Below, piece after piece: positions 1-47,404 of a stretch of 47,404 nucleotides of DNA. The notes beneath the pieces are model-generated. The model did not search any database and was not told the DNA's origin. It saw nothing but the letters and a program-made list of their open reading frames with translations. Location: the NCBI RefSeq assembly GCF_000455245.1, contig NZ_HG005170.1, positions 85,465-132,868 on the forward strand, given 5' to 3'. Every line of letters begins with the position of its first letter. Position 1 is the stretch's first letter. This DNA is from Nesterenkonia massiliensis (GTDB lineage: Bacteria > Actinomycetota > Actinomycetes > Actinomycetales > Micrococcaceae). Position numbers and translations under genes: made by a program.

Positions 1-20
1 TGTGTGGGGGCTGCGGTCAT
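1..20 (-). CDS. Possible start of next ABC-transporter gene (partial)
   Basis: An ATG on the minus strand (positions 20-18) lies 4 bp after the stop codon of the solute-binding protein gene and opens a frame beginning M-T-A-A-P-T up to the window edge. In sugar importers of this type the next gene is usually a membrane permease, so this is probably its first codons. Only six codons are visible, so the identity is inferred from position alone. Confidence 0.4.
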
Positions 21-24
21 CGGA

Positions 25-1290
25 TCACAGGTGTGATTCGAGGACGTCGCGTATCCCCTCAGCTGCGCGCTGCGGATCCATGTCACCGTTGTAGGCCTCA
101 AAGATCAGCCGCTGCATCTCCACGCTGATCTCCGGCCACGCCGGTGACGGCGGGCGTGAGCGTGCCTCCTCCAGAATGTCGCCGAGCAGTGACATCACCG
201 GATCATCAGCCAGATCGTCGTAGACCGAGGCCATGGTGGGCGGAACCGAACCGACCTCCGCCAGGGTCCGCTGGACCTCTTCATCGGTGGAGAGCCACAC
301 TACAAAGTCCGTAGCCGCCTCCTTGTTGTTGGAGAAGGCGCTCACCGCATTGTTGTAGCCGCCCAGCGCGGAGATCGTGCCTTCACCGGTGAAGGTCGGC
401 AGTGGTGCGATCTCGAAGTTCTCCGAGGCCTCGCCGCCGTCCTCCTCCAGCAGCGCGTACACGTAGGGCCAGTTCCGCTGGAAGACCGCGTTGCCCTGCT
501 GGAACTCGTTGCGGGCGTCGTCCTCCTGGGCGGTGTTGAATCCTGGCGCGAAGCAGCCGCTCTCGTTGGCCTCCGCCATCCACTCCAGCACCTCAGTGGC
601 CAGCTCGACGTCGAAGGCCACTTCGGTCTGGTCCTCGTTGTAGAGCTCGCCGCCGGCGGACCAGAAATACTCCAGCCAGTTGACCACCAGACCCTCATAG
701 CGGGCACCCTGAGCGGTCAGTCCGCCAATGTCCGTCTCGTCCTGGACCTGAAGCGCCACCTCGCACAGTTCATCCCAGGTGGTCGGCGGGGTGTCCACCA
801 GATCGGTGCGGTAGACGAGCATGGCACCGTTGGAATTGTAAGGAGCGGCCCACAGCTCGCCGCCCCATTGCGCTGATTCCAGGGGACCGGCGAGGCTGAC
901 CGCCTCGATCTCATCCCGCACGCCCTCCAGGGATTCGACCCACCCGTTTTCCGCGTACTCACCGGTCCACACGACGTCGACGGCCAAAATGTCAAAATCA
1001 TCACCCTCCGCTTGCAGGACCAGGGAGTGCTGTTCGCGCTGTCCCGCGCCCTCGGGCAGGGCTTCGATGCGCACAGGGGTATCGGGGTTCTGCTCATTCC
1101 AGAGCTCCACGATGCCTTCGTGCAATCCGCCGGTCTGCGCTTCGGGGCCACCGATAGCCCAGACGAGCTCCTCACTCTCTCCGCCGTCTGGTGTGCAGCT
1201 GGTCAGCACCAGCGCCGCAGCGATGCCCACGGTTCCGGCGCGCCCAAAATCCTTCAAGGAAACAACACGGTTTCCTGGTGTCCTGTTCAT
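25..1290 (-). CDS. Extracellular solute-binding lipoprotein of a carbohydrate ABC importer (family 1)
   Basis: This 421-residue protein should capture a sugar or oligosaccharide outside the membrane and deliver it to an ABC permease. It has a signal peptide with a hydrophobic stretch (about residues 20-30) and a lipobox L-T-S-C at 29-32, so Cys32 is the expected lipid anchor. The mature part has the family-1 layout (an early W-N-E-Q-N-P segment, then F-D-I-L-A-V-D, W-x-x-P-Y-N-S-N and a C-terminal helical lobe) and the usual length of about 420. The ATG at 1290 follows a GGGGAG ribosome-binding site at good spacing. Permease genes would lie beyond the left edge. Resemblance to trehalose-type binding proteins (LpqY group) is an impression; the substrate is not determined. 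Confidence 0.88.
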   Translation of the reverse strand: MNRTPGNRVVSLKDFGRAGTVGIAAALVLTSCTPDGGESEELVWAIGGPEAQTGGLHEGIVELWNEQNPDTPVRIEALPEGAGQREQHSLVLQAEGDDFDILAVDVVWTGEYAENGWVESLEGVRDEIEAVSLAGPLESAQWGGELWAAPYNSNGAMLVYRTDLVDTPPTTWDELCEVALQVQDETDIGGLTAQGARYEGLVVNWLEYFWSAGGELYNEDQTEVAFDVELATEVLEWMAEANESGCFAPGFNTAQEDDARNEFQQGNAVFQRNWPYVYALLEEDGGEASENFEIAPLPTFTGEGTISALGGYNNAVSAFSNNKEAATDFVVWLSTDEEVQRTLAEVGSVPPTMASVYDDLADDPVMSLLGDILEEARSRPPSPAWPEISVEMQRLIFEAYNGDMDPQRAAEGIRDVLESHL

Positions 1291-1325
1291 GCGTTCTCCC
1301 CGTTCCAGTTCAGCAGATGTTCAGC

Positions 1326-1354
1326 AAACTACTACTGAGTGGCACGGATCACAA
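1326..1354 (-). promoter_or_regulatory. Promoter of the solute-binding protein gene
   Basis: On the minus strand TTGTGA (1354-1349) and TAGTTT (1331-1326) are separated by 17 bp and lie about 36 bp upstream of the ATG, a good sigma-70-like match. Confidence 0.55.
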
Positions 1355-1386
1355 GCTTTTTTGTGGTTTTCGGGCCTGACCCGGTC

Positions 1387-2043
1387 TCAGCGGACTCCGC
1401 GGGCTGCCAGCGCTTCAGCGGTCTCCTCTGCGTGGCGCAGGCTCATGACCAGCAGGGGAGTGGTCATCGATACCGCTGCCGCAGGTGAGGTCGAGGCCCC
1501 GCGGGCCCTGCGCGCCTCGGTAGTTTCGCGGTAGAAGCCGAAAACCACCGGAACAGATCGCATGGTCAGCGCCATCGCCAGAGACAGTCGCTCAGCGGTC
1601 AGCCCTAACCTGCCCAGCCCAGCTCTCTCCAGCGGCAACAGCCCCCGAGACAGCAGTTCCAGGACATCAGAGACCCGGGTGGTCAGGGTGAAGAGACCCG
1701 CCAGAAGAATCACCGCCAGGATTCGCGCGGTGTTCAGCGCCGCCGTCGACGGTTCCAGGAAGATCAGCTGCGGCACGGCCACTAGGACAACCAGCCACTT
1801 CAGCCGCCACAGCTGACGCAGCAGCACCCAGAGTCCGTTCCCCGCCGCCTCGAGAACGCCCGCGGCAGCGCGCTGGCGGACCAGCAGATACCCCAGCAGC
1901 ACCAGCCCCCACGCCAGAGCCGGCGCCCAGAGGCTCTCACGCCAGAGCGAGACAACAATGCCCACCGCAAGCAGAAGCAGGAGCTTCGCACCAGCAGGCA
2001 TCCTGTGCAGCAGCGATGCCCCCGGGCAGTAGAGCGGAATCAT
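1387..2043 (-). CDS. EcfT-family transmembrane subunit of an ECF transporter (biotin, BioN-like)
   Basis: A 218-residue polytopic membrane protein of the CbiQ/EcfT family. These proteins link a substrate-specific S component to the ATPases of energy-coupling-factor importers. Four to five hydrophobic segments lie between residues 20 and 165, and two Ala-Arg-Gly motifs, at about 180-182 and 214-216, are the known contact points for the ATPases. Its ATG overlaps the bioY stop codon as ATGA (2040-2043), so the two are translationally coupled and very likely form a biotin uptake unit. There is no ATPase (BioM) gene before or after it: only 96 bp separate it from the solute-binding protein gene. 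It may therefore borrow an EcfA encoded elsewhere. The start has no clear Shine-Dalgarno, consistent with coupling. Confidence 0.82.
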   Translation of the reverse strand: MIPLYCPGASLLHRMPAGAKLLLLLAVGIVVSLWRESLWAPALAWGLVLLGYLLVRQRAAAGVLEAAGNGLWVLLRQLWRLKWLVVLVAVPQLIFLEPSTAALNTARILAVILLAGLFTLTTRVSDVLELLSRGLLPLERAGLGRLGLTAERLSLAMALTMRSVPVVFGFYRETTEARRARGASTSPAAAVSMTTPLLVMSLRHAEETAEALAARGVR

Positions 2044-2669
2044 GCCGCGGGAATCCGCCGACGGCGTCGTGCATAGGTAAACGGTGCCGGATAGGCACGC
2101 GCCAGGGAATGCGTCACCAGGATCGTAAAGACCGCCTTGGCGGCGTCACCGGGTAGGAAGACCGCGTTCATCGCCAGTGCCTCCGGCAGCGCGAGCCCCA
2201 GCTGGTACATCATCACCGGAAGGCCGCAGGCGTACATCACGCCCACACCGCCGACGACGACGCCCAGCACCGTCCGCCACCAGCGCATCGGCCAACTCGC
2301 CTGGACCACCAGCCCGATGACGAAGGCGGCCGGCACAAAACCCAGCACAAATCCGGCGCTGGGACCTGCATAGACTCCCAGGCCGCCGGCTCCCTGAGAC
2401 ATCAGCGGCAATCCAGCAGCCGTCAGCAGATTCAGCAGCAGCATGGAACCAGCCCCGCGCCACGGACCCAGTACCGCACCGGCGAGCATGACCCCCAGAG
2501 TCTGCAGCGTGATCGGGACCGGGCCTATCGGAAGGGCCGCGACCTGGCCCAGAACTGCTACCAGAGCCGCGAAGACTGCCATCTGCGAGATCGCCGTGAC
2601 CGCCGGCGTCACACCCCGGTGCTGAGTGGACTGGCCCGGCCGTGCCGTCGTTTGTGTGGTGCCTACCAT
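2040..2669 (-). CDS. bioY: Biotin transporter BioY (S component)
   Basis: A 209-residue membrane protein with six hydrophobic segments and the BioY hallmarks: an early P-I-x-x-V-P-I-T-L-Q-T-L-G-V stretch, L-P-x-x-x-G-x-G-G-L in the middle, G-P-S-A-G-F-V-L-G-F, and a late P-G-D-A-x-K segment. BioY binds biotin at the outer membrane face. The frame stays open upstream to 2807, but that would add 46 residues not seen in the family. The ATG at 2669 is preferred because a TAAGCT -10 hexamer (2682-2677) ends exactly 7 nt before it, as at many other starts here, so the mRNA is probably leaderless. The gene is followed by the EcfT gene with a 4-bp overlap. Confidence 0.9.
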   Translation of the reverse strand: MVGTTQTTARPGQSTQHRGVTPAVTAISQMAVFAALVAVLGQVAALPIGPVPITLQTLGVMLAGAVLGPWRGAGSMLLLNLLTAAGLPLMSQGAGGLGVYAGPSAGFVLGFVPAAFVIGLVVQASWPMRWWRTVLGVVVGGVGVMYACGLPVMMYQLGLALPEALAMNAVFLPGDAAKAVFTILVTHSLARAYPAPFTYARRRRRIPAA

Positions 2670-2676
2670 GAGGCAC

Positions 2677-2682
2677 AGCTTA
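2677..2682 (-). promoter_or_regulatory. -10 element for leaderless bioY
   Basis: TAAGCT on the minus strand ends 7 nt before the ATG at 2669, and there is no Shine-Dalgarno. Confidence 0.5.
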
Positions 2683-2766
2683 GAGCGAAGAAATGCCCAG
2701 CGCCGTTGGAGGAAGTCCACAAAGGGCGCGATCCTTGTCATCCGGCATAAAAGGGGTCCCCCAACC

Positions 2767-2786
2767 GTTAGTATTGGTATACGAAC
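2767..2786. promoter_or_regulatory. 20-bp dyad, candidate operator
   Basis: The half-sites GTTnGTAT and ATACnAAC face each other across 4 bp (14 of the 16 half-site bases pair in perfect symmetry). The dyad lies in the divergent region between bioY and the Bax inhibitor gene, 54 bp before the latter's ATG, and contains a TAGTAT that could be its -10. The regulator is unknown. It does not look like the published BioQ or BirA sites that I remember. Confidence 0.4.
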
Positions 2787-2839
2787 CCTACGGAGAGTCG
2801 CCTTCATGACGATCCCCGACCAAGGAGTGCGGTAACACC

Positions 2840-3733
2840 ATGGCCAACCCGATCTTCAACACCGGTGCTTTCCCGGATCAGTTCAGCGAGCAGAAGCGCG
2901 AACGCCGCCGCTTCCACATGAACTCTGACCAGGGCACCGTCACCGAGCAGCCCCGCCAGCAGCAGACCTACGCCCAGCAGTACGGCATGCCCGGCCGCGG
3001 CCAGGCAGACCCGCTGGAGCAGGCTTACAGCATGCCCGATGCCGCAGGCTCCCAGGGCGCTCCGATGACTTATGACGATGTCATCCGCAAGACCGTGACC
3101 TCCTTCGCCCTGGTGCTTATCGGCGCAGGTGCGGCGGTGACCCTTGGTTTCATGTTCCCCAACCTGGTCATGGCCCTGATGCTCCCGGCAGTGCTGGCCG
3201 GTTTTGTGCTCGGCCTGGTCAACGCTTTCAAGAAGGAGCCCAACCCGGGGCTCATCCTGGCTTACTCTGCTGCCCAGGGCTTCTTCCTCGGCGCCTTCAC
3301 AATGGTGCTGGAAAGCATGTATCCCGGCATCGCAGTGCAGGCTGTGCTGGCCACACTGGTGGTCTTCGGCACGGTGCTGGCACTGTTCAAGTCCGGCCGG
3401 GTGCGTGCCACGCCGAAACTGAACAAGATGTTCTTCACCGCGCTGATTGCCTACCTGGTGTTCAGCCTGGTCAACTTCGGCCTGATGCTGTTCACCGACA
3501 TCGCCATGTTCGGACTGCGTTCGGGCTGGCTCGGTGTGGCTATCGGCGCCTTCGCCATCCTGCTGGCCACCTACTCCCTGGTCATTGACTTCACCAATGT
3601 TCAGGAAGGGGTGGAGGCCGGTGTGGCGCAGAAGTACGGCTGGTCGGCTGCCTTCGGCCTGACCGTCTCACTGGTGTGGCTCTACATCGAGATCCTGCGT
3701 GTGATCGCGATCCTCCGCTCCATGGCGGAGTAA
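2840..3733 (+). CDS. Bax inhibitor-1/YccA family membrane protein
   Basis: A 297-residue protein with a hydrophilic, Gln-rich N-terminus (about 75 residues) followed by seven hydrophobic segments, matching the Bax inhibitor-1 (BI-1/YccA) family, whose members act as membrane channels or modulators of proteolysis. The actinobacterial branch typically starts with the kind of M-A-N-P-I-F-N segment seen here. The ATG at 2840 has an AAGGAG site at 2824-2829, with spacing slightly longer than ideal. The gene is monocistronic: it ends in a very strong terminator, and a possible operator dyad lies upstream. The physiological role in actinobacteria is not established. Confidence 0.85.
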   Translation: MANPIFNTGAFPDQFSEQKRERRRFHMNSDQGTVTEQPRQQQTYAQQYGMPGRGQADPLEQAYSMPDAAGSQGAPMTYDDVIRKTVTSFALVLIGAGAAVTLGFMFPNLVMALMLPAVLAGFVLGLVNAFKKEPNPGLILAYSAAQGFFLGAFTMVLESMYPGIAVQAVLATLVVFGTVLALFKSGRVRATPKLNKMFFTALIAYLVFSLVNFGLMLFTDIAMFGLRSGWLGVAIGAFAILLATYSLVIDFTNVQEGVEAGVAQKYGWSAAFGLTVSLVWLYIEILRVIAILRSMAE

Positions 3734-3745
3734 CCACTCAGATCC

Positions 3746-3787
3746 AAGAAATGGCCTGCCGGAGTTCCGGCGGGCCATTTCTTTTTT
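3746..3787 (+). terminator. Strong intrinsic terminator
   Basis: Arms 3746-3762 and 3767-3783 are 17 bp long and pair fully apart from one G-U, around a 4-nt loop (AGTT). The 3' arm merges into a run of six T. Confidence 0.92.
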
Positions 3788-3829
3788 GCGCGGTGCCACG
3801 CTCCGGTCTCTCATGGCAGGATAGAGCCC

Positions 3830-5362
3830 ATGAGTACCGGCCAGACTCCGCACAGCGACCCCGCAGGCAAAGCTCCGGCCGCCGCGGGTGCTACAAGGCA
3901 GACTCACCAGACCACCTACACCGCTGACCAACCTGATGCCGCAGCTGTGGGCACGCTGCCTTCAGGCGCTGGCCTAGAGTCACCGCGGATCAAGGAAGAA
4001 CAGCGGATCCAGGAAGAACAGCGGATCCAGGATGACATCCCCTGGGGCGTGCGCATCGCCGCGGCCTGGTCCTGGCGGGTGCTGATCATCCTCATCGGCT
4101 TGGGAACGCTTATCTGGCTGCTCTCCCACCTCACGCTGCTGATCATCCCGCTGATGATCGCAGCCCTGCTGGCCACATTGCTGCGCCCACTGCACGATCT
4201 CTTCGTCAAGATCAAGATCCCGCGCGTGCTCTCGGCAATGTTGTCCATCCTGGTACTGGTCGGCGGAGTCTCCGCGCTGCTGTACCAGGTGGGTCACCAG
4301 ATCATCACCGGCTTCGCCGAAATGGCCGAGCAAGTCCAGACCGGCATCATCCAGGTGATCGAATGGGCTGATGAGACCGCCCAGCAGTTCGGCCTGGAGA
4401 TCACAGCCGATGAGTTCAATTCCTGGATGGCGGAAGCTCAGCACTGGGCCCAGGGTAACTCTGGTGCCATTATGGGCGGTGCCGCTGCTGTGGGCTCCAC
4501 CGCGACTAGCATCACTGTTGGCCTAGTACTTGCCCTGTTTACCCTGGTCTTCTTTTTGGCCGACGGCCGCAAGATCTGGACCTTCATGGTCATGTTCGCT
4601 CCCCGCAAGCACCGGCCAGCCATCCACGGCGCCGGGCGCCGCGGCTGGGGTGCATTGGGCACCTATATGCGCGTGCAGGTGCTGGTGGCCGCCGTCGACG
4701 CCATCGGCATCGGTGTCGGTGCGGCGATCCTCGGCGTGCCGCTGGCGCTGCCGATTACCGTGCTAGTCTTCATCGGCTCCTTCGTTCCGATGGTCGGTGC
4801 AGTGCTGACCGGCGCTGTCGCGGTGCTGCTGGCGCTGGTGGCAGAAGGCTTCATCACCGCACTGCTGATGCTCGGCGTCGTCATCCTGGTTCAGCAGATT
4901 GAGGGCAATGTCTTGCAACCGATCCTCATGGGCAAAGCCGTGCAGTTGCACCCGCTGGCAGTGGTGCTGGCCGTGACCGCTGGCTCCACCCTGGTGGGCA
5001 TCGTCGGTGCGCTCTTCGCAGTGCCGGTGCTGGCCTTCATCAAACGCGCCACCCATTACCTGGTGAAGGAGGAATGGCGCGGCGACCCGGAGGCTCAAAA
5101 GATGGAACGCATGGAGACTGAGGAAGCCTTGAAGCGCGCCGCCCAGAAGGAGCAGCTCGAAGCTGAGGAGCGTGCCAGTCTGGAGACCCTGAAGCGGCGC
5201 ATCAAAGAAACCTTGCCTGGGCTGCACACGGACCGTCCCTTCGGGCGCCACGCGGAAACCGCCACCGTGAGGGTTCCGGCTCCCAAACCAGCCGCAGAGG
5301 CAGCAGTCGACGACGACGAAGCCGGTGCATCCGGATCGCACAGCGGAGAACGCAAAGAATGA
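3830..5362 (+). CDS. AI-2E family transporter
   Basis: A 510-residue membrane protein of the AI-2E/YdiK/PerM family, which includes exporters and Na+/H+ antiporter-like proteins. The core (about residues 75-415) has eight hydrophobic segments, with the family pattern of a long amphipathic loop after the third and the G-S-F-V-P-M-V-G and Q-Q-I-E-G-N-V-L-Q-P-I-L-M-G motifs in the second half. The 75-residue N-terminal tail carries a tandem repeat (R-I-x-E-E-Q) encoded by three 18-bp units, and the C-terminal tail (about 420-510) is a charged coiled coil followed by an acidic end. The substrate is unknown. Its stop overlaps the ilvA start (ATGA), so the two are co-translated. Confidence 0.88.
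   Translation: MSTGQTPHSDPAGKAPAAAGATRQTHQTTYTADQPDAAAVGTLPSGAGLESPRIKEEQRIQEEQRIQDDIPWGVRIAAAWSWRVLIILIGLGTLIWLLSHLTLLIIPLMIAALLATLLRPLHDLFVKIKIPRVLSAMLSILVLVGGVSALLYQVGHQIITGFAEMAEQVQTGIIQVIEWADETAQQFGLEITADEFNSWMAEAQHWAQGNSGAIMGGAAAVGSTATSITVGLVLALFTLVFFLADGRKIWTFMVMFAPRKHRPAIHGAGRRGWGALGTYMRVQVLVAAVDAIGIGVGAAILGVPLALPITVLVFIGSFVPMVGAVLTGAVAVLLALVAEGFITALLMLGVVILVQQIEGNVLQPILMGKAVQLHPLAVVLAVTAGSTLVGIVGALFAVPVLAFIKRATHYLVKEEWRGDPEAQKMERMETEEALKRAAQKEQLEAEERASLETLKRRIKETLPGLHTDRPFGRHAETATVRVPAPKPAAEAAVDDDEAGASGSHSGERKE
3985..4038. repeat. Three tandem 18-bp units inside the AI-2E transporter gene
   Basis: Units at 3985-4002, 4003-4020 and 4021-4038 differ by only a few bases and encode repeated R-I-x-E-E-Q. 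The repeat keeps the reading frame. Confidence 0.85.
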
Positions 5363-6633
5363 CACAGGCACCCACGGCCAGGCAGCTGGCCGGCACTCAC
5401 CTCAGCGTACAACTGGAAGACATCGCAGAAGCTCAGGAGCTGTTGCGCGGAGTCATCGTGGATACGCCCATGGAGCATTCCCGTGCACTGGGCCGACAGG
5501 TTGGCGCCACAGTCCACTTAAAGGCAGAGAATCTCCAGCGCGCCGGCTCGTTTAAGGTCCGTGGCGCCTATGTCCGGATGAGCCGGCTCTCCGAGGAGGA
5601 GAAGACCCGCGGCGTGGTGGCCGCCTCTGCCGGTAATCACGCCCAGGGCGTGGCGTTGGCGGCTAAGAAGCTGGGCATCAAAGCCACGATCTACATGCCG
5701 CGAGGGGTCGCACTGCCCAAGCTGGCGGCCACCCGGGACCACGGTGCTGAAGTGGTGCTGCACGGCTCTAATGTGGACGAGGCGCTGGCTGAAGCCCAAC
5801 GCAGCGCCACCGAAACCGGGGCGGTGTTCATCCACCCGTTCAACAACACCGATGTGGTGGCCGGACAAGGCACCATCGGCCTGGAGATCCTGCAGCAGCA
5901 GCCTGATGTGGACACCGTCATCATGGGGATCGGTGGAGGCGGCCTGCTGGCAGGCTGCGCGGTGGCGCTGAAGCAGGAAGCTGCCCGACTGGGCCGCCAG
6001 ATCCGCATTATCGGAGTACAGGCCGAGAACGCCGCGGCCTACCCGCCCTCGCTGGCTGCTGACGCTGTGGTGCCCCTGGATGCGGTACGGACTATTGCAG
6101 ACGGTATCGCGGTGGGCCGTCCCGGCGAGATCCCCTTTGAGATCATCAAAGAGCTCGTCGACGACGTCGTCACTGTCAGTGAGGACGCCATCGCCAGAGC
6201 CATCATCTTTCTGCTGGAGCGTTCAAAGCTCGTGGTGGAGCCAGCCGGAGCTGTGAGCGTCGCCGCCCTGATGGAGGGCAAGCTTCACGACCTCGGGGTG
6301 GACCCCAAGAGTGTGGTGGCTGTGCTCTCCGGCGGCAATATCGACCCGATGCTCATGCTGAGGGTCATCCAGCACGGCCTCTCAGCCGCTGACCGGTTCC
6401 TCACTGTGCGCATGATGCTCAAAGACCGCCCGGGTGAACTGGCGATCATCTCCAAGATCATCGCCGATACCGATGCCAATGTGATCGGCGTGGACCACTC
6501 GCGTATTGGCGGGCAGCTGTCCATGGGGGACGTCTCTATCGAGATCAATATGGAGACCAAGGGCAAGGAGCATTCCGCGCTCGTGCTGAACTCCCTGCGC
6601 TCCGTCGGCTACGAGCCTGTCATCGTGCACTGA
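5359..6633 (+). CDS. ilvA: Threonine ammonia-lyase (threonine dehydratase)
   Basis: A PLP enzyme that deaminates L-threonine to 2-oxobutanoate and ammonia, feeding isoleucine synthesis or threonine breakdown. At 424 residues it has the fold-type II catalytic domain (the S-F-K-V-R-G motif with Lys66 as the expected PLP lysine, S-A-G-N-H-A-Q-G, and a phosphate loop G-x-G-G-G-G-L near residue 195) followed by one ACT-like domain after about residue 345. This short single-ACT form is common in actinobacteria and may be either biosynthetic or catabolic. The ATG overlaps the upstream stop codon, and a CGGAG lies about 10 nt upstream. A GC-rich hairpin follows. Confidence 0.92.
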   Translation: MTQAPTARQLAGTHLSVQLEDIAEAQELLRGVIVDTPMEHSRALGRQVGATVHLKAENLQRAGSFKVRGAYVRMSRLSEEEKTRGVVAASAGNHAQGVALAAKKLGIKATIYMPRGVALPKLAATRDHGAEVVLHGSNVDEALAEAQRSATETGAVFIHPFNNTDVVAGQGTIGLEILQQQPDVDTVIMGIGGGGLLAGCAVALKQEAARLGRQIRIIGVQAENAAAYPPSLAADAVVPLDAVRTIADGIAVGRPGEIPFEIIKELVDDVVTVSEDAIARAIIFLLERSKLVVEPAGAVSVAALMEGKLHDLGVDPKSVVAVLSGGNIDPMLMLRVIQHGLSAADRFLTVRMMLKDRPGELAIISKIIADTDANVIGVDHSRIGGQLSMGDVSIEINMETKGKEHSALVLNSLRSVGYEPVIVH

Positions 6634-6687
6634 GCGGCTACTGGCCGGGCGACGCTGACGCACCTCCTGGCCACTGCACCAGACGCG

Positions 6688-6723
6688 AACGGCGGCTCCT
6701 CCCATAAGGGGAGGGCCGCCGTT
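6688..6723. terminator. Hairpin between convergent ilvA and greA
   Basis: Arms AACGGCGGC and GCCGCCGTT, with an inner CCTCCC/GGGGAGG pair, form a long stem between two convergent genes. There is no T-run, so a bidirectional terminator is likely but not certain. Confidence 0.6.
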
Positions 6724-6741
6724 GTCGTAGAACTCTGCTGA

Positions 6742-7245
6742 TCAGCCCGTGTAGGGCTCAGCGGAAATGACCTCGACTTGCATCTCGGTGCCGTTGGGAG
6801 CCTTGTAGCTGACCTTGTCTCCGGGCTTTGCGCCATTGATGGCCTCGCCCAGCGGGGACTTCTCAGAGTAGACAGAAAGGTCTGAGCTGCCGGCGATCTC
6901 ACGGTTGCCGAAGAGGAACTCCATTTCGCGGTCGCCGATCTTGGCCTTGACCAGCTGACCGGGAGCAACGGAGCCGTCACCCTTGGGTGCGTCACCGACA
7001 TAGGAGTTCTCCAGCAGCTGCTCCAGGTAGCGGATGCGGGCCTCAGCCTTGCCCTGCTCCTCCTTGGCCGCGTGGTAGCCGCCGTTCTCCTTCAGGTCGC
7101 CTTCTTCGCGAGCGGACGCGATGCGGTCAACGATCTCCTGGCGGCCAGGGCCCTTGAGATGCTCGAGCTCTGCCGTGAGGCGGTCGAAAGCCTCCTGGCT
7201 CAGCCACTGGGCATTCTCATCCATCTCGGGGGTGTGCGTTGACAC
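6742..7245 (-). CDS. greA: Transcription elongation factor GreA
   Basis: GreA rescues backtracked RNA polymerase by stimulating transcript cleavage. At 167 residues it shows the N-terminal coiled-coil domain (about residues 10-85, including the D-L-K-E-N-G-G-Y-H-A-A-K-E-E-Q segment with the acidic tip residues) and the C-terminal FKBP-like domain ending in S-P-L-G-x-A-I-x-G. The start is GTG at 7245 with AGGAGAG about 8 nt upstream. It lies next to DUF4307 and mca, as Rv1080c-Rv1082 do in M. tuberculosis. A terminator separates it from DUF4307, so it has its own promoter. Confidence 0.95.
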   Translation of the reverse strand: MSTHTPEMDENAQWLSQEAFDRLTAELEHLKGPGRQEIVDRIASAREEGDLKENGGYHAAKEEQGKAEARIRYLEQLLENSYVGDAPKGDGSVAPGQLVKAKIGDREMEFLFGNREIAGSSDLSVYSEKSPLGEAINGAKPGDKVSYKAPNGTEMQVEVISAEPYTG

Positions 7246-7264
7246 GTTTTCTCTCCTTCATAGC

Positions 7265-7295
7265 AAAGACCCCACCGGGAAATCCCCGGCGGGGT
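7265..7295 (-). terminator. Terminator of the DUF4307 gene
   Basis: Read on the minus strand, 11-bp arms (7295-7285 and 7279-7269, one G-U) close a 5-nt loop and are followed by CTTTGC. It lies directly after the DUF4307 stop and before greA. Confidence 0.65.
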
Positions 7296-7315
7296 GGTGA
7301 TGCACTGAAAACATG

Positions 7316-7735
7316 CTAGTCCAGCAGCCAGCAGTCGTCTACTACTCCGGTGACACCACGGTGCTCGGTGCGCACTTCCGAGCGGAAATGCTGACTGCGG
7401 TCAGCGGTGCTGGCACCCTCATGCGGGCCGATTGTCACAATGCGGGCACCGACAATGGCGTAGGAAGAATCCATGACATGCAGCATGCACTGTGCAGTGG
7501 CGTCAAAGTCCTTGGTGACCTGATAGTCAACGCTTGCACGGGTGTCAGACTCGATGTTGTAGCCGACATCTTTGAAGGTCAGCTCTCCGGGGGAATTGCC
7601 GAGGGTGAACCACACGGCGGCCGCCAATGCCAGCGCCAGAGCACTGATCACCGACCATTTTTTTGCCGCAGGGGACATACGCTGCTGCTGTGCGCCATAA
7701 CGCTGTGACATGGTGGGGGAGTCGGTGGCCGTCAT
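7316..7735 (-). CDS. DUF4307 domain-containing membrane protein
   Basis: A 139-residue protein with one membrane-spanning segment (about residues 28-45) and an extracytoplasmic beta-rich domain that holds two Cys residues. Its size, topology and place between greA and mca match actinobacterial DUF4307 (Rv1081c in M. tuberculosis). No function is known. The frame is open upstream to 7903, but that part overlaps mca. The ATG at 7735 is chosen because TAGAAT (7749-7744 on the minus strand) ends 8 nt before it, indicating a leaderless mRNA. It is divergent from mca with only 20 bp between the two start codons. Confidence 0.85.
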   Translation of the reverse strand: MTATDSPTMSQRYGAQQQRMSPAAKKWSVISALALALAAAVWFTLGNSPGELTFKDVGYNIESDTRASVDYQVTKDFDATAQCMLHVMDSSYAIVGARIVTIGPHEGASTADRSQHFRSEVRTEHRGVTGVVDDCWLLD

Positions 7736-7742
7736 CAGGAAG

Positions 7743-7749
7743 TATTCTA
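7743..7749. promoter_or_regulatory. Shared, near-symmetric -10 element for DUF4307 and mca
   Basis: The heptamer TATTCTA reads TATTCT on plus (7743-7748, 7 nt before the mca ATG) and TAGAAT on minus (7749-7744, 8 nt before the DUF4307 ATG). Both fit TANNNT, and both would give leaderless mRNAs from one overlapping site. Confidence 0.65.
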
Positions 7750-7755
7750 CTGCCC

Positions 7756-8805
7756 ATGCGAGAGAACACCGGCACCGAGGGTACCGCTCTGAAAGACAAC
7801 GCCCCAGGCGAAGCAGCCCCGGGTGAATCAGTTCTTGACGAACCAGCAGTGGCAGATGCTGCTCGGGGCAGAGCCGTAGAGCATGAGCTTCGGCAACGGT
7901 CACCGCAGGGGCCGGATAAGGTTCCGCCCTCGGCTGGTCTGCGGCTGCTGGCGGTTCATGCTCATCCTGATGATGAATCCTCCAAGGGCGCGGCCATGAT
8001 GGCTGCCTATGTCCAGGCCGGGGCCCGGGTGATGGTGGCCACTGCCACCGGCGGCGAACGCGGTGATCTGCTCAACCCGGCGGCAGCAGAAATCCAGCAG
8101 TGCCACCGGGATCTCCCCGGTGTGCGCCGTCTTGAGATGCAGACGGCGGCTGAAGCGCTGGGTATTGAACATGTCTGGCTGGGCTTCATAGACTCCGGTC
8201 TGCCTGAGGGTGATCCGCTGCCGCCACTGCCCGCAGGCAGCTTCGCCACCTTGGACCTGGAGCAGGCCGCAGCCCCACTGGTGCGGCTGATCCGGCACTT
8301 CCGTCCCCACGTGATCACCTGCTACGACGAATCCGGCGGCTACCCGCATCCGGATCACATCATGAGCCACCGCATCACCATGGAGGCCTATCACGCCGCC
8401 GGAGACCCGCAGCGCTACCCCGGCACCGGGGAGCCGTGGCAGCCACAGAAGCTGTACTATGACCGCGCCTTCAACCCTGCGCGCTTCCGCGCTGTGCATG
8501 AGGCCCTGCTGGAGGCCGGCTTCGAGTCTCCCTACACGGAACGACTGGCCTGGCTGGACGGGGACGAGCGCCCAGAGTGGATGGTGGATCACGAAGTCAC
8601 CACCCAAATCCCGGTGGGGGACTACTTAGAGAAGCGCGACGCCGCCCTGCGCGCTCACCGCACACAGGTAGAGCCCGAAGGTTTCTTCTTCGCCACCCCC
8701 AACGATTTCCTGCGTCGGGTGTGGCCCTATGATGACTTTGTGCTGGCCCACAGCCGAGTGGAGACGCAGACTCCGGAATACGATCTCTTCGCCGGGCTGC
8801 GGTGA
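7756..8805 (+). CDS. mca: Mycothiol S-conjugate amidase Mca
   Basis: Mca is a zinc amidase that cleaves mycothiol conjugates of toxins to a mercapturic acid and GlcN-inositol, a detoxification step specific to actinobacteria. The LmbE/PIG-L fold is clear: A-H-P-D-D-E-S at about residues 69-75 and H-P-D-H-I-M-S-H later provide the zinc ligands and the catalytic Asp. MshB deacetylase is the nearest alternative, but the S-S-K-G-A-A motif after H-P-D-D-E and the neighbours (greA, DUF4307) favour Mca. At 349 residues it is about 55 longer than usual because of an Ala/Glu-rich N-terminal tail. The ATG at 7756 fits a leaderless start with TATTCT 7 nt upstream; no other ATG lies near the usual start. 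Confidence 0.9.
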   Translation: MRENTGTEGTALKDNAPGEAAPGESVLDEPAVADAARGRAVEHELRQRSPQGPDKVPPSAGLRLLAVHAHPDDESSKGAAMMAAYVQAGARVMVATATGGERGDLLNPAAAEIQQCHRDLPGVRRLEMQTAAEALGIEHVWLGFIDSGLPEGDPLPPLPAGSFATLDLEQAAAPLVRLIRHFRPHVITCYDESGGYPHPDHIMSHRITMEAYHAAGDPQRYPGTGEPWQPQKLYYDRAFNPARFRAVHEALLEAGFESPYTERLAWLDGDERPEWMVDHEVTTQIPVGDYLEKRDAALRAHRTQVEPEGFFFATPNDFLRRVWPYDDFVLAHSRVETQTPEYDLFAGLR

Positions 8806-8848
8806 GTTAGTCCCGACGGCGCGTTTCTCTGCCGGGGCCGATGGGCCG

Positions 8849-8854
8849 TAGACT
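8849..8854 (+). promoter_or_regulatory. -10 element, leaderless GTG start
   Basis: TAGACT ends 6 nt before the GTG at 8861. There is no Shine-Dalgarno. Confidence 0.5.
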
Positions 8855-8860
8855 GGTGCT

Positions 8861-9217
8861 GTGGAAATCATACCCGCACTGACGAACTGGTGGCCCGGAG
8901 GCGGCGGCGGTGAGACGCCGGAGCTGCGCCCCGGTCTTGAAGAGTCTGACATCAGCCCCGGAATCGAGGGCTTCCTCTTCACGGCCCTGATCGTAGTGCT
9001 GCTGGTGATTGTGGTACGCGATATGGCCAAGCGCATGCGCCGGATGAAGTACCGTTCGCAGGTTGAAGCCGAGTACGCAGGCGAGGAAACTGAATTCCCG
9101 CATGAGGTCGCGGAGGCGGAGATCGCTCCCGCCGGGATCTCTGAAGCTCAGCAGCGGGCCCGAGACGCTGCCGCCGAAGCCCGCTTCGGGCCGCGGAAAG
9201 ACCAGCCAGAGAGCTGA
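8861..9217 (+). CDS. Small single-pass membrane protein (Rv1083-like by position)
   Basis: A 118-residue protein with a Gly-rich N-terminus, one strong membrane segment (about residues 38-54) followed by basic residues (K-R-M-R-R-M-K), and an acidic, Ala-rich cytoplasmic tail, so the N-terminus should face outside. No known domain is recognised. A short membrane protein sits at the same place, just after mca, in M. tuberculosis (Rv1083), so it is a conserved neighbour of unknown role. It starts with GTG at 8861 behind a TAGACT -10 element, indicating a leaderless mRNA. Its stop is 21 bp from the end of the convergent prenyltransferase gene. Confidence 0.7.
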   Translation: MEIIPALTNWWPGGGGGETPELRPGLEESDISPGIEGFLFTALIVVLLVIVVRDMAKRMRRMKYRSQVEAEYAGEETEFPHEVAEAEIAPAGISEAQQRARDAAAEARFGPRKDQPES

Positions 9218-9238
9218 GGGCCTCGAGCGCCGGCGGGT

Positions 9239-10129
9239 TCAGCTTCCGAAGCGGCGTTGACGCTGGGCGTAATCACGCAGTGCCCGGATAAAGTCAACCC
9301 GCCGGAAATCTGGCCACAGCGCCTCACAGAAATAGAACTCTGAATAGGCTGACTGCCACATCAGGAAGCCGGAGAGTCGCTGCTCCCCGGAAGTACGGAT
9401 GATCAGATCCGGATCCGGCTGTCCGCGGGTATAGAGCCAGCGTGAGATGGAGCCCGGTGAGAGCTCATCGGCCACTTCGCTCAGTGTGCGCCCCTGGGAT
9501 TCTGCATCCCGCAACAGATCCTTCACCGCATCCACGATCTCCTGCCGCCCGCCGTAGCCCACGGCGACATTGACGTGAACGCAGGGCTGATCCTCCGCTG
9601 CACTGCTGCGCCCCACAGCCTTGGCGGCAATGCGGCGAATGGAGCCGGTGGCAGTGCTGACGGTCTCGCCGGCGTCGTCGTCGTGGGTGCTTGGGGCGCC
9701 GCTGCCGCTGAGGCTGCGCAGCCGTGCTGCCAGGGATTCCGGGAGCAGCTCGGGCTGGCCCACCGGATGCACTCGCACCGGCCGTCCGCCCGGCCGGGAT
9801 TCCGCCAGTCGGTCTAGCGTGTCAGCGATGATCTCGGTCAGCTGCTCCAGCTCAGCAGCCGAGCGGTTCATATTGTCAGTGGAGAGCATGTAGAGGGTCA
9901 CCGTAGGAATGCTCAACTCGGCGCACCACTCAATGAACTCCACAATTTTATTGGCCCCGGCCAGATGCCCATCGGCGGTGGGAGTGCCGGCTAGCTTGGC
10001 CCAACGGCGGTTACCGTCCACCACCACGCCGATATGCTGCGGGATCTGGTTCTTGGGCAGGGCGCGCGAGAGCCGTCGCTCATAGACGGTGTAGGCCAGG
10101 TCTGAGAGACCGAACGTGGGTGGTTTCAT
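9239..10129 (-). CDS. Isoprenyl transferase (cis-prenyltransferase, UppS family)
   Basis: The enzyme condenses isopentenyl diphosphate units in cis to make polyprenyl diphosphates for cell-wall lipid carriers. Family motifs are plain: V-V-D-G-N-R-R-W-A (catalytic Asp38), T-L-Y-M-L-S-T-D-N, V-A-V-G-Y-G-G-R-x-E-I, and the C-terminal P-D-L-I-I-R-T-S-G-E-x-R-L-S-G-F. By position (beside mca, hemolysin III and DUF255) it corresponds to Rv1086, the short-chain Z-farnesyl diphosphate synthase, so chain length may be short. At 296 residues it is longer than usual because of an insert of about 40 residues rich in Ser/Asp/Ala before V-H-V-N-V-A-V-G. The ATG at 10129 has GAGGAG upstream; the frame extends further but overlaps the divergent gene. 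Confidence 0.9.
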   Translation of the reverse strand: MKPPTFGLSDLAYTVYERRLSRALPKNQIPQHIGVVVDGNRRWAKLAGTPTADGHLAGANKIVEFIEWCAELSIPTVTLYMLSTDNMNRSAAELEQLTEIIADTLDRLAESRPGGRPVRVHPVGQPELLPESLAARLRSLSGSGAPSTHDDDAGETVSTATGSIRRIAAKAVGRSSAAEDQPCVHVNVAVGYGGRQEIVDAVKDLLRDAESQGRTLSEVADELSPGSISRWLYTRGQPDPDLIIRTSGEQRLSGFLMWQSAYSEFYFCEALWPDFRRVDFIRALRDYAQRQRRFGS

Positions 10130-10225
10130 CAGGCGCTCCTCTCCAGTGATCAGCCTCCACCTTAAGCGACGTCGACGGCGGGACAGTACGCCCAACGATG
10201 TTACTGAACAGTCACTTCCGGGGCG

Positions 10226-10231
10226 TAGACT
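10226..10231 (+). promoter_or_regulatory. -10 element for leaderless hemolysin III gene
   Basis: TAGACT ends 7 nt before the ATG at 10239. There is no Shine-Dalgarno. Confidence 0.5.
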
Positions 10232-10238
10232 GGTATGT

Positions 10239-10985
10239 ATGGGTGATCCGCGTATGACGTCAACTGAGCACAACAGCCCCGAAGCCCCCGAGCAGGCTCC
10301 CGCCCAGACTCCCACCGGTGATGTCGCTCCGGCGGACCGACTCTTTGATACCGATGTCCCGCTGAAACCGCGGATGCGCGGCTGGCTGCACGCCGGGATG
10401 GTGCCGCTGGCCCTGGCCGCCGGCATTGTGGCCGTGGCACTGGCCCCCACCGGCACACTGCGCATTGCCGCAGCCGTCTACGCCGTCACCGGCCTACTGC
10501 TCTTCGCCGTCTCGGCTACCTACCACCTGGGCCGCTGGTCCCCGCGGACCGCCCTGCTGCTCAAGCGCCTGGACCACACCAACATTATGCTGATCATCGC
10601 CGGCACCTACACCCCGCTGACCCTTGCGCTGCTGCCGGACCCCAAAGACATCATCCTGCTGACCGCAGTGTGGATCGGTGCCCTCGGGGGAGTGGCCTTC
10701 CGGCTGTTCTGGACCTCGGCCCCGCGCTGGCTATACACCCCGGTCTACATCGTGCTGGGCCTGGCCGCCGTCGTCTTCCTCGGTGACTTCTTCGCCGCAG
10801 ACCTGGTGGCCGCCATCCTGATCTGCGCCGGCGGCATCGCCTACATCATCGGGGCAGTGTTCTACGCGCTGAAACGACCGAATATCAGCATCCAGTGGTT
10901 CGGCTTCCACGAGCTCTTCCACGCCTGCACCCTGGTGGGCTTCACCTGCCACTACATCGCGATCATGTTCGCCTTCCTGGGTTAG
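10239..10985 (+). CDS. Hemolysin III / PAQR family membrane protein (TrhA-like)
   Basis: A 248-residue membrane protein with seven hydrophobic segments after an acidic 45-residue tail. It carries the HlyIII/PAQR metal-site residues: S-A-T-Y-H-L near the second helix, the following L-D-H-T-N-I-M-L-I-I-A-G-T-Y-T-P block, and the C-terminal H-E-L-F-H-A-C and H-Y motifs. The bacterial family (TrhA) affects membrane energetics and lipid homeostasis; haemolysis is a historical name. The frame is open upstream to 10116, but TAGACT ends 7 nt before the ATG at 10239, which fits a leaderless start and the expected length. It is convergent with the DUF255 gene, 11 bp away. Confidence 0.88.
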   Translation: MGDPRMTSTEHNSPEAPEQAPAQTPTGDVAPADRLFDTDVPLKPRMRGWLHAGMVPLALAAGIVAVALAPTGTLRIAAAVYAVTGLLLFAVSATYHLGRWSPRTALLLKRLDHTNIMLIIAGTYTPLTLALLPDPKDIILLTAVWIGALGGVAFRLFWTSAPRWLYTPVYIVLGLAAVVFLGDFFAADLVAAILICAGGIAYIIGAVFYALKRPNISIQWFGFHELFHACTLVGFTCHYIAIMFAFLG

Positions 10986-10996
10986 GCACACCAGCC

Positions 10997-13324
<2,328 letters not shown>

Positions 13325-13330
13325 AGCGCC

Positions 13331-13336
13331 ACGCTA
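13331..13336 (-). promoter_or_regulatory. -10 element for leaderless DUF255 gene
   Basis: TAGCGT on the minus strand ends 6 nt before the ATG at 13324. Confidence 0.5.
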
Positions 13337-13366
13337 CCGCCGAAGCTTCAGAGAACCCGCAACGTT

Positions 13367-13372
13367 TAGGCT
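13367..13372 (+). promoter_or_regulatory. -10 element for leaderless S9 peptidase gene
   Basis: TAGGCT ends 6 nt before the ATG at 13379; there is no Shine-Dalgarno. Confidence 0.5.
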
Positions 13373-13378
13373 GTCCCC

Positions 13379-15439
13379 ATGGTGACCACACTGCCCTATG
13401 GATCCTGGCCCTCGCCCATTACCGCCGAACAGCTCGCAGTGGGCGGCAACCGCCTCGGTGGTCCCACCTGGGTGGGAGACCAGCTGTGGTGGACAGAGGG
13501 GCTTGCCGCTGAAGGGGGGCGGCAGGCGATTGTGCGCACCGCCGGAGCCGTGACCGCCGAAACCGAATCACCCGAGACCGTCACGGTACTGCCAGCGCCC
13601 TTTAATGCCCGGTCCCGGGTCAACGAATACGGCGGGGCCTCCTGGACCGCACTGACAGAGAACGACGACGCCGCCCCGCTGGTGCTTTTTGTGAACTTCG
13701 CTGACCAGCGGATCTACCGGTTCCGGGAGGGCGAGGAGCCTGCCCCGATCAGCCCTGTAGGGATGGAGGTCCCCGCGGCGCATGGTCCCTCGCTGCGCTG
13801 GGCTCAGCCCACACCGGTCACCCTGGCCGACGGGAGTCGGGAGGTCTGGTGGGTCTGCGAGCAGCACCACGATGCCCGTGATTCTTCCGGTGCCCCGCTG
13901 ATTGAGCGCTATATTGCCGCAGTTCCGCTGGATGGTTCAGCCGCTGAGGACGCTGCGGCGATCCGCCGAGTCACGCCTTCGGCACGTTTTGTGGCCCATC
14001 CTCGACTCTCTGCAGATGGGGCCCGGCTGGCGTGGATCAGCTGGGAGCACCCGCAGATGCCCTGGGACGGCACCGAACTGCACGTGGGGCAGCTCCAGGA
14101 CGGCGTCGTCGTGAACTCCACTGTGGTGGATGGGGATACTGGCACCTCGGTGCTGAACCCAGAGTGGGCTGATGCTGACACCCTGGTGTATGTGAGCGAC
14201 CGCAGCGGCTGGTGGAACCCGTGGCGTGTGAGCTTCGACGGTGCCGGTGCCAGTGAACCGGCGCAGCTGCTGCAGGATGAGCAGGAATATGCCGGTCCGC
14301 TGTGGCAGCTGGGCATGAGCTGGCTGGAGATGATCGGCCCGGACCGGGCATTGAGCATCCACGGCACTGCCACAGATTCCTTGGGTGTGGTGAACCTGGC
14401 GGAGGGCTCCGTAGTGGAACTGGGACTTGCCGCTACCGCCATCGGATCAGTGGCATACCGCGCCGATGGACTGGTGGCGGTCTACGGGGTGCAGGCAGAT
14501 GAGTTCGCCGCGATCTCCGTGGGTCAGCTCAGCACCGACGACGACGGCGCGCGCCTGGGGCAGCTGCGGACCATCCGCTCATCACGCCAGGACGCACCGG
14601 ACCCGGCGCTGCTGCCAGTGCCGGAACCGATTACCGTCACCACCGATTCCGGGCAGGAAGTCCATGCGGTGCTCTACCGGCCGCGGCAGGAGGGCTTCGC
14701 TGCGCCGGAGGCTGAACTGCCGCCGTTCATCGCGCAGGTCCACGGAGGTCCGACCGCTAAGGCAGCCGTGGGGCTGTCCTTGGCGATTGCCTACTACACC
14801 AGCCGAGGAATCGGCGTCGTCGATATCAACTACGGCGGCTCCACCGGCTTCGGGCGGGCCTACCGCGACAGGCTCAAAGGGCAGTGGGGTGTGGTAGATG
14901 TGGAGGACACGGTGGCGGTGATGCGGCACCTGGTGCGGGAGGGAATCGCCGACGGCGCCCGGCTCGGCATTGAGGGCGGATCCGCCGGCGGCTGGACCAC
15001 CTTGGCGTGCTTGACCCGCACCGACGTCTTCAGCGCCGGGGTCTCCAGCTTCGGGGTGGCTGACGCGGTGGCGCTGGCGCAGGACACTCACGATTTTGAG
15101 TCCCGGTATCTGGATCAGTTGATCGGCCGGTACCCGGAGGATGAGCAGATCTATCGCGAGCGGGCTCCGCTGAACCACGTGGACTCGCTGGAGTGCCCGG
15201 TGCTGCTGCTGCAGGGTGATGAGGACCGGATCGTGCCGCCGAACCAGGCCGAGAAGTTCCGCGATGCGATGGCCGCCAAAGGCATCCCGCACGCCTACCT
15301 CTTATTCGTCGGTGAGCAGCACGGGTTCCGCAAGGCGGAGAATATTGTGGCCAGTTTTGAGGCATCGCTGAGCTTCTACGGGCAGATCTTCGGCTTCGAG
15401 CCTCCGGGCGTCGCCCAACTGCAGCTGACCCGCGGGTAG
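13379..15439 (+). CDS. S9 family serine peptidase (acylaminoacyl-peptidase / prolyl oligopeptidase type)
   Basis: A 686-residue peptidase with an N-terminal beta-propeller (about residues 20-400) and a C-terminal alpha/beta-hydrolase domain. The triad is readable: Ser535 in G-G-S-A-G-G-W, Asp616 in D-E-D-R-I-V-P-P, and His648 in G-E-Q-H-G-F. The oxyanion segment H-G-G-P-T and the Y-G-G-S-T-G-F-G-R motif are typical of the S9C branch, which trims short peptides or removes N-acylated residues. No signal peptide is seen, so it is cytoplasmic. It is probably translated from a leaderless mRNA (TAGGCT 6 nt before the ATG). A palindrome of the DUF559 insertion begins 37 bp after its stop. Confidence 0.92.
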   Translation: MVTTLPYGSWPSPITAEQLAVGGNRLGGPTWVGDQLWWTEGLAAEGGRQAIVRTAGAVTAETESPETVTVLPAPFNARSRVNEYGGASWTALTENDDAAPLVLFVNFADQRIYRFREGEEPAPISPVGMEVPAAHGPSLRWAQPTPVTLADGSREVWWVCEQHHDARDSSGAPLIERYIAAVPLDGSAAEDAAAIRRVTPSARFVAHPRLSADGARLAWISWEHPQMPWDGTELHVGQLQDGVVVNSTVVDGDTGTSVLNPEWADADTLVYVSDRSGWWNPWRVSFDGAGASEPAQLLQDEQEYAGPLWQLGMSWLEMIGPDRALSIHGTATDSLGVVNLAEGSVVELGLAATAIGSVAYRADGLVAVYGVQADEFAAISVGQLSTDDDGARLGQLRTIRSSRQDAPDPALLPVPEPITVTTDSGQEVHAVLYRPRQEGFAAPEAELPPFIAQVHGGPTAKAAVGLSLAIAYYTSRGIGVVDINYGGSTGFGRAYRDRLKGQWGVVDVEDTVAVMRHLVREGIADGARLGIEGGSAGGWTTLACLTRTDVFSAGVSSFGVADAVALAQDTHDFESRYLDQLIGRYPEDEQIYRERAPLNHVDSLECPVLLLQGDEDRIVPPNQAEKFRDAMAAKGIPHAYLLFVGEQHGFRKAENIVASFEASLSFYGQIFGFEPPGVAQLQLTRG

Positions 15440-15475
15440 GCGAGCGGGGGCTTAGCTGGGTACGGGCGTTCTCGG

Positions 15476-15526
15476 GTGGACAATATGCTGCAGTTTTCCC
15501 CGGACTAAGCGCAGCAAATTGTCCAC
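15476..15526. repeat. Long palindrome upstream of DUF559 gene (copy 1)
   Basis: The 16-bp arms 15476-15491 and 15511-15526 (GTGGACAATATGCTGC / GCAGCAAATTGTCCAC, one mismatch) enclose a 19-nt loop. The right arm is nearly identical to that of the palindrome after the gene (16539-16593). Confidence 0.9.
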
Positions 15527-15591
15527 TTGCGTTTTCCCCAGATGCAGTGCCAGCGCAAGCGCTGCGGCGGACAACTCCTCATTCTCGAGGT

Positions 15592-16533
15592 ATGCGAAGC
15601 AAAGAACTACCCGCCCCGCTTCTGGGCCAGCCTCTCACCGCCGCTCGCTTGGCGAGATGGGGGATACCCCGGAATAGGTTGCTGCGCGCAGACCTCGTGC
15701 CGCTCGGTTCTGGCGTATATATACCGCGCCATCTAGCTGATGCTGCCGATGAAGAAGAGCTCTATCTTCTCCGTGCTCAGGGAGTAGCTAGCGACTACCC
15801 GCAGGGATGGATCTCCCACCTCTCCGCTGCGCGAGTGTTTAACTGTCCTCTTCCTAGGCGGTTGTACACACCAGAGGTACATATGAGCCACTCTCGTGAA
15901 ACGGACTTTCGGGTGCGGCGTCGTGATGTGGTGGGGCATCGCTCGGCCGTAAGTGAGGAAGAGGTAACGATCCATCAAGGAATACGGCTCACCTCTGCTG
16001 CACGCACCTGGTGCGATCTGGCAGCGTTCTGTGGCGTAGACGATCTAGTGGTCGCCGGAGATCACCTCGTCCGTATACCGAACCGCCGCTATGAGGGGCG
16101 CGCTGCACCCTATTGTTCACTGGTCCAACTACGAGCTGCCGTCGAAGGCCGCAGAGGTTTTAGAGGAAGACCTCGAGCTGTCGCTGCTCTGACGATGATT
16201 AGAGTTGGCGCAGACTCGCTCCCCGAAACCAAGCTACGGCTGAAGCTAGTAGGGAGCGGCCTTCCGGAGCCCGTCCTGCAGGTACCCCCGACTCCCGGTG
16301 CGCCCAGGGGGTACCGCGCGGATATGGGATACCCGCTGTGGAAGATTGCGATTCAGTACGACGGCGGGGTCCACTTCAATCCGCAGCGGGCTCGGGAGGA
16401 TCAGCGTCGCGACAACGCATTCCTTGCCCAGGGCTGGCTAGTGTTGCGCTTCAATCGGGAGGACTTCCGGGACGGATTTCGCGAGGCGGTTCAGCAGATA
16501 GGGGCCGCGATCAGGTTGCGGGCACAGGACTAA
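15592..16533 (+). CDS. DUF559 (Vsr-like endonuclease fold) protein with AbiEi-like N-terminus
   Basis: A 313-residue protein. The N-terminal half resembles the winged-helix AbiEi-type module (A-A-R-L-A-R-W-G-I-P-R-N-R-L then G-V-Y-I-P-R), and the C-terminal 110 residues are a DUF559 domain of the PD-(D/E)xK superfamily: Y-R-A-D-M-G-Y-P, I-Q-Y-D-G-G-V-H-F, D-Q-R-R-D-N-A-F-L and G-W-L-V-L-R-F. The usual E in the V-E-Y-D-G motif is Q here. Function is unproven. The ATG at 15592 starts the conserved part; an in-frame ATG at 15547 is possible. Codon use and GC (near 50% in places) are clearly lower than in the neighbours, and near-identical palindromes flank the gene, so it was probably acquired by transfer. 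Confidence 0.72.
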   Translation: MRSKELPAPLLGQPLTAARLARWGIPRNRLLRADLVPLGSGVYIPRHLADAADEEELYLLRAQGVASDYPQGWISHLSAARVFNCPLPRRLYTPEVHMSHSRETDFRVRRRDVVGHRSAVSEEEVTIHQGIRLTSAARTWCDLAAFCGVDDLVVAGDHLVRIPNRRYEGRAAPYCSLVQLRAAVEGRRGFRGRPRAVAALTMIRVGADSLPETKLRLKLVGSGLPEPVLQVPPTPGAPRGYRADMGYPLWKIAIQYDGGVHFNPQRAREDQRRDNAFLAQGWLVLRFNREDFRDGFREAVQQIGAAIRLRAQD

Positions 16534-16538
16534 TCATG

Positions 16539-16593
16539 GAGTGGTCAATTTGCTGTGTCTCACGCGACCTCAAGCGCAGCAAATTGACCACTC
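16539..16593. repeat. Long palindrome downstream of DUF559 gene (copy 2)
   Basis: The 18-bp arms 16539-16556 and 16576-16593 (17 of 18 pair) enclose a 19-nt loop, starting 5 bp after the stop codon. The right arm shares GCAGCAAATTG(A/T)CCAC and the preceding AAGC with copy 1. Confidence 0.9.
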
Positions 16594-17008
16594 TAGCGGG
16601 GGCAAGTGGATGACAAGGCACAGCTCACGGCAGTTCCCCATCGACGCGTCGCTGGAGCATCCAGCCAGGCGTTAGATTCCGTTTACGCAGATGTCACGTG
16701 TCGTTGGGTGTTTCTTGCGCAGCACCGGCCGTGGCGGGGCCTAGATTTGGAAGTGTCAGAACACTGACCGGAAGGCCCACACGCTATGCCTTATGGCACC
16801 AGGGGCCGGTCCGGCCCCCAGCCGTTCAGCTGGCGAGGGGCTGACCGACCACCATCCGACTATCGATGCGGGGACACACCAGGTCCTGCAGCCGAGGCGG
16901 TAGAGGACGTCGAACTCGATCTTGGGGAAGATTTCGAGCTCGAAGCCGATACCTGCCCAGCTGTGGGGCCTTTTGCGTTCTGCGCGCCCTTTACTGTCTG
17001 GAGACATT
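16594..17008. other. 415-bp intergenic stretch before phoH2
   Basis: No convincing gene is seen. It holds a perfect 8-bp palindrome around one base (16802-16818, GGGGCCGG-T-CCGGCCCC) and an open frame at 16786-17061 that overlaps the phoH2 start but has poor coding character. The phoH2 promoter must lie here. Confidence 0.5.
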
Positions 17009-18376
17009 GTGGCCCACACCAATACCGCACACACCGAAGGTGCTCTCACCCCGGACCTTGATTCTGTTGTTGCCCGCCAGGTGGCGCAGAAGTCCTACGT
17101 GCTGGACACCTCCGTGCTGCTCTCAGATCCCAAAGCTGTGCTGCGCTTCGCTGAGCACGAGGTCATCATCCCGATTGTGGTCATCTCCGAACTGGAGAAG
17201 AAACGCCACGATTCAGAGCTGGGCTACTACGCGCGCTCAGCGCTGCGGCTGCTGGATGAACTGCGCACCAAATACGGTGCGCTGAACCGGCCCATCCCGC
17301 TCAACGACGACGGCGGGCACCTGCTGGTGGAACTCAACCACATCAGCCAGGAGGTCCTGCCCGCCGGTTTCCGCGGACCAGACAATGACGCCCGCATCCT
17401 GGCGGTGGCCAAATCCTTCGCCGATGAGGGCCGCGAGGTCACGGTGGTCTCCAAGGACCTGCCCATGCGAGTGAAGGCCTCCGCCATGGGGCTCGACGCC
17501 GATGAGTACCGCAACGAATGGGTCACCGACTCCGGATGGACCGGCCTCGCCGAGGTCAGCGCCACCGAAGAACAGGTCTCAGAACTCTACGACGGCGAAC
17601 GCATCGAGCTGGACGAAGCTGAGGACCTGCCCACCAACACCGGGCTGGTCATCCAGTCCACACATGGCTCAGCGCTGGGCCGAGTCAAAATCGACGCCAC
17701 CTCCAAACGCTACGTCCAGATCGTCCGTGGTGACCGCGAGATTTTCGGACTCCACGGACGCAGCGCTGAACAGCGGCTGGCCATCGACATGCTGATGGAC
17801 CGGGAGATCGGAATCGTGTCCATGGGCGGGCGCGCCGGCACCGGCAAATCCGCGCTGGCGCTGTGCGCCGGACTAGAAGCTGTGCTGGAGCGCCGTGAGC
17901 ATAAGAAGATCATCGTCTTCCGCCCGCTCTATGCCGTAGGTGGTCAGGAACTGGGCTACCTGCCCGGCAGCGAGCAGGAGAAGATGAACCCCTGGGGCCA
18001 GGCGGTCTACGACACTCTCGGCGCATTGGTCAGCGAAAACGTGCTGGAGGAAATCATGGCCCGCGGCCTACTGGAGGTGCTGCCGCTGACCCACATTCGC
18101 GGCCGCAGCCTCCACGACGCCTGGGTGATCGTGGATGAGGCGCAGTCACTGGAGAAGAACGTGCTGCTGACGGTGATGAGCCGCATGGGGCAGAACTCCA
18201 AGATCGTGCTGACTCACGACGTCGCCCAGCGCGACAATCTGCGAGTGGGACGCCATGACGGTGTGGCCGCAGTGGTGGAGATCCTCAAGGACAATCCGCT
18301 CTTCGGCCACGTGAGACTCACCCGTTCCGAACGCAGCCGGATCGCCGCGCTGGTCACCGAACTGCTGGAGGAGTAA
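17009..18376 (+). CDS. phoH2: PhoH2: PIN ribonuclease fused to PhoH ATPase
   Basis: A 455-residue two-domain protein. The PIN domain (about 28-150) starts with Y-V-L-D-T-S-V-L (acidic Asp33) and S-E-L-E-K-K-R, and the PhoH P-loop ATPase (about 235-455) has Walker [10 protein letters not shown] near 273-281 and Walker B W-V-I-V-D-E-A-Q. The mycobacterial homologue (Rv1095) is an ATP-dependent RNA-unwinding RNase, described with a small antitoxin PhoAT encoded just upstream; no clear PhoAT is visible here. The GTG at 17009, with GGAG 5 nt upstream, is preferred over an earlier in-frame ATG at 16922, which would add residues not typical of the family. It is convergent with the rhomboid gene (9 bp gap). 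Confidence 0.9.
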
Positions 18377-18385
18377 CCGAAGAAT

Positions 18386-19111
18386 CTAGCGGTAGCTCAG
18401 CGGAGGCAAGTCCCCGCCGTCGTTCCGCCGTGAGGAGGCGCGTGCTAGACGTTCGGCACGCGCCTCCTTTGTGAAGAAGAACGCGACGACGACGCCGGCA
18501 ATCGCCCCGGAGAGGTGCCCGGTCCAGGAGACCCCGCCGGAGTTGAACGGCATCATCCCGCCGATCATCGAGAGCCCATAGAAGAAGAGCACAAACAGCG
18601 CGAAGAGAATCGCCAGCACCCGCCGGGCCAGGAATCCGTAGGTCACCAGGAACCCGGCAAAGCCGTACACCACCGCTGAGGCGCCGATATGCAGGCCAAC
18701 ACAGCCCAGCCCCTCGGGTGCATGGCAGACCCAGGGGGTGCCGATGATCCACAGGATGGCCCCGGAGAGCAGCCAGATGGCCACCATGATGCGGGTGAAT
18801 CGCCTGGTCAGCAGCGCGATCATGCCGCCCAGAACCAGCCATGACATGGTGTTGCCCAGAATATGGCCGAAGCCGCCATGCAGCAGCGGCATGAACAGGA
18901 TGCCGATCAGCCCGTCGAGTTCCCGTGCCTGCAAGGCCAGCGAGCGGTTGAGCCAATTGCCCACAAAAATGCTGATGAAATACAGCACCCACATTGCCGC
19001 CAACGGCAGCACCACCGGGCCCATGGTGCGGAAGAACGTGGACTTCAAGTCCTGACCGATGCCAGACCAGGTGTCACGAGGTTCGCCGCCGGGCTGGAAG
19101 TGGGTGCTCAT
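18386..19111 (-). CDS. Rhomboid family intramembrane serine protease
   Basis: A 241-residue membrane protein with six hydrophobic segments and the rhomboid dyad: Ser in G-A-S-A-V-V-Y-G and His in S-W-T-G-H-L-S-G-A-I-A-G. The upstream H-G-G-F-G-H-I-L-G-N segment is also family-typical. It should cut helices of membrane proteins within the bilayer; the substrate is unknown. The ATG at 19111 has TACGAT (19123-19118 on minus) ending 6 nt upstream and no Shine-Dalgarno, so it is probably leaderless. It is divergent from fumC. Confidence 0.92.
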   Translation of the reverse strand: MSTHFQPGGEPRDTWSGIGQDLKSTFFRTMGPVVLPLAAMWVLYFISIFVGNWLNRSLALQARELDGLIGILFMPLLHGGFGHILGNTMSWLVLGGMIALLTRRFTRIMVAIWLLSGAILWIIGTPWVCHAPEGLGCVGLHIGASAVVYGFAGFLVTYGFLARRVLAILFALFVLFFYGLSMIGGMMPFNSGGVSWTGHLSGAIAGVVVAFFFTKEARAERLARASSRRNDGGDLPPLSYR

Positions 19112-19117
19112 ACAGCC

Positions 19118-19123
19118 ATCGTA
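19118..19123 (-). promoter_or_regulatory. -10 element for leaderless rhomboid gene
   Basis: TACGAT on the minus strand ends 6 nt before the ATG at 19111. Confidence 0.5.
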
Positions 19124-19236
19124 TGAGAATCACGACGACGCCGCCGTCGGGCCGCCCCTGAACCTCACCCTGATTCGACCCTGAGTAGCCTTAGACGCCG
19201 GACCGTCACAGATATGTCATCGGCGCCGCGGCTCCC

Positions 19237-19242
19237 TAGAAT
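19237..19242 (+). promoter_or_regulatory. -10 element for leaderless fumC
   Basis: TAGAAT ends 7 nt before the ATG at 19250. The GAGGGG between them overlaps the start too closely for a good ribosome-binding site. Confidence 0.5.
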
Positions 19243-19249
19243 GAGGGGC

Positions 19250-20674
19250 ATGACAGAGACTTCTGCATCCCAGACTGAATACCGTATTGAGCGCGACACT
19301 ATGGGTGAGGTGAAGGTGCCCGCCCAGGCGCTCTACCGCGCACAGACTCAGCGTGCTGTGGAGAACTTCCCGATCTCCGGACGCACCCTGGAGCGCGCCC
19401 ACATTGAGGCGCTGGCCCGTGTGAAGAAGGCTGCTGCCAAGGCCAACGCCGAACTGGGCGTGCTCGACGCCGAGCTGGCTGAGGCGATTGTGGCCGCTGC
19501 CGAGCAGGTGGAGACCGGTGAGCTGGATGAGCACTTCCCGGTGGATGTGTTCCAGACCGGCTCCGGCACGTCCTCGAATATGAACACCAACGAGGTGCTG
19601 GCCACCCTGGCTAACCGCTACCTGAAGGACAAGGGCTCGGACAAGGAAGTCCACCCCAACGACCACGTCAATGCTTCGCAGTCCTCCAATGACGTGTTCC
19701 CCACCTCCGTTCACGTGGCCGCTACCTCCGCGCTGATCAATGACCTCAAGCCCGCCCTGGCCTACCTGGCTGAGGCACTGGAGGAGAAGGCCGGAGAGTT
19801 CGCCCATGTGGTGAAGTCCGGCCGCACCCACCTGATGGACGCCACCCCGGTGACCCTGGGCCAGGAGTTCTCCGGCTACGCCGCACAGGTCCGCTACGGC
19901 ATTGAGCGCATCGAATCCTCACTGCCGCGCGTGGCAGAGGTTCCGCTGGGCGGCACCGCCGTGGGCACCGGCATCAACACCCCGCTGGGCTTTGCTGAGA
20001 AGGCGATCGCCAGCCTGGCCGAGGACACCGGCCTGCCGCTGACCGAGGCTCGCGACCACTTCGAAGCCCAGGCCAACCGCGACGGCCTGGTGGAGGCCTC
20101 CGGCCAGCTGCGCAACATCGCCTACTCGCTGATGAAGATCAACAACGACCTGCGCTGGATGGGCTCGGGTCCGAACACCGGCCTGGGCGAGATCGCTATC
20201 CCGGACCTGCAGCCCGGATCCTCGATCATGCCCGGCAAGGTCAACCCGGTCATCTGCGAGTCCGCCATTCAGGTCTGCGCTCAGGTGATCGGCAATGACA
20301 CCACTGTGGCGCTGTCCTCCACCAATGGTGCCTTTGAGCTGAACGTGGGCATCCCGGTGATGGCCGCGAACCTGCTGGAGTCCATCCGTCTGCTGAAGAA
20401 CACCAGCTACGTGATGGCCGACAAGATGATCAAGGGTCTGACCGCCAATGAAGAGCGTGCAGCCTTCCTGGCCGGCGCCTCCCCGTCCGTGGTGACCCCG
20501 CTGAACAAGCACATCGGCTACGAAGCCGCAGCCGAGATCGCCAAGCACGCGGTGAAGAACAAGGTCACCGTGCGTGAGGCCGTGGTGGAGCTGGGCTACC
20601 TGGAGCGCGGCGAACTCACCGAAGAGCAACTGGACAGCGCGCTTGACGTGATGAAGATGACCCAGCCCGGGTGA
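19250..20674 (+). CDS. fumC: Class II fumarate hydratase
   Basis: The enzyme hydrates fumarate to L-malate in the citric acid cycle; it needs no metal and works as a tetramer. The protein (474 residues from the ATG at 19250) shows [18 protein letters not shown], the [12 protein letters not shown] stretch, [11 protein letters not shown], and the superfamily signature [11 protein letters not shown] with the catalytic Ser. An upstream ATG at 19214 is in frame but would skip the TAGAAT element. A strong terminator shared with the convergent NUDIX gene follows. Neighbouring glpX and DUF4245 match the M. tuberculosis order. Confidence 0.96.
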
Positions 20675-20699
20675 TCCAACGGCTCACTCACCAGTGACG

Positions 20700-20749
20700 A
20701 AAAAGCGCCCCCGCATCCTGCAGAATCAAGGATGCGGGGGCGCTTTTTT
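20700..20749. terminator. Bidirectional intrinsic terminator between fumC and NUDIX gene
   Basis: The 20-bp arms 20700-20719 and 20729-20748 pair perfectly around a 9-nt loop, with A-run and T-run at the outer ends, so it can stop transcription from both sides. Confidence 0.93.
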
Positions 20750-20788
20750 CGTCGCGAGCCGGACTGAGGCTTCAGCGGCACCGGTCCT

Positions 20789-21286
20789 TTAGCGGAACCG
20801 GGTCGGCGCGCCGGCCTCCAGCGCCCACCGGATGCGCTCGCGGTGGGGCTCAACAAACGGCTCAGGCAGCGCATCCACCGGGAACCACGCGACGTCAGTG
20901 GATTCATCGTCGCCGATCACCGGTTCACCGGAGAGGTACTCCATCTCGAAGGCAATATCGGTAAACCAGCACTCATCCCCGTTGGGGTAGCGCACCTGCC
21001 CGTGATCGGAGACCCCCGCCACCCTGACCGGACGGGATTCGATACCCGTCTCCTCCAGCACCTCGCGCGCAGCACTGGACCCCGGCTCTTCCCCGGGCTC
21101 CAGAATCCCGGACGTCACACTCCACCGACCGTTGTCCGACCGGCGCACCAACAGCACCTCAGGGGAGGGCAGTGGGGCGCCGTCGTGGTCAGTGCGGCGC
21201 AGCACCACGGCAGTCACCCCGGGCAGGAACAGCGGCTTATGCCCAATATCCTTACGCAGCTCTTTGATGAATTCAGGAGTCGGCAT
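20789..21286 (-). CDS. NUDIX hydrolase
   Basis: A 165-residue NUDIX protein. The Nudix box G-x5-E-x7-R-E-x2-E-E-x-G-I is complete (G-I-L-E-P-G-E-E through R-E-V-L-E-E-T-G-I), so it should hydrolyse a nucleoside-diphosphate-linked substrate with Mg2+. Which substrate cannot be told; related actinobacterial proteins are annotated as general NUDIX or ADP-ribose-type hydrolases. The ATG at 21286 follows TAGGCT by 7 nt with no Shine-Dalgarno (leaderless). The prepilin peptidase gene lies 42 bp upstream on the same strand but has its own -10. Confidence 0.9.
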   Translation of the reverse strand: MPTPEFIKELRKDIGHKPLFLPGVTAVVLRRTDHDGAPLPSPEVLLVRRSDNGRWSVTSGILEPGEEPGSSAAREVLEETGIESRPVRVAGVSDHGQVRYPNGDECWFTDIAFEMEYLSGEPVIGDDESTDVAWFPVDALPEPFVEPHRERIRWALEAGAPTRFR

Positions 21287-21293
21287 GGTCCCC

Positions 21294-21299
21294 AGCCTA
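21294..21299 (-). promoter_or_regulatory. -10 element for leaderless NUDIX gene
   Basis: TAGGCT on the minus strand ends 7 nt before the ATG at 21286. Confidence 0.5.
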
Positions 21300-21328
21300 T
21301 GCGTCCTGCGCTGAGTGAGTGCGGATCC

Positions 21329-21844
21329 TCAACTGAAGATCAGCGCCAGCGCGGTGCCGAGGATCAGAAACGGTCCAAATGGGACGCGCGTGTTGCGTTG
21401 GACTCGTCCGGTGACCAGCAATGCCACCGAGGTCAGCCCGCCCAACAGAAATGAGAGCACGACGGCGGCAGCAAGGGTCTCCCACCCCAGGAACCCGGCA
21501 TAGAGCCCCAGCACCACCACGAGCTTCACATCCCCCATGCCCAACGAGGGCGGATGGATCAGTTTGATCAGCAGGAACCCCAGGCCCCAGAGCAGCCCGG
21601 ATGCCAAGGCACGACCCAGTCCGGGGCCGTCACCGAGGAGGAAGGTGATGAGCACTAACAGGATGGCAGTGATCCCGGCCCAGGGGTAGACAATCCGATT
21701 GGGGAGCCGGTGTTCTTCTAAGTCGATGAGGCTCAGGGCCACTGCGCAGACCGCAAAAACAGCGCCACCGCCCAGCAGCAGCACCCCGGCCACCATCTGG
21801 CCGGGGGAGCCCGAGGTCAGTAATTCACCGATGAGGGGGATCAC
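21329..21844 (-). CDS. A24 family prepilin peptidase (short form)
   Basis: A 171-residue membrane aspartyl peptidase with five or six hydrophobic segments. The two catalytic aspartates are in S-L-I-D-L-E-E-H-R-L-P-N and in the G-M-G-D-V-K-L motif (GxGD). It lacks the N-terminal methylase domain of full PilD, like TadV/CpaA-type enzymes, and should cut leader peptides of type IV or Tad pilins; no pilin genes are nearby. The start is GTG at 21844 with TAGGCT 6 nt upstream, so a leaderless GTG start is likely. Confidence 0.88.
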   Translation of the reverse strand: MIPLIGELLTSGSPGQMVAGVLLLGGGAVFAVCAVALSLIDLEEHRLPNRIVYPWAGITAILLVLITFLLGDGPGLGRALASGLLWGLGFLLIKLIHPPSLGMGDVKLVVVLGLYAGFLGWETLAAAVVLSFLLGGLTSVALLVTGRVQRNTRVPFGPFLILGTALALIFS

Positions 21845-21850
21845 GACCCA

Positions 21851-21856
21851 AGCCTA
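21851..21856 (-). promoter_or_regulatory. -10 element for leaderless prepilin peptidase gene
   Basis: TAGGCT on the minus strand ends 6 nt before the GTG at 21844. Confidence 0.5.
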
Positions 21857-22017
21857 GAAACAAAACCGCGCAGGGCGAAAGGACGTGCAAGAAACTGTGG
21901 AAACTGGAGCCTCCTCTCTGATGACGGCTCAGCCGCGGTGTACTGGCCAGACCGCCGCGGACTGCTTCTGCTTAAACTCCCAGCCGGCACTCCTGGCAAT
22001 CTCCAGGCAGATCTTCC

Positions 22018-22023
22018 TAGGGT
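22018..22023 (+). promoter_or_regulatory. -10 element for thioesterase gene
   Basis: TAGGGT ends 6 nt before the ATG at 22030. The intervening GGAGAT could also act as a weak Shine-Dalgarno if transcription starts farther upstream. Confidence 0.45.
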
Positions 22024-22029
22024 GGAGAT

Positions 22030-22563
22030 ATGGGCAGTGAACACAGCAGCAACCAGTCCACCGGTGGCCCCGATAGCCCGTCTTCAGCGCCGTCCTCCGG
22101 AACCGAAATGACACCGGCTAGTCCAGTCCCGGCCGAGGGCGTCACATTCAACACCCGCAAATGGGTCAAGCCTGAGGATCTCAACGCCAATGGCACGCTC
22201 TTTGGCGGAAGTCTGCTGCGGTGGATCGACGAAGAAGCCACTATCTACGCGATCATCCAACTGGGTAATCACCGGGTGGTCACTAAGTTCATCTCTGAGA
22301 TCAACTTCGAAGCCTCAGCGATGCAGGGCGATCTGATCGAGATGGGTCTGCGCGCTACACATTTCGGGCGCACCTCCATCACCATGCGCGCGGTGGTGCG
22401 GAACATGATCACCCGGCGCACTATCCTCACCGTGGAGCGGCTGGTGTTCGTCAGTCTGGATGAACACGGCCAGCCGGCACCGCACGGCTATGCCGAGATC
22501 ACCTACGACCGGGACCGGATGCCCACCGAGCACCCGGCCACCGGGACCATCACCGCAGTCTGA
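22030..22563 (+). CDS. Acyl-CoA thioesterase (hotdog fold, YciA/BACH type)
   Basis: A 177-residue hotdog-fold protein. After a Ser/Pro-rich tail of about 40 residues comes the core with N-A-N-G-T-L-F-G-G-S-L-L-R-W-I-D-E, where the Asp is the family's catalytic residue, then I-N-F-E-A-S-A-M-Q-G-D and G-R-T-S-I. It should hydrolyse acyl-CoA thioesters in the cytoplasm; chain preference is not visible. The gene is convergent with the carbonic anhydrase gene (3 bp gap). It probably has a leaderless mRNA. Confidence 0.88.
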   Translation: MGSEHSSNQSTGGPDSPSSAPSSGTEMTPASPVPAEGVTFNTRKWVKPEDLNANGTLFGGSLLRWIDEEATIYAIIQLGNHRVVTKFISEINFEASAMQGDLIEMGLRATHFGRTSITMRAVVRNMITRRTILTVERLVFVSLDEHGQPAPHGYAEITYDRDRMPTEHPATGTITAV

Positions 22564-22566
22564 GGT

Positions 22567-23223
22567 CTAGAGATCGCCCAGGGTGGTGACCAGATCCGCC
22601 CGGCCCTCGGCCAACCGGTAGGTCACTCCGACCACCGCGGTGCGGCCCTCCTGCACTGCGTCATGCAGGGCGCGGGAGTGGTTGTTCAGCCGCGTCACGG
22701 TCTGCTTCACATGCTCTTCCACGGTCTCATTGACCGTCTCGGAGCCGGCCCGGCGGGCGCTGAGGACTGAAGGCAGGATGCGTTCGACCAGGTCGCGGAC
22801 GTATCCGCTGGGCATGTCACCGCTCTGCGCAGACTGCAGAGCAGCCGATACCGCACCGCAGGAGTCATGACCGAGCACCACAATCAGCGGTACTTTCAAC
22901 GTGTCGACGCTGAACTCCAGGGAACCCAGTACGGCGTCGTCGATCACCTGGCCAGCGGTACGGACCACGAAGACATCCCCGAGGCCGACGTCGAAGATGA
23001 TCTCCGCGGCGAGCCGAGAATCAGAGCAGCCGAAGATTGCGGCCACCGGATGCTGGGAGTCAGTCAGCGAGGACCGGCGTTCGGCGTTCTGGTTCGGGTG
23101 GCGCACGTCACCGGAGACGAATCGAGCGTTGCCCTCTTTCAGCAGCTGCCACACCTCGGCCGGGGTGGGCTGAGCTGATGCCAGCTGATCAGCGGTCTGG
23201 GATGTGGGAGTCTGCTCACTCAT
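22567..23223 (-). CDS. Beta-class carbonic anhydrase
   Basis: A 218-residue zinc enzyme interconverting CO2 and bicarbonate. The zinc ligands are visible: Cys in G-C-S-D-S-R (with the Asp-Arg pair), and His and Cys in L-G-H-D-S-C-G-A. F-V-V-R-T-A-G-Q follows the family pattern. The ATG at 23223 has AGGAGG 10 nt upstream and overlaps the end of the DUF4245 gene by 8 bp, so the two form an operon. The frame remains open upstream to 23376, but that part lies inside DUF4245 and has no homologous look. Confidence 0.93.
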   Translation of the reverse strand: MSEQTPTSQTADQLASAQPTPAEVWQLLKEGNARFVSGDVRHPNQNAERRSSLTDSQHPVAAIFGCSDSRLAAEIIFDVGLGDVFVVRTAGQVIDDAVLGSLEFSVDTLKVPLIVVLGHDSCGAVSAALQSAQSGDMPSGYVRDLVERILPSVLSARRAGSETVNETVEEHVKQTVTRLNNHSRALHDAVQEGRTAVVGVTYRLAEGRADLVTTLGDL

Positions 23224-23911
23224 TCTCGGGTACCTCCTGGCCGATGGCCTCAATAATGGCCTCCACTGCCTGGGAGAACTCCTCCTCACCGGCGTCACCG
23301 CCGATGACCACAGTGGTGCCGTCGATCGTATTATGCTCGGCGTCCAGCACCAGATAGCGCCGGTCGCCCTCTTCACGGACCTCGAACTCCAGGCCCTGAA
23401 CAGTCTCGGTCCCGGTGGCCGGGGCCTGCCGGGTCTCTTCGTTGACCCAGGCCGGATTCGCCTGGTCGGTCTGCGCGAAGCCTACAAAGTTCACTGCGGC
23501 AGTGGTGTAGCCGACTTCCCACACCTGGACTCCGTGTTCCGCGCGTGTCTCCCAGCGTGCGTAGTTGGCGCTCCAGTCCTCGGGCACCTGCGGGCTGATC
23601 GGCTCGTATTCGGTGACGCTGGCAGCCCAGGATGCGGCCTCGGGAACATTCTCATCACGGCTATAGGTGACATCGGGCTCGGGGTTCATGAACCACAGCG
23701 CCAGCAGCACCAGAGAAAGTACACCCATGGTGATGATCATGCCGATCATGGGGGCGGTCAGCCGTTTGACCTGGGATTGGGTCAGCTGTGGCTTCGGGGA
23801 CTCGCCTGCGGCAGCCGAGGGTGCGTCGTCGTCCTCCAAATGGCGCCAGAGGCCGGCCTCATCCTCATGCTTAGTGGGCTCTGTGTAGTCATCCTGGTCT
23901 CGGTCAGTCAC
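23216..23911 (-). CDS. DUF4245 domain-containing membrane protein
   Basis: A 231-residue protein with an acidic cytoplasmic N-terminus (D-R-D-Q-D-D-Y-T-E-P), one membrane segment at about residues 55-75, and an extracytoplasmic domain of about 150 residues. Its topology and its position beside glpX match the actinobacterial DUF4245 family (Rv1100 in M. tuberculosis); the function is unknown. The GTG at 23911 is the likely start: the longer frame to 24094 runs into the divergent glpX region. It is the first gene of a pair with carbonic anhydrase (8-bp overlap). Confidence 0.82.
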   Translation of the reverse strand: MTDRDQDDYTEPTKHEDEAGLWRHLEDDDAPSAAAGESPKPQLTQSQVKRLTAPMIGMIITMGVLSLVLLALWFMNPEPDVTYSRDENVPEAASWAASVTEYEPISPQVPEDWSANYARWETRAEHGVQVWEVGYTTAAVNFVGFAQTDQANPAWVNEETRQAPATGTETVQGLEFEVREEGDRRYLVLDAEHNTIDGTTVVIGGDAGEEEFSQAVEAIIEAIGQEVPENE

Positions 23912-24068
23912 GCTTTCTATTCTCTCATCGTCGGCCGGCTGCCTCGGCTGCTGTGACGAGGCGGCTCGGTCACATGGACCGAGGGTTCTCACGCGCCACG
24001 GTCCCGGCCCGATATGCTGAATGATGAACCGGACAAAGGCGTGCCGGAGTCTAGAGACAAGGTGACCC

Positions 24069-25130
24069 ATGAACGACACGGCAGACACCCTCAACCACGA
24101 CGATCAGTCCTTCGCGCAGCTCTCGTCGCGACTGGCGGTGGGGGACTCCGAGCCGGACCGCAACCTGGCCCTGGAGCTGGTGCGGGTGACCGAGGCTGCT
24201 GCCATTGCCGGTGGCGCCTGGGTGGGCCGCGGCGATAAGAACGGGGCCGACGGCGCGGCAGTGGACGCCATGCGCTCCCTGCTGGACACGGTGAACCTCA
24301 ACGGCGTCGTCGTCATCGGTGAAGGCGAGAAGGACGAAGCGCCGATGCTCTTCAACGGTGAGCGTGTGGGCAACGGGCGCCACGGTAACGACGCCGCCCC
24401 CGAGGCTGATGTTGCGGTGGACCCTATTGACGGGACCCGGCTGACCGCCCTGGGCTATGACAATGCCCTGTCAGTGCTGGCTGTGGCCGAGCGCGGTTCG
24501 ATGTTCGATCCCTCCGCGGTGTTCTACATGGACAAGCTGGTCACCGGTCCCGAAGCGGCTGACATGGTGGATCTGCGGCTGCCGGTGAAGCAGAATCTGC
24601 ACCTGATCGCCAAAGCTACGGGTAAGAGCATCGACCAGCTCAATGTCTGCGTGCTGGACCGTCCGCGCCACTCCAAGCTGGTGGAAGAGATCCGCGAGGC
24701 AGGCGCCCGCACTCGGTTCATCATGGACGGCGATGTGGCCGGAGCTATTGCGGCCGCTCGCGAGGGAACCGGCGTGGATGTGCTGATGGGCACCGGCGGC
24801 ACCCCTGAAGGCATCGTCACTGCGTGTGCGATCCGTGCCATCGGCGGCGTGATTCAGGGCCGGCTGGCTCCGAAGGATGATGAGGAGCGCCAGAAGGCCA
24901 TCGACGCCGGCCACGACGTGGACAAGATCCTCACCACCGAAGAGCTGGTGACCAGCGATAACTGCTACTTCGCGGCTACCGGCATCACCGACGGCGACCT
25001 GCTGCGCGGAGTGCGGTATCAGGGTGACCGGGTCACCACCCAGTCGATTGTGATGCGCTCAAAGTCCGGCACGGTCCGGATTGTTGAGGCTGAGCACCGC
25101 CGCCGCAAATGGGAGTCCTACACCCGCTGA
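24069..25130 (+). CDS. glpX: Class II fructose-1,6-bisphosphatase
   Basis: A gluconeogenic enzyme that removes the 1-phosphate of fructose 1,6-bisphosphate with a divalent metal. At 353 residues it shows the GlpX motifs: an early [20 protein letters not shown], and D-P-I-D-G-T-R-L with the metal-binding Asp pair, then M-G-T-G-G-T-P-E-G. The ATG at 24069 has AAGGTG close upstream. In most actinobacteria this is the only FBPase. The end of the gene faces the GTPase gene, and a palindromic repeat (25142-25226) lies between the two. Confidence 0.95.
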
Positions 25131-25141
25131 TCTCGTCGGGG

Positions 25142-25226
25142 GCAACCAGCTGACCGGGCCAGAACCTGCATTTTGGGCCCGGATTGCTCCGATAACGCAG
25201 GTTTCGGCCCGATCAAACGTGGGCTA
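25142..25226. repeat. 85-bp palindromic repeat, copy 1 (between glpX and GTPase gene)
   Basis: This 85-bp unit recurs at 26484-26568 in the same orientation with 4 differences. It contains arms of 22 bp (25151-25172 and 25194-25215) around a 21-nt loop that holds a further small hairpin, CGGA-TTGC-TCCG. Its right end includes the stop codon (TAG on minus) of the GTPase gene. It could act as a terminator for the two convergent genes. Confidence 0.92.
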
Positions 25227-26405
25227 AGGCTGCGACGTAGCCCCCGGGCTTTTGCTGCGCAACCATTCCTTCGCCACCGAGACCACAGTGGGGCCGAATT
25301 GATCAAGCACGTCGGTGATCTCGTCGGGCCTGACCTTGCCGGTGTGCACGGTCTCGCACAGGCGCACCCAGCCCTCCCCGATGGCTGCGGTGATAGCCGT
25401 GGCCACGGTGGCGTTGACCACGCTGCCGATCCCCGGTGCTAGCTTGACGAAGCTGCGTGCCAGCGCCTGCCCACTGAGCTGCGCAGCCAGCTGGGCCAGC
25501 GCTGAGGAAGACATCATGGACGCCAGCTCCAACCCATAGATATGGGAGATCTTCCCCATCATGGCGAGCTGGATCGGCGCCAGCGTGACGGCATCGGCAA
25601 CGGGAAGCGGTGTCGCTGCCGCTGCACCCGCGGCGGCACTGGCTGCGGCGATCTGCCTCCGGGCAATTTCTCGCTTCCACGGAAGATTAATCTGCTGGGC
25701 CACGCGAAAGGAATCCCGGGAGGAGTTCGGAGCCAATTCCAGAGTCTTCTCCACGAGATCACCGAGGCCGTGCCCCGCACCTTTCCCCTTGCTGTTTTGT
25801 GTGGACGTCAGTGCCACGTGCTGCAGCGGCAGGTCTATGGGTTCACCGTTGGGATCCACGGGAGCCTCCAACCACTGCTTGAAGATCTCGGTGCTCTCCG
25901 GGGCCCGGTATTTCCCGGTGACGGGATTCTTCTGCCAGGGAACTTTGGTCATCACCAGGATGACCGGAAGTTCAGCGGCATCGAGCTCCTGGATCATCTG
26001 GATATCTGGTCCGGTAAGCCTGTCGGCATTCTGCAGTACGCAGTACCAGACCACATCGATCTGCTGGTCTTTCGGCCGCCCCTTGATGGCCTCAAGGTGT
26101 CGCCTCAGCGTGGCTTTGGGTGACTCACTGGTCCCGATCTCGAAGCCTTCGAAGTCCCAGATCCCCAGGGAGTCATCGTGGTAGTAGTCGATGCCCTTTG
26201 TCACCGGCATTCCCTTGCCGACCTTCGCAAAGTCTCGACGGAATACGGCGTTGACTAGGGAGGACTTGCCTACACCGGTATTTCCGACAACGGCCAAATT
26301 GAACCTGCCGTAGCGGGCCGTCGCCGCAGCTGTGCCCTCATGGAAGTGGCGGTCATCCGGCAGATCCGAGTCCTTGGGGTTGCGGCTGCGCGTTGGTTTT
26401 GGCAT
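25224..26405 (-). CDS. P-loop GTPase with C-terminal membrane-associated (DUF697-like) region
   Basis: A 393-residue protein with a TRAFAC-type GTPase domain (about 35-240): G1 G-N-T-G-V-G-K-S at 41-48, G3 W-D-F-E-G-F-E, and G4 written T-K-V-P in place of N/T-K-x-D, which may weaken guanine specificity. The C-terminal 150 residues contain Ala-rich hydrophobic stretches resembling the YcjF/DUF697 region that contacts membranes. Its role is unknown; relatives are annotated only as GTPase or 50S ribosome-binding-like GTPase. The ATG at 26405 has a GGGGAA upstream. The gene sits alone between the two 85-bp palindromic repeats, and its stop codon lies inside copy 1. Confidence 0.8.
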   Translation of the reverse strand: MPKPTRSRNPKDSDLPDDRHFHEGTAAATARYGRFNLAVVGNTGVGKSSLVNAVFRRDFAKVGKGMPVTKGIDYYHDDSLGIWDFEGFEIGTSESPKATLRRHLEAIKGRPKDQQIDVVWYCVLQNADRLTGPDIQMIQELDAAELPVILVMTKVPWQKNPVTGKYRAPESTEIFKQWLEAPVDPNGEPIDLPLQHVALTSTQNSKGKGAGHGLGDLVEKTLELAPNSSRDSFRVAQQINLPWKREIARRQIAAASAAAGAAAATPLPVADAVTLAPIQLAMMGKISHIYGLELASMMSSSALAQLAAQLSGQALARSFVKLAPGIGSVVNATVATAITAAIGEGWVRLCETVHTGKVRPDEITDVLDQFGPTVVSVAKEWLRSKSPGATSQP

Positions 26406-26483
26406 AGAGTTCCCCGAAATCTCCAGTCTGGTCGTGCCGTAAATGCGTGCCCAGGATTACGTTCAGCATACGCAATTACGGCA

Positions 26484-26568
26484 GCAACCAGATGACCGGG
26501 CCAGAACCTGCGTTTGGGGCCCGGATTGCTCCGATAACGCAGGTTTCGGCCCGGTCAAACGTGGGCTA
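26484..26568. repeat. 85-bp palindromic repeat, copy 2 (upstream of GTPase and ABC-F leader)
   Basis: The same unit as 25142-25226. The 22-bp arms 26493-26514 and 26536-26557 match at 20 of 22 positions around a 21-nt loop. It lies between the divergent GTPase gene and the ABC-F leader. Confidence 0.92.
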
Positions 26569-26589
26569 GGTGCCGCCGGCACTTTTTGC

Positions 26590-26595
26590 TACCCT
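26590..26595 (+). promoter_or_regulatory. -10 element for the ABC-F leader transcript
   Basis: TACCCT ends 8 nt before the leader-peptide ATG at 26604, so the leader peptide itself should be translated from the mRNA 5' end. Confidence 0.5.
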
Positions 26596-26603
26596 GGATT
26601 GTG

Positions 26604-26651
26604 ATGAAACACATGGGCATGCCTTCACGCCGCCTGCGCTCTGCTCTCTGA
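26604..26651 (+). CDS. 15-residue leader peptide upstream of ABC-F gene
   Basis: A short frame M-K-H-M-G-M-P-S-R-R-L-R-S-A-L-stop, starting 8 nt after a TACCCT -10 element and ending 189 nt before the ABC-F start. The intervening RNA has several hairpin-forming segments. Antibiotic-resistance ABC-F genes are often controlled by ribosome stalling on such an upstream peptide, which changes RNA folding and lets transcription or translation of the main gene proceed. The basic, Arg-rich C-terminal half would suit drug-dependent stalling. Function is inferred from position and design. Confidence 0.55.
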   Translation: MKHMGMPSRRLRSAL

Positions 26652-26680
26652 CGGCGCGCAGCACTTTGCTGACCCCTTCG

Positions 26681-26722
26681 GGTCACTGACTTCAGATCAC
26701 TGACGTCGGGTCATTGACACTG
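26681..26722. repeat. Three 14-bp tandem units in the ABC-F leader
   Basis: Units start at 26681, 26695 and 26709 with consensus G(G/A)TCA(C/T)TGAC plus four variable bases. They fall in the proposed attenuator RNA between leader peptide and ABC-F start. Confidence 0.75.
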
Positions 26723-26786
26723 CACGCCGAAAGCACCGGCAGAAATCTGGCCGGGCGAGCGTCAGCCCATTTATCACCTGCTGATT

Positions 26787-26807
26787 CCCGCGCATTTTCT
26801 GCGCGGG
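26787..26807 (+). promoter_or_regulatory. Hairpin before the ABC-F start (possible attenuator element)
   Basis: An 8-bp perfect GC-rich stem (CCCGCGCA / TGCGCGGG) with loop TTTTC ends 33 nt before the ABC-F GTG. There is no T-run after it, so it could block translation or be the 3' part of a larger switch rather than a simple terminator. Confidence 0.5.
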
Positions 26808-26840
26808 CCCGGCTCCGCTGAACGAACAAACGGAGCAGCA

Positions 26841-28478
26841 GTGTCCACCCTCAAACTCAGACCATTTCACCTTGCCGCCGATGATCTCACCGTGGTGCGC
26901 GGCGGCCGCACCATACTCAACCAACTGACCTTCAGGCTCAGCGCCGGCTCCCGATTGGCCGTTGTCGGGGAGAACGGCCGAGGCAAGACCACTCTTCTGC
27001 ACACCCTGCTAGGACGTGTGACGCCCGATGCCGGCAGTATCAGCCGGTCAGGAACGGTAGCCATTGCCGAACAAGCGCTGGATTTTGATCCCGCCGATAC
27101 CGTGGGGGTGCTTATCGCCCAGGCCGTCGAGCCCTCGCGGCGGGCAGTTGCGGAACTTGATGCGGCTGCCACGGCTCTGGCCAAGGATCCGCAGCACCAT
27201 GCTGACCGGTATGCCCAGGCACTGGAGGCAGCTGAACAACTTAATGCCTGGGATGCTGACCGGCGCGTGGATATCGCCCTCGAGGCCCTGGGTGCCTGCG
27301 CGGATCGCACCCGCCCGCTTGCTGCCCTGTCAGTTGGGCAGCGTTACCGGGTGCGACTCGCATGCTTGCTCGGTGCTCAGCAGGACCTGCTTTTGCTGGA
27401 CGAGCCCACAAATCACCTCGATGCCTCGGGCTTGGATTTTCTGACGCAGAAGATACGCGAACATCCTGGGGGAGTAGCAATCGTCAGCCATGACAGGCAG
27501 CTGCTGAAAGATACCGCGACGCACTTTCTCGACCTGGACCCAACCCACGACGGCGCCGCTCGGCTCTACGGGGGCGGGTATGAGGGCTGGCAGCAAGGAC
27601 GGCTTAAAGAGCGTGAATCCTGGGAGCAGGAGTATGAGCGTCAGATGACTGAGCGCCGTCGGCTGCAGGACTCGCTCTCAGCCGCGCAGAACCGGCTCTC
27701 CACCGGTTGGCGCCCGGAGAAAGGCACGGGCAAACACCAGCGCCAGTCCAGGGCTCCTTCAGTGGTGCAGCAGGTCAAGCGCCAGGCTCAGGCGCTGGAG
27801 CAGCACCAGCTGAGTGTGCCGCCACCGCCGCTTCGGCTGAATTTTCCGCGTCTGGATTCCAAGTCGAGCGCTGTGTACCTTTCCGCCGAACAGATTGCGG
27901 TGGCTGATCGGCTCGTCCCGGTGAGCCTGCGGCTTCGCGGCGGCGATAAAGTGCTGGTCACCGGGCCCAACGGTGCCGGCAAGTCAACGCTACTCACCGT
28001 CCTCTCCGATGCGCTTATCCCGGATCAAGGGAGCGTGCACCGCAGAACCGGGGCCCGGATTTCCCTGGTGGGTCAGGAGAACCCAGCGTGGACGGCGTCG
28101 CAGTCTGCTCGGGAGGTCTTCGAAGCACATGTCGCTGCGCTGGTGAGCTCCAGGTCTATCAGTCCCGGCGATGCCGTGTCCCTGTCTGGTCTGGGACTGC
28201 TTCCATCCGAAGCCTTGCGAGTACCGGTAGCAGATCTATCGCAGGGGCAGCAGAGAAGGCTCGAGTTGGCGATGCGCTTAGCCGAGCGGCCTCATGTGCT
28301 GCTGCTGGATGAGCCTTCGAATCACCTGGCGATGCAACTGGTGGACGAGCTGACAGAAGCGTTGCTGGTGACGAAGGCAGCCGTCGTCGTTGCCACGCAT
28401 GATCGCCAGATGATTGCGGACTTGAGCGGTTTCCGCAGAATCAACCTGCCCGGCGCACCGGCTGCTGAAGTTCGGTGA
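26841..28478 (+). CDS. ABC-F family ATPase, antibiotic-resistance (ribosomal protection) type
   Basis: A 545-residue soluble protein with two ABC domains and no membrane part. Domain 1 has Walker [10 protein letters not shown] (43-51), signature L-S-V-G-Q and Walker [12 protein letters not shown]; domain 2 has [14 protein letters not shown] and [10 protein letters not shown]. The inter-domain linker is basic, with a G-W-R-P[10 protein letters not shown] segment like the actinomycete TlrC/SrmB/LmrC group, which displaces macrolide, lincosamide or related drugs from the ribosome. The spectrum cannot be predicted. The start is GTG at 26841 with CGGAG upstream. A leader peptide and folded leader suggest drug-induced expression. 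Confidence 0.88.
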
Positions 28479-28902
28479 CCCAGTCCGACTGATCTGCCGA
28501 CTCTGCTCGAACGTAGAGTTCTCGGCAGGGGCCGGAGGGTTCGTACCCGCGGGCAAGGATCTCCTCATGCAGGGCCTGCCAACTGTGGTGGATCTGCATC
28601 ATGGGTCCCATATGCACCGTGACGAACGCCTCCGGTTCCTGCCGCAGGGTGATGAGCTCAAACCCTTGCTGCTCCGGGCCCGAGTAGGCGTAGCCCACGG
28701 TGACCTCGGTGCCTTCCTCGGTCATGTTGTAGGCGGCAACCGGAGTTTCAAGCGCCCCTGGTGTGCTGCCGATGATGGAGGCGATCGCATCGAAGGAGGG
28801 GCCCACCACCTCTGCGATCTGGGGCTGTTCAGCCACGACGGACCTACGAGCTGCCAGCTGGAGGGCGGGCAGCGATTTCTTCACGATTTCACGGGATGAC
28901 AT
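28441..28902 (-). pseudogene. Truncated MerR-type regulator: GyrI-like effector-binding domain only
   Basis: The intact part is a 153-residue GyrI-like/AraC effector-binding domain (V-A-A-Y-N-M-T, V-T-V-G-Y-A-Y-S-G, T-V-H-M-G-P-M-M-Q-I-H-H-S-W). Reading the same frame upstream gives a typical MerR dimerisation coiled coil (R-R-R-A-E-V-E-Q-E-H-R-I-A-E-A-R-L then V-E-R-R-L-H-L-I-E-K-E) that stops at an in-frame TAG at 29004-29002. No MerR DNA-binding domain is present anywhere upstream. The ATG at 28902 has a good AAGGAG 7 nt before it, so a stand-alone ligand-binding protein may still be made. It is convergent with the ABC-F gene, the end of which it overlaps. Confidence 0.65.
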
Positions 28903-29050
28903 GTGGTGCTCCTTTTCAATGAGGTGGAGTCTGCGCTCAACATCGGCCAAGCGAGCTTCAGCGATCCGATGCTCCTGCTCCACCTCGGCCCTGCGCCGAT
29001 GCTATATAAGTTTCCAAGTAATGGCTCGGTGTCTTGCTTCTGCGAGACTC

Positions 29051-30544
29051 TCACTGGACCTCGGCATCAGGCGGGGCGACACTGTGGCGCTGAGCGCCGT
29101 CGATCGAGGCGACGCCACTGACTGCGCTTAGCCTGTGCGTACCCGAAACCTCGTCGCTTTGAACTGACGCCCCTTCGGTATACCCGGTGACCTGGCCCAG
29201 GCTGCGCAGCACCTTCTCCACCACCAGGCCGGCCTCCTGCAACTGAGCGACGACGTCGTCGATATGGCTCAGATGCTCATCATCGACGGTGATGACCCAG
29301 TGCTGGGGTTCAGCCGTGCCAGCCTCTGCCGTGCCAGCCTCTGCCGTCCCAGTTCCTGGCACGCCGGCCCCTGCCATGCCGCCCCCTGTGGTTGGCGACT
29401 CCGACACCAGGTTCGCCGGTACCGCCGCCAGTCCCGCACCCACATCCTCTGCGGCAGCTCCCTGAATCGGGACCGCCGCAGAAATCAGAGCATCCCGCAA
29501 CTCTTGACCACGCAGTCCGCTGGCACCCGCGATCACTGCAGCAATCCCCGAGACATGTGGAGCCGCCATCGAGGTGCCGCTGATGCTCTGATAATGCTGC
29601 GGGGTCGGCCAGGCCGAATAGATCTCCACCCCGGGGGCGGCAATATCGATCTCACCGCCCTCATGCGGCAGCGATCGCGCAGAAAAGTTCGCGATCCGCA
29701 GCTGCTCGTCCACCGCGGCCACCGCCATCACATACGGGCTGTTCGCCGGCGCGCCCACAAAACCGTGGTCTCCGGCACTGCGGTGAGCATTATTGCCTGC
29801 TGCCGCAATCATCACAGCACCCTGCTCCAAAGCCCGCCGACCAGCAGTTACATAGGGAGGATGCACCTGGGGCACATCCGCTCCTAAAGACATAGAGATC
29901 ACCTGGCAGTCGTTCTGCAGCGCCCAGTCGATACCCGCCAGGATAGAAGTATCTGAGCCCGCGCCGTCGTCCCCGAGAACCTTGGCGGAGTAGATCTCTG
30001 CCTCCGAGGCCACACCATAGCCGGGGCTCTGCGCAGCCCCCGCGGCCGGGTGCCACGGTCCGCAGGCAGTGCCAATGCAATGCGTCCCATGGCCGTGAAC
30101 ATCCTGCGGACCCTGACCGGGGATGAAAGACTCCACGACGACGCTCCTGTCGGCAAAGTCAGGATGGGAGGCGTCAAAGCCGGTATCAAGTACCGCCACC
30201 CGCACACCGGCGCCCGCCACACCGGTCTGCACGGCCCGGCGGATCTGTACTGCCTCCAGACCCCAGGTGAACTCACCGGCACCAGGTGAGGCCCCGCCGT
30301 CGCGATCTGCACCTGCGTTAATCGCGTAATAGGTCAGCTCCGGGAAGTACTGCATGGGCCGCTGCTGCGCAGCGCAGCGTCCCCGAAAAGCTTCCAGGCG
30401 CTCGGGCTCATCCTCCACCACGCCAATGCCCAGCCGCGGGAAGTAGATATCGGTGGAAAAGCCCTGGGTATGAAGCAGCCCGGGCGCTTCCCGGTGCCGG
30501 ACCTCTTCATCGGCGGTATCAAACGAGATCACGAATCGTCCCAT
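29051..30544 (-). CDS. Intracellular S8 family serine peptidase (subtilase)
   Basis: A 497-residue subtilisin-like peptidase with an intact triad: Asp in V-A-V-L-D-T-G-F-D, His in G-H-G-T-H-C-I-G, and Ser in G-T-S-M-A-A-P-H-V-S-G, plus the oxyanion Asn in A-A-A-G-N-N. There is no signal peptide or membrane anchor, so it probably acts inside the cell. About 110 residues precede the catalytic domain, and a C-terminal extension of about 100 residues contains an A-G-T-A-E repeat. The ATG at 30544 with GGAG 9 nt upstream is preferred. The frame is open to 30697, but the extra 51 residues look non-coding and would overlap the purK promoter region. Confidence 0.85.
   Translation of the reverse strand: MGRFVISFDTADEEVRHREAPGLLHTQGFSTDIYFPRLGIGVVEDEPERLEAFRGRCAAQQRPMQYFPELTYYAINAGADRDGGASPGAGEFTWGLEAVQIRRAVQTGVAGAGVRVAVLDTGFDASHPDFADRSVVVESFIPGQGPQDVHGHGTHCIGTACGPWHPAAGAAQSPGYGVASEAEIYSAKVLGDDGAGSDTSILAGIDWALQNDCQVISMSLGADVPQVHPPYVTAGRRALEQGAVMIAAAGNNAHRSAGDHGFVGAPANSPYVMAVAAVDEQLRIANFSARSLPHEGGEIDIAAPGVEIYSAWPTPQHYQSISGTSMAAPHVSGIAAVIAGASGLRGQELRDALISAAVPIQGAAAEDVGAGLAAVPANLVSESPTTGGGMAGAGVPGTGTAEAGTAEAGTAEPQHWVITVDDEHLSHIDDVVAQLQEAGLVVEKVLRSLGQVTGYTEGASVQSDEVSGTHRLSAVSGVASIDGAQRHSVAPPDAEVQ
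29313..29357. repeat. 15-bp tandem repeats in the subtilase gene
   Basis: Two identical 15-bp units and a diverged third encode the repeated A-G-T-A-E in the C-terminal extension. Confidence 0.75.
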
Positions 30545-30577
30545 AGTCGGCGGCTCCAGTTCTGCGCATCGCCCGCG

Positions 30578-30604
30578 CTGAGTTCTCCGGTAACTGAGTT
30601 CTCC
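30578..30604. promoter_or_regulatory. Paired 11-bp direct repeat upstream of subtilase gene
   Basis: CTGAGTTCTCC occurs at 30578-30588 and 30594-30604 (16-bp period), 34 bp before the chosen subtilase start. This could be a regulator site if the start at 30544 is correct. Confidence 0.35.
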
Positions 30605-30704
30605 TGTATCGGTGACGGCTACGCTACTGGCCGGCACCTCACCGCGGAACCCCCGGACCTGCCCTGCGCGGTGTTGCGTGATGCTTGCACCAGTCAACAG
30701 CGCG

Positions 30705-30710
30705 CATAAT
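30705..30710 (+). promoter_or_regulatory. -10 element for leaderless purK
   Basis: CATAAT (one mismatch to TATAAT) ends 8 nt before the GTG at 30719. There is no Shine-Dalgarno at the right place. Confidence 0.45.
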
Positions 30711-30718
30711 GGGGGACT

Positions 30719-31999
30719 GTGACTGGTACTGACTCAACCCCACGCGTCGGAGTTCTAGGCGACGGGCAGCTTGCCCGCATGATGGCCCCGGCGGCTGTGG
30801 AGCTCGGCATCGAGCTGCATCTGCTGGCCGGCAGCGCCGAAGCCTCAGCGGCTCAGGTGATCCCTCACACCGTCATCGGGGACTACCGCAGCGTGGAGGA
30901 CGTGCTGGCCTTCGCCAAGGGGCGGGATGGCCGGGCCATGGATGCCATCACCTTTGACCACGAACACGTGCCCGCAGAGGTGCTCGATGCCCTCGCCGAG
31001 GCTGGCATCGCCATGAACCCCGGACCGCAGGCGCTCATCTTCGCCCAGGACAAACTGGCCATGCGCCGGGCCGTGGAGGACCTCGGGTTGCCTAACCCTC
31101 GCTGGAATGAGGTCCACACCGCCGAGGAGCTGATCAGCTTCGGCAACGCCATCGGCTGGCCGGTAGTGCTGAAGACCCCGCGCGGGGGTTATGACGGCAA
31201 AGGCGTGATGATTATCGACGACGCCGCGGCCGCCCAGTCCACCGAGGTCACCGAGTGGTTCTCCCGTGCCGAGCAGCAGCAGACCGGCCTGTTGGCCGAG
31301 CAGAAAGTTCCCTATAGCCGTGAGCTCTCCGCCCAGGTGGCTCGCTCACCGCGAGGCGAGATTGTGGCCTATCCAGTGGTCGAATCCACTCAGACCAACG
31401 GGGTCTGTGACGAAGTCATCGCCCCAGCCCCGCGCACCAGTGCTGAGCATGTTGCCGAGGCAGAACGCATCGCCCGCACCATCGCTGAAGACTTAGGCGT
31501 CACCGGCATGCTGGCTGTGGAGCTCTTCGAAATCACTGAGACCTCAGATGCCGACGTCGCCCCCGGAATCTACGTCAACGAACTCGCCATGCGCCCGCAC
31601 AACTCCGGGCACTGGACCATGGATGGTGCGGTCACCAGCCAGTTCGAGCAGCATCTGCGTGCTGTGCTGAACCTGCCGCTGGGCAGCACCGCGGTGACCG
31701 GTGGGGCCGGGGGATATGTGGTGATGAAGAACCTGCTGGGCGGGCGCAACCAGGACCTGCACGCCGCCGTCCCCTCTGCAATGCGCCGATCCCCGCATTC
31801 AAAGATCCATCTCTACGGCAAGGACCCCAAACCCGGACGCAAGATCGGGCACGTCAATATTCTCAGCCAGACCACCCGTCCCTCCGAGGCCTACGAGGCC
31901 TCCCGCAAACGGCTTGAGCGTGCCCGGCACACTGCCGCAGAGACAGCGCGCCTCATCGTAGACGGCCCCGACGATCACACCCAGGAGAATCAGGCATGA
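30719..31999 (+). CDS. purK: N5-carboxyaminoimidazole ribonucleotide synthase
   Basis: An ATP-grasp enzyme that carboxylates AIR with bicarbonate to N5-CAIR, in de novo purine synthesis. At 426 residues it shows [11 protein letters not shown] (N-terminal nucleotide-type fold), [18 protein letters not shown] (ATP-grasp loop), V-E-L-F-E and [14 protein letters not shown]. The start is GTG at 30719. Its stop overlaps the purE start (ATGA), and the two act in consecutive steps. Confidence 0.95.
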
Positions 32000-32604
32000 G
32001 CACCGCAGAGACACCCCTGGTTGGTCTGGTCATGGGGTCCAATTCGGACTGGCCCACTATGAAAGCCGCTGCTGAGGCGCTGGACGAATTCGGCATCCCC
32101 TTTGAAGCGGATGTGGTCTCCGCCCACCGGATGGCTGAAGAGATGATCGCCTATGGCAAGAAGGCCCACACCCGCGGTATCCGTGTGATCATCGCCGGTG
32201 CCGGCGGGGCCGCCCACCTTCCGGGCATGCTGGCCTCGGTGACGCCCTTGCCGGTGATCGGTGTGCCGGTGCCGCTGAAATACCTCGACGGCATGGACTC
32301 GCTGCTGTCCATTGTGCAGATGCCCGCCGGGGTCCCGGTGGCCACAGTGTCAGTGGGCGGCGCGCGCAACGCCGGGCTACTGGCAGTGCGCACTCTGGCC
32401 GCCGGCAGCGACGAGATGGCCGCCGAACTGCGGAACAAGCTGCTGGAGTTCCAGCAGAAGCTGGCGGCCGAAGCCCACGCCAAGGGAGAAGCACTGCGTA
32501 CTGAAGCCGCGCAGCTATCCACCTTCCGCCCGCGCAGCGACTCACCTGCAGCCGACGACGCCGCACCCAGCACTGAATCCCCCCACGCCGCAGGCGCTGC
32601 TTAA
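31996..32604 (+). CDS. purE: N5-CAIR mutase
   Basis: PurE moves the carboxyl group of N5-CAIR to carbon, giving CAIR. The class I pattern is clear: [11 protein letters not shown] near the start, [11 protein letters not shown] with the active His, and [12 protein letters not shown]. At 202 residues it has a C-terminal tail of about 35 residues rich in Ser/Ala/Asp that is not part of the fold. The ATG overlaps purK and has AGGAG 8 nt upstream. Confidence 0.95.
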
Positions 32605-32607
32605 ACC

Positions 32608-34287
32608 GTGACCACCCCCACCATCACCTACCACGAGTTCAGCGACTCAGCCGATGCCCTGCGCGATCCGCGCACTGCCAGCCCTCAGGACCGCACCCGC
32701 CGGGCACTGATTCTTACGGCACTAACACTGTTCATTCCCGGCGGCGCACAGATCGCGGCAGGCTCACGGGCCCTGGGGCGGGCGGCGCTGGCGGTCACCG
32801 TCGGGTGCTGGTTCCTGCTGCTCTTAGGCGCAGCGTTCTTCTTCACCATGCGCGGAGTGCTGCTCAGTGCGCTGACGCAGCCCTTCATCATGTGGGTGGC
32901 CGCAGCACTGCTGGCAGGCCTGGCCATCGGATGGCTGCTGCTGTGGCTGGACACTTTCCGGCTCATCCGCTTCGCCACGCTGGCTCCGGGATTCAAACCG
33001 ATCATCGCAGTGACCCTCATCGTGCTCATCACCCTCACCAGCGGTGGACTGGGCTACGCGGCGCACCTGGTGAATCAGGGACGAGAAGCCCTGTCAGGGA
33101 TCTTCTCCTCCGGTCCTTCCATTCCGGCAGAGGAAGGGCGCTATAACTTCCTGTTATTGGGAGCTGACTCCGGGGAGGGCCGCGAAGGTGTGCGCCCGGA
33201 CTCGATTCACATGATCTCGGTCAATCAGCAAACCTCCGAGAGCATCATCTTCTCCATTCCGAGGGACTTCCAGAACGCCCGCTTCAGCGAAGACTCTCCC
33301 ATGCGACAGGTTTACCCGGAGGGTTATAACCGCGGCAATGAGTGCATTATCAACTTCCTCTACACCGAGGTGACCAACCAGTACTCCCACCTCTACCCAG
33401 AGGCCCAGGATCCTGGGGCTGAAGCCATGATGGAAGCCATCTCCGGCACCCTTGACCTGAGTATCCACGGTTACGTGATGGTAGATATGGGCGGATTCTC
33501 CGAGCTGATCGACGCCATGGGCGGAGTCACCGTGGAGACCAGCGGCTGGGTCCCCTATGACGGCCGGCACCCGGAGACTGACCGCTGGGGTGACTGGTGG
33601 TTTGAGCCCGGTATCCATACCTTCAACGGAGACCAAGCCCTCTCCTATGCGCGGTCTCGGAAGTACTCCTCCGACTACAACCGCATCCAGCGCCAGCAGT
33701 GCATCCAGCAGGCCATGGTCGCCCAGTTCACCCCGCAGACCCTGCTGACCCGGTTCACCGAACTGATGCAGGCCAGTGAGAATCTCTTCGAGACCAATAT
33801 CCCGCAGTCCCAGCTGGGCAGCCTGCTGAACCTGGCGGTGGATGCCCAGAAGCACACTCCCCAGCGCCTAGTCATCGGCGCCCCGGATTTCGGTCCCCCC
33901 TCGGAACTGTTCTCCACCTACCCGGACTTTGACCGCATTCACGCTCGCGTGGATGAGCTGATCGCTAATGAAGGTCAGGAAGAAGAGACCGAAGAGACTG
34001 CAACCCCGGAGAACCAGGCGCAAGAGAACTCAGATCAGGATCAGACTGAACCTGCGGAGGATTCCAGTGCTGGGTCTGCCCCCGGCCCCACACCGGAGCA
34101 CAGTGATCCTGCGGTTTCTGGTGACATGCCACCGGCTGAGAATGAGACCGCACCGGCTGAGCTGACTCAACCAGATGGTTCGCCGCTCACCATGGAATAC
34201 CTCATAGAGGCTGAGCAAGCAGGCAATCTCGCAGTGCTGGAAGAAGCAGCCCGCGATAACAACGAGTGCACCCCGGTGCGGGGTTGA
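32608..34287 (+). CDS. LytR-CpsA-Psr (LCP) family cell-wall glycopolymer transferase
   Basis: LCP proteins attach teichoic-acid-like or arabinogalactan-type glycopolymers from a lipid carrier to peptidoglycan. This 559-residue protein has four hydrophobic segments in the first 155 residues, then the external LCP domain (about 170-400) with L-L-L-G-A-D-S-G, D-S-I-H-M-I-S, S-I-P-R-D-F, V-D-M-G-G-F-S-E-L-I-D-A-M-G-G-V and Y-A-R-S-R-K, whose Arg and Asp residues bind the polyprenyl phosphate. An acidic low-complexity tail (about 455-525) follows. It starts with GTG only 3 bp after purE, so it belongs to the purKE operon. A 14-bp tandem repeat overlaps the stop codon. Confidence 0.92.
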   Translation: MTTPTITYHEFSDSADALRDPRTASPQDRTRRALILTALTLFIPGGAQIAAGSRALGRAALAVTVGCWFLLLLGAAFFFTMRGVLLSALTQPFIMWVAAALLAGLAIGWLLLWLDTFRLIRFATLAPGFKPIIAVTLIVLITLTSGGLGYAAHLVNQGREALSGIFSSGPSIPAEEGRYNFLLLGADSGEGREGVRPDSIHMISVNQQTSESIIFSIPRDFQNARFSEDSPMRQVYPEGYNRGNECIINFLYTEVTNQYSHLYPEAQDPGAEAMMEAISGTLDLSIHGYVMVDMGGFSELIDAMGGVTVETSGWVPYDGRHPETDRWGDWWFEPGIHTFNGDQALSYARSRKYSSDYNRIQRQQCIQQAMVAQFTPQTLLTRFTELMQASENLFETNIPQSQLGSLLNLAVDAQKHTPQRLVIGAPDFGPPSELFSTYPDFDRIHARVDELIANEGQEEETEETATPENQAQENSDQDQTEPAEDSSAGSAPGPTPEHSDPAVSGDMPPAENETAPAELTQPDGSPLTMEYLIEAEQAGNLAVLEEAARDNNECTPVRG

Positions 34288-34323
34288 TCTGGACAGGCTG
34301 ATCTGGACAGGCTGATCTGGACC
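34285..34323. repeat. 14-bp tandem repeat over the LCP stop codon
   Basis: TGATCTGGACAGGC is present twice plus a partial third copy. The first TGA is the stop codon of the LCP gene. Confidence 0.85.
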
Positions 34324-34473
34324 GCTGAACGTACGCCCAGTGCAGCTGGTACCAGTGGCTGAGACCGCAGGGCACCTCAGTTGCGGCGTCGTCGGCTTGT
34401 TGTGAAGCTGGGAGTTTGGCCACAATCTCCTGCAGATGCCATGAAATACCTCTGACCGGGCACAGCCCGCTGG

Positions 34474-34479
34474 TATGGT
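34474..34479 (+). promoter_or_regulatory. -10 element for leaderless manA
   Basis: TATGGT ends 7 nt before the GTG at 34487, arguing for that start over the ATG at 34475, which lies inside the hexamer itself. Confidence 0.5.
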
Positions 34480-34486
34480 TCATCCG

Positions 34487-35683
34487 GTGTTCAGGATGAT
34501 CAACCCCGTTCGCGAGTACGCATGGGGGTCAACTCACGCGTTCAGCGAGCTCTTTGGCTGGCCCCCTTCGGCGACCCCGCAGGCCGAAATCTGGATGGGA
34601 ACCCACGCGGGTGCGCCCTCAGAGGTGCAGCTGGAGAATCGCGATGCCACCATGCCGCTGCGCGAGGTCCTTAGGTCCGAGCTGCCTTTCCTGCTGAAGA
34701 TTCTTGCCGCTGATAAGCCGCTGTCCATTCAGGCTCACCCCACCCAGGCTGCTGCTCGAGCTGGTTTCGAGGCTGAGAACTCTGCTGGCATTGAGCTCAC
34801 AGCCGCACAGCGGAATTACAAGGACCCCCACCACAAACCCGAACTGATTGTGGCGATCACCGAATTCTCCGCGCTCTGCGGCTTCCGGCCCTATGCTGAG
34901 GCTGCCGCTGATCTGCGCGCACTCTCTGATGCGCTGCAGAAGGACTACCCGGGGTTGGAGGTGCTCCTCCAGCACGTGGAGTCGCAGAACTACGACGCCG
35001 CCCTGGAATGGGTGCTGCGCAGCGGAGCGCCCGAGGCTGGCGCCGTGGCAGCTGCTCTGGGTGAGGCGGCTGCTGACGGCGTGCTCACCGACGTTGGACT
35101 CAACGCAGCGCTGTTGGATACCCTGCAGCGCACCACTGCTGCATTCCCCGCCGATCCGGGGGTGCTGGTGGCCACCCTGCTCCACCGGATGGATCTGCGC
35201 CCCGGTGAGGGACTCTTCCTGCCAGCAGGGAACCTGCACGCCTATTTGAGCGGGGTGGGCGTGGAAGTCATGGCTGCTTCAGACAATGTCCTGCGCGGAG
35301 GCCTGACATCCAAACATATTGATGTCCCCGAACTCCTTGCTGTTGTTCAGCCAGACGTGCTGCCGCTGCCGTACTGTGAACCAGTCAGCACCCAGAGCGG
35401 TGTGCTCAACTACTTGCCGCCGGTAGAAGAATTTCAGCTAACACGGATAGATTTCCCTGCAGCGGGTTCAGCCCACACGCTGAGCCCACAGGCTGCAGCC
35501 GTTGCCATCTGCACGGCAGGCACGGCCCACGCCCGGGCCGCGGAAGACACGAGGACTCTCACACTTGCTGCCGGCGAGTCAGTTTTTATTGAATCAGGCG
35601 AGCAGATCACATTCAGCACTGACCAGGAGGCTCAGATTTTCATCGCTATCGCTCAGGGTTCGCCGGCGCGGGACAACGCATGA
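34487..35683 (+). CDS. manA: Mannose-6-phosphate isomerase, class I
   Basis: A zinc enzyme interconverting fructose 6-phosphate and mannose 6-phosphate, the entry to GDP-mannose for glycans. The 398-residue protein has Y-A-W-G-S near the N-terminus, the metal motif L-S-I-Q-A-H-P, H-K-P-E-L, E-F-S-A-L-C-G-F-R, and the catalytic-site region L-P-A-G-N-L-H-A-Y-L-S-G-V-G-V-E-V-M-A-A-S-D-N. The GTG at 34487 is chosen because TATGGT ends 7 nt upstream. Its last codons overlap the gtrA-family gene (ATGA). manA also lies in the same neighbourhood as whiB2 and ahcY in mycobacteria. Confidence 0.93.
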   Translation: MFRMINPVREYAWGSTHAFSELFGWPPSATPQAEIWMGTHAGAPSEVQLENRDATMPLREVLRSELPFLLKILAADKPLSIQAHPTQAAARAGFEAENSAGIELTAAQRNYKDPHHKPELIVAITEFSALCGFRPYAEAAADLRALSDALQKDYPGLEVLLQHVESQNYDAALEWVLRSGAPEAGAVAAALGEAAADGVLTDVGLNAALLDTLQRTTAAFPADPGVLVATLLHRMDLRPGEGLFLPAGNLHAYLSGVGVEVMAASDNVLRGGLTSKHIDVPELLAVVQPDVLPLPYCEPVSTQSGVLNYLPPVEEFQLTRIDFPAAGSAHTLSPQAAAVAICTAGTAHARAAEDTRTLTLAAGESVFIESGEQITFSTDQEAQIFIAIAQGSPARDNA

Positions 35684-36246
35684 TGTCCCAACTGTGGTCT
35701 AAAGGGATCGGTCTCTTCCGCACCTTGTGGCGTGAACTGGCTAAGTTCGGCGTCGTCGGGGGAATGGCCTTCATCATCGACTCCGGCATCTTCATCTGGC
35801 TGATCTCCGGCCCGATGGCGGACTCCCATGTGAAATCCAAAGCCATTGCGGTCGCAGTGGCGACGCTGTTCTCCTGGATCGGCAACCGATACTGGACATT
35901 CCGGCACCAGCGCACCAAGACGCGCAGCCGCGAGCTGGTGATGTTTGTTGTCATGAACCTGATCGGACTCGGTATTCAGTCCGGCTGTGTGGCCTTCTCC
36001 TACTACGTGCTGGGCTTGACCTCAACGCAGGCATCATTCATCTCCGGAAGCGTCATCGGCATGATCCTGGCCATGTGCTTCCGATTTGTCGCCTACAAGT
36101 TCTGGGTATTCACCGGTGACGAAGTCTCCGCCTCCGCTGAGCGCAGCGGGTCCCAGCAATCTCCGCATATGATCGCGGATTCTGATCTGGTCAGCCCTGA
36201 AGCAGGCGCAGACCCAGAACCGGGCACCCCTCACCGCAGCGGTTAG
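35680..36246 (+). CDS. GtrA family membrane protein
   Basis: A 188-residue protein with four membrane helices (about 22-42, 52-70, 85-110 and 118-140) and the GtrA pattern K-F-G-V-V-G-G then F-S-W-I-G-N-R-Y-W-T-F and R-F-V-A-Y-K-F-W-V-F. GtrA proteins are proposed flippases or carriers for polyprenyl-linked sugars used in cell-surface glycans. It is coupled to manA by ATGA, which supports a role in mannose-derived glycan supply. The hydrophilic C-terminal 50 residues are variable. Confidence 0.88.
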   Translation: MMSQLWSKGIGLFRTLWRELAKFGVVGGMAFIIDSGIFIWLISGPMADSHVKSKAIAVAVATLFSWIGNRYWTFRHQRTKTRSRELVMFVVMNLIGLGIQSGCVAFSYYVLGLTSTQASFISGSVIGMILAMCFRFVAYKFWVFTGDEVSASAERSGSQQSPHMIADSDLVSPEAGADPEPGTPHRSG

Positions 36247-36264
36247 GAGCCATCCGTCTGCATC

Positions 36265-37023
36265 TCAGGCCAGTCCCTCGTTGCTGAGCATCTGCTTCCA
36301 GGTCTCACCTTCGGGGGCACCCTGGAATAGCACCACTGTGCCCTGCTGAGCCCAAGTCTGCAGCAGAGTCTCTGCGGTGTCCTTAGCCCACGCGGTGACC
36401 ACCATCGGGCTGCTGGGCTCTTGCGGTGTGGGCTCTTGCGGTGTGTTTGGCAACGGCACCACCGGCAGCGGTGCATTGAGTCGGTCGGGGTGCTGGCGGA
36501 CCTCGGCAGAGATATCCAGGACCCACGCCGGGACCTCCAGACCGGTGGCATCGGTGAAGGACGCATCCAGCATTCCATGGGAGATCACCGCCAGATCTGC
36601 CTCTCCCAGCGCTTCGGAGTCAAGCCATGCCGAGGGGTGATCAGTCACCACAAGGCTGGCGCGCAGGACCTCGGCGGCGTCGTCGGCTGAGGGCATCAAC
36701 TGCACCTCGGCCCCCAGCGCAGAAGCCGCTAGCACCAGGGCGGCAGCCTTCCAATGGGTCGCCATATCGAGGACTACCAGCGGCCGGGACTCGCCCACCG
36801 GCTCATCTTCGATGTCATATTCATCACGTAGCAGCCCGATGAGCTTGATAGCCCAGTTGGCCAGAACCCGACCGGAAAGTTCCACTCTGTCCCCGGTCTC
36901 GGCGTCATAGTGGACCACCGCGGGCTGCGGCCGGGAGGCCAGGGACTCAAGCAGTTGGGCGAAATCTTCAGGCGGCTGCTGGGACGGGGAGTTCAGGGTC
37001 AGCGGGCTCATCAGGGATGACAT
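36265..37023 (-). CDS. TIGR03089 family protein
   Basis: A 252-residue protein resembling the N-terminal part of an acyl-adenylate-forming enzyme: an opening F-A-Q-L-L-E-S-L-A-S-R-P, V-H-Y-D, G-E-x-V-E-L-S-G-type strand, N-W-A-I-K-L-I-G-L-L, and A-T-H-W-K-A-A-A-L-V-L-A-A-S-A-L-G-A. It lacks the AMP-binding core and C-terminal lid, as the actinobacterial TIGR03089 family does, so enzymatic activity is unlikely. Function is unknown. The second ATG, four codons in (37011), has an AAGGA at better spacing and may be the true start. It is divergent from whiB and convergent with the gtrA-family gene. Confidence 0.8.
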   Translation of the reverse strand: MSSLMSPLTLNSPSQQPPEDFAQLLESLASRPQPAVVHYDAETGDRVELSGRVLANWAIKLIGLLRDEYDIEDEPVGESRPLVVLDMATHWKAAALVLAASALGAEVQLMPSADDAAEVLRASLVVTDHPSAWLDSEALGEADLAVISHGMLDASFTDATGLEVPAWVLDISAEVRQHPDRLNAPLPVVPLPNTPQEPTPQEPSSPMVVTAWAKDTAETLLQTWAQQGTVVLFQGAPEGETWKQMLSNEGLA

Positions 37024-37067
37024 CCTTCGATAGGTTCACAGGGCCTTCGACGACTCGCCGGGAGCAC

Positions 37068-37097
37068 TTGACGAATGTTTACTTACGCCAGTGTAAT
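37068..37097 (+). promoter_or_regulatory. Promoter of whiB
   Basis: TTGACG (37068-37073) and TGTAAT (37092-37097) are 18 bp apart and lie about 68 bp before the whiB ATG, leaving a normal 5' leader with a Shine-Dalgarno. Confidence 0.55.
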
Positions 37098-37164
37098 TAG
37101 GTGCAGAGACACCGACCACCAACTGCTTAGAGCGTACAGAAAGCGACTCAGGGGAGGCCCACAT

Positions 37165-37752
37165 ATGGGGAAGGCACAGCGGCTGAGCGACATCAGCCCG
37201 GACCAGGACGCCAGACCGGTCCGCAGAAGCGGGCTGGATGTGCCGTCGGACTGGTTTGTCGACCCCGCCGACCCCCAGGCTGCTGAGAAGCTGGAGCACG
37301 GACTCTCCCTGGAGGAGCAGGCCACCGCATTCCTTGCTGCCCAGGAGGACGCCGAAACGGGTGGCTCGGTGGAATCGGATACCTCCGCAGGTACAGTGAC
37401 CGCGCTCAGTGAGGCACCTTCCCGCCGCACTGAGCACGGCGCTGAGACTTCTCAGGGTGCAGGTGCATCCCAGGACGCAGGCGCCGTCTGGCTGGGCATC
37501 CCCACCCTGATGCCCGCCGAGCAGGTCGAAGGCGAGTTGGCCTGGCAGGTCGATGCTTTGTGCGCACAAACCGACCCCGAAGCGTTCTTCCCTGAAAAGG
37601 GCGGGTCCACCCGGGATGCCAAGAAGGTCTGCGCAGCCTGCACCGTGAAGCAGGAATGCCTGGACTACGCGCTGTCCAATGACGAGCGCTTCGGCATCTG
37701 GGGCGGCCTCTCTGAACGAGAACGCCGGAAACTGAAGAAGCGGGCAGTCTGA
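37165..37752 (+). CDS. WhiB family iron-sulfur transcriptional regulator (WhiB2/WhmD-like)
   Basis: A 195-residue protein whose last 75 residues are the WhiB domain: Cys in D-A-L-C-A-Q-T-D, then C-A-A-C (C-x2-C), then Q-E-C-L-D-Y, giving four Cys for a 4Fe-4S cluster, followed by F-G-I-W-G-G-L and a basic C-terminus for DNA contact. The C-x2-C spacing and the neighbours (DUF3499, manA, ahcY) point to the WhiB2/WhmD branch, which acts in septation and cell division. The 115-residue N-terminal extension is acidic and variable. The ATG at 37165 has GGGGAGG upstream. Its stop codon overlaps the apparent CTG start of the glycosyltransferase. Confidence 0.93.
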   Translation: MGKAQRLSDISPDQDARPVRRSGLDVPSDWFVDPADPQAAEKLEHGLSLEEQATAFLAAQEDAETGGSVESDTSAGTVTALSEAPSRRTEHGAETSQGAGASQDAGAVWLGIPTLMPAEQVEGELAWQVDALCAQTDPEAFFPEKGGSTRDAKKVCAACTVKQECLDYALSNDERFGIWGGLSERERRKLKKRAV

Positions 37753-40700
37753 TCAGCCCGACTGCTCAACTCCACATCGCCGCCGTCGTACTGCACGACG
37801 GCGGCGGTTTAGCGTCTGCCCAGTGGTCTCCCACCGGACGGGCGCTGAATCTCAGTGCCGCCCTTGACTCTCAGACCAGGCAGCCCGATTCGGTCATCGA
37901 ACTCAGCTCCGCAGGCTACGCAGGTCCTGAGGACCTCTCCCGTTCACTGCGTTCAAAGCTACTGAGCAATAAGCGTCACGCCAAGCAGACCACGACTGCA
38001 GGACCGGGCGGCACCAAAACCACGCAGCTGTGGCGCACCCTCGAACGGCATCTTCCCGATGGCTTCAGCGCCCGGTATCAGTGGTTGTGGATTCTGCCCG
38101 CTGACGCCGTTCCCGCTCCTGATGCGCTGGAACGGCTGGAGGACCGGCTCTTCACGGTGAAGGACGAGGCGACACACTTCCAGGTGGAGATCGTGGGCGC
38201 CAAACAGCTCCACGCTGATGCGGCAGAGCCACGCCTGGTCAATGCCGGACTCTGGAGCGCAGGCTCAGGGGAGGTCGTCACACTGACCGAACCCCGGGAG
38301 CTGGATCAGGGCCAATACGACGGACGGGATCAGGTTCCGGCCGTCTCGGCCCACGGCATGCTCATCCATGCCGGACTCTTCGGCGACCTCGGTGGCTTCG
38401 ACCCGGCACTTCCCGGGGACTACGCCGCAGCTGACCTATGTGCCCGGGCCCGCGAGGTCGGTGCGCTCACCGTGCTTGAACCCACCGCCCGCATCTGGCG
38501 GCCTACTCCGCCCCCGCGCGAGGTGGTGCACCGTTACGGCGGCACACTGTGGCTGCCTGCCCCGCAGCGCCGTGGACAGATTCGTGCCCGGCTGGCGCAG
38601 GCCAACCCGATCGCAGTGCCATTCCTCTGGGTGGGGCTCTGGTTGGCGGCTGCGCTGCGGCTGATAGCCCTGATGGTCTGTAAAGCTCCCGACGCCGCGC
38701 TGGGGCAGTTCTTCGCCTCCGCCTCGGCCTTGCTGAACTGGGCTGCCGTCGCCCATGTGCGCCGTTTCCGGGCGCAGGGACGCAAAGCCGCATTGGCCAG
38801 ACCCGAGCGGCTGCGCCAACTGAGTACGGACACCCACAAGAACTCCCCGGACAAGTCCTCCGACAAAACGGCAGACAAAACCGCGGCACGGGCTATTCTC
38901 ACCGCCGGGCGCAGCGCTGTGGCTCAAGACCGTCTCGATGGCGAGAAGCTGCGCTCTCAGCGCCGTCGCGACATCACCGCCGAGACAGTGGGACTGCATG
39001 CCCTGCGTACCGGGCGCCGGTCCAGCACCCAGCCGGGAAGCATCGAGCAGGATGATGCGCTGATCGATATCGGCTCCGGTGACGGCGAATTTGATGAGAT
39101 GCCGGCCCGGCGCTCTGAGGACCGGCTCGGACTCTTCATTGTGCTCACCGCGCTGATCGGCGTATCCCTGGTGGCCTTCCGTGATCTCCTCACAGCCCCG
39201 GCCCTGGGCGGGGGAGCAGCCATGCCTGTCTCCGGCTCTATCGGCGAGGTCTGGCAGCATACGGTGAGCTTCCTTGCGGCCGACTCGCTGGGGGAGCGCG
39301 CCGCCGCTGACCCGTTTTCACTGTTGCTGCTGGTCTTCTCGGTGCTGAGCGCCGGGCACGCCTCTGCAGTGCTGTTGTGGATCGTGATTCTGGCGGCCCC
39401 GCTGAGCGCGGCGACGGCATGGTGGGCTGCCGGGCTCTGGAGCAGCAAAGCCTTCCACCGTGTTCTGGCGGCACTGATCTGGGCACTGGTGCCCGCCCTG
39501 CATACTGCTGTGGGCCAGGGCCGGCTGGGCGCTGTGATCGCCCATATTCTGCTGCCGCTGGTGGTCATGGCCGGGGTGCGAGCGCTGCGTGCCCGTAAAG
39601 CCCATGCGCTGCACACGGCAGACGATTCGGTACCGGGCACGCGGGTGGCTTCGCTGCGGCTGGCCACCGGCTGGGAAACTGCCGCTGGTGCTGGAATCCT
39701 GCTGGCCCTTACTGCGGCTGCCGCGCCGGTGCTGCTGGTTCCGGCAGTGCTGATCTGTGCAGTGGGTGGCCTGCTAGGTGGCCGCACCGCCCGGGTGCTG
39801 TGGCTGATTCCGGTGCCCGCGCTGGCTCTGTTTGCGCCCATGCTGATATCTGCTGTGGACCGCGGCGCCAATGTGGCCGCTGTGTTGCTGGCCGAACCTG
39901 GCCGGGTTCTCAGTTCAGCCCAGGCCGGTATGCCGGCCCCGTTGTGGCAGCAGCTGCTGGGCTACTCGCAGGCTTTCGACGCAGCTGCCGGACTCCCCGG
40001 TGCCTCAGGTATTGATGCCTGGCTGCCGGCTCTGTTCAACGGCAGCTTCTGGACTCTGCGGATCGCGCTGCTGACTGGCGCGCCGCTGCTGGTCATTGCC
40101 TTGCTCGCCATTGTGGCCGCAGGGCGACGACGTCTGGTGCTTACTGCCGGACTGATCGCCCTGGGCGCTGCTGGTTTCTCGGTGCTGAGCGGGCTGCTTG
40201 CTGCAGGCACCGCCGACGGTGAACTGCTGCCGGCCTACTCCGGGCCGCTGGTCTCGGTGATAGTGCTGTGTCTGATTGTGGCGGCACTGAGCGCCTTGGA
40301 GGTCTCCAGTTCCGGGGAATCGGTCTTCGGCGGACTGTTCGCCCCGGTGGCTGCCACCTTGCTGGTACTGGCCGTCTTCGCCTCGGGAGTGCTGTGGGCT
40401 GCACCGCGGATTCTGCCTGCCTCCGAACGAGGAGAGCAGACGGTCACTGCCATTAATGAGCAGCCAGTGCTGATTGGTCGCGGTGCGGAACGAACGATCC
40501 CCTCCACAGCGGCAGATCAGGGCCGCGGCCCTGCCGCACTGCGCACTCTGGTGCTCAGCAACGGCCCCCACGGAGTTTCCGCCGAAGTGGTCGCCGGAGC
40601 AGGACGCACCCTCGATAAGCAGCGCACAGCCGTGGCCGCAGACGGCCTGCCGCTATGGGCCACTGAGCAGGAAGACCCCCACGAACCCGGTGAGCTCAAC

Positions 40701-41417
40701 GCCGCCCACCAGTCCCTGGGGGAGTTGGTGGCCGCCATCGTGTCACCGGGCTCAGAGCACATTCCCGGGCTGATGCAGCAGTTGGGCATCGGCTTTGTGC
40801 TGATCCCCGCCGGCGAGGGTCCGCTGGCAGATGCCGCCGATACCGCTGGCGGCCTAGTGCGCGTGGGTCAGACCGATACCGGTGCCCTGTGGCGCGCCGA
40901 TGTACCCGAGGACAGCGCCCTGCCTGCTGCACCGGGAATCGCCGGAGTGGCCACCGCCTGGGCGCGCCTGGTCGATGCCGAAGGCGAGTTCCTGGCCCTG
41001 CTGCCCAGCCACCAGCAACGCATCGAGGTGGATCTGGCCAGTATCCGCACCCCCGAGGGCGAGCCGCTGGAGTTCGACAGCGACCAGGAGTACTTCCTGG
41101 AAGTCGCCGCTGAACGTGCCGGGGGTTGGCATGCCAGCCTGAACGGAGAATCCCTACGGCCAGCTACCGAGCGCAGCACCGGGGAGGAGGAGCTGCCTTG
41201 GATGCGGCGCTTCCACCTGCCGGCTGACACCGGTGAGCTCAGCGCCTACCATCGCTCCACCTTCCAATACCCGGTGCTCATCGGGGTGGGCCTTGTCCTA
41301 GTGCTGTTCCTGTTGATCGCCATGCCGCTTCCGCGCAGTTGGCGCATTCAGCCGGTCATTAGCGGGGCTGCGGACCAGCGGGCCCGCAACCCGCTTCGGG
41401 AGGAGACCCAGCTGTGA
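37749..41417 (+). CDS. Giant membrane glycosyltransferase (family 2-like) with apparent CTG start
   Basis: The protein has 1222 residues: an N-terminal GT2-type domain (I-A-A-V-V-L-H-D-G-G at about 9-18, A-A-L-D-S-Q-T-R-Q-P-D, W-I-L-P-A-D-A-V-P with the D-x-D-like metal site near 112-120), then about ten membrane helices (roughly 300-330 and 465-880) and a large outer domain ending in one last helix before R-S-W-R-I. It probably adds sugars to a lipid-linked envelope glycan. No ATG, GTG or TTG exists in frame between the previous stop (37713) and a TTG at 38082, which would cut away half of the GT2 domain. CTG at 37749, overlapping the whiB stop as CTGA, fits best. DUF5719 follows with a GTGA overlap. 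Confidence 0.75.
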   Translation: MISPTAQLHIAAVVLHDGGGLASAQWSPTGRALNLSAALDSQTRQPDSVIELSSAGYAGPEDLSRSLRSKLLSNKRHAKQTTTAGPGGTKTTQLWRTLERHLPDGFSARYQWLWILPADAVPAPDALERLEDRLFTVKDEATHFQVEIVGAKQLHADAAEPRLVNAGLWSAGSGEVVTLTEPRELDQGQYDGRDQVPAVSAHGMLIHAGLFGDLGGFDPALPGDYAAADLCARAREVGALTVLEPTARIWRPTPPPREVVHRYGGTLWLPAPQRRGQIRARLAQANPIAVPFLWVGLWLAAALRLIALMVCKAPDAALGQFFASASALLNWAAVAHVRRFRAQGRKAALARPERLRQLSTDTHKNSPDKSSDKTADKTAARAILTAGRSAVAQDRLDGEKLRSQRRRDITAETVGLHALRTGRRSSTQPGSIEQDDALIDIGSGDGEFDEMPARRSEDRLGLFIVLTALIGVSLVAFRDLLTAPALGGGAAMPVSGSIGEVWQHTVSFLAADSLGERAAADPFSLLLLVFSVLSAGHASAVLLWIVILAAPLSAATAWWAAGLWSSKAFHRVLAALIWALVPALHTAVGQGRLGAVIAHILLPLVVMAGVRALRARKAHALHTADDSVPGTRVASLRLATGWETAAGAGILLALTAAAAPVLLVPAVLICAVGGLLGGRTARVLWLIPVPALALFAPMLISAVDRGANVAAVLLAEPGRVLSSAQAGMPAPLWQQLLGYSQAFDAAAGLPGASGIDAWLPALFNGSFWTLRIALLTGAPLLVIALLAIVAAGRRRLVLTAGLIALGAAGFSVLSGLLAAGTADGELLPAYSGPLVSVIVLCLIVAALSALEVSSSGESVFGGLFAPVAATLLVLAVFASGVLWAAPRILPASERGEQTVTAINEQPVLIGRGAERTIPSTAADQGRGPAALRTLVLSNGPHGVSAEVVAGAGRTLDKQRTAVAADGLPLWATEQEDPHEPGELNAAHQSLGELVAAIVSPGSEHIPGLMQQLGIGFVLIPAGEGPLADAADTAGGLVRVGQTDTGALWRADVPEDSALPAAPGIAGVATAWARLVDAEGEFLALLPSHQQRIEVDLASIRTPEGEPLEFDSDQEYFLEVAAERAGGWHASLNGESLRPATERSTGEEELPWMRRFHLPADTGELSAYHRSTFQYPVLIGVGLVLVLFLLIAMPLPRSWRIQPVISGAADQRARNPLREETQL
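37778..37806 (+). repeat. Perfect 12-bp hairpin at the whiB-glycosyltransferase junction
   Basis: Arms 37778-37789 and 37795-37806 pair without mismatch around a 5-nt loop, followed by GTTTAG. It lies 26 bp after the whiB stop but inside the glycosyltransferase frame, so it may partly terminate whiB transcripts. Confidence 0.65.
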
Positions 41418-43477
41418 GTGCGAAGAAGGTCAGCAAGTACATCCGCCAGCAGCGCCGCGAGCGACGTCGTGCCGAGAAGCTGCGTGAACGCGAAGCTAAG
41501 CAGGCGGCCAAGACGCCAAAACCGCAGCGCAGCCCGCGGAATCCACAACGCGCCGGTAGTAAGAAACACGCAACCGCGGCACCGGCACTGACAGGGTCAG
41601 AGCAAACCCAAGCAACCGGCCCGGCCCCGCGTCATGGAGCAGGGGAACAGCCCAGCGCAGGTGCCCAGCCCAGCGCTGCTGCCCACCACAGCGCGGACCA
41701 CAGGCACAGCGCGGACCACCAGGACACCGCCAGCCATGAGACTCCAGAGCCCACGCCGGTCCTGGAAGGGCTAGCAGCCGAAGACTCCCAGCGCGCCCCC
41801 GGCAGCGGCACCCGGGCGGCCGCCGTCGTGGTTGGTCTTGGACTTATCGCTGCCCTGGCCGGTTCCGCCGGATTCGATCTGACCCGCAGCAGCGAGCGCG
41901 CCCCCGCTGGGCTTGCCGCGCACAGCATCAGCGCCCCCGCGGTCACTGAACGGATCTTCTGTCCGGCCATGCCCGGACAGCCGGACTCGATCACCGATCA
42001 GGGCATGCTGACTTACGCTGAGCGTGACCCCTCAGCCACCTCGCGCATCGATACCGTCATGCTGCCCACCGGTGCAGAGACGGATCCGGTTGCTCAGTGG
42101 GCTGAGCTGAGTCAGGAAGGTCGCGGATCAGCAGAGGACGCCGAACCGGGCTTCACCCAGCAGAACCACACCGAAGGTTCGGTCCTGGAGATCCAGCCCC
42201 CCGAAGAGACGCCCGAAAACACCCCCGAGGACCCTCGTGCCCGCCGGGTCACCCTGGCCACCGGCTTCACCTACTACGCAGAATCCGGTCCGCTGGCTGG
42301 CCTGGCCGCCGCCCCCTGCACGAATCCGCAGCGCAATCAGTGGTTCTTAGGTCCGGAGGTCGGCAGCGGGGCGATGTCCCTGCTGAGCCTGGCCAACCCG
42401 CATGACCGGCCGGCAACGGTGGAGATCACCACCTATGACCGTGAGGGAGATCGCGGATCAACAGGCGCCACCACCGTTTTAGTCCCAGAGCAGTCGGTGC
42501 GCAGTGTGAATCTGGCCGGGCTGACAACGGACTCGGCCACAGCAGTGCAGGTCCACGCCTCAGGGGCGCCAGTGGCCGCAGCCCTGCAGTCTGCCCGCAC
42601 CTCGGGTCAAGAGGGCCTCGGCGTGGAGCTGCTTCCGGCGCAGACCAGCGCACTGTCCCATGTGATGCCCGGTGTGCTCACCGGAGCCGACGACGACGCC
42701 GCACAGCTTCACCTCTACATCCCCGGTGATCAGCAGGCCACCGTTGAACTGCAGGTCTTTGATGAGAACAGTCAGGTCCCCACTGAGGCCCCTGGAGTGT
42801 TCTCAGCAGAAGCCGGTCGGGTCGCGGTACTGGACCTAGGCGGCTTGGAGTCCGGCAGCTATGACGTGGTGGTGCGCACCGATGTGCCGAGCCTGGCCGC
42901 GGTGCGCAGTCCCGGCGATGGTGAGCCGATCATCACTGACACTGGCGTCGGCTTCGATCCCATCACTGGAGAAGCCCTGCCTGAGCAGAGTGAAGAGGAC
43001 CCTGCTCCGGATTTCAGCTGGTCTGCCTCAGCGGCGGCCCTCAGCCCAGGTTTTGGCGCGCTCCTGCCCCGAGCTGCTTCTCCTGAAGAGGATGAGGCTG
43101 CACCGGAGGGCGAAACTGCGGAGGGCGGGGATGCTGTGGAGCTGGAATCTCAGCTGCGCCTCTTCGCCCCGGCTGAGGAGGACACTCCCGCCGTTGTGGG
43201 AGTCAACCTGCGGCTAGTCAACACGTACGGGACCTCCACTGAGCCTTTCACCGTGGAACTGACCCCCGGGGCGGGACTGACCCTGGACGCTGAGGAGCTG
43301 GCCGAACGGGCCGAAGAAGCAGAGATCGGGGAAGTGGCCGCCGTCGTCGTGGATCACGCCGAGGCCCCGGCCTACGGAACGCTGATCACCCGAAGCGAAG
43401 ATGGCCGCTTCACCGCAACTGCACTGCGTCCGCTGACCCGCGGCGCCCAGCACGTCCCGCTGCATATCGGGCAATAA
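41414..43477 (+). CDS. DUF5719 family membrane-anchored protein
   Basis: A 687-residue protein: a basic, Ala/His-rich cytoplasmic N-terminus (about 1-135) with a low-complexity H-S-A-D-H repeat, one membrane segment (about 138-155), and a 530-residue extracytoplasmic part rich in beta-strand patterns, with long acidic linkers. This layout and its place right after the GT2 glycosyltransferase are characteristic of actinobacterial DUF5719. Its function is unknown, probably in the envelope with the glycosyltransferase. The start is GTG at 41414 overlapping the previous stop (GTGA), with GGAGGAG 9 nt upstream. Confidence 0.85.
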   Translation: MSAKKVSKYIRQQRRERRRAEKLREREAKQAAKTPKPQRSPRNPQRAGSKKHATAAPALTGSEQTQATGPAPRHGAGEQPSAGAQPSAAAHHSADHRHSADHQDTASHETPEPTPVLEGLAAEDSQRAPGSGTRAAAVVVGLGLIAALAGSAGFDLTRSSERAPAGLAAHSISAPAVTERIFCPAMPGQPDSITDQGMLTYAERDPSATSRIDTVMLPTGAETDPVAQWAELSQEGRGSAEDAEPGFTQQNHTEGSVLEIQPPEETPENTPEDPRARRVTLATGFTYYAESGPLAGLAAAPCTNPQRNQWFLGPEVGSGAMSLLSLANPHDRPATVEITTYDREGDRGSTGATTVLVPEQSVRSVNLAGLTTDSATAVQVHASGAPVAAALQSARTSGQEGLGVELLPAQTSALSHVMPGVLTGADDDAAQLHLYIPGDQQATVELQVFDENSQVPTEAPGVFSAEAGRVAVLDLGGLESGSYDVVVRTDVPSLAAVRSPGDGEPIITDTGVGFDPITGEALPEQSEEDPAPDFSWSASAAALSPGFGALLPRAASPEEDEAAPEGETAEGGDAVELESQLRLFAPAEEDTPAVVGVNLRLVNTYGTSTEPFTVELTPGAGLTLDAEELAERAEEAEIGEVAAVVVDHAEAPAYGTLITRSEDGRFTATALRPLTRGAQHVPLHIGQ

Positions 43478-43569
43478 CGCCTGACCCCGGGTCGGTGCCC
43501 GATGTTGAGCTGGGCACAGCCGGACGCAACATGCCCAGCCGGCTCCCAGAAAACTGTGGCTGCGCTGGG

Positions 43570-43575
43570 TAGGCT
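43570..43575 (+). promoter_or_regulatory. -10 element for leaderless DUF3499 gene
   Basis: TAGGCT ends 8 nt before the GTG at 43584. Confidence 0.5.
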
Positions 43576-43583
43576 CAGGCACC

Positions 43584-44003
43584 GTGGATTCCAAGCGCCG
43601 TTGCACCAGGAACAGCTGTGAACGCCCAGCAGTGGCGACCCTGACGTATTCCTATCAGGATTCGACTGTGGTGGTGGGGCCGATGAGCCTCTACGCCGAG
43701 CCGCACACCTATGACCTCTGCAGCGAGCACGCCGACCGGGTCAACCCACCGCGCGGATGGGAAGTGCTGCGGCTGGACTACTCCGCAGCCCCCGCAGAGG
43801 ACGGCGATGACCTGCTGGCTCTGGCCGACGCCGTACGCAGCCCCCGTGCCCACACGGACGCAGCGGTCCCTGCAGGATCAGCTGAAGAAAGCACCGTGCC
43901 GGGTGCACCGGCGCTGCCCGCTCGGGAATCCCGCACCCCACTGGCACCGCCTCATGGTGACCCAGGAATCGCGCGCGGACACCTGCGCCTCATCCGCGAA
44001 TAG
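43584..44003 (+). CDS. DUF3499 family protein
   Basis: A 139-residue protein with the DUF3499 pattern: R-R-C-T-R-N-S-C near the start, T-L-T-Y-x-Y, and D-L-C-S-E-H-A, giving C-x4-C and C-x2-H pairs that could bind zinc. The conserved part ends with W-E-V-L-R-L near residue 65; the rest is a variable Ala/Pro-rich tail. The M. tuberculosis counterpart (Rv3259) also lies next to whiB2. Function is unknown. The GTG start lies 8 nt after TAGGCT, so the mRNA is probably leaderless. Confidence 0.88.
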   Translation: MDSKRRCTRNSCERPAVATLTYSYQDSTVVVGPMSLYAEPHTYDLCSEHADRVNPPRGWEVLRLDYSAAPAEDGDDLLALADAVRSPRAHTDAAVPAGSAEESTVPGAPALPARESRTPLAPPHGDPGIARGHLRLIRE

Positions 44004-44109
44004 TCGCCGCAGCCCCGGATGCGCCCGGGGAGCTGACCGCACTGTTCGGCGCTCAGCGTAGATGCGTCGGCAGATGACGACGACGGCGACCCGCCCCCAG
44101 CTGAAGCGC

Positions 44110-44115
44110 TAGGCT
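44110..44115 (+). promoter_or_regulatory. -10 element for leaderless Trm112-ahcY transcript
   Basis: TAGGCT ends 7 nt before the ATG at 44123. Confidence 0.5.
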
Positions 44116-44122
44116 GGATCCC

Positions 44123-44401
44123 ATGCCCAGTACGCCCTCCAGCGCGCCGTCGGGTGCGCCCCAGAACAGTGCATCTAACACCAGTGCAGCTGATAACAGC
44201 GCAGCTGCCAGTCGTGCAGCTCAGAAACGCGCCCCTGAGTGCAACGCGCCGCTGACCGATGACATCCTGCAGATTCTGCGCTGTCCGGTCACCGGCAGCC
44301 CGCTGCGACAGGAAGGCGATGAGCTGATCGCCACCGAGGATCCCCAACGCCGCTACCGGATCGAAGACGGCGTACCCCACCTGCTTCCCCACAACGCATA
44401 A
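44123..44401 (+). CDS. Trm112-like protein (UPF0434/YcaR family)
   Basis: A 92-residue protein. After a low-complexity Ser/Ala tail of about 45 residues comes the Trm112 core: L[12 protein letters not shown] and [12 protein letters not shown]. Trm112 proteins activate SAM-dependent methyltransferases in other organisms, which would fit its place 8 bp before ahcY, the enzyme removing SAH; the partner here is unknown. Only one Cys is kept, so zinc binding is doubtful. The start is preceded by TAGGCT at 7 nt. Confidence 0.85.
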
Positions 44402-44409
44402 GGACCACC

Positions 44410-45888
44410 ATGAGCTTTGACTACAAGATCGCAGATATCTCCCTGCACGAGGCCGGCCGCCACCAGATCCGGTTGGCCGAGCATGAGATGCCCGGACTGA
44501 TGGCCCTGCGCGAGGAATACGCTGAGGAGCAGCCGCTGAAGGGTGCTCGCATCGCCGGCTCCCTGCATATGACGGTGCAGACCGCAGTGCTCATCGAGAC
44601 CCTGGTGGCCCTGGGTGCTGAAGTCCGCTGGGCTTCCTGCAATATCTTCTCCACTCAGGATGAGGCCGCGGCCGCCGTCGTCGTCGGCCCCCACGGCACC
44701 CCGGAGAACCCGCAGGGCGTGCCGGTCTTCGCCTGGAAGAACGAGACCCTGGAAGAGTACTGGTGGACCGCCGCCCAGATCTTCGCCTGGCCCGGAGTTG
44801 ATGAGGACCCGGCCAAGGGCGCGAATATGATCCTCGACGACGGCGGTGATGCCACCCTGCTGGTGCATAAGGGCGTGGAGTTCGAGGCTGCAGGTGCAGT
44901 GCCATCGGCCGCTGCGGAGGACCCGGAGGAGTACCGGGTCATCCTGGAGACCCTGCGGAAGTCGCTGATCGAGAACCCCAAGCGCTGGACCGGGATCGCT
45001 TCTGAGTTGCGCGGTGTCACCGAGGAGACCACCACCGGCGTCAACCGGCTCTACCAGCTGGCCCGCGACGGCGGTTTGCTGTTCCCCGCCATCAACGTCA
45101 ACGACTCGGTCACCAAGTCCAAGTTCGACAACAAATACGGCATCCGCCATTCACTGCCCGATGGCATCATGCGCGCCACCGATGTGCTTATCGGCGGCAA
45201 GGTCGCGGTGATCTGCGGCTACGGCGATGTGGGCAAGGGTGCGGCCGAGGCGCTGCGCGGTCAGGGCGCGCGAGTGATCGTCACCGAGATTGATCCCATC
45301 AACGCGCTTCAGGCAGCTATGGACGGCTACCAGGTGGCCACCCTGGATGATGTCGTGAACCAGGGCGATATCTTCATCACCACCACCGGCGGCAAGGACA
45401 TCATCAGCGCTGAGCATATGCAGCAGATGAAGAACAAGGCCATCGTGGGCAATGTGGGCCACTTCGACAATGAGATCGATATGGCCGGTCTGGCCGCTAT
45501 CGAGGGCATCCAGAAGATCGAGATCAAGCCCCAGGTGCACGAGTGGGTCTTCCCGAACACTGACGGTAAGTCCATCATCGTGCTCTCCGAGGGACGCCTG
45601 CTGAACCTGGGCAATGCCACCGGCCACCCGAGCTTCGTGATGAGCTCCAGCTTCGCCAACCAGGTCATCGCTCAGATTGAGCTGTTTGCCAAGTCGCATA
45701 AGTCCTACGACGGCGACGACGCCTACGCCACTGAGGTTTACGTTCTGCCGAAGGTGCTGGATGAGAAGGTCGCCCGCCTGCACCTGGAGGCGCTCGGTGC
45801 GAAACTCACCGAGCTGACCAAGGAACAGGCCGACTACCTCGGCGTGGATGTGGCCGGGCCGTATAAGCCCGCCCACTACCGCTACTGA
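44410..45888 (+). CDS. ahcY: S-adenosylhomocysteinase
   Basis: AhcY hydrolyses S-adenosylhomocysteine to adenosine and homocysteine with bound NAD+, relieving product inhibition of methyltransferases. The 492-residue protein has the motifs S-L-H-M-T-V-Q-T-A near the N-terminus, the active-site [13 protein letters not shown] region, the NAD-binding G-Y-G-D-V-G-K-G, and a C-terminal K-P-A-H-Y-R-Y that contacts the neighbouring subunit's cofactor. The length (about 490) is the long form with the roughly 40-residue insertion common in actinobacteria. The ATG at 44410 has AAGGA upstream and is co-transcribed with the Trm112-like gene. Confidence 0.97.
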
Positions 45889-45900
45889 GTCAGTCCCGTG

Positions 45901-45917
45901 GGCGGGGAAACCCCGCC
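45901..45917 (+). terminator. Hairpin after ahcY
   Basis: GGCGGGG-AAA-CCCCGCC forms a perfect 7-bp stem 12 bp after the stop, with no T-run, so termination may be inefficient. Confidence 0.5.
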
Positions 45918-45992
45918 TCGCGTGGGCCGTTGAACCAAGATCGCACCCCACTTCGCGCCATCGCACCCCAGTTACACAGGGGAGAATTGTGT

Positions 45993-46069
45993 GATGTCTC
46001 AGGAGATCGGTGACAGAACTGTCTCAAGACATCAGTGACACTTGATGTCTCAGCACATCGGTGACACTT
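45993..46069. repeat. Three stacked copies of an IS481-type terminal sequence
   Basis: Units at 45993-46017, 46019-46043 and 46044-46069 share GTCTCA(n)GACATC(G/A)GTGACA-like sequence, which resembles the terminal inverted repeat of IS481-family elements. The last unit abuts the end of the transposase remnant. Confidence 0.65.
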
Positions 46070-46076
46070 CTGCTGA

Positions 46077-46676
46077 TCAGCAGTGAGTCCCGGTGGAGGC
46101 AGGTCGGCGTCCTGATCGCTGACCGTTACCGACATAGGTGGTCCCAGGGCTGGGGAGGGGATGCTCGATAAGGATGACCCCATCGGCATCGACAAAGAGG
46201 ATCTTGGCGTGGTCCCAAACTGCGTGTATGCGTTGGCCTGCCAGGGGCGTGCTGATCTGGTACCAGACCTTCTTAATCACGACTTGGCCTCTCTTTTTGA
46301 CCTTTCGCGAGCATTCACCTTCCCATGTGGTTCCTGCGGCAAGTGGGGCGCCTTCAGGGACCATAGGGTTTGGGACCGGGACAGGTCGGGGCGGATCAGC
46401 GGCCTCAGTGGCCGCCCATGCAGCAGCCGGTGTTATCCGCCCGGGAAGTCCCTGGTGAGGGCGTTGGGTGTTGTAGATCAGGTCAAAGACATCGACCTGG
46501 GCCTGAAGCTCAGCAACGGACTCGGCCATCGGCTGGGAATCCAGGTAGCGGAACAGCGTCTGGTGGAACCGTTCGTTCTTGCCCTGGGTGGTCGGCCTAC
46601 CCGGCCTGCCAGTGATCGCTTCGACCCCGAGGCTGGTGAGGTAGGTGACCAGCTGCCCTTCACTTCCCCTGCGGGA
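46077..46676 (-). pseudogene. IS481 family transposase, C-terminal fragment
   Basis: On the minus strand the frame reads G-Q-L-V-T-Y-L-T-S-L-G-V-E-A-I-T-G-R-P, T-T-Q-G-K-N-E-R-F-H-Q-T-L-F-R-Y-L-D, and Y-N-T-Q-R-P-H-Q-G-L-P-G-R, the final part of the DDE domain with its catalytic Glu (K-N-E-R), followed by the variable C-terminal tail. It ends normally at 46077, but upstream it breaks at a stop near 46676, and nothing resembling the first 200 or so residues (helix-turn-helix and first two Asp) follows. It is therefore a 5'-truncated, inactive remnant of about 197 codons. Confidence 0.85.
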
Positions 46677-47169
46677 AGCTGCTTAAGGGGGAACAAATGG
46701 TAGGTCCAGCAAAAGCCTTGGTCAGAAAGGGGTCGTGCTCTAGATCGGCCGGTTCCTGAGAGGGTTCTGCAGCGGCGTCCGCCGCTGTCTGGAGCTTCTT
46801 CGATCGTAATATGACGGCGCTGTCAGGAGAGATCATGGACCAGAAGCTCACTGGTCGATGAGGCCGCTGAAACGGCCGGCTTCTCCGCCCAGGCCCTTCG
46901 TCGATGGATCACCAGGGCCCGTTTTGGGCGCCGGCTGAAAGCAGTGAAGGTTAGGGCAGTCTATGTGATCCGGCGAGCAGGATTAGTCGTCTTCTTGGAG
47001 TTACGGAGCGTAGCCTACATCCCGAGCCTCAACTTGCACCGTTCGTGCGAGCAAAGAGACTCGTTGCTGATCCTATTGTGGGCTCGCAACGCCCCCTTCG
47101 TTATTCGTGAAGCGTCCCAGTGGGTTGCCCCCGGGAGTAGGTCCACGCGTTATGCGGGCCGCGGTTTCT
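46677..47169. other. Decayed accessory DNA between two IS remnants
   Basis: No intact gene is recognised. Short open frames on both strands (for example 46660-46851 minus and 46944-47267 plus) lack start signals and known motifs. On plus, codons at about 46853-46910 read L-V-D-E-A-A-E-T-A-G-F-S-A-Q-A-L-R-R-W, which looks like a helix-turn-helix scrap, perhaps from another transposase. GC content drops towards the right. Confidence 0.45.
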
Positions 47170-47404
47170 TCAATGGGTACAGATTTCAGCATACTCAGCC
47201 GGGCTGCGGTACCCGAGCGCTGAGTAGCGCCGGATGGTGTTGTATTCCTTCTTCCAATCGCCGATGATCACCCGAGCATGGGTCAAAGACCAGAAGATGG
47301 TGATGTTCAGGCACTCATCCCGGATCCTGCTGTTGAAGGACTCCACCTACCCATTGCGCCACGGCGCACCGGGTGGGATGTAGTGGATCCCCGTGACCTC
47401 CCCG
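47170..47404 (-). pseudogene. IS3 family transposase, C-terminal fragment with in-frame stop (partial)
   Basis: The minus strand encodes the end of an IS3-type integrase-core transposase: I-H-Y-I-P-P-G-A-P-W-R-N-G-stop-V-E-S-F-N-S-R-I-R-D-E-C-L, then F-W-S-L-T-H-A-R-V-I-I-G-D-W and Y-N-T-I-R-R-Y-S-A-L-G-Y-R-S-P-A-E-Y. The Glu in V-E-S-F is the third catalytic residue. The codon normally Tyr or Trp before V-E-S-F is TAG (47349-47347), which breaks the protein. The rest runs beyond the window edge. Confidence 0.85.

Follow-up and report, generated by a model that had tools for sequence, protein, structure and literature searches.

Organization of the Locus

The window, i.e., the whole analyzed stretch of 47,404 nucleotides of Nesterenkonia massiliensis DNA, contained a DUF559 gene placed between two long palindromes and neighbored, according to Pfam, by Peptidase_S9 and PhoH genes. 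The features of the locus were the following:

13379..15439, + strand: S9 peptidase gene, the conserved upstream neighbor (Pfam Peptidase_S9, E = 6.9e-50)
15476..15526, no strand: upstream palindrome, a 51 bp core with weaker pairing reaching outward; member of an 11-copy family of the genome
15547..16533, + strand: DUF559 gene, an open reading frame with a likely start at ATG 15592
15604..16041, + strand: AbiEi-like N-terminal and middle part, approximately residues 20-165 (PADLOC AbiEi models, predicted structure)
16201..16524, + strand: Vsr/EDxHD-like nuclease domain, approximately residues 219-326 (Pfam, alignment, Foldseek, profile versus PDB)
16539..16593, no strand: downstream palindrome of 55 bp, starting 5 bp past the DUF559 stop codon, which ended at 16533

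The placement of the gene between the palindromes, the second of them 5 bp after the stop codon, had been proposed by a sequence-only reading of the window, and both inverted repeats were re-found at these coordinates above chance. The arms of the upstream palindrome were 16 nt long and 94% complementary with 19 nt between them; those of the downstream palindrome were 17 nt long and 100% complementary with 21 nt between them. The right arm that was said to be common to both was recovered as the direct repeat AAGCGCAGCAAATTG(T/A)CCACT. The identical 19-nt loops of the same reading were not found as drawn (19 versus 21 nt), but the start-to-start distance of the half-sites was equal, 36 nt in both palindromes. 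Seven half-sites with up to three mismatches were present in the window versus 0.72 expected, and none of 100 shuffles reached seven. Six hairpins scoring at least 13 were recorded in the real window versus a total of two over 10 Markov-resampled windows, none of which reached 17. The lower GC content attributed to the DUF559 gene was also confirmed (0.609 versus 0.666 for the S9 gene and 0.634 for the PhoH gene), and its GC3 was 0.596 versus 0.785 and 0.804, respectively.

Two other interpretations of the palindromes were rejected. An Rfam scan of positions 15200-17000 gave no match near a family cut-off, the single match being far below it (E 4.4); an RNA element was ruled out by this result and by the absence of a G.U bias. 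A complementarity of the loop to its own flanks was eye-catching in a few copies and was discarded after a permutation over 11 copies with four tests (reverse complement, p = 0.04 upstream and 0.007 downstream; direct repeats, 0.55 upstream and 0.014 downstream).

Elsewhere in the window, a third palindrome of 65 bp with the same build of long arms and a long loop was observed at 26493-26557, and only about 8 nt of its arms were, by eye, common with one family described here. A strong hairpin with A and T tails at 20700-20748, directly 3' of a fumarase C gene, was probably an ordinary two-way terminator.

The DUF559 Gene and Its Predicted Product

The conserved N-terminus MRSKELP in the homolog alignment suggested that the gene starts at ATG 15592. 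The protein matched Pfam DUF559 (PF04480), an entry that names no function, with E = 2.5e-5 and 24.6 bits versus the curated cut-off of 20.6; among 10 homologs scanned, two were above the cut-off and eight matched below it. The nuclease part of DUF559 is presumably related to Vsr. The PADLOC AbiEi models matched residues 31-165 of the window protein with E = 5e-8 to 6e-5. No AbiEii nucleotidyltransferase toxin gene was adjacent to the DUF559 gene, and for the five DUF559 proteins scanned, PADLOC returned no matches other than AbiEi.

The structure was predicted with a mean pLDDT of 83. The best Foldseek match was the catalytic domain of I-Bth0305I, an EDxHD homing endonuclease (3r3p; probability 1.00, TMt 0.74, E 0.12), TnsA followed weakly behind, and no match had E of 0.001 or better. 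A profile of 14 homologs searched against PDB matched the endonuclease-like protein 3hrl (E = 1.5e-4) and 3r3p (0.33), as well as unrelated chains, gamma-tubulin complex component 4 (0.007) among them. The residues E227, D259, H276 and D285 were invariant in all 14 aligned homologs and may be read as the EDxHD motif, after the family name used in PMC3943268. Based on these models, the gene product is likely an AbiEi-like part fused to a Vsr/EDxHD-type nuclease.

Matched Palindromes at DUF559 Loci

A covariance-model search of 149 genomes of the host's family resulted in matches in 10 genomes besides its own at E <= 0.1. Among 13 matched loci viewed, nine held similarly built palindromes with different arms, and four, all weak, did not. 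One match, in G023, lay directly upstream of that genome's own S9-linked DUF559 gene. A hairpin scan of 49 DUF559 loci (19 from named genomes and 30 from a genome search, the window's own included) showed many matched pairs on both sides of the gene, with arms differing between taxa. A further 40 loci brought the set to 89, from which seven were dropped because of a missing flank or match, leaving 82 usable.

Each locus was scored by comparing the 260 bp that precede the gene with the 260 bp that follow it and taking the highest ungapped similarity, with thresholds of 18 and 15. Matched flanks were recorded at 62 of the 82 DUF559 loci at the threshold of 18 and at 69 at the threshold of 15, leaving 20 and 13 loci below, respectively; these loci include syntenic orthologs and are not independent. 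Usable flanks were available for 14/19 named-genome loci, and 12 of the 14 scored at least 18. The control genes behaved differently: 0/29 PhoH loci reached 18 (one locus dropped), and 1/29 NnrE/D loci reached 18 and 3/29 reached 15 (one dropped). Mismatched pairs of DUF559 flanks gave 7/600 and 28/600 at the two thresholds. S9 peptidase loci were meant as a third control and scored at least 18 in 5/12 and at least 15 in 8/12 cases (8 of 20 dropped for want of an S9 gene); this control was spoiled, because the 3' flank of the S9 gene is the site of the unit and solo palindromes lie on both sides of the S9 gene in several genomes. A stricter hairpin-pair method gave 33/64 for DUF559 (5/69 dropped) versus 0/29 for PhoH, 0/29 for NnrE/D and 2/12 for S9. 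Thus, the outcome named beforehand as adverse, DUF559 genes mostly without palindromes, was not what the survey showed.

The same counts bear on the simplest alternative, that ordinary host palindromes such as terminators or RNA hairpins lie near DUF559 genes by chance. The position of several copies in intergenic DNA directly past stop codons would suit it, but it is contradicted by the two control genes taken together (1/58 loci at or above 18 versus 62/82), by gene-specific arms, and by the long spacers, the lack of a G.U over A.C excess and the lack of an Rfam match near cut-off. We therefore regard it as extremely improbable.

DUF559 homologs were also found in plasmid and phage collections (five plasmid-collection records and 11 phage records, with 10 of the 11 phage matches spanning at most a third of the query). 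Six of these records were fetched; matched palindromes stood on both sides in three and on one side in three. The "plasmid" records appear to carry chromosome-like genes. Among the homologs observed, two from Tsukamurella (Mycobacteriales; L426, L427) had matched palindromes on both sides, and one from a phage-labelled scaffold (L428) had a matched palindrome on one side.

Unit-Specific Palindrome Arms and Their Correlation with the Protein

Of 88 loci scanned, 40 units had a strong hairpin on each side of the gene, and their arms were compared. The median arm identity was 0.88 within the 40 units versus 0.42 over 1560 between-unit pairs, and an identity of at least 0.75 was reached by 88% of the former and 1.5% of the latter. 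All four DUF559 paralogs of the window's own genome (L112, L231-L233) had matched, mutually different palindromes. The arms had a median length of 23 nt and the spacer of 19. In some other taxa (L101, L102, L104, L234), the paired feet of the palindromes started with CGTCGAG. Over 111 unit palindromes read in gene orientation, 49 G.T and 47 A.C mismatches were counted; such a balance, without a G.U excess, is as expected for DNA rather than RNA.

The arms followed the protein. For 38 units with one open frame, protein and arm similarity were correlated (Mantel r = 0.35, none of 2000 permutations as high), in agreement with the covariation that had been suggested as a check, although kinship was ignored and shared ancestry alone would yield such a correlation. 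The median arm similarity was 0.42 below 35% protein identity (394 pairs) versus 0.98 above 70% (four pairs). In several pairs of orthologous units, e.g., L112 versus L120, L125 and L234, or L247 versus L248, the two palindromes of one unit were more alike than the orthologous palindromes, which suggests concerted change. In near-identical pairs such as L238 and L239, the unit's own palindromes were not closer than the orthologs.

Dispersed Copies of the Palindromes

A half-site scan of the window's own genome (G000, 2,672,431 bases) revealed 11 paired sites of the window family, and nine of them were solo, away from the gene. A covariance model built from the 11 copies recovered all of them and no further site below E = 0.4; of 1528 first-look candidates, 150 were scored. 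The gap between the 15-nt arms was 20 or 21 in all copies, and the arms were conserved when most of the spacer was not. Several copies were found in intergenic DNA directly past stop codons. One copy (L003:1501-1551; C2:201715-201765) formed an in-frame part of NnrE/NnrD, within the linker that joins the YjeF_N domain to the Carb_kinase domain, and was absent at this place from the 26 relatives in the alignment. The sequence-only reading had named palindromes lying equally often away from DUF559 genes as evidence against the unit. Taken literally, this was observed, as 9/11 copies were solo, but the arms of these solo copies are those of the local unit, a feature shared with REPINs.

In 29 other genomes of the genus, a 16-nt pattern with one mismatch found unpaired half-sites only, 0 to 3 per genome; the window-arm palindrome is therefore private to this species within the sample. 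The exact two-arm pattern had no match in genome-contig and viral-contig collections, from which the own or near genomes were possibly excluded.

Scattered solo copies were not peculiar to this genome. In the actinobacteria searched, cognate half-sites numbered about 9 to 58 per strand versus 0 to 5 where the units had other arms. GAGTTTTTGTCCAS was found exactly (forward/reverse) 58/58, 36/40, 49/47 and 20/13 times in the Arthrobacter genomes of L094, L095, L096 and L110, respectively, 1/1 in the Arthrobacter genome of L093, whose unit has other arms, and not at all in seven others; the reversed control gave 0. With up to three mismatches, GTCGAGTGARCAGAACACGCCG was found 30/29 times in the genome of L100 (Phycicoccus jejuensis), 10/12 in that of L098 and 13/11 in that of L109, versus 1 to 5 per strand in four genomes and 0 in six; its reversed control gave 1 in all. 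At the same stringency, nine genomes of the window's genus had GAGSGGCGGATTCTCCGAGCA counts between 13/9 and 26/23, versus 0 or 1 in total in eleven, with a reversed control of 0 or 1 in each genome.

Of 40 Arthrobacter copies retrieved, 38 were 63 bp and two were 62 bp long; the likeness of their outer 14 bases is a consequence of the exact pattern used to find them. The constant length of the copies combined with the drifting spacer suggests that the distance between the arms matters. In the 38 copies, the inner pairs T16-A48 and G20-C44 were invariant, and 18-46 and 19-45 covaried strongly (none of 5000 shuffles as high). Two more inner pairs covaried weakly, most others did not, and 24-40 went in the opposite direction.

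Such covariation would be welcome to a REPIN-like single-strand route, in which a lagging-strand hairpin is nicked and transferred by the enzyme, as by TnpA-REP, rather than copied by break repair. A layout like that of RAYT-REPIN, as outlined in PMC2817692 and PMC3116915, and the DNA-like balance of G.T and A.C mismatches are consistent with this route as well. The lack of significant covariation in most inner pairs and the opposite trend of one argue against it, as does the absence of a Y1_Tnp match in the genome (the HUH search covered PF01797 only). Nucleases of the Vsr/EDxHD fold hydrolyze DNA and form no covalent link, so that strand transfer would need host enzymes. On balance, the single-strand route seems doubtful.

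Cognate half-sites were also counted in nine related genomes. Genomes with an intact family-B gene (G011, G015, G027, G012 and G017) had 44, 49, 42, 39 and 37, respectively, versus 28, 27, 24 and 22 where the active site of the gene was deleted in frame (G020), the gene was decayed (G018), or it was absent among the DUF559 matches (G022, G021); this contrast is suggestive only, as the nine genomes are related and the pattern was taken from one genome of the intact group. Regarding the G020 gene (L259), it was observed that the in-frame deletion takes the core of the nuclease active site and that the N-terminal part is kept.

Presence, Absence and Inheritance of the Units

In six other genomes of the genus, the DUF559 gene adjoined the same S9 peptidase gene, and a fresh insertion between S9 and phoH was thereby ruled out. 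Twenty stretches upstream of PhoH were viewed; an S9 gene was present in 12, followed by DUF559 in five and by DUF255 in seven. Five of the seven S9 sites without DUF559 held a solo palindrome with arms belonging to another of the clade's DUF559 units. Many units were syntenic across the genus, which implies that movement is rare and that the counted loci are not independent.

Empty sites had been proposed as a check, and sites with and without a unit were indeed found in close relatives, in both directions. A 1.2-kb unit in G019 corresponded to about 97 bp at the same place in G002, and within these lay a solo palindrome belonging to a different family, units of which occur in both G019 and G002 (L252, L254), so the "empty" site is not a clean pre-insertion allele. 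Conversely, a decayed unit of G002 corresponded to about 58 bp without a palindrome in G019. At one intergenic site, five species including G015 retained a solo palindrome that was missing in G011 and had collapsed in G012; the presence/absence of this solo in G015 versus G011, the best case of its kind, looks like a deletion, since five species keep the palindrome. The presence/absence pairs that were viewed showed no convincing target-site duplication.

Other arrangements were noted. At one site shared by G003 and G009 (L242 and L244), the DUF559 genes had opposite orientations, and their palindromes shared the outer foot and differed inside. In L223, L224, L225, L226 and L227, the S9 gene was bracketed by solo palindromes of another DUF559 family; the same palindrome spacing was found in L378 and L379.

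The kept positions raise the possibility of a regulator, i.e., a domesticated AbiEi-type repressor for which the upstream palindrome is the operator, the dispersed palindromes are host-kept regulon or nucleoid-type sites, and the nuclease part is used otherwise. The AbiEi-like part detected by PADLOC is in line with it, as is the end of the upstream palindrome, which lay a median of 38.5 bp before the estimated start in the 40 units; AbiEi proteins autoregulate via paired inverted repeats, according to PMC7319586. Synteny of many units between species and the orthologous solo palindrome kept in five of them fit too, and the upstream palindrome and vertical inheritance are accounted for as well by a regulator as by the partnership of nuclease and palindromes preferred below. 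A regulator alone leaves unexplained the matched second palindrome past the stop codon, the arms differing between paralogs and species, and the invariance of the putative nuclease residues in all 14 homologs; the palindrome copy in a coding linker also speaks against it. The regulator was judged unlikely; together with the single-strand route, it is the chief competitor of the preferred reading.

Proposed Partnership of Nuclease and Palindromes

Based on all analyses, it seems fairly probable that the DUF559 gene and its two palindromes form one unit of a widespread partnership between a nuclease and its palindromes, spread by break repair. Most of the DUF559 genes examined were flanked on either side by matched palindromes specific to the gene; solo copies of the palindrome, with nearly constant arms and spacing and a mostly drifting spacer, were scattered over the genomes examined; and the arms were alike within a unit and followed the protein. 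Binding, cutting and copying of the palindromes by the protein are inferred from sequence.

We proposed that two protein molecules would sit on the two arms through the AbiEi-like part, because binding to paired 23-bp inverted repeats is known for AbiEi proteins. According to PMC7319586, AbiEi and Rv2827c bind such pairs 3 or 13 bp apart, and I-Bth0305I is described in PMC3943268 as dimerizing on a target of nearly 60 bp; together with the median arms of 23 nt and the spacer of 19, these dimensions led to the proposal of two molecules on the arms with the nuclease at the spacer or hairpin. The Vsr/EDxHD part would then nick or cut at the spacer or the extruded hairpin. Much like homing or the spread of REPINs, repair of the break could place a copy of the palindrome, or of the entire palindrome-gene-palindrome, at other sites and could also homogenize the arms. 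The upstream palindrome may double as the operator of the DUF559 gene. The units would now be mostly vertically inherited, with decay and occasional movement.

The sequence-only reading had called the locus a candidate single-gene mobile or selfish unit. The part concerning a unit is favored by matched flanks, arms tracking the protein, and sites with and without the unit; the locus is not a fresh insertion. The chances appear even that the partnership is a phylum-wide class, in which an AbiEi-guided Vsr/EDxHD nuclease recognizes its own dyad-symmetric palindrome and spreads and homogenizes it, sometimes along with its own gene, by break-stimulated copying. Several independent enzyme-palindrome pairs per genome would then be possible, and the class would be an actinobacterial, non-Y1 counterpart of RAYT-REPIN.

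If DUF559 genes travel or persist with private palindromes, a class of actinobacterial intergenic repeats would be accounted for. A testable substrate for DUF559 would be available, and the REPIN-type arrangement would have arisen at least twice with unrelated enzymes. The many natural enzyme-site pairs of differing specificity could be used to study the recognition of long inverted repeats by an AbiEi-like module. Many actinobacteria possibly carry an unrecognized family of self-spreading or domesticated elements.

Comparison with Known Systems

The closest parallel is RAYT (TnpA-REP)/REPIN, as characterized in PMC2817692, PMC8049555, PMC3116915, PMC8266576 and PMC3733652. Both share a nuclease gene between its own palindromes, dispersed non-autonomous intergenic copies, co-evolution of enzyme and palindrome, and long vertical inheritance. 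The differences concern the enzyme, which here appears AbiEi-like plus Vsr/EDxHD and has no Y1 domain; the palindrome, here one long-armed inverted pair spanning about 50-85 bp, with about 19 nt between the arms and no GTAG head; and the hosts, which here are actinobacteria, a word that occurs 0 times in the main text of PMC3733652. The Y1 transposase PF01797 had 0 matches in the whole G000 genome (the positive control was found in 5/14 genomes), and no GTAG or CGTC tag was seen by eye at the palindrome foot in the 11 aligned G000 copies or the 40 Arthrobacter copies. Hence, the system is not a member of the RAYT/REPIN family, and the likeness is one of working principle; the earlier claim of an analogous layout with an unrelated enzyme is partly supported.

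CGTC-tagged REPs are likewise dispersed palindromes, and in some taxa the feet of the palindromes start with CGTCGAG here, but this CGTC lies within a paired arm of about 20 bp and is absent from the window copies. According to PMC3733652, the tag of those REPs is unpaired, the stems are 8-9 bp, the loops are 4-5 nt, and a dedicated transposase is lacking. The partnership would provide, for another repeat group, one candidate answer to the question raised there of which enzyme, if any, serves repeats that have no known transposase.

The EDxHD homing endonucleases (I-Bth0305I) resemble the predicted nuclease in fold and in the four conserved acidic/histidine positions, and their dimer on a target of about 60 bp is a fitting model. 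They differ in that a full copy of the putative target lies on each side of the gene here, and there are many solo copies besides. AbiEi antitoxins of the AbiE type IV toxin-antitoxin system share the AbiEi-like part and the likely type of site, a pair of inverted repeats of about 23 bp, whereas here no AbiEii toxin gene is adjacent, a nuclease is fused, and the repeats stand on both sides and are dispersed. IS-derived MITEs are also short non-autonomous palindromic repeats; here, no parent transposase was found in a search limited to PF01797, no convincing target-site duplication was seen, and the spacer is not conserved between copies.

No report of DUF559 genes with palindromes was found in the openly licensed PMC literature. 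As the enzyme, the palindrome and the host group all differ from those described and no earlier description was found, the system is proposed to be of a new kind. Grouped by working principle, it may count beside RAYT-REPIN rather than apart from it.
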